Shown here piece after piece: positions 1 to 64,000 of a stretch of DNA of 64,000 nucleotides (its first letter is position 1; every line of letters begins with the position of its first letter). The notes under the pieces are model-generated. The model ran no database searches, was not told where the DNA came from, and saw only the letters and a program-made list of their open reading frames with translations. Source of the stretch: Antedon mediterranea (taxonomy: Eukaryota > Echinodermata > Crinoidea > Comatulida > Antedonidae); contig NC_092671.1 in assembly GCF_964355755.1 (NCBI RefSeq), positions 501,001-565,000 on the forward strand, written 5' to 3'. The translations under genes and the position numbers were made by a program.

Positions 1-117
1 GAAGGCTACTGCTCCACTGGCTATAGCTGTTGCATACAGTGTGTGGTGCATACAAAGTTAAATAATAGTTTTAAAATTCACAATCAAACTGGCACAATAA
101 TGAGAAAAATTAAATAC

Positions 118-3100
118 CATCAGTTGAATCAATTTCAGACACCACAGATGATGCTGCTTCATTCTCCTTGGAATCCTCTCCTTCTAATACTGCATTCTCA
201 TCATTTTCCTGTTTGACAATCTCATCAGTTGCTACAACGGTAACATCCTCGTCATTAGTCAGACCTGATTCACTACTTGACGCTTGGAATGGTTCGTCTA
301 TTGCACCATGTATACTGCCATCACCAGTCTACATTAAAATGGAAGAAGAAAACATTTGATTACATTTAGTAAATTCAGTCAAAATTACAGGTGAAGAAGT
401 AATGCTATTTCTAATTTAAAACAAAAATGAATTTTAAAATATTTTGACTAAATTAGTTTACATTTTGTGTACTCATACTATAGTTTAAATTTGCTAAAGC
501 TTAAAGCCCCATTCCCTACGTTTTTTAGATCTAATTTAAGATCACAAACTATATTTAATGTAAAAATAATACTATATGGTCCTATTGCGATAACTTTTTT
601 CGTCTTTAAACGGTTAAAAATGTGAAAAATAAGTCGATTCTAATAATTATAGTGGCCCGCTATAAATCCCAAAATGCATTGCGCGCGGATTGATATTTTT
701 GTTTTTCACCTGTAATTCGCCCACTTTTCGATCGATCGTGAGGCCAAAACAAATGGAAGACTCCTAACTTTTCAGCGAAAATACCGGGTTTTCCCCAATT
801 TGTATCAACAAATGGCAAAAATAGAAAGACAATTAATGCAGCAACTATACAACGTCAGGCTAGGTATATAGCTCGCGTACGATGTTCGTACGTTACCGAT
901 GTTTACCAGCTAGGCCTACAAAACTAAGCCTAGCTACGCTAGGCCTAAGACCGTCCACGAGAGGTCGATCGCCGCGAGCTACTTAGGTAGTGCATTGTTT
1001 CTCACTTTTTATCATAATTTACCATAAAACGTACATTTAAGACAAGAAATGACATGGTTTAATGTTTTTAAAGTGATATATATGTACTGTATAATTTTCC
1101 AAAAAACGTCCAAAATTGCAGGGAAGGGGTCGTTAAAAAAAAAATCTATTGACTATTGCAAAACTAAAGAATGATAAGGTAATCTTGATCTAATCTAGTA
1201 GATCTAGATTAATCAAGATCTAGTAGATCTAGATTAATCAAGATCTAGTAGATCTAGATTAATCAAGATTCTGCTATTGGCCATGATTATATTTAATTAT
1301 TTCTGCCAATGTATGTAAGGAATTAAATTGAATAGTAATGTAGAAATGTGAGGATAACCAATGTTGTACCTTTGTTTCTTCTTCATTTTCTTTTACCTCC
1401 TGCCTTTTTTCAATGTTTGTACTTTCTCCGTCAGCATCATCTGAAATGTAATAGTAAGGTTTCAAAATTAACTTATTTTAACTGGCATTAAATAGTTGTA
1501 TGGATGATGACAAAAAACTAGGGTCGTCATCATAATTATCATCATCATTATCTTCCTATAGAACCTCATTTGAGTATAGTTGCACATGGGTTGGTCACAT
1601 TTACTATGCAGTTGGGCTTCCTAATTTTCCTAACATTTTGTGTTCCACATGTTTCATATTATTATGTAGGGTAGATGACCTTTTTTTATACTAGAGGGTC
1701 AAAATGAGAAGGATAAAATAACATTATGTAGACTGGGTACTTAAAGACTGCCACGAGGCGCACTAACCTGGATGTCCAAGTTCAATAATATCATGAATAG
1801 TTCCACTTGGTAAACGTTGTCTCTCTGCAATATCTGAATAATATTCTAAAGTGTCAATGTCTTCAGATGTACCAAGCACAGGAGTCCCACTGCAAAATAA
1901 ATTACTTTAAACAATAATGTAGGCCTGCTGAGGCGCAAAATTACAGTAGTCTATGGCAAATATGTACTAGGGTACAGAGTATGTATGTAGGCTAAAAATA
2001 CTTGATCTTCCTACGCTAGCTTATAGAAGAAAAAGAGCGTCTCTGATCCAAGTATTTAAAATACTTAAAGGATTTGATAAATTGGACATACTAGAGGTCA
2101 TTCTTTCAAACTATCAAAGCCGCGGGTCAAAACTAAATGGGGTTCAAATTTTGGAGCAAGTGTAGTTAACGATTGGAACGCTTTGCCGAGAGTTGTTGTA
2201 GAGTCAAAGTCATTGAATCAATTTAAGTCTAATTTGAAAGAACACTGGAAAAACCACCACCAGAAGTTTCAGCCGTATGCAAGAGATTTTTAATTCCAGA
2301 GAGGCGAATAAGCATTTGACTTTAGCCTTAATTTCAAGGTAATTCAAGGTAATATTTGTGCATGGCAGGACGAATTTCATTCACATATAATAAGGCATGC
2401 ATGTCACGTCACCACCATAACCTGAACAAAAAGCTACTCAGTCAAACACAGATTTTAACATATTTTGAATTGTTATATAATTTGTATGTAGCCTACTAGG
2501 CTAGCCCTAAATTCAAGATTTAAAAAAAAAAGGAAAGGAAGTACTTCATTCATTATTCTAGCCTAGTTAGGCCTAGACTAGGCCTAGTATTATTACTAAT
2601 TAGGTAGGCCTGAGCTTTACAGGCCTATTATAGTAGGACGCACTAAATATGCCTAGAGTTCTGACCGTCAGTCTAGGCCTACTAACTTTGCCTGACTGAG
2701 AGACCGACTACACTCTCTCAGTAGTACAGGTCAACCCGTACCCATGCCAACTCGTACCCACCAACTCGTACCCAAATTTTGGCTTACTCGTACCCAAAAT
2801 TTTGGCTCACCCGTACCCATCATTGGCTAACCCGTACCCATCATTGGCTGGCCCGTACCCAAGTTTAATGCTATTTAAAGTATATTTATATAGGCCTATT
2901 ACAGTTAAACCCAGTTTTATTACATTTTTAGATCATATGTTCGATATTACAATGGCAAAAACTATTTACCTAAGTATAATTTATGTACAGACTCGTACGA
3001 AAAAAGCACAGCTTTCATCGTATTTGGGTCGTAGTTAAATTAATACTTGAGGGCGTTGTTTTACATGGAAGATGTCAGTGGTCGGCTGTGCTGCATTCTA

Positions 3101-5978
3101 TTTTTTTTTTCATTTTTGAATAGTTATTGATCTATTATTTACTACGAATAGCCTGTACACACTTTTCATTTTATTTTACAGATAATGAAGTAATGTGCTT
3201 TTTGAAAATCGTTTTAAAAATGGTTTTTGTTGTTTTGTTTTGCAAGTTTTGTTTTAACATTTCGAAAACATTTTTAAGTAGTCACTCGTATTTTTAAAAT
3301 CACGAAACTATTTAAGTGGATACCAGCCTCATTTTTGCTGCTAAGGACCATTTTAGAATAATGAATCTAAGTAGATTATTGCCGTTTTTAAAACAAATTC
3401 CCTAGGACATGATGGATGTGAGAATACTATAAAAGGTAACCTCCAATAATTTAACATTTAATTACTAACGACGACATTTGCTGTTATTACGTTTTCATTT
3501 TATAATGATTATTACTGTATTATTATGACTAAAAACCGAAATAAAATACTACTAAAACTAAAAAAAAAATCATCTTATCGCTGACAGATACGTATGTACA
3601 GACACGTGTAGGTAGGCCTTCAGAACGTTTATATTATTTTAGTAAATAAGACGACATCCGTTGCCATGGAAAAACGAGTGTGGGTCATTTATTTGTAGAA
3701 TATTATAGAATGCGTATTTTTTTTTAAAAGGGAATCCCTTGTCAGCAAAAACACGTAGCTGTTATTGAGGAAACATCTACCAAAAATGTTTAATTGCTGT
3801 AAACAAACAGATAATTTTACTGAATTATTTAAGAAAAAAAAAATAGAAAACGATCGTACGCCACATTGCGTTGTCTATTTTTTTTTACACACTGTAGCTG
3901 TTATAGAAGAAAATCTGCCAAAAATGTTTAATTGCCTTAAAGTACGTGTATATGATCATTTCACTGAATTATTGATAAATAAAATATATGGAAAACGATC
4001 ATACGTCATTACTGAGTCGTCTCTTTGACGCCCTATAAATGCGTGTTTTTTTGTAATAAAAGGTTAATCCCGGTCAGCAAAAACACGTAACACGAAATCT
4101 ACGCCCCATAGCCCTGCAGGCCTTACAGTACGTGTATATGATCATTTCACTGAATTATTAATAAATAAAATATATGGAAAACGATCATACGCCATTACTA
4201 AGTCGTCTCTTTGACACCCTATAAATGCGTGTTTTTTTGTAATAAAAGGTTAATCCCGGTCAGCAAAAACACGTAACACGAAATCTACGCCCCATAGCCC
4301 TGCAGGCCTTACAGTACGTGTATATGATCATTTCACTGAATTATTAATAAATAAAATTATATGGAAAACGATCATATACGTCATTAATGAGTCATCTCTT
4401 TGACGCCCTATAAATGCGTGTTTTTTTTATAATAAAAGGTTAATCCCGGTCAGCAAAAACACGTAACACGAAATCTACGCCCATAGCCCTGCAGACTTTA
4501 CAGTACGTGTACATGATCATTTCACTGAATTATTAATAAATAAAATATGGAAAACGATCATACGTCATTTTTTTTTTATAATAAAAGGTTAATCCCGGTC
4601 AGCAAAAACACGTAACACGAAATCTACGAGTAATTCGACTCCATAGCCCTGTGGGCTTTTTGATTAAAACAGGGCGTCGTTAATTCAACCAATTTTAAAT
4701 ATACCAATACAATAGAAACAATAATTACTTGATCGAATCATGGAGGTATACCTCCATGATCGAATGTAATCAGGGAAGATAATTAGGTGATAAGAATAAA
4801 AAAGTATAAAAATGATACGTTATTGGTTATTTACCTGGGCTTAATTGAATTGTAATACTATACAACAGTAAAAATATTTTTTTATTAATTAATGTTCTTA
4901 CGTAAATAAATAAAAAGACACATCAAACATACGTTTATAAAACTATAATACTACATTTAAATAAATGTTAACAAATATATGCCTAATTAAACGAAGTTTA
5001 CAATCAAATCAATGGTCATTTTTATTAGCACACATTTCACCGAGACCTGTAAAATAAAAAAAAACAATTTAAATATAAAAATATTCATACGTCAAAAGCA
5101 TACCACTAGTTTTGCGCCGATCAAATCATTACAAGTAGGCCTAATTATTCAAATTGGGTACGAGTAGTCCAAATAATGGGTACGAGTAAGCCAAATAATG
5201 GGTACGAGTAAGCCAAATAATGGGTACGAGTAAGCCAAATACTTGGGTACGAGTAAGCCAAATATTTAGGTATGAGTTGGCATGGGTACGAGTTGGTTTG
5301 GGTACGGGTTAGCCAAAGTGGGTACGAGTTGACCAATTATTTGGGTAGCCTAATTATTCAAATTGGGTACGAGTAGTCCAAATAATGGGTACGAGTAAGC
5401 CAAATAATGGGTACGAGTAAGCCAAATACTTGGGTACGAGTAAGCCAAATATTTAGGTATGAGTTGGCATGGGTACGAGTTGGTTTGGGTACGGGTTAGC
5501 CAAAGTGGGTACGAGTTGACCAATTATTTGGGTAGCCTAATTATTCAAATTGGGTACGAGTAGTCCAAATAATGGGTACGAGTAAGCCAAATAATGGGTA
5601 CGAGTAAGCCAAATAATGGGTACGAGTAAGCCAAATACTTGGGTACGAGTAAGCCAAATATTTAGGTATGAGTTGGCATGGGTACGAGTTGGTTTGGGTA
5701 CGGGTTAGCCAAAGTGGGTACGAGTTGACCAATTATTTGGGTACGGGTTAGCCAAGTTGGGTACGAGTTGGCATGGGTACGGGTTGGTTTGGGTACGGGT
5801 TGACCAGCCTAGTCTGAACTCTCCTCCTTTCTCCCCCCATGAGTAGAGTAGTCCAGGGCAAAGCTAGGCCTAGGCCTAGACAGTTTTTAATCAATAACAG
5901 GTATTACCTAGCCCCTGGTTCTTGACCTTCTATTACATCTGCTTCTTCAACATCATATGCATCTTCATTTTCACTCAT
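118..5978 (-). CDS. Unrecognised acidic protein, N-terminal part (gene A, runs off left edge)
   Basis: Four exons join in phase: 5908-5978 (start ATG at 5978), 1768-1889, 1370-1440 and 118-328; the last donor at 117 leads past the window start. All junctions have GT/AG ends. The product begins MSENEDAYDVEEADVIEG and gives about 158 residues that are rich in Glu, Asp, Ser and Thr, with no signal peptide or membrane segment. A less acidic stretch, LEYYSDIAERQRLPSGTIHD (around residues 37-56), may be the start of a folded or conserved motif. The start is chosen because it is the first ATG and the frame is kept through three introns. I do not recognise the family; a cytoplasmic or ciliary scaffold is possible but unsupported. 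The first intron (1890-5907) is large because it carries a LINE remnant and a 3.1-kb transposon-like element. Confidence 0.6.
329..1369. other. Intron of gene A with CpG-containing unique sequence
   Basis: No exon is visible here. The stretch at 650-980 is less AT-rich than its surroundings, with GCGCGCGG near 679 and several TAGGCCTA-like runs at 890-960. It could be an old transposon or an internal promoter; nothing decides between them. Confidence 0.3.
1183..1270. repeat. Short tandem repeat, about 32 bp x 2.7
   Basis: Units built on AATCAAGATCTAGTAGATCT repeat almost perfectly three times in an intron of gene A. The unit contains the palindromes AGATCT and CTAGTAGATCTAG. Confidence 0.8.
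2007..2293 (+). pseudogene. LINE remnant: C-terminal end of a reverse-transcriptase ORF
   Basis: Forward-strand translation from 2007 gives LIQVFKILKGFDKLDILEV, then, after a frame change near 2160, VVNDWNALPRVVVESKSLNQ followed by FKSNLKEHW and a stop at 2291-2293. This is the usual C-terminal tail of CR1/jockey-type non-LTR elements, where 'WN.LP' precedes 'S...FK..L..'. The frameshift and missing RT core show a dead, 5'-truncated copy. It sits antisense in the first intron of gene A. Confidence 0.75.
2740..2865. repeat. Left array of CCCGTACCCA-type units
   Basis: About seven short units of roughly 18-22 bp, each containing CGTACCCA and separated by TTGGCT-like spacers. They are the reverse complement of the units in the array at 5150-5805. 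Confidence 0.8.
3739..4640. repeat. Tandem array, about 187-bp unit, 4-5 copies
   Basis: The landmark GTCAGCAAAAACACGTA recurs at about 3739, 4073, 4259, 4449 and 4600. From 4073 on, the units carry the same order of blocks: ACACGAAATCTACG, ATAGCCCTGCAG, TACGTGTA..GATCATTTCACTG, and AACGATCATACG. Copies differ by small deletions. The array is internal to the 3.1-kb element. Confidence 0.75.
4737..4760. repeat. Perfect 24-bp palindrome
   Basis: ATCATGGAGGTA is followed directly by its reverse complement, with no loop. It lies inside the 3.1-kb element; no function is evident. Confidence 0.85.
5150..5805. repeat. Right array of GGGTACGAGT units with higher-order structure
   Basis: More than 25 units of about 20 bp, GGGTACGAGTAAGCCAAATA and variants. 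They form a higher-order repeat of roughly 175-200 bp, seen three times (starting near 5142, 5345 and 5538), each opening with GCCTAATTATTCAAATTGGG. Short ATG-started frames here are by-products of the repeat. Confidence 0.85.
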
Positions 5979-8795
5979 TTTCGAATCATTAAATGGAAAA
6001 TACAAGGGAGTACCTTTCTTGACAATATGAAAACTGGGCCTACCATTACCAACTTTTCTGACGGCCGGAGGATCGAGTCTCTTTAGTTTGCTGCCCTCTA
6101 CAATTATGCCCTATATGGGCAATTAGACTATTCTTTGAGAGAGTATACACCAAAGAATAATCTTAATAAACAGGCAAGGTTGTTTGATTGCAGGACATAT
6201 AATACCACCATAGCATAGACTAAAGGTTTTTGTGTTTTTCAATTACATGTTTAACTATTAATTTCATTCAAATAAAATAATGATCATAACATTGATCATA
6301 ATTACACATTTGACATATGTTTTGGAATTAATTTACAACAGGGTAGAACATTTGACCAATGAGCTTTCATATTCATGAGGCAATTTATTACACACTATTT
6401 TTTTTGTAATTTTAATATATATGTCTATATATATCTGTTTGAATGTGTTTAAAAAATAATTAATTAAATATTAATGTTTGCAACAATTCCAAAAAAGATT
6501 AAAAGCAAATTATACCATAAATTAATCAAAGATTATTCTAATATTCCCAGTTTCCTGGACTTTCTCACCCTCTGAAGACGATCAAAGTATATTGATCGAA
6601 ATGTTGAGAAACTCAACAGTCCTTTTCAGAACTATATAAATTTCTTTAATTTCTTCAATTCACTGTGCTTTTCAAAGTAATCGCAAGATGCACACATAAG
6701 CCTTAATAGAAATATTTGGAAGCGGAGTTGTTTACTTATCATGACAAAAATACTCTGGGGCCTGACAAGATGTTAACCCTGTGCCTCCACTGAAGTTATT
6801 TTTCGTCAATTACACAATCAAAAACCAAATAAAACAATTGTAAAACATATTTAATCTAATAGACTTTTAATAAAAAGTGAAGAAGCATTTAAATGTACCA
6901 CTATTTTGAAGACACTGAAAAACATGAAAAGCGGCAAATGCCATTAAATCGCATGTATAAGACCAATAATGAAGAACATGATACTAATAAATGTTATCAA
7001 TTCGATACAATACTAATAAATGATACATTTAAAAGGGGGCAACAATCAAGGCCAACTTAAATTCTTGCTAAATTTTAATGAAAAAAAACCACAAAAATGC
7101 TTTGTAGCTACTATTTAAACTACGGTATTATGTTATAGCAAAGCACTTACTATACAGCAACAAGTAAAGTCTTTACAGACTTAAAACATCAATAATCTAG
7201 TACCATAAATATGCTTACTTTTTTTTAATGCATTTTCTACACCCAATTATGTTTGATTAACTTTCATTGCAATTTATTTTCAAAGCAAAAAAAACAACAC
7301 AATTAGGGTATTAGCAACGCAAGTACAGTATCGCAGAAAAGCGTACAAGCAAAGAAAATTTATTGTTTTAATCTAATTTAACATATGTATCATTTTTAAT
7401 AATAGCATTTATAATAAAGCTATTTTAATATTAATTAATAATAATTTATTAATTTTAATGATTTAATAATACAATATTAATACATTCTAGACACTAGGTT
7501 TTCTCAAAATACAACACTAGACTTATTTAAGCAACTTCATTAACAGACTGTGAAGTGAAATGCACCGTCAATATGACAACAGGACTATAAGGTGGGATTT
7601 CATGATACTACACTCATGCTGAAAACCGTTTACCCATGGTCATTATGTTCACTAATGGATGCCATTTTGGATGAGGTTAAAGGTGACTGGTTTTGGGAGT
7701 GCTGAATGTATAGGACATATAATGTTTTTAAGGAGAACATAGGATATAGGTGGGTTACATTGGTAGGTTGAGACACAAGATAACATATAGTAGCCCTATC
7801 AACATTCTAAACAAAAAGCTGCACCAGTAAAGGAATGGTAATGCAAGTCCAGTTGTTAACAAGTTTATAATATTTTGTGAATTTGAATTATCTTTATCAT
7901 TTGTTAATTCATTTCTATCTTCATGAAAAATATTGTATAAATTTAGTAGAATAAATAGTTTTCCTATTGTTTTAATCATACAAAAATATACAGAAATATT
8001 ATATTATTTATTGTCTAATAACAATAATTTTGGGAATCTTTTAAAACGAAGAATATATATGTGCTTTATTCAATTATAATTCTATTAATAAAACTCTTTT
8101 TTTTATTGGACCAAAAATATACAGAAAAATTCTATCTATTCAATGGAACAGCATTAAGTTCAAATTAAGACACAAAGTAATTATTGATCTTGCAAATATG
8201 AATAAATTCAATTTATCTATGAAACAGAAAACGCAAGAATCAAATAATATTTGGAAAGAAAAAATTGCACTAATAATGAAATCATAGTGAATATCACAAG
8301 GCTGCAAAGACAGATTAATACTGAAAAAAACTTTATAAAAATTCACCGGTCATCAAAAACACATGTTTAGGTATGTGCTAGGATACATCTGATACAACAA
8401 CTAGACAAATGTTTTCAGATTTATCTAATTTATTTATTCAGTTTATTTATTCAGTTAAAATGTTTGAAATGTGTTTGTTGACAGGTCACAAGAATGTCAA
8501 ATACACCAGGGAGAATGTAACATCAAAAATATTCATGAAAATACATTAATAATATCTCTATTCCAAAATAAATCACAATAATACAATAGATGGTAACAGC
8601 ACAAACAAAATTACATCATTTAAAAATGTCCCACATATCCACTACCTATTAAAATTTTACAGACAGACCTAAAGTAGATTTGTTTATATAGTTGAAGCTG
8701 AGTTGCGTATTCCACTACAAGTTGTAATGGTACAAAAATAGTAGGCCAGTGATTGGTGGTGATTTAAGATAGATGACCTTTGAACTCTGCCCTCA
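5979..8795. other. Intergenic region between gene A and the tetraspanin 3' end
   Basis: No convincing coding sequence. The GC-richer stretch at 6055-6120, with TGCCCTCTA at 6092-6100, lies about 115 bases upstream of the gene A start codon and may be its 5' UTR or promoter. 6571-6632 is a structured hairpin cluster (listed separately). From about 7000 to 8795 the sequence is very AT-rich and probably includes the tetraspanin 3' UTR. Confidence 0.4.
6571..6632 (+). other. Multi-hairpin element, possibly a retroelement end
   Basis: Three stems can be drawn: CGATCAA/TTGATCG (6579-6585 with 6592-6598), TGTTGAG/CTCAACA (6602-6608 with 6612-6618) and an outer TCTGAA/TTCAGA. The order CTGAAGA, stem, AAA, stem, GTC recalls a hammerhead core, but G12 is doubtful and no separate stem I is visible. 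Confidence 0.3.
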
Positions 8796-11700
8796 TTAGA
8801 CCACTTCATATTCATTTTTGATAGACCTCATCAAGCAGCAAGCGCACATGACACCAATAAGCTGTGTAAAAAAAAGTTGTATATAATATTAACAGATATT
8901 ATAGTAAAATCAATAAAAGAAGCTATGAAAGCAATATTACTTGTCATAGATTTCAACCATCCTGATTTCAGTGGTTTTTCTTTTTGATGTTGTTGTGTCC
9001 TACTATCAAGACCAACCCAGAATTGACATTGCGTGCATAGTAAGTCGATGAAAAAAAATGCAGCAAGCTTTCTGTGACCCTACTAATATAGTGGTGTGGA
9101 CTTTTATTTTATATTTTTGAATAAGGGCAATGGCATGGTAGAGGTATTCCTGCTTTCATGTTTGTCTGCAGGCTCTAATACTCAAAAGTTCATGGATAGT
9201 GTAATAAAAAATTATATAATACCTGGACCAGTGCAACACCAATAGCAACTCCGGCAATAATAGCTATGTTGTCGTTGAAATAGTCAAACAGTGCTTTAGA
9301 ACATCCCTAAAAAACAATATATATATTTAATTAATATTCATAAACAAAACAAAATATTCAATTTATGTTAGTGGGGTACTATCACTCTCTATAAATAACA
9401 TAAACATGGCCAGGCTACTAAGTAGCCAGGCCTTCACTGATTGTGAAGCCAGAAAACAATATTTGTGAGTAAAACTGTGAAAGTGGTCAAATGACATGAT
9501 ACACGCCCTGTAGAAGAAAGGTGTGAATCATTGATGAGATGTTCAACTAAGACATCTTTTGTGCTGGTATCAATTACTAATAGTAGGTCAACAAATATAG
9601 TCTATTAAGAAAAATATATCATATTACAGTATTTATTTGTTTGCTTGTTTATTTTTTAGGCTGATTCCAATATAACTTTGTCAATAACAAAATTTATAAA
9701 GTGTTTAAAATTTAGGGTTACAATATTTCTTTGATTGTGTTCATGTGCTATCTAAACATCTCTAGTCTGTTTTTATTTTGAATATAAAAACACAAAAAGT
9801 ACAATAGCTACGATGTCGGACAATTTTAATCGGCTTCCCCTCTTTCTTCTGTAAATTACAGTCAAAATTAACTCCTTTCACTGATTGTTTCCCACCTAAA
9901 CCCATCACACTCTTTGATCTCTATATCTCATCATTTTATACCTCGTCGTATGCATTTTCTACAACATTTTTACAATCGTTGTCATCGCAACAAGAGTCCG
10001 GCACTGAATCATCCAGATACTCATACCACTCTGTGTAGTTGTTGGTACCACAACACTCAAGCTAGAGAATATAAATACATGTTATTATATAATTAGAAAA
10101 ACAACATAAAATCAAAATATTCATAACAGTGTCCATTTGATTGGTTTATTTTGTATCACATGACCATTTAACATATAAATATTCACTACCTTGTCCATTT
10201 GATTGGTTTATTTAGTATCGGATGGCCATTTAACATATAAATATTCATTACCTTGTCCATTTGATTGGTTTATTTCGTATCACATGACCATTTAACATAT
10301 AAATATTCATTACCTTGTCCATTTGATTGGTTTATTTCGTATCACATGACCATTTAACATATAAATATTCATTACCTTGTCCATTTGATTGGTTTATTTC
10401 GTATCACATGACCATTTAACATATAAATATTCATTACCATATTGGAGTAAATATAGCATTAGTTTTATGTATCAAATAAACTGCAAAAATAGTTTTGATT
10501 TTTGGCTAACATAATTTAGTTACCCAATCCTAAAAGCCAGAGGCCATATTCAACATTTACACTTAGGCAAAGGGAAATGCTTAATATCTGAATACAATTT
10601 ATTAGGGAAATAGTTAAAATATTTATTCAGTTAAGTAAAATAAAAACATTTAAGGGAAATGTCTCACTTAAGTGTGATCGGTGAAACGGCCTCTGGGTTT
10701 AAGTTCATGATTTGTACCAGGTGGTGTTACATGCACATGGTATGTATGACTGGTAAGCTGCATTTGTCTTCGTCATACACTGGTTCCTTTCAGCTCAGGT
10801 GCTATAAATTTCAGGTGGACACTTTATTTAGTAGTTACCTACAAAAACAATTGAGGAATTCTTACATTTTGTTGCATATCGTCCCAAAGTTTTTTAGTTG
10901 CTTCTTCCTTTTTGTATTGCGGCATTGTGCTCAGCATATTGTCTTCGATCTGGTCTTGTAAAGCGTCACTTTCAACAAATCCAGCAATGCCAAGTCCAAT
11001 CTCAATGATCAATAAGATGACAAGGATACATGTATACTAAGAAGAGAAATATAATGATCATAACTGGTATACTAAATGAAGAGATCCTCTAGACCATTGA
11101 TATGGGATAAAATCCCTAATATTTGAATATTAAAACACTATACAGTAATAGCATATTGAGAACTGGTCCTAATTGTACTAATGAAATAGTATAAACATAT
11201 TAAGCTCTGTCTACACTACCAAACTAGTTTGACAAAAAAAGTGTGATGAGCCCAAATAATGGCAGTGATGTGCCCAAATATGGTAGTGATATGACATCAT
11301 CATGTCCATATATGGCACATTACATTTTTTTGTCACATAAAGTTTGATAGTGTAGACAAAGCTTTAGCTTACAGTAGCAACCATGCAGTAACTTTCTTTC
11401 ATTGCACCACAACAGCCACAGAAACCAGTAATGAAGATGATGGCACCAACCACAATGATGAATATGGGTACAGTGTTACCCATATCACCGGTAAAATCCA
11501 CATAATCAGAATAATCTTTCAGTACGACACAACCACCGATGATTAAGCCAAGTCCACAAAGCTAGAAAAAAAAATGTTTGCAAAATTTAAAATACAGCAG
11601 CTAATGGGCAGAGAAGACGAGAAAAAAAATGTAAAAATGTTATGGTTGAAACATCAAAGATAGGCATCAGTATGTAGTATGTCCTGATAAGACATCCACA

Positions 11701-14700
11701 CAAAGTCCACAAAGCTAAATAAAAAGTTTAAAATTTCTAAAGATTTAATTACGCAGGAAAGAAAAGAAGTTTTTATGAAAATGTTATGGTTGTAAACATC
11801 AAAGACAGGATGTAGTATGTCCTGATAGACATGTATACATTTAAGCTACTAATAACAAAATGAATATGTCAACTGTCATTCTACAGGCTATTGTGTATCA
11901 CAGCATTATAATAAAAGAGGCAAAGAACGCTCTACATTTCAAGTTTTTCAATAATTTTGTTAACGGTAAATTTGTATTCATTTGTATTGTACAGTACATC
12001 TCTTTTCCTTCATAAGAGATATAGAAGATATTTCGCCATGAAAACCTTGGCCATGGAAGATCATAAAATAATGAGTGTAGGCCTGCTGTATAAATATTAA
12101 ATCAATTTCATAAGCATTTTGTTATTTTTTATTCGGTAAAACAAATTCAGATTACAGAAGCAAACGAGTATTGAATGAACCAGAAAAAGATCCAAGATTA
12201 TGTGTACACTAAAGTCTGTTAGACTGTGCTTAGAATGGAACATCATCTTTACTGGTAGATTGCCTTAGTTAAAACGACCGTCCTAAATCCAATAGACACT
12301 GGTAGGTCATAATTCAAAGTTAACTTAATAAATGTCAAAATAAAAAATGATCTTTAATAACAATAATGGTAGAAAAATAAAAAGATTTAATTACAAAATG
12401 TAACATATTGGACTAGACTGCATAATTAGTAACAGCTGCATTGACAAGAATTATAAATAATAACTTAATAATAAATTGATTGAATTAATGGTGAATACAA
12501 ACAAACATCAAACTCAGAACTGTATGTTTATTTTAAAACGCATATCAATTCTTTTATTTAATTAATAGTAATAATAATAATATCCTTTCATTTCATAGTA
12601 CTATAATACAATGGCAGAAATAGGCCTAAGTTCACAATAGACTAAATACATCAGTATGTTCAGAAATCATACTTGAATTGAAATTAACAAAATGGAATGG
12701 CTGCTACGACCACTTTCATCACACCAAGTGCACTTATAATATCCTTCTTGTAAACACAATTGGCCAGAAATTCATTCAATTATGCCTATAGTAAACATAC
12801 AGTGTACAATGTAACCTTACTGTACACTGTATGTTTACTATAGTGTACTGTACAATGTAACCTTACTGTACGTACACTTTAATGTAAAAAACAAAAGAAC
12901 TTAAGGTGTCCCTGAGCACACATGGCGTAAACTACAACATACTTGATACAGTATAGATAGAAGAAAGCAGAAATTCTACCACCTGCTGGTGATACACTGA
13001 CAATAAAATAATAAATATGTGATGAAATGGTGATGAGTGTATATCTGTGAGAATGTGAGAATGTGAGAATGCTGTTCCAACCAAGATAATTTATACCTCC
13101 CTAGTTTATCATACTAGCAGTCTACAGACCTCTTTAGCATTTAAATTTACCGTATATTTACTTTTTAATACCAGTATTCATAATAATGTTATTTTAAGTA
13201 TATACTATCACCGATAAAGCATTGTAATGAGCACACCCTCTAAGAGCAGCCAAACATTGATTTTACAAATACAATTAATTAGCCTACATGTAATTTAAAC
13301 GTAACAGCTGTTGTTTTTTAATTATTCACATTTCATAGAACTATTCGTTTTCATTATCAATTTTGTCAACACGTATGTTGTTACAATGTATTACTGAATA
13401 CAAGCTATAATGCAAATAGGTAGTAATCATATTTTTGTATTTTCTAGGGAACAAAAATTGTATGACAGATGAAATATATACAGTTATAAAAATATTTGGG
13501 ATTTTTCATCTTTAAAAATAGACAACCTACTGCATGAGGAATTAATTACACATAGATTTTACAATGAGCATTTTCCATTTCATTTTAACAAAGAATCACA
13601 TTACGATATACAAAATTTAGTAGCAGATTTTAAATGTACATCTACTTATATATTGTTACGTATATTATCATCTACTTTCTTGCATCTCACAACAAATGAA
13701 ATACACAAGTTACAAGTCTATTTACTTGATCCAGAAAGAAAAAATATCATATCATTATCCGAAAACAATGTAGGATCAGGGAGACTTTCATTAAGGCCAT
13801 GAAAGCCACACAAAATTTAAATAATATATACTTATGTAGACATTGATATTGAAATTTTGACCTTTCCATAAATAAATATACATTTTCTTTCAACTTAATA
13901 AAAATGGTGATACAGAATTTCATCTGAAGAATATTGATTATTATAATAAAGTATGTTTGATATCAACTCATTAAAATAGAATAGAATCACATAATCATCA
14001 GTGAAGCATGACAATCTCATCTCACTTTAACACTCATGCTATCAACTGTTATTGTATGAAGAATCTAATTAATGCAACTTGCCTTTAAGGTATTCTCTTG
14101 CTACAGTTGGCAAATTTATTAATTAATTATCTTTCTTGAAACAAACTAAACTCTGCCAGCTTTCTGTATGATTACAAATTAATTTTAAATGACGATGATG
14201 AAAATTAGCTAATGAATTATTCATTAAGCAGTTTCACAGCTTTCTCAACTACATTATGACTGCAAAAACAGCTTGAATTTGCATTATGTATTCACCTTTG
14301 TATTACAATAAAAAAAGTAAAGTTGTTAAACTGTATTTAAAATTTAATATACTGATGGTATAACACTTTAACTGTACAAATGGAAATATTATCTGTAATA
14401 TTATTAAAATACATGGTAGAATATAACACTGCAAGTGATAGTTATTACTCAAAATACATGGTATAGCACTATACTATAACACTTTAGCAAATAACTACAG
14501 TATGCTGTACTTAAAATACATGGTATAGCACTTAACTAATACTCTAACTAATCTACAATAATTAATTAGGCGATGATACATTATGTTCATAGCTGATAAA
14601 GAATAATGTATAATATTATTATTATTATCACATCCATATGGAATGTTTAGATTGAGCAAACAGATGATTGTTCACTGTCAGCAAATAATACCAAAACAAA

Positions 14701-17700
14701 ACACCTAAATAAACCTCAACATCCACAAATGAGCTATACAAAAAATAGTCCTTATTGATGCATTGTAAAGTTCCTCATATTAATTCCAAATCATGTAAAT
14801 CATTATGGACATACAGTAGAACCATTGGTAAGGAGACAGCTCCAGGACCCAACAAAGTATCCCCTTAAAGGGGATACGTCCAGGACCCAACAAAGTGTCC
14901 CCTTAAAGGGGATACCTCCAGGACCCAACTAAGTGTCCCCTTAATGTGGATGTATATATTTATTCCTTATTCGTTTTACAGGAAAGTGTCAAGTTCAATA
15001 TTGAATATCGAAACGTGGCAAGCTATAGGCGCTTGACCTTTGACAAGATCGCCTAAATTTTATAATTTAAATCTACGATACTTAGTATTGTATATTCAGG
15101 AATAGCCGCTCCATAGTCTCTTTGCTTTTCTTCCTTATATCTTATTCTGATTAACTCAAAATTATTTTTACTAACAAACATTACTATTTGTATGCCTAGT
15201 GTGTAAACATTATTGACATAATTTCATAAACATCTTCATGTCGTACAACTACTCGTAACATTTTTTCTCAACTTTCTATCATCTAAAGTCGTAGTTAGTC
15301 ATGCCTCGGGTCACATTCTATGGTCTCCGTACAGGTAGGCTACTACATCAGTACTTCTATGAATGGATGACTAGCCGGTGACAATAACGCTAGTTAGTCA
15401 TACACAGTACCGTTTTTGATTTTACGATCATTCGGGAAACCACCTCACGACGATAGAACAGTTCATAAAAAGTGTCCCATAGGAGGATGCTACTGTACAT
15501 GAGTACACCAACCATGAATTCATTGTACAGTACGTACCAATACCATAAAAAAACAAAATGATTTAATCGTACTGATCAGTCAGGATGGATACTGATACTA
15601 CTTTTTACAAGGTGTGTCAGTATTAAACTCTGTAAGCTCTATAATAAAAGGATTACTAGATTATTGAGTATGTTGATAGAAATGATGTACAGTATGTTAG
15701 TACTCTATTGTATGTCTCTAGAGCCCCTTTCTCACAGATGTGTCTGCAATATACCGGTACAGTGCTGGCGTCGTGCCGGTATCGTTACCGGCATATACCC
15801 ATTCTCATCGGACTATCGTGCCGGAAATATAACCGGTATATACCGGCTTTCTGTGAGAAAGGAGTCGGGCATATTCGGCCAATAAAAAGTCTCTGACAAA
15901 ATAATTATTGAGGGCGTCCTTTATTGTTATTATTTTTGTCTAGGGATATATGGCGGCGAATGTTAGGTTACAGATTATTATCTTCCTTTATAGCATATTT
16001 ATGCAATACATGCTATGTACAGTATATTGTGCATATATTATACAGGTACAGCAATTAATTAGCCGTCAATCGGCAATCTGTAAAACACCTTAGAAGGCTG
16101 TACAATTTACAAGGCGACGAAGGGTCAGGCTAGTTAGGCACCAACATTAACAAAGAGCTGGCCTAGGCTAGGCCTGCTATAGATTATGCTACAAATTTCT
16201 TCTTGTCCCCTTATTTTAAGCAGCTCTCTTATCTCATTATCCCTCCAGTTCGACATTATTATTGTTAATTGAATTGAATCGGCGCCAAAGTGATACACTT
16301 GACCGCGCAAGGTGTCTGAAGCCTCGACAGGGAACCCCGGAATATAACGGCGTTACGTTCTCACAGAATGCCCGTCTGGCATTGCAGGGAATATCCCTAG
16401 AATATTACTAGGTCTAAAGCAGGTCAAGTCGATGCCGGCATGATGCCAAGACGACCCGTTCTCACAGAAAACCATACCGGCATGGTAATGGTATATTCCC
16501 GCAATATTCCTGGCACTCAGCTCTGTGAGAAAGGGGCTTAGGTACAGTATTGGTTTATAAAGACATCAGCAGTAAGCATAGTTTTGACACAAGTGTTGCA
16601 AAAACTAAAGTATGCTACTTTTAGTCATCATCACAGGGGACCATTATGTAGGCCTACTGTATATGGAATAAACAATTTAGATATTTTTCTATATAATTTT
16701 TACAAATAAGTGAGACAATAAACTAGGTATAAACAGTTTAGATACAGACTCTACATTAATCTCCAAAGACAAAATGAAACTGAAACCTTAATGTACTATT
16801 GTAATAGTCTATTAAAACAGTATAGTATTAATATTCAGATATTATCTGCACTTGCACCATAAACAAGCACAAGTATATTGTATTTTATTTATTATACGGT
16901 TAACTGTATAAATATAATATCTGTGCAAATTTCAAATTGTAAAAATGTTACAAGTTTGAATGTCAAGGTTTTAAAATCTTGTCAAATGATTTACCACTTG
17001 ACATACTGCTGTAAAAATAGGATGAAATTCATTTAAATTATGATGATGAAAACCACAGTGTTGTTAGGCCTAAAGACTACTGAATGAAGGAAGGGTGAAT
17101 AGGACAATGTTGTAGGTATCCTTGACATTAGAGAATAAAACTACCAGTAACTGAATATATCATTGCAGTAAATACCGCACTTTATAATAACCATGTTCTA
17201 AATGATGTCCCTTTACTGAACTAACTGAGTGAACTGTATTTACTAACTGAGTGAACTGTATTTACTAACTGAGTGAACTGTATTTACTAACTGAGTGAAC
17301 TGTATTTACTAACTGAGTGAACTGTATTTACTAACTGAGTGAACTGTATTTACTAACTGAGTGAACTGTATTTACTAACTGAGTGAACTGTATTTACTAA
17401 CTGAGTGAACTGTATTTACTACCTGAGTGAACTGTATTTACTAACTGAGTGAACTGTATTTACTGACTGAGTGAACTGTATTTACTAACTGAGTGAACTG
17501 TGTTTACTAACTGAGTGAACTGTATTTACTGCATCTTATCTAAGCTCAAAGTCTATTATTTATCTAATCTTGACAATATCTAAAGAAAATTGCAAAGTGT
17601 TTTTCTCAGAATTTATTTTACAAATAATGAATTGAAAATTCATTCCTTGAATACATTCATTATTTGTTAAACGTTTTTTCTGCTTTCATCTTAAATCGAA

Positions 17701-19597
17701 TGTTGGAGGGTCATTAAAAATAAATTGTGATACTTGAAATTTGGCTGTGCAGTTCGTGAATCAGCCCAATATTCACTAAATGTTTGCAAAATTCCAAAAA
17801 GCAGATCATGCAATTAGTATCCCAGATTGTAAGGATAAATGAATAAAGCCTATCATGTGACTTGAAATCAACCAATCAAATGGCAACACTTAAATATATT
17901 TGCTACACAAAACCGTATATAGAATTTACAGAACACTTATTGAGAATTTGACGTTTCAATTTATTTGATAATAATCTGAAATTATTTAGTGGATCTACTG
18001 GTATAGAATTTACAATCAAGAAAGATGCAGTAATTGTGCATAGGATACATTACACTGCAATTTCAAACCATGTATTATGTGACTTGAATAATGATATTTA
18101 AATGAATGTATACGTAATGTTTGTACAGTAAACTGCCTGATACTAAAAGATACTAAATCACAAAGAAAAATATAGAAAATCTTTTAGCTTATTTCACACA
18201 GAATATTAAATAAATTTAGAAAGATTAGAAACATTTTTTTGCAGGCAGATTGGTAATATGACCCTTATTGACATTCATACTGGTCATGTGATTATGAAAT
18301 GTACCAGGATGTAAGTAATAATATTACTATGTCATGTCACCTGATGACAACATTGCAACACTACCAATATTGTTCACAACAGGTCGCTTACTGGGGAGAA
18401 CATTTCCCCAAACTGAAGATAATAGGACAGGGTTGAATTGATTCTTACTGAATTTGGTATTAAAAAACAACATTTGATCACAACTATTAAACAGGACGAT
18501 TTGTGTGTTTATTTAGGTAAAATGCACCATAGAAAGCGATTTAGGTTCTATAGGACACGTAGACAAGTAGATAAAGCCCTGCTTTAAAATATGGTCATTT
18601 GAATCTGAATAGAAGTTCACTTCATTATGTAGACACAATAAACACTATACACACTGTAGGTTTACATGGCAGTGAGTGAATTGACCGACCTTTAAAAACA
18701 AAGTATAGTCCAAAACACAAGTGGTTATAAAAATATGGATCAGATAGTATAGTTTGAAACATCTACAGTTTTAATGCATTTGGTCTATTTTAATATATCA
18801 ATGCAAGCATATATATACTGTATATCAATGGTGGAGGGCATTTCCAGGATTATAAAACAGGGGAGCACTAACATACTAATATAGATACCAACAAGAAGTT
18901 TATAATTTGCAGTTGGTAACAAGGTAACAATCCATAGTGCAGGGCCACAAAAAGTGGTGAGGTTGAAACCTTAATCACTCACGGCTACGGTTATTTTAGC
19001 GACAGTAACAAAAACAAATAATTATTAGACATTGTATTGTACAACATAATTTAAGATTTATTAACATTGTATATGTGTATATTGAGATTGTCAATGTGTC
19101 TATTGACATTTTTTATTTACCTATCCATGATAATAATGACTACCAATTACTGTTTTATCTATGTTTGCTTTAATATCTTTTTTCTATTTTGTATATGTTC
19201 ATTCATTATTATCTGAATAAATGTTATCAAAATCTGAATCTGACATTTTAATAAATTGTGGTAAAATTACAGAATAAATACGTTAAATTAATATCAAATT
19301 AAACCTAAAATTGCACTATTAATGTGGATAAATCATTTAATGTAAAAAAGGAGTTGCTAACTATTATACTTACATAAAAACTAACATTTATTATTCTATA
19401 ATCATCATCTCCTGCTCATGGTCATTGACATTTTGGGATTCATACATGTCATCCATGAATTTTACACTAGTCGGCCTAGCCTCAATAGGCAGACTTAGTA
19501 CGTACTTAAAACCACAAAATTACTTTCTACTCACCCAGAATATTACATTGAAAAAGAATAACATAAACTTCACTAATTTCATTCCTCCTTCTGCCAT
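8796..19597 (-). CDS. CD63-like: CD63-type tetraspanin, 230 aa, complete
   Basis: Six exons join in phase 0: 19535-19597 (ATG at 19597), 11373-11561, 10866-11036, 9942-10061, 9223-9306 and 8796-8861 (stop TAA). The protein has four membrane segments (about residues 10-30, 52-72, 84-105 and 197-218), FCGCCGAMKES at the end of the second, and a large extracellular loop with CCG (LECCGTNNYTEW, containing an N-glycosylation site) and SCC plus two further Cys. These are the defining marks of tetraspanins, which organise membrane microdomains. The tail ends NEYEVV, a YxxPhi sorting signal like the GYEVM end of vertebrate CD63, which suggests late-endosome/lysosome cycling. Intron 1 is 8 kb and repeat-filled. 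Family assignment is firm; CD63 orthology is inferred from the tail. Confidence 0.92.
10125..10436. repeat. 62-bp tandem repeat, 5 copies
   Basis: GTCCATTTGATTGGTTTATT recurs every 62 bp from 10131. The copies are nearly identical, and the array lies in a tetraspanin intron just upstream of the CCG exon. Confidence 0.9.
11200..11366. mobile_element. MITE family 1, copy 1
   Basis: Full-length palindromic copy: starts TTAAGCTCTGTCTACACTA and ends with its near reverse complement GTAGACAAAGCTTTA. The centre holds GATATGACATCATCATGTCC. It abuts the donor of tetraspanin exon 2. Confidence 0.85.
12786..12843. repeat. Long hairpin, 22-bp arms
   Basis: CTATAGTAAACATACAGTGT continues into AC, then a 14-base loop, then the reverse complement. 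It is followed by a partial second copy of the loop sequence (AATGTAACCTTACTGTAC). It lies in tetraspanin intron 1. Confidence 0.8.
13470..13801 (+). other. ATG-less open frame of about 110 codons, unrecognised
   Basis: Forward-strand frame open from about 13470 to the TGA at 13799-13801, in very AT-rich DNA where stops should be frequent. The translation is mixed in composition (for example LLHEELITHRFYNEHFPF and HKLQVYLLDPERKNIISL) rather than repeat-like. It starts after a TTTTCTAG acceptor-like site at 13440-13448 but has no initiation codon. It could be a decayed exon, a transposon remnant or chance. It is antisense to the tetraspanin gene, in its intron 1. Confidence 0.3.
14820..14945. 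repeat. 53-bp repeat, about 2.5 copies, with internal inverted repeat
   Basis: Unit TCCAGGACCCAACAAAGTGT followed by CCCCTTAAAGGGGATAC. CCCCTTAAAGGGG is palindromic. A diverged relative, AGGACCCAAAAAGTATCATT, occurs at 39265-39295, so this is a dispersed family. Confidence 0.7.
15721..16537. mobile_element. 817-bp element with inverted ends and CCGG-rich interior
   Basis: Left end GAGCCCCTTTCTCACAG; right end CTGTGAGAAAGGGGCT is its reverse complement. Internal copies of the same end lie at about 15851-15865 (CTGTGAGAAAGGAG) and TTCTCACAGA at 16359 and 16461. Many ACCGG, GCCGG and CCGGCAT motifs make it GC-richer than its surroundings. No coding capacity. Probably a compound or nested MITE. 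Confidence 0.6.
17214..17530. repeat. 23-bp minisatellite, about 14 copies
   Basis: TACTAACTGAGTGAACTGTA plus TTT repeats with only four or five single-base differences. Confidence 0.95.
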
Positions 19598-20309
19598 TTT
19601 GTATGTTTTGTTCCTGTATTATTTTCTTTGGGAATAATTGCACAAATTCTAAAGGAAACTTTCCGTTTTATTCAGTCGGTGGTCGATGATCTTATGACGA
19701 GATGATAAACACCCATATAGAGGGCGGAAATTCAGTGACTAAGATCCACTTGATTTTAATTGATTTTAATAGCGATGACGGCAAACTTCTTAAAAACAAA
19801 TTATTAAATATAATTTTAGTCATTAAAAGAAAATAAAAATCGTTTTATTTGTAACCTATTTTAAATACATCATATTTGTCATTATCAGAAAAGTATCGGA
19901 AATAAAACATGTGTCCAAACAAAACAAATCAATGGGCTAATCAATATCTAATATACTTTGCGGATTAGAGCTGTCATTTAAACGTATTCAATAAGCATTC
20001 TGTTTATTCGAAAGTAAAATGTATAATTGCAACTAGTTTCTGTTATCTAACATTTATATGAACAATTTATCCATAATAAATATAATAGTGAAGCCAAGCT
20101 GTAATATTGAGTCGGCCTCTATGAACTATAGCCGCCTACACTTCTGGTCTTGCAAACACGTCCTCCGGTTTATGAGCCCATATACTGTATTGTTAAAAGG
20201 CTATAATGTTCAATTTACAGTCACTATAAAATTTAACAACCATCCTATTTTTCTACTACACTTCTCAACTGAAAAAAATTAGAATATTACGGAACTACAA
20301 TTAACATTA

Positions 20310-22410
20310 CAGCACATTATTTCTTAGTTAATTACCGGTACATGACTAACATGGAAGGATATTATGTAATTGAAATATTCGCGCTCTAACAACACGGAAT
20401 TTATTTGGTATGCAGTCATATGATAACTAAATAGTAACTATACTTTAAATGTTAATGTCCAAATTTACAATGCTCACATGATTTGAACGTGAAATAGACA
20501 CAACGTTCCGACAAATCAACTATTGTTGAATATTACGTCATATCTAAATTAAACTTTTTTAAACGATTTCCGCCCTCCCCGGACTTGTAAATTACAGTAT
20601 ATATTAATTACAATTATTACGATATTTGTTTTTTTTATCGATATCATATCTCTGGCGCAATATCTTACAAGAACTTATTTGCGTTTTAACACCAACTGCG
20701 CCTGGAACGAATCGCAATGTTCTGTTAATAAATATTGCTCGTGAGTGACTGACAATGACAAAGTAATTGAAATAAGTAAGTAATAAGTAATAAGCACATA
20801 TCAGTCATCCAGGTACCAGACCACGCAAAACAATATTACTTTCTAGATCGTGGATGAACTGTAATTCTTCGATTCGAAGGTTGATTTTAAATCCAAATTG
20901 TCAACTATTATAATCTAATGCATTACTGTAGGCCCTATAATCGTTAAATATTAGGGCCGTGAATGTCTCCATCTGCGTAATAATGCTTGATTCCCACTAG
21001 AGACGCAACGCAAGGACGTAAGCGAATTGACTGAAGCGTGATTCCCACTAACGACGCAACACAAGGACGTAACGCAACGCAAGTGAATTGACCAATCACA
21101 AGCGATGGCTTATTCGCTTGTGATTGCTAACTGTCTATAACTTCGCTTGTCATTGGTTAAAACGCTTGCGTTGCGTTTACGTCCTTGCGTTACGTTCTAG
21201 TGGGAACCAAGCTTAATCAAAAGCGATGGATTAGTTTAACAGTTGCTCGTGTTAATAAATTCGCTTGCGTTTTGGCTTACGAGAAACAAGCTTTACCAAC
21301 CAGACCTCCCGCGGGGACGAAGGTTCGTAGGTATCTGTTATTACCAGTTGCGCCTCTCGCACCTCTCGTACGGACAATGTGACGTAAGAGAAATGTATAA
21401 GCAATGGGTGTACAGTATATTATTTAATTATTGACCATCGCAATTAAGTCGAAACAGCATATTATTTCTTAGTTAATTACCGGTACATGACTAAACATGG
21501 AAGGATATTATGTAATTGAAATATTCGCGCTCTAACAACACGGAATTTATTTGGTATGCAGTCATGATAAATAAATAGTAACTATACTTTAAATGTTAAT
21601 GTCCAAATTTACAATGCTCACATGATTTGAACGTGAAATAGACACAACGTTCCGACAAATCAACAATCGTTGAATATTACATCATATCTAAATATAACTT
21701 TTTTTAACGATTTCCGCCCTCCTCGGACATAGAAATTACAGTATATATCAATTACGATTATTACGATATTTGTTTTTGTTTATCGATATCATATCTCTGG
21801 CGCAATATCTTACAAGAACTTATTTGCTTTTTAACACCAACTGCGCCTGGAACGAATCGCAATGTTCTGTTCATAAATATTGCTACACGTGAGTGACTGA
21901 CAATGACAAAGTAATTGAAATGACGTAATAATCACATATCAGTCATCCAGGTACCAGACCACGCAAAAAAATATTACTTTCTAGATCGTGGATGAACTGT
22001 AATTCTTCGATTCGAAGGTTGATTTTAAATCAAAATTGTCAACTATTATAATCTAATGCATTACTGTAGGCCCTATAATCGTTAAATACTAGGGCCGTGA
22101 ATGTCTCCATCTGCGTAATAATGCTTGGTTCCCACTAGAGACGCAACGCAAGGACGTAAGCGAATTGACCAATCAAAAGCGATGGATTAGTCTAACAGTT
22201 GCTCGTGTTGATAAATTCGCTTGCGTTTTGGCTTACGAGAAACAAGCTTTACAAACCAGACCTCCCACGGGGACGAAAACGAAGGTTCGTAGGTATCTGT
22301 TATTACCAGTTGCGACCTCTCGTACGGACAATGTGACGTAAGAGAAATGCATAAGCAATGAGTGTACAGTATATTATTTAATTATTGACCATCGCAATTA
22401 AGTCGAAACA
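20310..22410. repeat. Direct tandem duplication of about 1 kb
   Basis: Unit 1 (20310-21454) and unit 2 (21455-22410) both start at AGCACATTATTTCTTAG / AGCATATTATTTCTTAG and end with TTGACCATCGCAATTAAGTC. They align along their whole length apart from about 190 bases present only in unit 1, within the element at 20986-21216. Confidence 0.85.
20986..21216. mobile_element. MITE-like inverted-repeat element
   Basis: Begins CTTGATTCCCACTAGAGACG and closes with ACGTTCTAGTGGGAACCAAG, an imperfect inverted repeat, with repeated CGCAACGCAAGGACGTAA blocks on both strands. In the second duplicated unit (around 22128) only the left end survives, which suggests internal deletion by recombination between the repeated blocks. 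Confidence 0.6.
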
Positions 22411-22853
22411 ATCCAAAAATTCATCTTTTGAAAAAAATTGACTCTTTGAAGAAAACATTACTGACAATAGATGTTATGTTGCTAAGCCTCAAAGCTCTAA
22501 AATAATATAATTTGTCGCACTTCACGGTCTCCAATATTGGCCAGGAATATTCAGAATTTGGATAAGGATAATATAATCATGGGAGAGTGGAGGAAGTAGA
22601 TGTAAACATTTACAAGCAAATTAAGTTAAATCAAATTCATAATCAAACACGACACAGTTGTCATTAATAAGATCTTGTAATTAAGTGTTCTCCATATTTA
22701 CATATCAACCAGCGCCATTGCCCTGTACTCCTCCATAGTAAACCAATTAACTTCCAATTCAACATTTAATATTTTTAAAATCTATTTAAAAATAAATATT
22801 TTATAAAAATTTAAAGATAAAAAATATTCTAATTTCTTTTTCAGAACCAAATT

Positions 22854-25800
22854 TTAAAACGTTTTTGCAATTGGAAGTGTATTATACTTCAAAGATACGC
22901 CCATGTGTATCAGATTATTTTGAAGCGTCTCGATATCTTTGTCTAGTTTGTTCAACCCCTCCTGGAAAATGTACTCATCTTGTGAAGTTACCGATGACAA
23001 TGTACTCTCAGTTATGTTACTTAAGTCTGTCAACTTAAAAGTGTTTATTGGTGAGGTCGAAGAAACAAGCAATCTATCAAGATGTGAATCAGTAAATGAG
23101 ACATGGGCTGGTCTCTTGTGCTGATGATCTTGTCTCTTATGTGCAAGATGGTCTAATAATGAGACATGGGCTGGTCTCTTGTGCTGATGATCTTGTCTCT
23201 TATGTGCAAGATGGTCTAATAATGAGACATGGGCTGGTCTCTTGTGCTGATGATCTTGTCTCTTATGTGCAAGATGGTCTAATAATGAGACATGGGCTGG
23301 TCTCTTGTGCTGATGATCTTGTCTCTTATGTGCAAGATGGTCTAATGTTGTATCCATAGGAAGTTCATACCCCACATGTGAAATACAACTTATGTGTTGT
23401 TCCTCATATTCATCTTTGTCTTCTTCAGCATGCATGCCATTGTAGTCTAAATCACCATGCAACAATTTGTCTCTATGTAATATTTCGTCTTGTGAATCAT
23501 AAGAACTTTCTAAAATCCAATCTTTTACATCGTGTGGAGGACTGACCTTGAGGTTAAGAGGTGCAGTTGATTCTAATGAAGTCATGTGAGGTATTTTAAA
23601 GTTTGGCATTTCTCTTATATCATCTGAAACAGATTCTCCTTGTGTTTGGTTAGCTAGACTATTTCTGGTTCCAAGTTTTTCTTTTGGGTTAGAATCAAAT
23701 GTCCTGAATTTCGGTAGTGGTTTTTTAAAGCGATCTGCCGCAGATGTGACTTCTGACATCTTTGGAACAGGATGTTTTACAGGACGCTCCTTTAGATCTC
23801 TTAGAAGCGACGATATTGTGTACTGCAAATTTCTGTTTAACAAATAAGATAATATAACCTAAAATGATTAGCTAGTAAACATAAAAAAGACAGTTTGAGC
23901 TCTGTCTACATTATCAAACTAGTTTGACAAAAAAGTTTTATGTGTTCATATATATGGTTGGTAGTAATATGATGTCATTTCACATATTTTTGTCACTTAA
24001 AGATATTGTAGACAGAGATTTATATCCAAATCTGTATCCAAAACAGATTTTGCCATTATATGGCTTTGGTAGTTTAATTGGCATGACCTACTCATTGATT
24101 TCTTTCATTCGTTTAATTTCTCCATCTCTCTGATTTATACACAAATCTTTAATGTTACATTCCTTCTTTTTTGCTTCCAGTTGAAGTTGTGTTGACTTGA
24201 GATCCAGTTTATTTTGACTAAGTTGTTTGTGTAATGTATCACACTCTTTCTGTAAGGCATCAGTCTTTGCCTGAATAAAGATAATGTTCTATCAAAGTTT
24301 TGAATCATGCATTTTTTAATAGACATCTTGTATCTAGTTACTGTCATGTTCAGCAGGGATATGGCCCAGAGGTTGCCCCAGAGCATAAGCAGCCCCAATG
24401 CAACTACCCATTGTTGAAAGGTCCCTTAGGTGTGCTAAATCAGAGGGTCCTTTGTGTTACGCCACTGGGGTAACACCACGCTCACGGTGTGCAACTAGCA
24501 ATTCTATATAATTTCGTTTCGTTTCGTTTCGTTTATTTATTTTTTCCACTCACTTATATATATATATATATATATCATTTACATTTCCATAATGGATGGA
24601 AGTCACAGTAAGTTCACTGAACTTTAAGTCGTGACTCCCGTATGCCTAAGTATACTAACATTGCTACAGAGTAGACTAAAATATGAATATATAATAGTGA
24701 AAGTACATAAAATAAAGAAATAAAAAAAATTTAAATTATAGAAGTTAAGATAAACCAGGCAATTATATAATATATGATAAAAGGGATAATGATAACAATT
24801 AGAGTACAATATGAAATATAATTAAATATGGTATAATAACAAGTATAACGATACAATGTAGCGGAGATTATTGAATACCAGGGTGAAGGATTTAATGCCA
24901 TGTATCACCACCAAATAAATAAGGATAAAAAATCGGCGAAAAATTATGTAGCATATTCTGACACCATTTTGTGTTTGAAATTAGATTTAAAACTAGAAAA
25001 GGAAGATTTCTGTTTAAGTTCATTTGAGAGTGAAGTCCAAAGTTTGGGACCAAAATAATACATAGAAAATCGTCGAGCCTTAACATTTAAATTATCAAGG
25101 ATATAATTGTTAACAGAGGATCGGGTTTTATAGGAATGGCGTTCGTCAATTCTTGTAAATAAAGCATTAAAATGTGAAGGCAGTAAATTGTTAGATAAAC
25201 GGTACATAAATGAGGCAACTTGTAATTTATTTAAATCATAAATGTTTAAAACGTTAAATCTTTTAAAAAGTAATTTTGTATGGGCTCTAAATGATTCTCC
25301 CGCGCAAATCCGAAGTGCACGTTTTTGTAGTTTAAAAAGGCGGTCAATTTGAGTTTTCTCTAGACTTGTCCAGGGGCATAACATATTAAATTTATCTAGA
25401 GTAATTGCCCAACATAAATTGGCATAAGAAAGGTAAGGCAAAACTAAAGTATTATAAAGGGTTAATAAGGTTTTTTGAGGGAAGATATGTTTTAATTTGT
25501 TCAATATTCCAACATTTCTAGAAACTAGATTACTGATTTTATTTATATGTAGTTTCCAAGTCAGAGAGGCATCTATGGTTACTCCTAAAAATTGTGTTTC
25601 ATTAACTCGTTTGATCATTTTATTATCAATGTATATTTGTTCATTTAAAGAATTTGAAATTTTACGTTTAGAAAATATTATATATTTGATTTGATTTGAT
25701 TTATTTCGGCATCAGTACATAAAATATCACAGACATACAATTAAAATTGACAAATATAAAAATACCAAAATAAAACAAGGATGCCAAGGATAACTCATAA

Positions 25801-28791
25801 AAGTCCTCTACGGACTTGTTTCCAATGAGGTCCTTATAGTTCGTTTTGAATGTATTAAGAGTTAATTTATTGTGTTTGAGCCAATTTGAAACTTTAAGTA
25901 ACTCATCATTGACAATTTTAAACAAGGTATTTAATTTAGGATGAAAGAAAAAAATATTTGTGTCGTCAGCAAATAAGATAAAATTTAGTAATTTAGAGCT
26001 GTTTGGTATATCGTTAACAAAAATCAGGAATAAGAGTGGTCCAAGAATCGATCCTTGGGGAACACCACAGGTTAAACGGGAATAGGAAGAGTTAAAATTA
26101 TTTAAGGAAGTAAACTGAACACGATTGGAAAGGTAGCTTTTAATTAGTTTTAAAGGAAGGCCTCTGATACCGTAATTTGAAAGTTTATGAATTAAAATAT
26201 CGTGGTTAATAGTATCGAAGGCCTTAGATAAATCAAGGAAAATGCCAACAGAAAACTCATTTTTACTCAGGGCAATTGTAATTTTGTCAAAAATATCTAA
26301 TAAAGCAAGATTGTTTTATACTGAATACTTTTTCCTGAAACCATATTGGCCTTTAAATAAAATGTTATGTTTAGTTAAAAAGGAAGAAATTCGATTATGC
26401 ATTATTTTTTCAATTAATTTTGAGAAACAAGGAAGTAGGGAGATTGGTCTGTAGTTATTGAAATGATGAGGATCTTCTTTCTTGTAGATAGGGATGACTT
26501 TAGCTATTTTAAAAGATTGTAAAATAATTGTACCATTTCTGCTTCTAGAACTTTTTAGTACCACATTTAAAACATTGATATCGCATCTACAAACGGTTTC
26601 TTACCATATTTTCTCCACTAGATACATCCTGTTCAGTTTTTGTTTCATCATTTTCTTTTTTCAGTTTATCTATGACCTTTGCAGCATCTTTAAGTTTGAT
26701 TTGTAGAACTTCTATGAATGCCTTTGAACTCAATACTAGATTTAGTTAGGAAATAAATCAAATTTTTGACTTCAATACAACAAAATCAGTACTGTGTATT
26801 TATAGTTAATTAAACGTCACATATTCTATTTATAACATGAAATTAGGAACCAAATTTCTTGAGTAACGAGATGTTGTGATATAGCCATGAAGCTATAGTA
26901 TTAAGTACATACTTACATTCCAAATTTGGATTATCTTGATCCTTCAATTGACTGTCTATATCTCGGATTCTCTGATTTGCAATTCGTAATTTGCGCCGCA
27001 GATGGCAATTCTCATTGCGGAGAGGTTGAAGAGCGAGCTCAGTCTCTGTGGATGTTGAAGGTGTCACGTTTGTAGAATAAGGAATTGTGTTTAATGTTTG
27101 ATCCATTTCACTCAACAATCGCTGGGTTTCAACATCACCTAACAGAAAGATAAGATTTAACTTTCAATGCCACATTAGAATACACAGACTTATATAGTAT
27201 ATTGCTATTAATTATAGATTTGATGCAAACTAAAGGGTCTTCACACCTGTTCCAGCAAATCAAACATCAATTTTCACGACGCTTCACATGGCTATGCGAC
27301 AATCGATATGCGCGTGGCCGTGTGAAAATGAAACATTGTCGTTTAAACGCTGGCGGACCCATGCCGCAACAGGTGTGAAAAACCCTTGAGTGTAGATTGT
27401 GGCACTGGTTTGACCCCATCCCTACTTATATAGTTAAGTACCAAACCCAGTATTAACAAAAATATAGAAACCTTACCATTATCTTGCAGTAATGCATGAA
27501 GTTCATTCAAAAGGTATTTAGCTGTTCTTATTTGATTTCCACAATGCTTTGCCGCAGTTGGAGGAGGAACGCTACACCCCCTACTAGACAAGTGTTGATC
27601 CCCATCATTTGTAGGCGTCAAATTCCCTTCATCATCTGTACCATTTTCTTCTACAGTATCGTCATCTTGTTTATAGTTTGACCTAATTGACTGTTGACTG
27701 TTTGGTTTGATCAAATCTTTGTTTTGGTTGTTAGACTGCTTCTTAGATTCTGTTACTGATGGTTTTAAAACAGTGCATGGGATGACCTTCTTTTTCTGCT
27801 TTAGCTTAGGATGCTTTTGTTGCTGTTTTCCTTGATGCTTGTTTGATACTTGCTGCTTTGCTTTAAGTCTGTTTTGTTTCTTTCCTTCTTGATTCTCATC
27901 AACCTCTTGTATATTACTCTGTGTTCCATGTACTTTATGCATCTTTTCTTGGGTTAAATTTTCATGCTTAGGTTTCTTAGTAGGAGTGGAAGTCACAAGA
28001 CGCCGGTGAAATGCAGTAACATCCTTCGAACCAACTTTATCTATTGATTTTTTCTCTTGTTTACTAATAATGCTTTTGTTTTTAGTGATGCCAGGTTGTT
28101 GACTGATCACATTGTTAGAATTGTATTTGCACTGAGAAAGAGATATTTCCCCTAAAAATAAAATATAATACAGTATACATATATATCAAATAAATACATC
28201 TTAATGAATGGTACTATTTTGTTTTTAATGTTTAAAATACTGTGCAATCATTTCATCTAAGTCTGATGTAAAACTAGACTTTGACCGATATAAAAGTGGA
28301 CATTGACGAATCTAAAACTCCACTTTGACCAATGTTACCTTCAAGAATGTTAGCAAGAAGAGCAGCACATCGGTCAAGTCCTTTGGTTGTCATGGAAACT
28401 TGATCCTCAGAGTCTGTTGAATATAGTGAATACCCTGGAGTAGTTTCTTGAACATCTCTTAATAAAGATGAGATATGAGAGTAGTTATTATTAATATTAT
28501 TTGTTAATGTTATACAGTATTGAAATAGTGTAAGCATAAACATATATTGGATACTTTTCTAATTTGTTGTCAAAAGTACTTACCTTCTGTTTTTAGGAAT
28601 TTTTTTAACAGCTAATCCTCTTGAGATCAGAGATTCTTTACTTGACTATATTAATATAAAATAGGCCCTAGTAAATATTTTATGAGAAATGCATATGAAA
28701 TGTATCATGTAGGCCTAATACATGTATTATTTAAAAATGGAATGATTAAATTCACCTTTGAGCCAGATGATTTCCTTGATGTTTTCTTCAT
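22854..28791 (-). CDS. CCDC14-like: CCDC14-like centriolar-satellite protein, 800 aa, complete
   Basis: Eight exons join in phase: 28756-28791 (ATG at 28791), 28584-28645, 28339-28457, 27477-28151, 26917-27138, 26605-26735, 24092-24270 and 22854-23832 (stop). The summed length is 2403 nt, exactly 801 codons. Near the N terminus GYSLYSTDSEDQ then GLDRCAALLANIL closely resembles the conserved N-terminal motif of CCDC14 as I recall it (GYS..SDSESQ..., GLD.CA.LL..IL). Then come a Lys/Gln-rich disordered region (about residues 110-200), coiled-coil segments (about 325-470), and a C-terminal region with four 21-residue repeats (about 637-720). CCDC14 is a centriolar-satellite protein linked to centriole duplication. 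The donor of exon 7 (GTAGGT) overlaps an apparent stop that splicing removes. A LINE and two MITEs sit in its introns. The orthology call rests on the short N-terminal motif and general architecture. Confidence 0.7.
23097..23348 (-). repeat. 63-bp coding minisatellite, 4 copies
   Basis: Four virtually identical 63-bp units inside the last exon of the CCDC14-like gene encode LDHLAHKRQDHQHKRPAHVS plus one residue, 21 aa each. The unit is a multiple of three, so copy number can change without frameshift. The basic, His-rich repeat has no recognised function. Confidence 0.95.
23896..24019. mobile_element. MITE family 1, copy 2
   Basis: Starts GAGCTCTGTCTACATTATCA; diverged internally, closing with ATTGTAGACAGAG. 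It lies in the last intron of the CCDC14-like gene, within 75 bases of the donor of exon 7. Confidence 0.75.
24517..26590 (-). mobile_element. Non-LTR retrotransposon (LINE), 5'-truncated, inactive, with nested insertion
   Basis: Reverse-strand translation gives an RT domain in order: KVIPIYKKEDPHHFNNYRPI, SLLPCFSKLIEK, YGFRKKYS, then an in-frame stop near 26314, DLSKAFDTINH, GVPQGSILGPLLF, FADDTNIF, and, beyond the insertion, TQFLGVTIDASLTWKLHI and a CR1/jockey-type C terminus ending KSNFKHKMVSEYAT near 24944. The catalytic FADD is intact. The 3' end carries (CGAAA)4 on the coding strand at 24517-24537. The endonuclease part is missing. The frame is broken by the stop and by the insertion at 25685-25835. 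It lies in the sixth intron of the CCDC14-like gene, same strand. Confidence 0.88.
25685..25835 (-). mobile_element. Short LINE 3'-end insertion nested in the LINE at 24517-26590
   Basis: Nearly identical over about 150 bases to 48296-48440, the 3' end of another LINE, including the TTTGATTTGATTTGAT tail and TTATTTCGGCATCAGTACAT. It is a 5'-truncated retrotransposed copy that interrupts the host LINE between TFKTNY and IIFSKRK. Confidence 0.75.
27232..27388. mobile_element. 157-bp MITE with TIR AAGGGTCTTCACACCTGTT
   Basis: Left end AAGGGTCTTCACACCTGTTC; right end CAACAGGTGTGAAAAACCCTT is the near reverse complement. The interior has inverted blocks (TCACACGGC, CATGGC). The AAGGG...TTCACACCTG end style suggests a hAT-type MITE, but no 8-bp duplication was confirmed. 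It lies in an intron of the CCDC14-like gene. Confidence 0.65.
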
Positions 28792-29671
28792 CTTGCTAAC
28801 TGTACTTTGATGGTATTGACTTCAACCAGATAAACAAGACGCCATCATCATAGAATACATTGAGTACATTCTCTAGGCTACAGTACTACTAGCCTACTAG
28901 CCTACTTACTACTTGCTTGAAAGTGTCTTTTCTGTCTTCTTCATTTATTCATTCTGTTTATAAAAAAAAATTGCATTTGGTAATCATTAATTGTTTGTAT
29001 ATTATAATTTCTATTCTTTGCTTTACAATAATGCTTATTCAACTTGAATGTGAAACAATTTGTTTCTGTCTGCATCCCTAATTAATATAATAATAAAACC
29101 ATAGGCCATAGTCTATAGAGGCTAGCCCCACCAAACAACAAACAGTGCCAGGCCTAGCTTCTAATTTATATCTAAACTATTCATTTTAATCTTCTATCTT
29201 TTGCACAGTAGTTTTAACATAAGATCCATGTCGAATTATCCATATATATTAAAAAAGAACATTAAACATGTATCAAAACAAATAATTTTACCGTAATATT
29301 ATTTTGTCGTCAAATTCCGTATTTCAATTTCGCAGACTTTTAAAGACTGCCCTCTATAATAACTCCGATGAAACGCCAACAATGCAATAATAGATTTCAC
29401 AATCCGTATTTTCGTCATTCAGTTTTAATTAAAAATAAACATGATTAGAATGTTTATCTGAATTTCTTATCTGATTCTCTTATTCTGAATATCACAAATA
29501 TGTTCAATTTATACAGTATCAATAAAATTATTTACAAATTAGATATTAACTTCTGAAGGATATGTTTTATAAATAAACATACATTTATATTATAATCAAA
29601 TATAATATACAGTATTTATGAAGAATTTCTAACAAAATTTAATTATATATTATTGAGATTCATTAAAACAA
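28792..29671. other. Intergenic spacer, CCDC14-like promoter side
   Basis: The spacer between the CCDC14-like start and the methyltransferase stop (both minus strand) is only 880 bases. TGCCCTCTATAATA at 29348-29361 and the GC-containing block at 29310-29400 may be the CCDC14-like promoter. No coding sequence seen. Confidence 0.4.
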
Positions 29672-30771
29672 CTATATTTGATCATTATTTTTATAAGCAT
29701 AAATGACATCAAAATGTGTCTTTTCATCTCTGCCCAGTTCAGATTTCCTCTCCACATTCTGAAAGCCTGCTTGATTCAATCCATCAATATATCTCTCTGG
29801 TTTCCAAACTCCAGGAGGTAAAAATCCTCTGGCTTCAGCCGTAACTAAGCGTTCATAAACAAACGTTGTTATCATTAAACCACCAGGCTTAAGTACACGG
29901 TAAAGTTCTTTTGTTGCAGCATTCATGTCAGGCCAAAAATAATAACAATTTGTGTGAAGAATTCTGTGCATTGAGCCATCTTGAAACGGTAGTGAAGCCA
30001 CATCACCAAATTGTACCTCAGCTTTGCCTCGTTTTATCTCTTCTGACAGCCGATTGGTTGCTTCTTCAACCATTGACTGTGAAAAGTCTACACCATAAAC
30101 TTTTCCACTTCCTATTCCAAAATGAGAACAAATTTAATTTTACAAATGCAAAACATTTTTTTCAGTTCAGTTCAATTATTAGGATTCAGCTACAAAGTTC
30201 ATTTTGATGAATTACCACAAAGGAACTTAAGCTAGTTTGACAACAAAAGTGTGATGTGGCCAAATATAGTAGTAATATGACATCATCGTGTCCATGCCGG
30301 CACATCACATTATTTTGTCGCATAAAGTTTGATAATGTAGACAAAGCTTTACACAATCAATACTAAAAGATACCTGTTTTAATAATATCAGCCACAGCAG
30401 CCATGCCTATCCCTGGTCCAAAGCCTACTTCCAACACATGGTGATCAGGTTCAACGCTACACGCCCCAACAGCATGTGTTATCACGTCACTATTCTTCTT
30501 CTTCAAAAGTTTCTGTCACAATTGAAAAATATTATTTGTAGAAAATGGTCACATAGTAATGCATTAAAACATAACATATTGTTTCAAGTTTGTATAAATT
30601 TCAAAATTTATCATTATCAAAAATATTGATGTTGATCTGTGTCCAAATTTGACCTTGATCTTAGAAATAGCCGGTTACAAATGGTTGAAATGAACATACC
30701 GATATGATCCATCCTGTTAATCCACTACCAGGTTTTCTTAAATTGTCTGCAATAACATCTGTCAAGCCCAT
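29672..30771 (-). CDS. Small class I SAM-dependent methyltransferase (type 11), 216 aa, complete
   Basis: Three exons join in phase: 30700-30771 (ATG at 30771), 30374-30512 and 29672-30111 (stop). Motif I, VLEVGFGPGIG (about residues 50-60), binds S-adenosylmethionine; KVYGVDFSQSM (about 74-84) carries the acidic residue of motif II; FGDVASLPFQDGSM and ELYRVLKPGG are the later motifs of the Methyltransf_11 fold. No signal peptide or membrane segment, so cytosolic. The architecture resembles small uncharacterised YdaC/UbiE-like methyltransferases; the substrate cannot be read from sequence. A separate 5' untranslated exon lies at about 31185-31225. The 5' flank ATTTAGATC before the ATG is an acceptor, which supports this start. 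Confidence 0.88.
30225..30351. mobile_element. MITE family 1, copy 3
   Basis: Left terminus reduced to ACTTAAGCTAGTTTGACA; right end GTTTGATAATGTAGACAAAG is intact. In the second intron of the methyltransferase gene. Confidence 0.75.
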
Positions 30772-31184
30772 GATCTAAATAAAAAGATGACAAATATTCT
30801 AACGTTATACAGTAATACTATTACTTAATATGGTACTCCTCATTTTACTCGCAAGTATATTAGATTAGAAATAAATATAGATTATGTTTCATTTGGCGTT
30901 TCATACGACAACAGATACTACTTCCGTTTCCATCTAGTAGGCCTATGTTGTTGATGCAAATCCAGGGCAAAGTGTCCATCACACCCATCATCCATGCGTG
31001 TTTAATGCCTGCCAGTTTTGGCCTACATGGTAGTTTGTAGGCATACTCTGTAGCCACGGTGGTAGAACACCTACAGTACTTTTACTTTATTTTGTTATTA
31101 TGCAATGTTTATCTATCATTGTAGACTACTACAACTTACTACCCTATACTAGAGGCCATAAAAATACAAATTTACTGTACTTAC

Positions 31185-31225
31185 CACAACACTTTTCAGC
31201 AGTAAATACGCGCCACCATATCGCC
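31185..31225 (-). promoter_or_regulatory. Putative 5' UTR exon and start region of the methyltransferase gene
   Basis: A good donor (GTGTTGTG|GTAAGTACAG, exon end 31185) on the minus strand pairs with the acceptor just before the ATG at 30771. GCCCTCTT lies at 31223-31230, a motif also found near other start regions in this window. Transcription start not determinable. Confidence 0.45.
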
Positions 31226-32275
31226 CTCTTTCGTTTGGAGGCCACAAAGCAAGATGTTACTATGGAACGTCGTTAGTGCCTTTAATAATTTTAGTCCCAA
31301 TGTATAAGAAAGTTCCAAAACACTACACTCTTGACATATGTTACTGTATACAAAAATATTAGTTATGTAGAAAAGTTTATTTCCAATAAAACAAAATACA
31401 AAAATAACTAATAACTTTAGATGTTCGATCTTATGCATGATTTACATAATAAGTGATAGCTGTATAATAAAATAATTAGTAAATGACTGCTGTCCCCTAT
31501 TTTTAAAACACAATTATGGACACTTCCCACAATTTATTAAAATCTTTTTTATCCTATATAATTATATTATTCCATCTTTTTAAAATAAGTATTACAAATA
31601 ATTTATAATTGAGCATTAAAACTATGTCACATCCAACATATCTTGAAATTATCACTTATCAACATATAAGTATAGATTATAAAATTATGTTGTTACAGAT
31701 TCAGTAACACAAACACAATAGTTATAATAAGTTTAAATAAAGGTTAAAAAATAAATGATCTGTATTTACATCAATAAATAAATATCTGCAGTATTTGATT
31801 GAAACAGGATATGTCACCACTCATCCACTTTGTTCAATATATAAAAAAAGAAAGACACATTAGGGCTAATTTTGACAAACACTGTTCCATTTTGCCACGT
31901 CCGACATGGTGTTATTAAGTTTGTAATTTGTCCACACAAGTGGTAACACTTAGTCAAGATCTCATAGCTGGTTACTCCTGTTTAGCTGCTCTTAGCCTAA
32001 ATTTTCTGACTGACTTGCCTAGTCTGCATACTGACTGTTATTATCCTTAATGTAACTTCTAGACTACTGCAGAAGGCAACAACAGTATCATTCTGTTCTA
32101 TCTGTATAAATTGTAGGAATAGTGACTTGCTATTGATCCCCGGCCATCATCTGATAAATGGACACTCTGCATATCAGCATCTGGTGACAGAAATTATACA
32201 GCTTAGCAAATAAACTAATCAGTTTACATTGAATGCTTACTTCTTAAACACAGGTTATAATAACAATGAAACTTA
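31226..32275. other. Intergenic AT-rich spacer
   Basis: Between the methyltransferase first exon and the foldback element. No reading frame, RNA gene or clear repeat was recognised. Confidence 0.4.
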
Positions 32276-34417
32276 AGAGCCATTGTCTGTAAAAATCAAA
32301 GATTTGGTGGCAGATTTAAAAAATGGATTTCTCTCAAATTTTTACCATAAATAGACATTTCAATAAAAAGCATATCTACAACATTCATTTTAATTTTTAG
32401 CCTCCGTTGCCATGACAACGGCCAATTATCCAAATTTTGATGTTTTTGCCATTTTTCACAGATTTTCTATAGTGAAAAAGTACAAACTTGTATACTTATT
32501 TTAACCAAAACTACTTACAGTATACAGTTTTTGTTTATAGCAGTGTAAACAACATGTATTGAGTTCCATTTAATGTAGAAAAAAAATTAATTACAAAGTG
32601 GAGTTTGGTTGATACCATTATTTTAAAAAGGGGTGTTTAAAAAAAATATTTTTTTTATAAAAGTATACCTCATAAACGTACCTATAACTTCCAAAGTGGT
32701 GTTTTTAAATCAATGAGGTTTTTTAATTTGATAGTCAATAGGTTTTTCAACAATAATCACGAAAAAAACACTGGGGTAAATTTCGTACATAGGTTTCGTG
32801 TTGCCAGGAAAATACGAAAAATACAAAAATAATAATAAAATAAAATAATCACAGAAGAAAGTGCTTACGAATATGACCTTGTGAAACGGTAATTTGAAAA
32901 TGCAAATAAGGCATGCCTGCTAATAATCTACAAATTTAAATTTGTATGAGATAAAGAATATCTCATTTTTAGTTACCATAGTAACTGTTGCTATGCATAA
33001 CTAAGGGAAATTAAATAATTATCAGATAATTATTAATTAATAATTAATACTGAATCCAACCATCACAGTAAAAAAAATTTAGAATTTAAAACCAATATTT
33101 AATAATAAAGTGATATTTTACATGCTGACCTTAAATAAAATGAAATTCCAAATAAGGGCTTCAATATTTGTTATGTAGCCTTAACATACATGAGTATATC
33201 ATTGACTTTTGATTGGTTCTATTTTGGGGAGGGGAAAGTGGTGGACCCAGGACTTTTAAATAGTTTGGGGGTTGAAGGCGAGGGTCTAAAAACTTAACTT
33301 TATGTCCTATCTTTTGCATTGCAATTTTTAACTTGGGGTGGGTGGGGGCTTGGAGAAAGGGGAGGGGGTGGGATGGAGGAGTTTGAATCCGTCTATTTAT
33401 TGGGGCGATAGTAGCGGCAGTGTGGGTGGTGCTTGAATGCATGCATTTGACACTCTATAGTGGATGATCAACCAAAGTGTTGCAGTTTTATGGTTATAGT
33501 CGGGGTGGGGGGGATGGTAGTCGAAAGTGGTGGTGGATGGGCATGTGGGATCTGCTTAGGTTAGCAAATAAAAGAAGTAAACAAATGAAAGAGGAGCTTC
33601 AAAATAAGAGAGGAGTAATCTGTTGCAAAGATTAAAATTCACAACGATCTGATAATTTATTCAAATTTCCAGAAGATATAACCTATAAAATGACATTAAA
33701 ACTGGGAACTACAGAATCTATAATTAAAAATTAATTTTTTTTCTCACAACACAACTAGAACTATATAAAACATTAAGAATTTTTCTGACCAATGAGTTTC
33801 AAATCAAATAACCAAAGAAAATAAAATGTTTTTACTAATATACCATGTTTTTTTTTTTATAAAAATGCCTATGTTTCTCGCAACACTGCTTGTAGATTTT
33901 AAATTTACCCCAGTATTTTATTTTAGAAATCAATTATTAAACATTAGAACTACCTATTTGTAATAAATCAGCTAAAAAAATACACCACTTTGGGCGTTAT
34001 GGTGAAGTAAAGTTTAGTTGCATTGAACAATTTAAAAAAAGTGAAAAACACCCCTTTTTAAATAAATGGTATCTCCCAAAGTATGAAATAAAAAAAAACA
34101 AAAAAATTTGAAACAGGTACACAATGCATTGTTATTATGCATACACTAATTCTTTTTTATAATTAAATGAACAAAACAAAAATATCGTTCATCAAAGTAG
34201 TACCAATATCCATTTTAAAAAACCTTAAAAAAGGACAAAATTTGTCAAAAACACAAATTTGGCCGTTGCCATGGAAATATACGTGTGAAATAAAAAATAA
34301 TTCATATTTGATTTCTCTCAACACATATATAGCCATGTGCAAAATTTGAAAGAAATCCATTTTTTTGAGTCTGCCACTCTTTTTGATATTTCTTTGATTC
34401 TTACAGACAATGGCTCT
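32276..34417. mobile_element. 2.1-kb foldback DNA element with TTA target duplication
   Basis: The left end AGAGCCATTGTCTGTA and right end TACAGACAATGGCTCT are perfect inverted repeats, each flanked outside by TTA (32273-32275 and 34418-34420). Inverted similarity continues inward for roughly 600 bases: TGGCAGA...ATGGATTTCT, GTTGCCATG...GGCCAA, and ATACCATT...AAAAAGGGGTGTTT recur in opposite orientation. The centre holds a G-rich stretch at 33220-33540. There is no transposase. A 3-bp TTA duplication is typical of PIF/Harbinger elements, so a non-autonomous member is inferred. Confidence 0.75.
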
Positions 34418-34783
34418 TTAGCAACTCGAAGGCCCGCTTATTTTAAATCAGCATTTATTTATCATATGCCATCTAGAACACTCTGTCAGAGTTACAGATT
34501 AAATTTTTATATTATATATTAATTGTTATCTAAAGGCAAGCTTATGTCAAAACGGAACTCAACTCGAGTGCAACAGCGCTTATGATGACTTTCAGGCCAC
34601 TCTACGAAATTAAGTTAAACTACTGTAGATGTGTGAGCATTTATGTATGGAAAGAAGCTTATGCCAACATTTTTTGTGTGCCTGTCAGTTGCTTCCAGTG
34701 GCTAGGAATGTTTATGTCGACTCAGTTGAGTTGAGTTCCATGTCGACATAAGCACACCTTAAAAGGTTGGCAAAAGATGACCA

Positions 34784-37700
34784 TTACCAGCTGCATTGCA
34801 CAAATTTCCACATTGATTTCTTACCAAATATAAAGTCATCCAGATCTTCAAAGATTCCCTGAGATGATCTGCTAAGATTTGGAAGAGTTAATGAAGAATA
34901 AGTGGAACTCCTTCTGTTGTATGGCTGATACTGATCAACAGCAAAATTAAATGATAAAGCTACAGAAAAAAAAAAAAAAATTAATAATAATTAAAGTTTG
35001 TCTCCAAACTTATTTTGGCCTCCTTATGCACCCTTTTTATTAAAAACTAGTGTAACTTTGTTTTTTCAATGTCATGTGTGTGCAGAGAAACAATAAAAAC
35101 AAACAAACAAATATTTTGTTGAGGGTCCATACAATCAACTCAGACTGTGTGGATCACCTTCTTGAAACATGGTGAAATAAACTAATTATTATTGATAAGA
35201 ACTGTCAGGGCTGCTGCAAAGTCAGTAGAATTTAAGATTTGAGAATTTAGTAATTAAAATGTAGCTTTGGCAAAGTCAACAATACATTGTGGATACACTG
35301 AAATCACATATGTAAAGCACAATGTAAAAGCTCTATCTACACTCTCAAATTTTATTTGACAAAAAATAATAATGGACATGATGATGTCATATCACTACCA
35401 TATTTGGGCATATCACTACCATATTTAGGCACATCACACTTTTTTGTCAAACTAGTTTGATAGTGGAGACGGAGCTTAAGATAAGTGTATGGTTTTGTTG
35501 ATTACCTGCAGGAGATGGTACATATTTCATATAATTTGGTCGTACAGTTTTCCTTCTTGGGCCTGGCTTCCATTCAGCAGCCGCCATTGGCTGGGTGTAG
35601 ATCTTCTGCATAGCAATAGCCTGCCTCATAGCAAGCACTTCTGGATCCCATGTGTGAATCACACGTCTCTGACCTCCTAATTCCTTTAAGATCTTTTTAC
35701 GGAAGTAGCTGCGCCATGCTAACTGGATGGTGCAGGCAGCAACCTGTCTTTCCCAAGTGTCTTCCTCTCGGCCTAGTTTTCTTCGTTCTACTGCTTCCTC
35801 AATGGCTACAATTAAGCGTTTATTACCCTGAACATGTCTGAAACAAGGGAGCAACAAATTTCAGTTTAAATATACAAATTTTGATTATACTACTTTTTAA
35901 TACAACTAACTCTTTTATACTAATAATTGAGTCCAAAATATTACTGATTAAGTATCTTTTACCTTGAATTCACTTCTTTCCATTATTTATATATACTGTA
36001 TGTTTTGTAGATAAAGTAGTTACCTTTTTTTTTTAAATGTGTGTGTACTAATGTAAATTACTTAGTTAGTTGTCTTTGATATAATATTGTTATTGTTCTC
36101 TACTGAACCACTTTGGAAAGTGTCAGGCAGAACAAATAATAAATGAATCATACCTTCTCCAAACTCTTTGTATTGTTTGTGCTGCAGCATTTCGTTTCCT
36201 CCAGTACATTAAACGTTTCCGTTCCTTATTCACAACTGCTTTATCAACTACGCTCTCTTCTTTGGTATTTTGTTCTTGTTTCACTACATTTCTTTCATGT
36301 TTTACTGTTGAATTTACTAAAACATTACTGTTGCAATTGTTAACATTAGTATTGACAAGAGGGCCACTAATAGACGAGGTGAGTGAATCAGTCTGATTGG
36401 TCGATATGGAAGGCGAAGAGGGTGGTAGAGGTTCATCAATACTAACGGATGAATTGCAGATATCTTGTGAATTTGTCAGTTGCCCGTTTTCATTAATTGT
36501 TTGTTCATCAGTTTCCATGTATACAGAGTTTACTGATCTAGCTTTACTTGGATCATTTTCTTTATTGTTATCAGTTACTTTTAAATTAAAACAATCATCT
36601 TTGGATAAATCTGTATTTTTCTTTGCCCAATCTTCAATTTTTCTAGACTCTTCTTCCTTTTTTCTGTAAAATGCAATAAACAATTTTTTTTTTTTAATAC
36701 TTTAATATCATTTTTAAATCTAAAGTTCTTAAATCTATTTAATGTTACAATTTTTTGTATACTTAATATTGTATATTTCTCTGTTTTTATGTATATATTT
36801 ATATTTAAATAATGTTAAGGCATCCTATAATTGCAGATTGCTGTTGAATATGGTTGAAATAAAATAAATTGTAACAATGAATTAGTATCTGCTAAATTCA
36901 TTCAAACAGCTTCTCAAATCAGTGACTTACTTTGCTGCATCTCTCCTTAGTTGCTCATGTTTCATTAGTAAGGACTTTTGCTGTAAAAATGTTTTTCTAA
37001 CACAATATCCACGGAAGTAAGCCTGAGGAATGAGATGAATAATTCATTAGCAATGACATCCTTGATTTTATCTATTGTTTAGATTCTACATTAGGATTTT
37101 TTAAGAAACTTCAGTAAAATCACATCAAAGACAATTATACAATAGGGAAACAAAAACATCTACATGTGCTTACAAACCAGTAAGTTGGTTTGACAGTATA
37201 ACATAATAGGAAAATAACTTGTATAGGAGGAGTAACTATTCTAATTCCACTTATAGAATCATATGCTTAAAGCCCTGTCTACACTATCAAACACAAAAAA
37301 TGTGATGTGGTAGTGATATGACATCATCATGTCCATATACTGTATGGACACATCACATTTTGTTGCCACATAAAGTTTAATAGAGTAGACAGAGCTTTAT
37401 ACAAACAATAAAAGCTTCATAAATTACCTGTATCTTAATAGAAGCAATATCCCTAATTCCAGTTATTGACAAAGCGTCTTGTTCAATCATGTATTGCGCA
37501 ACATCATGGAAGTCATTCAGGAGGGCATGGTCCAACGGAGTAAAGCGGTCTTCGTTGAATTCCATATGGTTAGGAAAAGCACCATTTTCAATAAGTAATT
37601 TAACAGCATCTAGACTTCCTGAGCTGCACGCCCAATGTAATGCTGTCATCCCCTGAAAACAAATGCAAAACTACTACTTTAGATCAATTGGCTACCAAGA

Positions 37701-40700
37701 GTATTTAACTGATCCTAGTCCGACAGTAAGAAGTAAATGAACTAGGGCTCAGACAATTTATGATACTACTGTGCATGTTTGTTTTTGTGTTTTCATTGGA
37801 TTCTTTTTTTTTTCTTTTGGAACAATAAATTTCTTGACAAAATTAATAAAATAATGTTGGAGTATGTTTTAAAAGTTCTTATATAAATTAATGAACTATA
37901 TTTGAAAACAAACCTCATGATCTTTCAAATCTGGGTCAGCTCCCTTCTCCATCAACAGTGACATACAGTTAATGAAACCACCATAGGCAGCACACTGCAG
38001 CGGAGTTCTACCAGCAAACTCAGGGAAATCTGGTGATATGTCATGTCTCATAAGTAGGTCACATATACACGCATGTCCACCAAGTGCGGCCCTGTGGTAA
38101 AGGTCAAGGGTTAATGGTCAAAATGTGAATTATTCTAATTATTAAAGCATTTAGGAAAATAAAAAAAGGAAAATATGGACAACCAAATTTGCAGATCTTT
38201 GAATTTTAGTACTTTACAACAATAATGGTGTTCCTTACCAGTGTAATGGAGAACGTCCATCGAGGTCAACAACCTCCACATTTGCACCACCTATAAAAAG
38301 TTAAAAAATATTATTAATTAGAATTAACATTAGCAACTCAAAAATGCCTAGAGACAAAGTGAATTCGAGAACTAGAACAAAAATATATATTGAGATAGGT
38401 ATGGAGATTTTTTTTTGTGGGAAAAATGTTGTCTACTTACCAAGTATGAGTGTTTTAACGACTTCTAAATGACCAAGCTCTGCTGCTCTAAATAAAGGTG
38501 TATGTTTTAATAGATCCTCTGCATCCACCTTAGCATTATACTGGAAAATAACACCAATACTTTTTATTTTTGTAAGGTCTTATCTATATAACCTTTATAA
38601 AGATAAGAAATTTAGGCTTAGATTGAATTCTAAAATAAAACAAACTCACATCTAGTAAAATCTGAATAGAACTTGCATGACCAGACATGGCAGCAGCGTG
38701 CAGGGCTGTATATAAAATAATATTATTGACTTATTAGAAAAATACTAAATTACACATTTTTAAGAATGGCGAGAGAGTGAGAGATCCAAAAATAACTGGA
38801 CACCAATAGCAGAATGTGTTGTCCAACAGTAGCTAAAGCTCTGTCTACACTCTCAAACTTTATGTGACAAAAATACTTGATGTGCTCATATATGGACAAA
38901 ATGACATTACCTGTAGCACCATTTTTATCTGTAGCATGTATAGCATTATCAGGACCACATTCCACAATGGTTTTGATGACATCATCAGCGCCTTTACCTG
39001 CAGCCCACATGATTGCTGTTCTACCCTCTAAGTCAGGGTCATCATTTGCACTGTCATGTTCAAGAAATGCTTTTACCGTTTCCTGAAAATAAATTCAATT
39101 GTAGTGTGAACATTAATAAACAGTCAAATCATTGTATGTCATAAAATATAATAGTATAAACTTCCATTCTTCAGTCCCCTTGCATTGGATGTTTACTCAT
39201 GAACTATAAGCATTTGACGCTGCTGAGTATACATACAGTAGAATCTCTATAAAGAGGACATATTTAGGACCCAAAAAGTATCATTAAAAGAGGTGTCTGA
39301 ATGAAAGAAAGGTTCTAGAGTAGTAGGTTGAATAACAGTTGGCACATATTCCCTGAAATGCCAAGTATGTACTTTATCTTTATTATTATTATCATACTTA
39401 CTGCAAAGTTATTTTGAGCAGCATAATGAAGAGGCGTAGCACCATTGGCATCAGAGCTTGTAGAGGGCGCTTTATGATCTAAAAGCATCGTAACAATCTT
39501 TGTATGTCCTAAAACAGCAGCCCAATGTAATGGTGTTCTGAACATATTATCAAGAGCTGATACATTGCTAGATTCAACATCAATCTATAGGGTAAAATTA
39601 ATATATTTTCAGCACAGGACTATACAAAATTAGCATACCTTTTCAAGTATAACATCTTTGATTGGAGCAAGTAAAGAGACTTACTACATAACCCATGTTT
39701 TGTCATATACCAACATGCATTGTTTTGATTAAAAATTACTGTACTCTAAATGTGTACTCTTAATTTCTTTTGATTTGACTCTTACCAGGATTTGAACAAT
39801 GGTCTCACTGCCATCAGCCACTGCCAGGTGCAAGGCAGTTCTACCTTCATAATCTTGCCAGTTTATCACACTAGCTTCTCTTTCCTATCAAGATACAAAT
39901 TTTAGAATTACCATTTGATAAACAATAAACTAGAATTAGTATTATATTAATGCTGTGGTTATATATAAATGCAACAACATCAAGGTAGAATAGTTTTATC
40001 ATCTACTTACATTACAATGCTAACGACATTAAGTAAAAGGAAATGATCATAAATTACCAGTAGAAGTCTGACGGAGTTAACAGCACTTTGGTCATTATCA
40101 GCCTTGGCAGCCCAGTGAAGGGGTGTTTTACCTTCAATATCTGGTATACCTATATTAGAATTCTAAACAAAAATAATATTAATACATCATTATTAATAAT
40201 ACCATTATAATTAGAGGGCGTGTGGCGCAGGGTGTTGGACTACTGATCGTGAGACAGAGGTTCGAATCCAACTCTCGCCGCATTGCTTGTATCCTTAGGA
40301 AAGATACTTTAATTACGTTTGCCTCTCTCCACCCAGGTGTATAAATAGGTACCCGGTTACATCAAGACACAACTTTGCGCTGATTACTAGCTGCATTATG
40401 GGAGTATGCTTCCATACGTGTTTGATCCAAAAAATGACTGGAGTAATAATGTTCAGCGCTTAGAGAAGCTTGCTTGTAGAGCGCTATATAAGAATGAACT
40501 ATTATTATTATATTTTAACAGAGCAAAGAAGAGACAACATCACATATTTTACTGTACATATAAAGTTGCATTACATTTTAAAGATATCATCAAAATCTTA
40601 AGATTTAAATTGAAGTTCTACATACTACTTACATATTTGATGAGCATTTTAATAGCTTCTTCATTTCCATACGATGCACTCCAGTGCAATGCTGTTCTCT

Positions 40701-43538
40701 GAGAAGAATAATATTTTGATTTATATATAGGAAGTAGTCAGTTCACTATTTACTGTATATAAAAAAACTATAAAACACAATATGACTTTTTCACAAGGAT
40801 ACCAAACTCTCTGAATCTAAAGGTTCCATATGGCCAAATAGTTTTCTATTACAAAATGTATTCGGAAATTTTGGGCAAGCCCAGTGGTGCTTAGTTTGGG
40901 CAATTTTGGACCAGTACATGGTTTTTTATTCAGATTCTGATTGAGTATATACTTATTTCTTACATTAGCCTTGTCCTGTAAGTCCACATCTCCTGCCTCT
41001 AGAAACTTCATTAAGTAGCCAAGACATTTTGTGTTCTTGTGTTTAGTAATAAGATGTAATGCTGCCTGGCCCTCGTTATCTTGTTCTCGCCAGCTACAAC
41101 CTCTTGATAACAACAACTTTAGGAACCGAAAATTACCCTGGAATATAGAAATACAGTAATTTGAATGCAAAATGATCAATTCAGGTGTATATTCAGTAAG
41201 TAGAAATAAACAAGAGTTTGTACACGCACAGAAAAACTGCAATATATTTTAATGATGCCGATAAATAACTTTGGTCTAAAACTATTTATCCTTGTGGTAT
41301 TTATAATTGGGGGCAGAGAGGAGGGTCATCATGGCAATGAGAAAAGCTTTTTAGCGATGTGAATTGTCACCCACTCTATTTACCTTATGAGCTGCCCAGT
41401 GCAGGGCAGTGCGGCCTCCATGGTCTTTGCAGTCCACCTTTGCACCATTTTTAATAAGAATCTCTGCACAGTCTGACCGGTCAGATATAACACAGAACAT
41501 CAACGGTGTGCGACCAAACTGGTCACCTTGATCGATGTGTTCAGCTGACTCTGTAAACAATTTAAATTTTATTAATTTTTTACTGGTTTGAAACTATTCA
41601 TTAAGTCAGTAAAAAAAGCACCAACTAATGTACAGTAAAACTACAACATATGTATTATTCAATTACTGTGGCTAATAATAAAATAGTACTCCTACATTTG
41701 GTAATGTTATGAATAATATATGGTGAGTAATTTTTACAATTGAGTTGAAGGGTTAAACCTTTCCTGGTGATAAGAGTGGTACAGTACAGCAGTCCTCTTC
41801 CATTGTTTTATTTTGTATGTAATGTTTGTTAAAAGCAATAAAGACCTCCTGTACTTTTACATTCATATTTAATATATGAATAATACTGTACACTAATGTA
41901 TGTACACAGTACACTGTTATGAAATCATGAGCTCTTTACAATTGAAAGTAAATACCACAACTAAAGGTCTAAAGACTTTAATGAAAAGAGCTTAATCCTT
42001 GAACTTGTACAAGAAATTTAACAATACTCAGCAACTTGATACTGAACAAGATTGATCTGAACTGACACAAAAACCTTATTATTTATCAAAAAATATATCA
42101 ATGAATATATTATTACAGTTTATTATCAGGGATACAAATTGCTACGCATTGCACTCAATTCAAAAACTTATGACCAAGAACAAAAATAATGGTAATTTTT
42201 TTTTTCAACTGTAAACTTACAGTATACAATCTAGGATTCACGAAGGGATATTTCAATATTATGTACTCCTCTTTATTCAATCAATTCTAGGGAAAATTGT
42301 TTATAAACATGGATATTTGCTAGATCCCCATTCTCCCTATACCTACTGTAATCATCACTATGCATTGTTCAGCAGGTTTTTTAAATAACAGTATTGAATA
42401 GTGTATTGAAAGTTATAAGAGCAGAAAGCAAAACAATTTCTATTCATCAATACTGAAAGGGATAGATATCATTTTGTATGCCTATTGACCACAAAGTATT
42501 GTAAAGGTTTGTTTAAAGCACTGGCATATTGTGTGCGATAAATTGATTTAATAGGATAGTTTGTTGCTATCAATTGTTTTGTACAATAGAAAGAAAAATG
42601 AGATTTTCAGTACAATTGACTGAAAATTGAGCAGGTTGAATTTCCAAAAAGTGTCTAGTATCCAAAAAAAACTTTCTTTTATAGCATTACTGTATATGAA
42701 AATAATTTTGTTTCGATTAAATTGGTTAAAAAACGGTGTACAGTATGTATTGATAAATCTCTTACTTAATAATTATACAGTAAAAACATAAAATACATAA
42801 TAATGTTTATCAAATCTGTTTCGCAGAACATATGAAATAAAGAGATAAGGTACAGTACATGTCCAAGATGGTTATTTCTATAAATGTCTTTGCATTGTGT
42901 TCGCCTATCTGAGAATTAAGATAACTTACCTGCTAATAACTTTTGAAGAAGTTGTTTATCTCCAAGCAATGATGCAGCATGGATTTGTGTTGTTGGGACG
43001 GCATGAATGGATGAGGATGAACCTCTGGTTTCACTATTCTTATCAGTCACATCTTCAGTGTCATGTGATTCTTCTACTAAAGCACAATCATCAATTGTTG
43101 GCTGGTCACGCCTCGACTGAAAGGAGAATTTTGTAGAATTTTCATTAATAATTAACTAAGTAAAAATTAAATCTTAATCGATCACACATATTGAAAAACC
43201 CAACACAGTCTATAAGAATGAGGAAGTAACTAACTCTAAGTTCAAAAACTGTGTCTGAAAATACATGGCCTAATAAAAACCAAAATAGACTAGGAAAGAA
43301 TCCAGTGTGAGTGAATGAATTAAATTACTACAGTATTACACTATAAGCCTATAAGCAGTCAGGTATAAAAATAATATCTCCCTGCAATAAGTAACAGTGA
43401 TTTAGAAGAATATCAAAGGACTAATTACATTCATTCATTCAAAATGTGTTGAATAAATAATCAGTAATAACATCAGGAAGTTGTTAACAAGTCCATGATA
43501 ATACTTACTCTACAACAACGAAAACACCAGACAAGCAT
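34784..43538 (-). CDS. INVS: Inversin (ankyrin-repeat, IQ-motif ciliary protein), about 967 aa
   Basis: Eighteen exons join in phase: 43509-43538, 42930-43116, 41384-41550, 40964-41137, 40633-40698, 40058-40162, 39786-39884, 39402-39584, 38911-39082, 38650-38705, 38441-38540, 38239-38290, 37914-38091, 37428-37652, 36931-37022, 36154-36663, 35506-35837 and 34784-34959. About 15 ankyrin repeats span residues 60-585 and match vertebrate inversin block by block (DQFGRTPLMFCVISDR, NSNIGIPDIEGKTPLHWAA, NMFRTPLHWAAVLGHTKIV). Then IQ1 (DIASIKIQAYFRGYCVRK), LLMKHEQLRRDAA, a Ser/Asn-rich linker, IQ2 (AAAQTIQRVWRR) and IQ3 (AACTIQLAWRSYFRKK). IQ motifs bind calmodulin. Inversin marks the proximal cilium and antagonises canonical Wnt signalling through Dishevelled. 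Uncertain parts: the 10-codon first exon (MLVWCFRCCR) and the last residues, where a donor-like GTAAGA could continue splicing; otherwise the frame stops at 34784. Confidence 0.93.
35327..35480. mobile_element. MITE family 1, copy 4
   Basis: AGCTCTATCTACACTCTCAA at one end, TTTGATAGTGGAGACGGAGC at the other. In the last INVS intron, about 25 bases from the donor of exon 17. Confidence 0.85.
37267..37399. mobile_element. MITE family 1, copy 5
   Basis: AAGCCCTGTCTACACTATCA to AGAGTAGACAGAGCTTTA, short internal version with ATGACATCATCATGTCCATA. In the INVS intron after exon 14, 28 bases from its donor. Confidence 0.85.
38834..38910. mobile_element. MITE family 1, copy 6, half-length and abutting a splice donor
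   Basis: TAAAGCTCTGTCTACACTCT through TGTGCTCATATATGGACAAA; the copy breaks off at the donor of INVS exon 9 (exon end 38911). The first intronic bases GTAATGTCATTTTGTCCATA read into the MITE. Confidence 0.75.
39236..39300. repeat. Diverged copy of the 14820 repeat family
   Basis: CAGTAGAATCTCTATAAAGA then TTAGGACCCAAAAAGTATC and AAAAGAGGTGTC mirror the blocks at 14815-14880. In an INVS intron. Confidence 0.5.
40205..40515 (+). mobile_element. tRNA-derived SINE
   Basis: The head has an A box (TGGCGCAGGGTG) and a perfect B box (GGTTCGAATCC) at tRNA spacing, starting GGGCGTG. It is followed by an unrelated body (TACCCGGTTACATCAAGACA) and the tail GAGCGCTATATAAG plus (ATT)n, shared with the LINE that ends near 46950. 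Pol III would transcribe it from the internal boxes. It lies antisense in the INVS intron between exons 5 and 6. Confidence 0.85.
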
Positions 43539-43989
43539 TTGTGATTGTAAGCATAGTAAACATAGTTCTACAATAAGAAAAGCAGCAGCTGACAGAAGCC
43601 AACGACTCGCACCAAATGAATACTATTACCACTAACACCAGGGATTGATGACTAATCATGCAAGATTGGTGCTCTACACATCTAAGCCATACTTGTTTAT
43701 TATGCTTCAATGAATCAGTCATTGTGCTCTAAAGCTGCTGGTTTATGTGATCAAAAGATTAAAGGGAACAAAAGAGGAACACCAGTTGCTGTTTAGATTT
43801 TTGAATGAAAATCCCTTGAATCATACAGTTTCTTTGAATATAAATTATTTATCAATTATAAACAGAACTGAGAATAATCTTCAGGTTTTGTGTTCTAAAT
43901 TTACTTTGATTATTCTTTTCTTTACCAAATTCATTACATAATATTGAAAGATGAAACATGAAAAAAAAAACATGTTACTGTATTAAATT
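43539..43989. other. INVS 5' flank
   Basis: Probable 5' UTR and promoter side of INVS; no TATA-like or GC-rich landmark stands out. The satellite begins at 43990. Confidence 0.35.
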
Positions 43990-46900
43990 TACTGAGAAGG
44001 AATATTCCCTTAAAAAAGGTAAATAAATAAGAAAAAATGTAAATAAGAAGGAAAAAAGGTAAATAAGAAGGAAAAAAGGATAAATAAGAAGGAAAAAAGG
44101 ATAAATAAGAAGAAAAAAGGTAAATAAGAAGGAAAAAGGGATAAATAAGAAGAAAAAAGGTAAATAAGAAGGAAAAAAGGTAAATAAGAAGGAAAAAAAG
44201 ATAAATAAGAAGGAAAAAAGGATAAATAAGAAGGAAAAAAGGATAAATAAGAAGGAAAAAAGGGTAAATAAGAAGGAAAAAAGGTAAATAAGAAGGAAAA
44301 AAGGATAAATAAGAAGGAAAAAAGGATAAATAAGAAGGAAAAAAGGGTAAATAAGAAGGAAAAAAGGATAAATAAGAAGGAAAAAAGGTAAATAAGGAAA
44401 AAAGGTAAATAAGAAGGAAAAAAGGTAAATAAGAAGGAAAAAAGGATAAATAAGAAGGAAAAAAGGGTAAATAAGAAGGAAAAAAGGATAAATAAGAAGG
44501 AAAAAAGGTAAATAAGAAGGAAAAAGGGTAAATAAGAAGGAAAAAAGGATAAATAAGAAGGAAAAAAGGGTAAATAAGAAGGAAAAAAGGATAAATAAGA
44601 AGGAAAAAAGGATAAATAAGAAGGAAAAAAGGATAAATAAGGAAAAAAGGATAAATAAGAAGGAAAAAAGGGTAAATAAGAAGGAAAAAAGGATAAATAA
44701 GAAGGAAAAAGGGTAAATAAGAAGGAAAAAATGTAAATAAGAAGGAAAAAATGTAAATAAGAAGGAAAAAAGGTAAATAAGAAGGAAAAAAGGGTAAATA
44801 AGAAGGAAAAAAGGGTAAATAAGAAGGAAAAAAGTATAAATAGGAAGGAAAAAAGGATAAATAAGGAAAAAAGGATAAATAAGGAGAAAAAAAGGTAAAT
44901 AAGGAGAAAAAAAGGTAAATAAGGAAAAAAGGTAAATAAGAAGAAAAAAAGGGTAAATAAGAAGAATGTAAATAAGAAGGAAAAAATGTAAATAAGAAGG
45001 AAAAAAGGTAAAATAAGGAAAAAAAGGTAAATAAGAAGGAAAAAAGGGTAAATAAGAAGGAAAAAAGGGTAAATAAGAAGGAAAAAAGGATAAATAAGGA
45101 AAAAAGGATAAATAAGGAGAAAAAAAGGTAAATAAGAAGGAAAAAAGGGTAAATAAGAAAAAAAGGATAAATAAGAAGAATGTAAATAAGAAGGAAAAAA
45201 GGTAAATAAGGAAAAAAGGTAAAATAAGAAAAAAAGGTAAATAAGAAGGAAAAAAGGGTAAATAAGAAGGAAAAAAGGGTAAATAAGAAGAATGTAAATA
45301 AGAAGGAAAAAAGGTAAAATAAGGAAAAAAGGTAAAATAAGGAAAAAAGGTAAATAAGAAGGAAAAAAGGTAAAATAAGGAAAAAAGGTAAATAAGAAGG
45401 AAAAAAGGATAAATAAGAAGAATGTAAATAAGAAGGAAAAAAGGTAAATAAGGAAAAAAGGTAAATAAGAAGGAAAAAAGGATAAATAAGAAGGAAAAAA
45501 GGTAAAATAAGGAAAAAAGGTAAATAAGAAGGAAAAAAGGATAAATAAGAAGAATGTAAATAAGAAGGAAAAAAGGTAAAATAAGGAAAAAAGGTAAATA
45601 AGAAGGAAAAAAGGATAAATAAGAAGGAAAAAAGGTAAAATAAGGAAAAAAGGTAAATAAGAAGGAAAAAAGGATAAATAAGAAGAATGTAAATAAGAAG
45701 GAAAAAAGGTAAATAAGGAAAAAAGGTAAAATAAGGAAAAAAGGTAAATAAGAAGGAAAAAAGGGTAAATAAGAAGGAAAAAAGGGTAAATAAGAAGAAT
45801 GTAAATAAGAAGGAAAAAAGGTAAATAAGGAAAAAAGGTAAAATAAGGAAAAAAGGTAAATAAGAAAAAAAGGGTAAATAAGAAGGAAAAAAGGGTAAAT
45901 AAGAAGAATGTAAATAAGAAGGAAAAAAGGTAAAATAAGGAAAAAAGGTAAATAAGAAGGAAAAAAGGATAAATAAGAAGGAAAAAAGGTAAAATAAGGA
46001 AAGAAGGTAAATAAGAAAAAAAGGTAAATAAGAAAGATGATACACAGATTTATGTGTCAGTAAATCCAGTGCAAAGGGATGTTGCTGCAGCAATCAGTAA
46101 GATGGAAGCCTGTATAGAAGATGTTCGCAATTGGATGACAACAAATTACCTAAAGTTGAATGATGGAAAGACAGAGTTTATTATCGTCGGGTCTAAATGT
46201 AACATCTCCAAAATCAACATCACACATATCAGAATCGGAAACTCTAACATCGCTCCCTCATCGGTGGTCCGGAATCTGGGAATCATGCTGGATAGTAATC
46301 TCACTATGGAAGCACAAATAACAACTGTATCCAAAGCAGCATGCATATCGATTAGGAACCTTGGTCGTATTCGCGGTAATCTTAACAAGAAAACAGCTGA
46401 ATTGATTGTACACTCATTTGTCACTTCTAAAATTGACATTGGTAATGCCTTGTTGTTTGGCATACCAAAATCTCAAATACAACGTTTGCAGCGCTTGCAA
46501 AATATGGCAGCTAGAATTGTAACTTATACAAAATCAAACGCTCACATAACTCCTGTCCTGATGGATTTGCATTGGTTGCCTGTTCAACAACGTATTAAGT
46601 ACAAACTTGCGTTGTTTGTATTCAAGATCCTAAATGACAGTGCTCCTGCTTATTTATCTGACCTTGTGGATCGTTACGAATCATCCCGCAGAGGCCTACG
46701 ATCATTGTCACAAAACCTTCTTCAAGAGCGTAGAGCGAAAAATCAGTGGGGTCAGAGATCTTTTTACGTTGCGGCCGCAAGTGTATGGAACAGCTTACCA
46801 GCAACAGTTAAATGCTCAACTAGTCTAAACAGTTTCAAGACCAACCTAAAGACGTCGCTATTCGCTGATGTTCTCGCACGTTGTTAATGCACAAAGCGCC

Positions 46901-47375
46901 ATGAGCGCCACATGGGTGGAGGATACCGGCGCTATATAAGTTTTCATTTATTATTATTATTATTATTATTAAATAAGAAGGAAAAAAGGGTAAATAAGAA
47001 GAATGTAAATAAGAAGGAAAAAAGGATAAATAAGAAGAATGTAAATAAGAAGGAAAAAAGGTAAAATAAGGAAAAAAGGTAAATAATAAGGAAAAAAGGT
47101 AAATAAGAAGGAAAAAAGGGTAAATAAGAAGGAAAAAAAGGTAAATAAGGAAAAAAGGGTAAATAAGAAGGAAAAAAGGGTAAATAAGAAGGAAAAAAAG
47201 GTAAATAAGGAAAAAAGGTAAAATAAGGAAAAAAGGTAAATAAGAAGGAAAAAAGGTAAATAAGAAGGAAAAAGGTAAATAAGAAGAATGTAAATAAGAA
47301 GGAAAAAAGGATAAATAAGAAGAATAAGAGTAAATAAGAAAAAAAGGTAAATAAGAAGAAAAAAGGTAAATAAGA
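43990..47375. repeat. Purine-rich satellite, 12-21-bp units, about 2.4 kb plus 0.4 kb
   Basis: Units of the form GGAAAAAAGGATAAATAAGA with variants (GGTAAAATAA, AAGAATGTAAAT). Higher-order blocks appear in the right half, where an AAGAATGTAAATAAGAAGG marker recurs. Strong strand asymmetry: almost no C on the plus strand. A LINE at 46036-46975 splits the array. Confidence 0.95.
46036..46975 (+). mobile_element. LINE 3' fragment (RT from the YADD motif to the C terminus)
   Basis: Open frame 46036-46887. It starts exactly at DDTQIYVSVNP, the end of the FADD/YADD catalytic box, then WMTTNYLKLNDGKTEFIIVG, GNALLFGIPKSQIQRLQRLQ, HWLPVQQRIKYKLALFVFKI and VWNSLPATVKCSTSLNSFKT. This is the CR1/L2-type C terminus. 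The 3' UTR ends GGCGCTATATAAGTTTTCAT plus (ATT)n. AAATAAGAA occurs on both sides and may be the target duplication, though it is also the satellite unit. The frame is uninterrupted, so the insertion looks recent. Confidence 0.88.
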
Positions 47376-47591
47376 CAATAAATATTGTTGCTCGCTTTTA
47401 AAGATATATTGTCCCTCTGAAAAATATTTTTTATTTCAAATTTGTTTTTGAATGTGTCATTTTATTGTCACATAATAGTTATTTACCTTAAAAAATGTAA
47501 TTTAAAGCAAAAATACTAATTGTCTGTTTTTTGAGTTATAATTAAACGTTTCTTTTCTCTTTTTATATGTGAATAAAAATTAATTTTTTGT

Positions 47592-47668
47592 TACAAAATG
47601 TGAAATTTCTGTTATTTTTATTCTATTATAATAATAGAATAAAAATAACAGAAATTTCACATTTTGTA
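47592..47668. repeat. Near-perfect 77-bp palindrome
   Basis: TACAAAATGTGAAATTTCTG continues through TTATTTTTATTCTATTAT and is followed at once by its reverse complement, giving arms of about 38 bp with essentially no loop. Confidence 0.9.
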
Positions 47669-48295
47669 GCATGGAGTAGTAGTACATAGTATCGCAGTGC
47701 GATGGGGGATTAAGAACAGCAGTGGAAGAAACAAAAGCCAATGATGATCATGGGGGTCCATATGCTCAAAACCATCATTTAGGCTAGGCTGCATACTGTG
47801 TGTTGTGAATACAGTACTCAGTACACTACTCTGAATCAGAGCCACTGAATATGGATGTATAATGTATTGAAATGATTGAAATATTGATTGAATAACGATG
47901 ATGGTTGAATTTGTAAAAAATGAAAACACCAAAAAAAGACCAGACAAACTAATTTCAAATGTAACTATGTTCATGCCATCCAATTTCTTATCTCTATGAT
48001 AACATAAATCATTAGGTATTCTTTGTATCATTAGTAACATTTTATTTTTTAAATTTATTTTGATTATTTAAAATGGTATGCATAGGCCTATGCCTAGCTA
48101 GCCTCAGTGCCTCCTTCCATCCATACGATTATGAGATTTGTTCTGCGCAATTTTTAATTTGATCAAATCAATTTTAATTGCACAAGTGACCTGGCAAGGA
48201 AATTGTGCATAACATAGTACAGTATGCCTATTTTAGACAATGGGACCTAGCTAGACTAGGCCTACACACAACCAGAGCTTCCACAGTCTATTTGA

Positions 48296-49556
48296 TTTGA
48301 TTTGATTTATTTCGGCATCAGTACATAAAATATCACAGACATACAATTAAAATTGGCAAATATAAAAATACCAATATAAAACAAGGATGCCAAGGAAAAC
48401 TCATAAAAGTCCTCTACGGACTTGTTTCCAATGAGGTCCTTTGAAAGAACAGCAAAAAAAGACAAACAAAGCAACATAATAAAAATTACAAAAAACAGCA
48501 AAAAGGACAATCGAAAAAAGAAGAAGCGCTAATTAAATAGTTTCTAGAGCTAGTGAACGTTCCTGTAGATACTTTTTAACTTTACTTTTAAAACAACAAA
48601 CAGTTTGTGATTCCTTAATGTTAATTGGTAAATTATTCCATTCTTTAATAGCATTGTAAAAAAAGGTCACATGTGCCATTGGCTTGATAGTTGGGATTCT
48701 AAAATTAAAATTGCATCCCCTAGTATTGTAATTATGACTGTCTGAAATTCTAATAAAACGATTGCATAAATAAGGTGGACAACAATGATTATATATTTTA
48801 AAAACATGACAGACTCTAAGAAATTCGACACGGTCTTGGACTTTTAACATACCAACGTCGTTTAGCTGAGATTGACCAACATGAGATCGGGGACCTAACT
48901 TTTTTATAAAACGAACCATTTTGTTTTGAGTCGTTTGTAAATTTGATTTTAAATTTTTATTTACCGTAGAAGACCATGAGCAAACCGAATAATCGAACAT
49001 CGGTTGGATTAAAGCAAAACTAAGAATTTTGCGACAATGTGAATTAAGAAATGATGATTGTCGGTACAGAAATTTCAGTCTGCCGTTTGCTTTGTTTATA
49101 ACAGAGCGGGCAATGACGTCACCTGATACATTTTGGTCAATCTCAATACCTAGATATTTGATAGATTTTGATCCATTTATAGTCGTTCCAAAGCAATCAA
49201 TATAGAATTCGTTTACTTTGCTTAATCTACGTTTAGAACCAAACAGGATGCATTCGGTCTTACCCATATGAAGCGAAAGTTGATTGTCGATCAGCCAATT
49301 ATTGCATGATACAAGATTGTTTTGGAGTTTAGATTGGATTGCGATTGGATCTTTATGGGAGTAAAAAATTGCACAATCGTCAGCGTACAAAACAACTTTA
49401 CAATCACTTTCGATACTAGATGGTAGGTCATTCACGTAAATAAGAAACAAGAGAGGACCCAAAAGGCTACCCTGGGGGACTCCACATCCAATCTCAATAG
49501 AGTTCGATTTGGTACCTTTAATATCGACAATCTGATTTCGCCCAGACAGGTCCTAG
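48296..49556 (-). mobile_element. LINE, 5'-truncated, with intact C-terminal RT frame
   Basis: Minus-strand open frame from about 49556 to 48533: SGRNQIVDIKGTKSNSIEIG, CGVPQGSLLGPLLFLIYVND, LYADDCAIFYSHKD (catalytic YADD), SIKYLGIEIDQNV, FNFRIPTIKPMAHVTF and EWNNLPINIKES. The 3' UTR (48441-48532) and the 48296-48440 end with (TCAAA)n tail match the nested insertion at 25685-25835. The endonuclease and N-terminal RT parts are missing. It is a different family from the LINE at 46036. Confidence 0.88.
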
Positions 49557-51929
49557 ACAGTGTCTAGGACACTAGGCTTGGCCTAGCCTCTAGGCTAGTA
49601 CTCTTACAGCGGTAGCCTAGGCCAGGCCTACTACTACTCACTAGGCCCTACTAGACTAGGAGCATCATCACCACTGACCAGCAGGGAATTCCGACCAGCA
49701 GTGACAACACATCACATCACTCCCTCTTAATTAATACGCTTGCTAGAATCTTAAACACAGGTTTTACACAAATTCCTACCTTATTCATATGTAGATGCCA
49801 TGATTATAATAGTAGAAAACTAAACATCAATACTAGAACTGTAATTTGACCGACAAATCACGAAATAGGCTAGGCTCAATACAATATAATTAATTTTAAT
49901 CCGCGATGTGTATGCTGTTGTTAAGTGTAGTTCATTCATTTAAAAGGTATTTCATACATTTTAAAATAAAATAAATAATTCATGTAAAGGCAACAACATT
50001 AAAAACTATCTATAAAATACACAAAACATAATTAGATATATCTATTATGAATTAATATCATTTTATTATATACAATGTTTTGTTTTTATATCTATTTCTG
50101 TTCGTTTGAATTAAACAATTTACCTACATAAAAGTGTTGGCGTCCAATAAAATATGAAACGCTGAAAGAGCATGGTGGATGAGGTATGGTGTACAGAAAG
50201 CGCCAACAGCAGCAATTATGACTTTTATACCATTATTAACAAACTGTATATTATTAATTTAAACAGACACAAGATAAGGCAAAAAAAATCAAAAGTACTA
50301 ACAATACAAAACAAATATTTAATATAAAATCATCAGATATCATAAAAGTTACAAAAGTAGTCTGCTCTTTGTGTCTATACAAATTTAGTAGGAAGAAACT
50401 AGAAAGGTAACTGCATATTTGGAATGTTAATATTTATTAAATGATGTTGTGTACATTCTTGCGATTTAAGGCACTATAGTTACATAAAATTACACAATTT
50501 ACATGAAATTATAATGTAATTTCACACTTGAATAACAGTCTGCAAAAGTGGCAGAAAAGTTATCATTACTATATTTTTGATATAGAAATACTTTGTACAC
50601 AACATTATTTAATTTACCATTTTTACTATATTTTTGAATATATATAAATATATTTGTACACAACATTATTTAATTTATTATAATATTTTCAAATATTTTT
50701 TTTCACATTTTTAACACTACTGACCGTGTGTATATAATATAATTTTCTTAATAGCGTATACAAACTAAATTTGTCATTTGTTCACAACTCCCCATTTCCA
50801 GTTCATCATCTTTTTAAAACAAATGCATATAAAATCTATATTTATTTGATAAATGATAGATTTTTGCATTGTAAATTGTTTTAAACATCGTTTAAATCAC
50901 TTAATATTAAGAGACCAGCTCTAAAAAATATACTATAAATCACATTATATCCTCTACATAAAAAATATGGATTTTAAATCTAAACATATTCCTTTATCAT
51001 TATATCAAACAAGGTCTCTTTAAATTTTAAAATCATATATCTAAAAAAAAGAAATGAAGGGCACCAAAAAGGAAATATAAAATATAATTGTATTAAAAAG
51101 CAGACGACTTGATCACTCCATGATTTGACACTTAAAACGTGGAATCATTTCAATGTGTAATGTGTACATTATGTCTAATAAATTAGTACTGTATGACACA
51201 TTACATTTAAACAAGTTTGATGATTCAATACTTATACCAATAATGTTTACAAAATGATTATCATCATCTAATGTTCAATTCTTAATATGTTTTTGTTTTC
51301 AAAACTTTACAGCAACTCTTTCAAAACCCAACTGCTTAAAACTGAAAGTCTTCGAGAAAAAACTTTAGGTTTAAAATGTTTCATACATGTGACAATCAGA
51401 CATTGTGTGCAAGACCAAGTTCACTGTAGTATATATAGACTGAACCAATATCAAAACATGCCTACATTTATATTATAAGCCAATATATGATTTTTTTTAT
51501 GTTAAGCATACTCAATAAAGTTTTTTTTTTATTAATAACATTTTTGTTTTCTGTCAAGCTACATTTTGAAATAGCTTCTTTCATTTAGCCTTTCCCTCTT
51601 AAATGTTATGTAATTAATTCAATTTATTGGTTATTGTATTATTATTTATTTAAGAGCACTTTATAAATGCTCAGTATTATTATATATTATTATTATTATT
51701 ATCCATATTCTTATTTTATTTTACAGTTTAATTGAATTGTATAATCTGTATATCAACCACAAATATGTTTATTAACATTTGGTTGATCGTGTACTTTTCA
51801 TCTAATTTAAATGTTTCTTGTAATTATCATTCTCTTTACTTATATTATTTGTAAAAAAGTAAAAAAATTGATATTTCAAAATTTGAATTCAGTAAAACAA
51901 ATTAGATTATGGTATGACAGATTACAGCT
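49557..51929. other. Intergenic AT-rich spacer before the LRP 3' end
   Basis: 49557-49680 is a TAGGCCTA-type CTAGG-rich patch. The rest is AT-rich, with a partial local repeat (TTTTTGATATA...GTACACAACATTATTTAATT at 50570-50680). The LRP 3' UTR probably occupies part of the stretch to the left of 51930. No gene recognised. Confidence 0.4.
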
Positions 51930-54900
51930 TTAATTCTCTGTGTAGGCTGGAGGAGGATCCATGGGCTGGTTACCAAGGGCAACATGTATAAGATCCGGTG
52001 GTAAGCCAGCATACTTCTCATCCAGTTGATCAATTGGCACCTTCTCATCTATACCACCTCCAATTGCTCCAATCGTTGAATAGCCTGGATTCTCCACACC
52101 AACATCACCCTCAATACCAGACTAAAAAGATAAACAAATTCTGATTAAAATAACTGTAACATCTTCATTTAAACAGATTTAAAGATATAAATAGATTCTC
52201 TACAACATTGTACCAATGACTTCTAGCAAATCAATATGATAGAACAAGTAAAATAAAATAACTGAAGTTTTAAAACTAACCACAGAATTAATATTTGCAA
52301 CATTTGGTCCTGTTCTGTAGGATACTGCACCAGTAGATTCTCTTTTCCTATAAATAAATGAATATATACATTTTAAAATCCAAAGGCAAATTACTGAAAA
52401 AATGACAATGCTGTGGGTATCAGTGGCTGGATCTCAATGGAGATACAAAAAAAAAAAAAATAAAGAGCTAAATCAAAACAATAGAGTAAAACAGCCAGAA
52501 AAAATTTTCATTTGCATTTTAAATATATTAAATTTATTTTTAAGGTAAAAAATTACACACCACAGTCAGAGTGGGAGAACAACTATCACTACTAAAAATA
52601 ATACTACCTTATTAAAACAAAATGTACTAACCTCCTTTTTAGTCTGAGTAAGACAAATAATACTATACCACAGTCAGAGTGGGAGAACAACTATCATTAC
52701 TAAAAATAATACTACCTTATTAAAACAAAATGTACTAACCTCCTTTTTAGTCTGAGTAAGACAAATAATACAATACCACAGTCAGAGTGGGAGAACAACT
52801 ATCATTACTAAAAATAATACTACCTTATTAAAACAAAATGTACTAACCTCCTTTTTAGTCTGAGTAAGACAAATAATACAATACCACAGTCAGAGTGGGA
52901 GAACAACTATCACTACTAAAAATAATACTACCTTATTAAAACAAAATGTACTAACCTCCTTTTTAGTCTGAGTAAGACAAATAATACAATACCACAGTCA
53001 GAGTGGGAGAACAACTATCACTACTAAAAATAATACTACCTTATTAAAACAAAATGTACTAACCTCCTTTTTAGTCTGAGTAAGACAAATAATACAATAC
53101 CACAGTCAGAGTGGGAGAACAACTATCACTACTAAAAATAATACTACCTTATTAAAACAAAATGTACTAACCTCCTTTTTAGTCTGAGTAAGACAAATAA
53201 TACTATACCACAGTCAGAGTGGGAGAACAACTATCATTACTAAAAATAATACTACCTTATTAAAACAAAATGTACTAACCTCCTTTTTAGTCTGAGTAAG
53301 ACAAATAATACAATACCACAGTCAGAGTGGGAGAACAACTATCACTACTAAAAATAATACTACCTTATTAAAACAAAATGTACTAACCTCCTTTTTAGTC
53401 TGAGTAAGACAAATAATACAATACCACAGTCAGAGTGGGAGAACAACTATCATTACTAAAAATAATACTACCTTATTAAAACAAAATGTACTAACCTCCT
53501 TTTTAGTCTGAGTAAGACAAATAATACAATACCACAGTCAGAGTGGGAGAACAACTATCACTACTAAAAATAATACTACCTTATTAAAACAAAATGTACT
53601 AACCTCCTTTTTAGTCTGAGTAAGACAAATAATACAATACCACAGTCAGATTGGGAGAACAACTATCATTACTAAAAATAATACTACCTTATTAAAACAA
53701 AATGTACTAACCTCCTTTTTAGTCTGAGTAAGACAAATAATACTATACAGACAATAATGATGACTGACAACGCTAAAAGACCAGCCATAATCGGTACAAG
53801 ATCTGGAAAAACAAACAAATGTGTAAAGATATGAATGTACAGAGATGTTGATGTTTGTGGAATTCTATTGAATGTGTGTATTAGTATACATGGTTCAATG
53901 AAGTGTCTTAAGTCTGTCTACACTATCAAACATTATGTGAAAAAACAATGTGATGTGCCCACATATGGACTCGATGATGTCATATTACTACCATATTTGG
54001 GTACATCACAAACAGTTTGATAGTGTAGACAGATCTTAAGACTTTGCAAAAGTTGATTACCCTTCTAGTGCTTTTTCAATTCAATTTATTGTCCCAATAT
54101 AAAGTTCCCGTATTTTTCTGCTCACATAAATAAGTATAATTTTTTTTCAAAATCATGATTTGTAATTTTTCGCTGAACTTACTAGAAACTTCATCATCCT
54201 CACCACCTGTTGATTGGGCAGAACAAAAACTCTTTTCAGATCCATCTGAACACCTAGAAAAGAGATTTATATTTATTTATTTCTATTTATTCAAATCCGA
54301 TACCAAATAAGTGTGTATCATAGAAGTGAAGGGGTGCATTAATCATTACAAGTAGACTTCTCCAATAAATATATAAATGAAAACTTGTTTGAATTGTGAA
54401 TTCACTAATATTCACCCAATACCGTACTTAGTGAAATTCCATGGTAAACATTAATAGTTTAACTTACTTGCAGAAACCGTTTTCGGTACAAACACCATCA
54501 CCACAATCACATGATGCTAAACATTATAAAATACATATGTATAAGTTTAATGTTTAATACATGATAATAATGCTAATAATAACTGTAGCTTGGTGCCAGC
54601 TTTTTAATCACATCACGCTGGGTTCAGTCTTTTAACCAAATGGCTGTTTTTTTTCATGAAAAAAAAAACAGCCATTTGATCAGAAGATATCCTAATCAAT
54701 TTGGACATTGACAGTCACAAGAAATACAAAATACTAAGCTATTTGTATCAAATATAAACTGACCCTTTTTATGTTCACAATTGGTACCATCAAAGTCGTT
54801 GGTGCAGAAGCAAGTATATCCAGACACACTTACTGTACACGTTCCACCATTCAAACAAGGTCGGCCATTGCATTCATAATATCCTACACAAATCACAAAT

Positions 54901-57900
54901 ACAAATTGATTAAATTTACATCTCCCACTACACATAAATATTACAAATTACGAACAGTGATATGCCACCACAGTGTTATTGCACAAAATAGTCAAATATA
55001 ACTTTTACTAGTTTGTGTTTTCCTGAAAATAATAATAATAGAGAGTTGTTTTGCATTCTTAACTCACACCCTTCAGATGAGAACTTAAGCAGTCTGTAAG
55101 TGTTCATTGCAAAAAAATAACATTACCCTTCTGACATGTTTTTTCATCAATAAATCCATAGCCATCTGGGCAAGCACATTGGTAGTCGAGGTCATCGCTC
55201 CCTTTAGGAATGATGAGGCAAAGATGGCTGCAGGGATGGTTGTCACATGGATTGGAAACTGAAAATACAGGATATAAGGTTTGTTAGATGTTGAATAGAA
55301 CAATTCCAAATGTATCATATCATGGAATATGTGCAAGCCAGTTATTGTGTGTCTACACTTGGCTTGTCATGTTGTAAAAAAACAACCACTATTAAATACA
55401 TATATATATATTTGACAAAATTATTTGTAAAATATTCTTAAATTTTACTATATAAAATTAGGCAAAATGCAATGGAAAGGGAACTCAAAATATGCAAATA
55501 AGATTTGAAATGAAATCAATATACAACAGTACATACATGGAGGATATCTTTCACTGTGGAACATTTTCAGGGCTGCATGTCGACCAATATCAGAAACTAA
55601 TGATTCCATTCCATTACTCTTTATCTTGTCTCCTACTAAAATGTTACCGTTATCTTTTGTAGAGCTTGTTGACCAATAAAAGTTACTTCCAAATACTTCT
55701 ATTTGGTATGGATTCAATAATGACTCTGTGAAAAAACAAAAACAATGTAATGTTTGTATGTGAATTAGTGGTTCTAGGAGGTTACAATGTCCACACGACT
55801 AGAAGTTATAAAGAAGCTGGTATTTTTTACAATAAGAAGTTATACGTGTTATAATTCTAAAAACGTCGTCTCTTTCAAATTTATACCCAAATTTAGTTTT
55901 GAAAATAATCACCTCCGCCTTTGACAGCTCTGAGATTGCTACCATCAAAGTTCATTGAGAAAATCAAATTCTCCTTGCGGTCAGAAAAATATACGGTTTG
56001 ATAGTTGGCAAAATCAATGGTCAGTCCAGTAGGCTCAATGAGATCCCTGGTTACAAGTTCTTCACGATGTTCTCCCGTCATCCAAGCTACTTCAATTTTT
56101 GGGAATTCTCCTTGATCAGTCCAATATATCAATCTACAAATATTATAATAACATTTTATGAGGGTGCTTGATGTATGAAAGAATTGGTAGTGTGGGTTAC
56201 AAATCTGTGATTTACTGTACATGCCTACTCGGTGTAATGGTATATTGAAACCTGTGTGGGTTACAAATCTGTGATTTACTGTACATGCCTACTCGGTGTA
56301 ATGGTATATTGAAACCTGTGTGGGTTACAAATCTGTGATTTACTGTACATGCCTACTCGGTGTAATGGTATATTGAAACCTGTGTGGGTTACAAATCTGT
56401 GATTTACTGTACATGCCTACTCGGTGTAATGGTATATTGAAACCTGTGTGGGTTACAAATCTGTGATTTACTGTACATGCCTACTCGGTGTAATGGTATA
56501 TTGAAACCTGTGTGGGTTACAAATCTGTGATTTACTGTACATGCCTACTCGGTGTAATGGTATATTGAAACCTGTGTGGGTTACAAATCTGTGATTTACT
56601 GTACATGCCTATTCGGTGTAATGGTATATTGAAACCTGTGTGGGTTACAAATCTGTGATTTACTGTACATGCCTACTCGGTGTAATGGTATATTGAAACC
56701 TGTGTGGGTTACAAATCTGTGATTTACTGTACATGCCTACTCGGTGTAATGGTATATTGAAACCTGTGTGGGTTACAAATCTGTGATTTACTGTACATGC
56801 CTACTCGGTGTAATGGTATATTGAAACCTGTGTGGGTTACAAATCTGTGATTTACTGTACATGCCTACTCGGTGTAATGGTATATTGAAACCTGTGTGGG
56901 TTACAAATCTGTGATTTACTGTACATGCCTACTCGGTGTAATGGTATATTGAAACCTGTGTGGGTTACAAATCTGTGATTTACTGTACATGCCTATTCGG
57001 TGTAATGGTATATTGAAACCTGTGTGGGTTACAAATCTGTGATTTACTGTACATGCCTACTCGGTGTAATGGTATATTGAAACCTGTGTGGGTTACAAAT
57101 CTGTGATTTACTGTACATGCCTACTCGGTGTAATGGTATATTGAAACCTGTGTGGGTTACAAATCTGTGATTTACTGTACATGCCTACTCGGTGTAATGG
57201 TATATTGAAACCTGTGTGGGTTACAAATCTGTGATTTACTGTACATGCCTACTCGGTGTAATGGTATATTGAAACCTGTGTGGGTTACAAATCTGTGATT
57301 TACTGTACATGCCTATTCGGTGTAATGGTATATTGAAACCTGTGTGGGTTACAAATCTGTGATTTACTGTACATGCCTACTCGGTGTAATGGTATATTGA
57401 AACCTGTGTGGGTTACAAATCTGTGATTTACTGTACATGCCTACTCGGTGTAATGGTATATTGAAACCTGTGTGGGTTACAAATCTGTGATTTACTGTAC
57501 ATGCCTACTCGGTGTAATGGTATATTGAAACCTGTGTGGGTTACAAATCTGTGATTTACTGTACATGCCTACTCGGTGTAATGGTATATTGAAACCTGTG
57601 TGGGTTACAAATCTGTGATTTACTGTACATGCCTACTCGGTGTAATGGTATATTGAAACCTGTGTGGGTTACAAATCTGTGATTTACTGTACATGCCTAC
57701 TCGGTGTAATGGTATATTGAAACCTGTGTGGGTTACAAATCTGTGATTTACTGTACATGCCTACTGTGGTGTAATGGTATATTGAAACCTGTGTGGGTTA
57801 CAAATCTGTGATTTACTGTACATGCCTACTGTGGTATAATGGTATATTGAAACCTGTGTGGGTTACAAATCTGTGATTTACTGTACATGCCTACTGTGGT

Positions 57901-60900
57901 GTAATGGTATATTGAAACCTGTGTGGGTTACAAATCTGTGATTTACTGTACATGCCTACTGTGGTGTAATGGTATATTGAAACCTGTGTGGGTTACAAAT
58001 CTGTGATTTACTGTACATGCCTACTGTGGTGTAATGGTATATTGAAACCTGTGTGGGTTACAAATCTGTGATTTACTGTACATGCCTACTGTGGTATAAT
58101 GGTATATTGAAACCTGCTCTAAAGTGAGATGTTACTTTAGGGTTCCATTTTGTTAAGAAACAATTATTTCATATGACATAAAGATATTTATTTATAATTA
58201 AAAAATTCTTGAAGTTGAAATAAGTAAATGAACTTGAGTGTTTATCTTACCCTTTTGCTGGATTCACCACAATAGAGAAAGGTTTATCAAGATCTTTGTC
58301 AATAAGAATTCTTGCATTTTGTCCATCACTATTAGCAACAGTGATACTTGGGTCGGAGGACAAAGCACGACGTCTACGTCCATCAAACAGATTTTGATCT
58401 CCCCAGTCAGTCCAGTAAATGTTTCTGAAGGAAATATTGAATTGCTTTTTCTATAAATATTTTGTGCACAAAATGTCATTTTTAAAAATAAATGTCACCC
58501 TTTGCACTAAATGTCATTGTTTGCATTAATGTCATTTTTTAATGTCATACTAACCCAGCGACCCAATCACATGTTATTCCTCTTGGTTGTTTTAAATCCC
58601 TCTGAATTTCTTGCAAAGCACCCTCATTTGAACCTCCTAATACAGCTCGTTTGATTTCAAATTCTTGTGAATCAATCCAATATACGTAATCTAAATTAAC
58701 AATGAAAGATTTATTATAATTAATTGATTTGTTATAATTTATTTAATGCACTGGCTTATTTCCATTGAAATTACACCAATTATTATTTATATTATAAACT
58801 TGAAAAAAAAGTGATGTGCCCTTATATAGACATGATGATGTCATATGACTACCAAATTTGGGCATATCACTACCATATTTGGGAACATTACACTTTTTTT
58901 GTCAAACTAATTGGATAGTGTAGACAGAGCTTTATACTGGTTGGACAGCTTTGAAAGTTCATGCCCACCTCTTCCCAGTAAAATTAAATCCATGTGATAT
59001 CAATGATTTTCAACCTACTGTTTTGAACATCCACATCCAAGTCTTCAATTCTCCCTTGTTCTTTTATAAATACATCAACATTTTTAGTTGAGAAATAGTA
59101 GCGTTTTATTGTAGGTCCATCAGAAAAGATAAGGTATTCATTTCCATCTGAAAAAAACCCAATAAGGTGAGGTAAATGCATATGTCAGTCAATGACGGCC
59201 TGATGTTCTGAGGACGGTTAACAAAACAGGTAACGCTAAAGCGAAACCTACCTTCTGTTTGGCAATCTCTTCCATCCCCAAAAATGTCAAAGTACCCTCG
59301 TGCACATTCACATGTGTAGTTACCTTTGGTGTTCACACATACCTGGGGACAAGGGTTGTCATTGCACTCATTGTAATCTAAGAAAAGAAATAATAGGCTT
59401 TGATAAAAATGTTATTGAGTATGGTTGTCAATCTTCAAATGCTTTCTTATGCTCTGCTTTATAGTAGAACCAAAAAAATAACAATTTTATAATCAAAGAT
59501 AATCTTTTTTGCAATAAACCAATCAAAAGATGTGTTATAAATAATAACTAACCAGCACAGCTGAACTGATCAACCTGGCTGAGTGTATAGCCTTCTCCAC
59601 ATGAACAAGCAAAACCATACTCCAAGTCTGTGCAAACTCTCTCACACATTGCTGCACCAGTCACGCATTCATTTACATTTTCATCTTCTTTATCTACAAA
59701 AGAAAAGATAAATCTGTACATTATCAAACTAGTTTGACAAAAAAAAAGTGTGATGTGCCTAAATTTGGCAGTGATATGCCCAAATATGGTAGTGATATGA
59801 CATCATCATGTCCATATATGTACACATCACATTTTGTTGTCACATAGTTTGATAGTGTAGACAGAGCTTAAAAGCTAGGCTAAAATTAAATCAAGAATAT
59901 TTATTCTTCTGTATTATATTTCATTGTGAATTGTTATAGCATGACATAATATGACATGACATGACATAATATGACTTGACATGACATAATATCATAAAGT
60001 CCATCAGTTTTATTAACAAACCATAGCATTGTAATAGGTTCAGTCACCAGTTATAATACTGAAACTGATGTGTCCAAGATGTAGGTTTAATAGTGCAATG
60101 AATAATTTGTTTTTAAAATGAGATGATTCACTTACGGCAACCATGCTCATCAGAATTGTCGTTACAATCATCAAAGCCGTTGCAAAGTTTGGTGACAGGC
60201 ACACAGATTGAGTTCTCACATTTGAATTCATCATATTTACACAATTCTGGCTGAGGTGTACCTAAACAATACAAATTAAACATTTAATAAAAATAAACGA
60301 GTTCTTATAATATAGCGCCGAATTCCAATGAATCTTGCTCATGGCGCTGTGGACTCAGATGTTACACTTTTCAATTACATATGTCTCCCCTAAGGGTCAC
60401 GTCACGTCCTCTCTAAGGCGCTCTCTCATCTGTCCACGACACAGTGGTTGTGTGTTAACTAGTACACCGGGGTAATTCCCTACTCATCTTGAAAGATGTA
60501 CTAGGTTCTTTAAAGTGCACACGAGCAATGTGTGTACACTGGACTTACTAGTAATAGTTCGCTGGTAAGAACAAGTTGTTTCTCTTTTTGCCTTATAAAA
60601 TTAAATAAATAAAAGTTGACTTACAAGATTTGTCAGTTTCATCAGAACTGTCTGGACAGTCTTGATATCCGTTACACATTAAAAAACTGTGTATGCAGAT
60701 AGTTGTTGAATTACACTGAAATTTATTTTCAGGACACGCACCTAAAAAAACATAATTGTAGCACATAATCTACAGCAACTTTCTATGACATTATAGCTTG
60801 TTGTAGTATGTATTTTTGTGTAGTATGAATTTAACAATAAAGTGATATACTGTATAATAACTCTCCCAAAACTGGACACTCTAGCCTGGTTTCAGAATGT

Positions 60901-63525
60901 ATCTTAAATAGAAAGAATTGGGCCTTTGGAACTTCTGGTTTTGGTAGAGTTTTTGGGAAGTCTTGGTATAATATAAAATACCATATGTTAATGCAAGTTT
61001 ATACCTATTTGGTAAAATGATTCAGATACGTTTAAATAAATAACAAACAATATTCTCAAACAGCTGGGACTTTGAGATTACACTCAAGTATCAAATGAGT
61101 TAAAATTCACCCTACGATATCTTTATGTACACTAGAGAGTGGTGAATCCAGGATTTTGAAATAGGGGAAGGGGGTGGGGGGTTAGCAGGGCCTAAAAGAG
61201 AAGTATAATAGAAACCAGAAATTTTATTGGATCTGATATAAAACTTACCACAATTTAGTTCATCACTACCATCTCCACAGTCATCCTGACCATCGCATTC
61301 ATAGTCTTTTGGAACACAAACATTGTTCCTGCAGCTCAATTCATCCTCTTTACAGTTTCTGTCATCTATAAATAAAGTACTTGGTTAGGCCAACACGAAA
61401 CTCATCGAGCAACTCAACACAACTGATCATGAAGTAACACAAAACAAAATGTGCAGCCAGGAAGGCAGTGTCGCACATGTTAAAAGTAGTGTTTTAGTTC
61501 CAATACAAATTTGAAAATAAACTTACTACAACCGTCAGTTTCATCATCCCAATGGTAACAGTCAGGGAACCCATCACATCGGTAATCCTCAGGAATACAA
61601 TGACCTGAAGTACACTGGTATTCTCCTACATCACATCTAGGTTCATCTTAAGATATAAAAACAACTTGCTTTGTAAACTTTCTGTATACAGTCAACTCAA
61701 ACAAGATTGATAATTCTGAATTTCTAATATAACTTAAGACTATTTAAATGCAAATAGATGTGTATAATATATATTATAGCAAGCATTAATTGGTATACTG
61801 TGCTGTTTAATTCTAGATATCATGTGCAAAAAAAAAGAAATGAGATTGAACAGGTGTCTACAATATGAAACTGCAAAAACATCTTTGAAAAATACCATAT
61901 GTCTAAATGTATGTCTACACTATCAAACATTATGTTACAAAAAATGTGATGTACCCATATATAGACATGATGATGTCATATCACTACCATATTTGAGCAT
62001 ATCACTACCATATTTGGGCACATCACACTTTTGTTTTAGTGTAGACTGAGCTTAAGTCTTTATATAGAATTTAAAACTATATTTACTTACTGCATTTAAA
62101 TTCATCTGATCCATCATTACAGTCAACAGTTATATCACAGATTTTATACCAAGGAATGCATTTCCCAGAAGTACATCGATGCTCACTCTCACTACAGGGT
62201 CTATATGCTGAAGAGATGATTTAAACATCAAAATATCAATAAGTATTTATTTATTTTCAGTCACATTCAACAGTGGGAAACCTGCCACTAATAGAAAGGA
62301 TTAAAAATATTTAAAACTATATAACATATAATAACATATTATAAAAACTTTAAACAATTTAATGTATCTTATTACAAAAATATTGATCAAAAAGGGTCAA
62401 TGGAATTATCTTTTTCAATACAATTATTAAAAAGTAAACTGATACGAGAAATAAATCCATTTTTTGTAGAATTGAAACGGCAAAAGGGAACAGATAAAAG
62501 ATTACATTTATAATAAATGTACAGTACTTGTGCACCTTTTCAATAATAAACTAAATTTGCTAAAGAGGGTGTATTGCTCATTTTTTTTAACATGCTTAAC
62601 TGCCTATCAATAAAAAAAAACAAAGAACTAATAGCATATAGTTCACAACTGTATTTTCTTTGTATTAAGGAGTGCATGAGAAAAACATGAGAAACACATA
62701 CACTGTGTTAAGCTCTGTCTACACTATCAAACTTTATGTGAGAAAAAAATGTAATGTGCCCAATATGGACATGATGATGTCATATCACTACCATATTTAA
62801 GCATATCACTACAATATATGGGCACATCAGACTAATTTGATAGTGTAGTCAGAGCTTTAGGGGTTGTTGGCAGGTATTCACTTACTAGAACATGATGATT
62901 CATCGGAATAGTCTCCACAATCATTATCAAAATCACATCGCCATCGTAGCGGGATACATTTTTTATTATTACAGCGGAATTCACCTGGGCTGCATGTTCT
63001 ATCTCCTAAACAACATAATCAAATATTACAATTATGTTTCATGTATATCAAATAAAATCACTTTATTTCGTCCTCAATTGGAAAATATTTTGAGTGTATT
63101 TCATAGTATAGTACATACAAATATTTAAAACATTTGGTTAAAAGATATTAAAATACTTATATTTTGTAATTTTAATAAATTCTAGCCAATCATAAGATTT
63201 GTATTCTGGAATTTAAATGCATGTTAGCCAACAATAGAGTTGTATTTGTTCATATTGTACTGTACATATACTAATAAATCTAAAGGTGCTTTGTTATTGT
63301 TGTACATTTTAGCTAACAAACAAAGAGTATCTGTTCATGTGAAAGTGTTAAGATTAATGTCAATCTCATTTATATTCTAATTAAGTTAACACTAACGGCA
63401 AAGACTATAGAATTCATCTGATCCCCCTGTGCGACACTGGTTCAATCCATCACACACGGCATACTCTGGTATGCAGCGATAGTTATTGAGGCATGAATAC
63501 CAACCAGTGGGACATGTCACACTTT
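51930..63525 (-). CDS. LDL-receptor-related protein, C-terminal 893 aa (continues past right edge)
   Basis: 21 exons join in phase: 63397-63525, 62886-63005, 62091-62207, 61527-61646, 61249-61365, 60625-60741, 60136-60261, 59553-59693, 59252-59377, 59019-59147, 58555-58690, 58251-58424, 55913-56133, 55537-55725, 55127-55258, 54764-54883, 54468-54516, 54183-54253, 53712-53802, 52281-52347 and 51930-52121. The first seven each encode one LDL-receptor class A module ([16 protein letters not shown] type, with calcium-binding acidic residues; the outermost is degenerate). Then two EGF modules, a six-bladed YWTD-type propeller ([22 protein letters not shown]), two EGF modules ([14 protein letters not shown]), a short Cys-rich linker, one membrane helix ([20 protein letters not shown]) and a cytoplasmic tail with ENPGYS (NPxY endocytosis signal) and PPPAY (WW-domain ligand). 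An endocytic receptor of the LRP1/LRP2/VLDLR superfamily; the exact subfamily needs the missing N-terminal part. Confidence 0.93.
52555..53745 (-). repeat. 108-bp tandem array copying the end of the LRP transmembrane exon and its splice donor
   Basis: CAGTCAGAGTGGGAGAACAA recurs at exactly 108-bp intervals, 11 times from 52563 to 53643, with very few differences. Every unit includes, on the minus strand, GTATTATTTGTCTTACTCAG then ACTAAAAAGGAG|GTTAGT, the last 32 bases of the exon and the donor. Only the copy nearest 53712 is attached to the rest of the exon. Confidence 0.95.
53908..54040. mobile_element. MITE family 1, copy 7
   Basis: CTTAAGTCTGTCTACACTAT to ATAGTGTAGACAGATCTTAAG; both termini extended by TTAAG. 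LRP intron. Confidence 0.85.
54637..54678. repeat. Inverted repeat, CAAATGGCTGTTTTTTTT with complement
   Basis: 18-bp arms around a CATG centre in an LRP intron; would form a stable hairpin in the transcript. Confidence 0.8.
56188..58115. repeat. 64-bp satellite, about 30 copies, in an LRP intron
   Basis: TGTGGGTTACAAATCTGTGA recurs every 64 bp with almost no variation. Three units read CTATTCGG instead of CTACTCGG, and the last six (towards 58115) have CTACTGTGG with one extra base. No spacers, so not a CRISPR array. It separates two exons of the YWTD propeller. Confidence 0.97.
58796..58934. mobile_element. MITE family 1, copy 8
   Basis: Left terminus lost; GTGATGTGCCC..ATGATGATGTCAT and right end GATAGTGTAGACAGAGCTTT present. 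LRP intron. Confidence 0.75.
59711..59872. mobile_element. MITE family 1, copy 9
   Basis: CTGTACATTATCAAACTAGT to TTTGATAGTGTAGACAGAGC; near full length with the ATGACATCATCATGTCCATA core. LRP intron. Confidence 0.85.
60303..60600 (-). mobile_element. SINE-like element sharing the LINE 3' tail
   Basis: Read on the minus strand, the 3' end is AGCGCCATGAGC..GGAATTCGGCGCTATAT..TAAG, which matches the 3' UTR of the LINE at 46036 (AGCGCCATGAGC...CGGCGCTATATAAG). The body (AGTGTACACACATTGCTCGT, GGGAATTACCCCGGTGTACT) is unrelated to that LINE and no clear Pol III boxes were found. LRP intron. Confidence 0.65.
61135..61195. repeat. G-rich dispersed repeat fragment
   Basis: GTGGTGAATCCAGGATTTTG then AAATAGGGGAAGGGGGTGGG. 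Relatives: GTGGTGGACCCAGGACTTTT at 33239 (inside the foldback element) and GGTGGAGGGCATTTCCAGGA at 18831. Confidence 0.55.
61912..62055. mobile_element. MITE family 1, copy 10
   Basis: GTATGTCTACACTATCAAAC to TTTTAGTGTAGACTGAGCTT. LRP intron, 36 bases from the donor of the exon at 62091. Confidence 0.8.
62708..62860. mobile_element. MITE family 1, copy 11
   Basis: TTAAGCTCTGTCTACACTAT to TTTGATAGTGTAGTCAGAGC. LRP intron, 26 bases from the donor of the exon at 62886. Confidence 0.85.
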
Positions 63526-64000
63526 CTGTAAGAACAACAAATTAATGAATTTAATGCAACAACTATTTAATGTAAACCAAAACTCTCTTTTTTATACCAC
63601 AATACATTCCATCATAAATAGGTTTAAACTATTATCACATTGCGAGCGTTGAGCGTGTTTTCACATCAAGCACAAATTTAATTATCCGTTGTTAAACAAG
63701 GTAGGTCATTTATGCCCACTGCTTTGACTAAAGAAAAAAATTGTACAATTTCAGAAAACAAATGGCTTCTTGATCCATCACTACAAAGTCGGAGCCCGAA
63801 TCATGTACGGATTTGAATCGTAAGAATTTGGTGTGAACAATCATATGCTTTACCACTGAACCCATTTTCCACGATTTTTTTCTCAGGGTGCCGGACCGAA
63901 TCAGGGGCGCGATGTGAAAGCAGCTTTATCCTGTATCGCTTTGGTAATGACACATGTTACTCCATAGCAAGAGGTTAAATACAGACGAGGCAAAGATGCT
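63526..64000. other. LRP intron running off the right edge
   Basis: No exon is seen. 63630-63930 is GC-richer, with TGTTTTCACATCAAGC near 63656 and GGGCGCGATGTGAAAGCAGC near 63905 in opposite orientation, possibly the ends of another MITE. Confidence 0.35.

Follow-up and report, generated by a model that had tools for sequence, protein, structure and literature searches.

A 108-bp tandem array carrying copies of a splice donor at the membrane-helix exon of an LRP2/megalin-type receptor gene

What becomes of a receptor transcript when the end of its membrane-helix exon, splice donor included, is repeated into the intron that follows? In this work, we addressed this question at a locus lying in a window of 64,000 nucleotides (the whole stretch of DNA analysed), where an exon of an LRP2/megalin-type gene runs into an array of 108-bp units. 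The array is, in our judgement, probably a recently expanded minisatellite of the exon-intron border, which would behave as passive intron and be removed by splicing from the first donor.

The host gene and its membrane-helix exon

Exons were placed between AG and GT with matching phases. The resulting gene model and the repeated features of the intron after exon 19 are the following.

51930..63525, minus strand: C-terminal 21 exons of an LRP2/megalin-type gene (gene model; the gene extends beyond the window)
53712..53802, minus strand: exon 19, membrane helix, 91 nt, phase 1 in and phase 2 out (one-open-frame model)
52348..53711, minus strand: intron of 1,364 nt with 10 extra donor copies (gene model)
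52559..53748, minus strand: 108-bp tandem array, 11.0 copies (TRF: 98 % matches, no indels, head-to-tail)
52632..53615, minus strand: ten potential 12-nt microexons ACTAAAAAGGAG, encoding RLKR (acceptor and donor scores, translations)
52375..52502, minus strand: dispersed repeat of about 130-150 bp, between the array and the exon-20 acceptor
52281..52347, minus strand: exon 20, juxtamembrane tail (gene model)
51930..52121, minus strand: exon 21, remaining tail with NPGY, C-terminal PPPAY and stop codon (gene model)

The joined frame comprises 894 codons (893 residues and the stop) without internal stop, and the modelled domains succeed one another as seven LDL-receptor class A (LDL-A) domains, two EGF domains, a YWTD propeller, two EGF domains, the membrane helix and the tail. 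Pfam retrieved the seven LDL-A domains, YWTD repeats and EGF domains from the modelled protein. The closest solved structures were LRP2 chains, aligned from residue 3684 to residue 4412 of about 4,660, and matches to LRP2 reached 1,723 bits as against 710 bits for LRP4, in a comparison made without full-length LRP1. The order LDL-A cluster, EGF, YWTD propeller, EGF, membrane helix and NPxY tail is that of LRP2-type receptors. The LRP2 matches and the single frame running through the 21 exons bear out the original prediction of an LRP membrane-helix exon at this place. Additional LDL-A and YWTD exons were located on the same strand just outside the window (C2:566809-572210), outside the gene model. 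A search of solved structures with the membrane helix and tail alone gave no match, and a search for a paralogue having the same tail and lacking the array returned weak matches only (E 0.13 or worse).

The acceptor of exon 19 ranks among the strongest of the gene, and its real donor lies at 53712/53711 (GGAG/GTTAGT; slashes mark boundaries throughout). The end of this exon at 53712 and the start of exon 20, both in phase 2, join in frame into the NPGY tail. An exon end outside the repeat was also considered and found no support, since no other end than the phase-2 one at 53712 continues in frame into exon 20 of the model. The other modelled exons measure 49-221 nt and the shortest intron 104 nt.

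Structure and origin of the array

The array announced at the 3' end of the transmembrane exon is real, and its first unit does start within the membrane-helix exon, at 53746, 35 nt inside the exon ending at 53712; the eleventh ends at 52559. The donor AAAAAGGAG/GTTAGT is copied exactly, being identical in all 11 units with an exact spacing of 108 bp (53712 for the real one, then 53604, 53496, 53388, 53280, 53172, 53064, 52956, 52848, 52740 and 52632). There are thus 10 extra donors, and the figure of about 11 further copies first put forward is reached only when the real donor is included. When the whole 354-Mb genome was searched, the unit matched this array only, which rules out a dispersed origin. 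Variation among the 11 units is confined to 3 of 108 sites (mean pairwise difference 1.1 %), in agreement with the recent expansion or homogenisation that had been proposed. Taken together, the exact periodicity of the donors, the restriction of the unit to this locus and the small number of variable sites exclude chance.

The borders of the array were read from the sequence. The exon side reads ...GTCTGT/ATAGTATT and the array end ...CTGTGGT/GTGTAA. Where one unit meets the next, the version that looks most ancient (on entering units 6 and 11) is ...CTGTGGT/ATAGTATT. These junctions indicate a founding duplication in which 73 bases of intron became linked to 35 bases of exon at a 2-bp (GT) microhomology. 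The mixed exonic and intronic composition attributed to the unit therefore stands, but not the lengths of 32 coding and about 76 intronic bases, which must be replaced by 35 and 73 on the basis of the ancestral junction TATAG; the former values arose because most units carry TATTG instead at their start. Units 1, 6 and 11, i.e. every fifth unit, have TATAG at their start, which suggests that a block of five units was duplicated; together with the presence of only three variable sites, this distribution points to block duplication and recent homogenisation. The order of events that we infer would be as follows: 108 bp across the 3' border of the membrane-helix exon would have been tandemly duplicated at the GT microhomology; expansion, in part by five-unit blocks, and homogenisation would then have brought the array to its 11 copies, most units having presumably gained TATTG after the founding duplication.

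The window holds many long tandem arrays (TRF). In 54 sampled LRP-type loci (GC content of about 33 %), tandem arrays represent about 7 % by length, coding LDL-A repeats included, and within the exons of these loci coding LDL-A repeats are the only arrays. As minisatellites are so common in this genome, one boundary-spanning array is not unexpected; no clear second one was detected among 114 exon hits in the 54 loci. In another LRP-type gene (locus L046, C2 at about 395 kb), a 47-bp array (356-813) starts 6 nt downstream of an LDL-A exon donor, and its units carry GTG/GTATTG where the real donor is GTG/GTAAGT. It may be a decayed boundary array, a relative of the same process.

Further repeats were recorded in the window. 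The dispersed repeat at 52375-52502 is present in at least 38 other genomic places, the best copies being 94 % identical; it is separate from the array and accounts for the many genome-wide matches obtained with the whole intron. A second strong acceptor-like site, at 52393, lies within this repeat and would lead into a TAG before exon 20. In the same LRP2-type gene, the intron between exons 12 and 13 contains 30 copies of a 64-bp unit (56190-58116, 99 % matched), which have no 12-mer in common with the exons of the gene. Elsewhere, a minus-strand open frame of 334 codons includes four identical 63-bp repeats (23095-23346) encoding four identical repeats of 21 residues (LDHLAHKRQDHQHKRPAHVSL). 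Open frames of reverse-transcriptase type (VPQGSxLGPLLF, FADD/YADD) at 24947-26600 and 48536-49552 are apparently remnants of non-LTR retrotransposons, and long 20-21-bp arrays (AAAAAAGGTAAATAAGAAGG) at 44012-46034 and 46970-47375 lie on either side of a retrotransposon-like open frame (46015-46884).

Splice signals within the units and predicted outcomes

The original prediction saw no acceptor between the repeated donors. On the contrary, every unit contains an acceptor, GTATTATTTGTCTTACTCAG/A, 12 bases upstream of the donor, the layout being GTATTATTTGTCTTACTCAG/ACTAAAAAGGAG/GTTAGT with a branch-like CTGAC about 30 nt before the AG in units 2-11. Acceptors were scored with a position-weight model built from 29 real sites (the acceptors of the gene and those of harvested LDL-A exons) with leave-one-out scoring. 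The CAG acceptor of the array scored 8.4, at the 62nd percentile of these sites (median 7.0); with a model from 21 acceptor sites alone, it scored 7.8 within a range of 3.3-11.9 for real sites. The array donor outscores 76 % of 33 real donors. Equally strong acceptor sites number 61 on the same strand in the remaining 62.8 kb of the window, and an acceptor-like tract in the unit is unsurprising since helix-coding DNA is pyrimidine-rich.

Because this acceptor lies 12 nt before the donor, each extra unit is a potential in-frame microexon of 12 nt, the first at 53604-53615 and the last at 52632-52643, in steps of 108 bp. When translated with 1, 2 or 10 units inserted, the frame gains one RLKR per unit and stays open as far as the normal stop, with the tail kept. 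Read-through of the first donor does meet a TAG, as had been claimed, at the ninth full intronic codon (RLVHFVLIR, then stop) and not within the first ones. The choice had been presented as one between strict use of the first donor and truncation of the receptor. A tail-less product is indeed expected from extension to later donors, but the in-frame cassettes make three splice outcomes and not two, and the receptor is predicted to be truncated in only one of them, in which the exon runs on to one of donors 2-11.

Under first-donor splicing, the first copy would stay the real end of the exon and the other ten units would be intronic; normal splicing would join donor 53712 to acceptor 52347, thereby removing the array and yielding a full receptor with its NPGY tail. 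We favour this outcome because of the 91-nt exon that the first donor gives behind a strong acceptor, the great length of the alternatives (307-1171 nt for exons ending at donors 3-11), the skipping to which microexons are prone and the amphioxus precedent discussed below. Counting against it, donors 2-11 are identical to donor 1 in sequence and exonic context, and the acceptors of the array match real ones in strength. The main argument against it is that the last donor (52632) lies just 284 nt from the exon-20 acceptor, an intron length commoner in this gene than 1,364 nt.

It is rather unlikely, though the best of the alternatives, that at least part of the transcripts include units as 12-nt microexons, singly or in series, with RLKR added by each and the tail kept in frame. 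The signals needed are all present in the units (CTGAC, a CAG acceptor scoring above the real median and a strong donor 12 nt on), the resulting translations are open, and the introns from each donor to the next acceptor would measure 96 nt, near the shortest of the gene. However, an in-frame status has one chance in three of arising, the pyrimidine-rich helix-coding DNA makes the acceptor-like tract little surprising, and exons as short as 12 nt are usually skipped without dedicated enhancers. Tandem repeats at human exon-intron borders can create novel introns (PMC2812944), and a new intron arose in potato from a duplicated splice border (PMC4974935), both of which speak for such use. If microexons were included, copy number would set the possible length of a basic juxtamembrane stretch. 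That the array is a working reservoir of this kind, with stepwise 96-nt splicing, a variable number of RLKR and copy number tuning the juxtamembrane length, we regard as improbable.

Frequent use of the later donors, which would give extended exons with a TAG soon after the helix and hence tail-less receptors or NMD targets, appears quite improbable. Ten donors are identical to the real one, each with its copied exonic context, and extension to donor 2 or beyond places the stop at least 80 nt before the next junction, a distance that makes NMD likely. Such use would nevertheless damage a receptor of essential type, the exons would be very long from donor 3 onward, and amphioxus arrays with duplicated splice sites are reported to yield no aberrant mRNAs (PMC3902484). 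Finally, a false expansion of one or two copies during assembly is highly improbable: near-identical units are difficult for assemblers, and for one amphioxus array a draft genome gave an aberrant assembly (PMC3087553), but here internal variants (A/G at unit site 77, A/T at site 2) mark the units in a non-trivial order, long reads easily span 1.2 kb and the 18 contigs (354 Mb) amount to a chromosome-scale assembly.

Comparison with known border minisatellites

First-donor splicing has its closest precedent in the amphioxus "mirages", minisatellites at exon-intron borders that are reported to leave regular splicing undisturbed (PMC3087553; PMC3902484). In BflGb9 it is likewise a 3' exon boundary that is duplicated, and mirages have been put forward as an origin of new introns (PMC3087553); in lancelet PGBD5, tandem repeats of 60 and 108 bp extend over splice sites (PMC3902484). 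The array described here spans the exon-intron boundary, from 35 nt inside the exon, carries the boundary donor in 11 of 11 units and is specific to its host gene, the unit matching a single locus. It fits, on these sequence features, the structural definition of a mirage. Instability of copy number between alleles or cells is a further trait of mirages, and the 11 copies counted here come from one assembly. To our knowledge, mirages have so far been named only in cephalochordates, which concerns their distribution and not their definition.

Border-spanning tandem copies with splice signals are common to the LRP2-type array and to the mirages of Adh3, BflGb6, BflGb9, TnC and PGBD5. The repetition of a 3' boundary is shared with BflGb9, the length of 108 bp with a unit of PGBD5, and near-identical units with differing end units with mirages in general. 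In contrast, copies number 3-6 in BflGb6 and 11 here, the host is an LRP2-type gene, carried by a bilaterian genome (about 33 % GC) that probably does not belong to a lancelet, and the units also form in-frame cassettes (acceptor, 12 nt, donor). The bilaterian origin follows from a let-7 precursor that scores above the family threshold and contains the mature sequence, let-7 being a bilaterian microRNA. The GC content, to be compared with about 41 % in Branchiostoma, and a GFP search without match speak against a lancelet, and a search for the insect cuticle family without match speaks against an arthropod, although a missing match in this genome does not prove absence; searches for cox1 and GH6 gave no match either.

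The human 6-16/IFI6 minisatellite reportedly provides multiple splice donor sites (cited as Turri et al. 1995, NAR 23:1854). There too the units carry donors at an exon end; however, they are short (12 bp) and their donors alternatively used, whereas the units here measure 108 bp and their ten extra donors are candidate sites. In the potato RdRp gene, an intron was gained when an intron-exon border was duplicated in tandem (PMC4974935), and internal tandem repeats at human exon-intron boundaries can generate novel introns (PMC2812944). As here, the duplicated border supplies ready-made signals, but those introns come with transcript evidence while the present array offers a potential.

Border arrays of duplicated splice sites are thus a known phenomenon, of which the LRP2-type array would be a further example, most likely spliced out harmlessly. 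It apparently widens the range of boundary-spanning minisatellites with duplicated splice sites to include a further animal genome and a large receptor gene. In such an array, whole acceptor-exon-donor cassettes can arise in a single step, which has been proposed as a way of gaining new introns and microexons. With 11 identical donors placed 108 nt apart in identical exonic context, the array also offers a natural setting for testing how the spliceosome selects among them.
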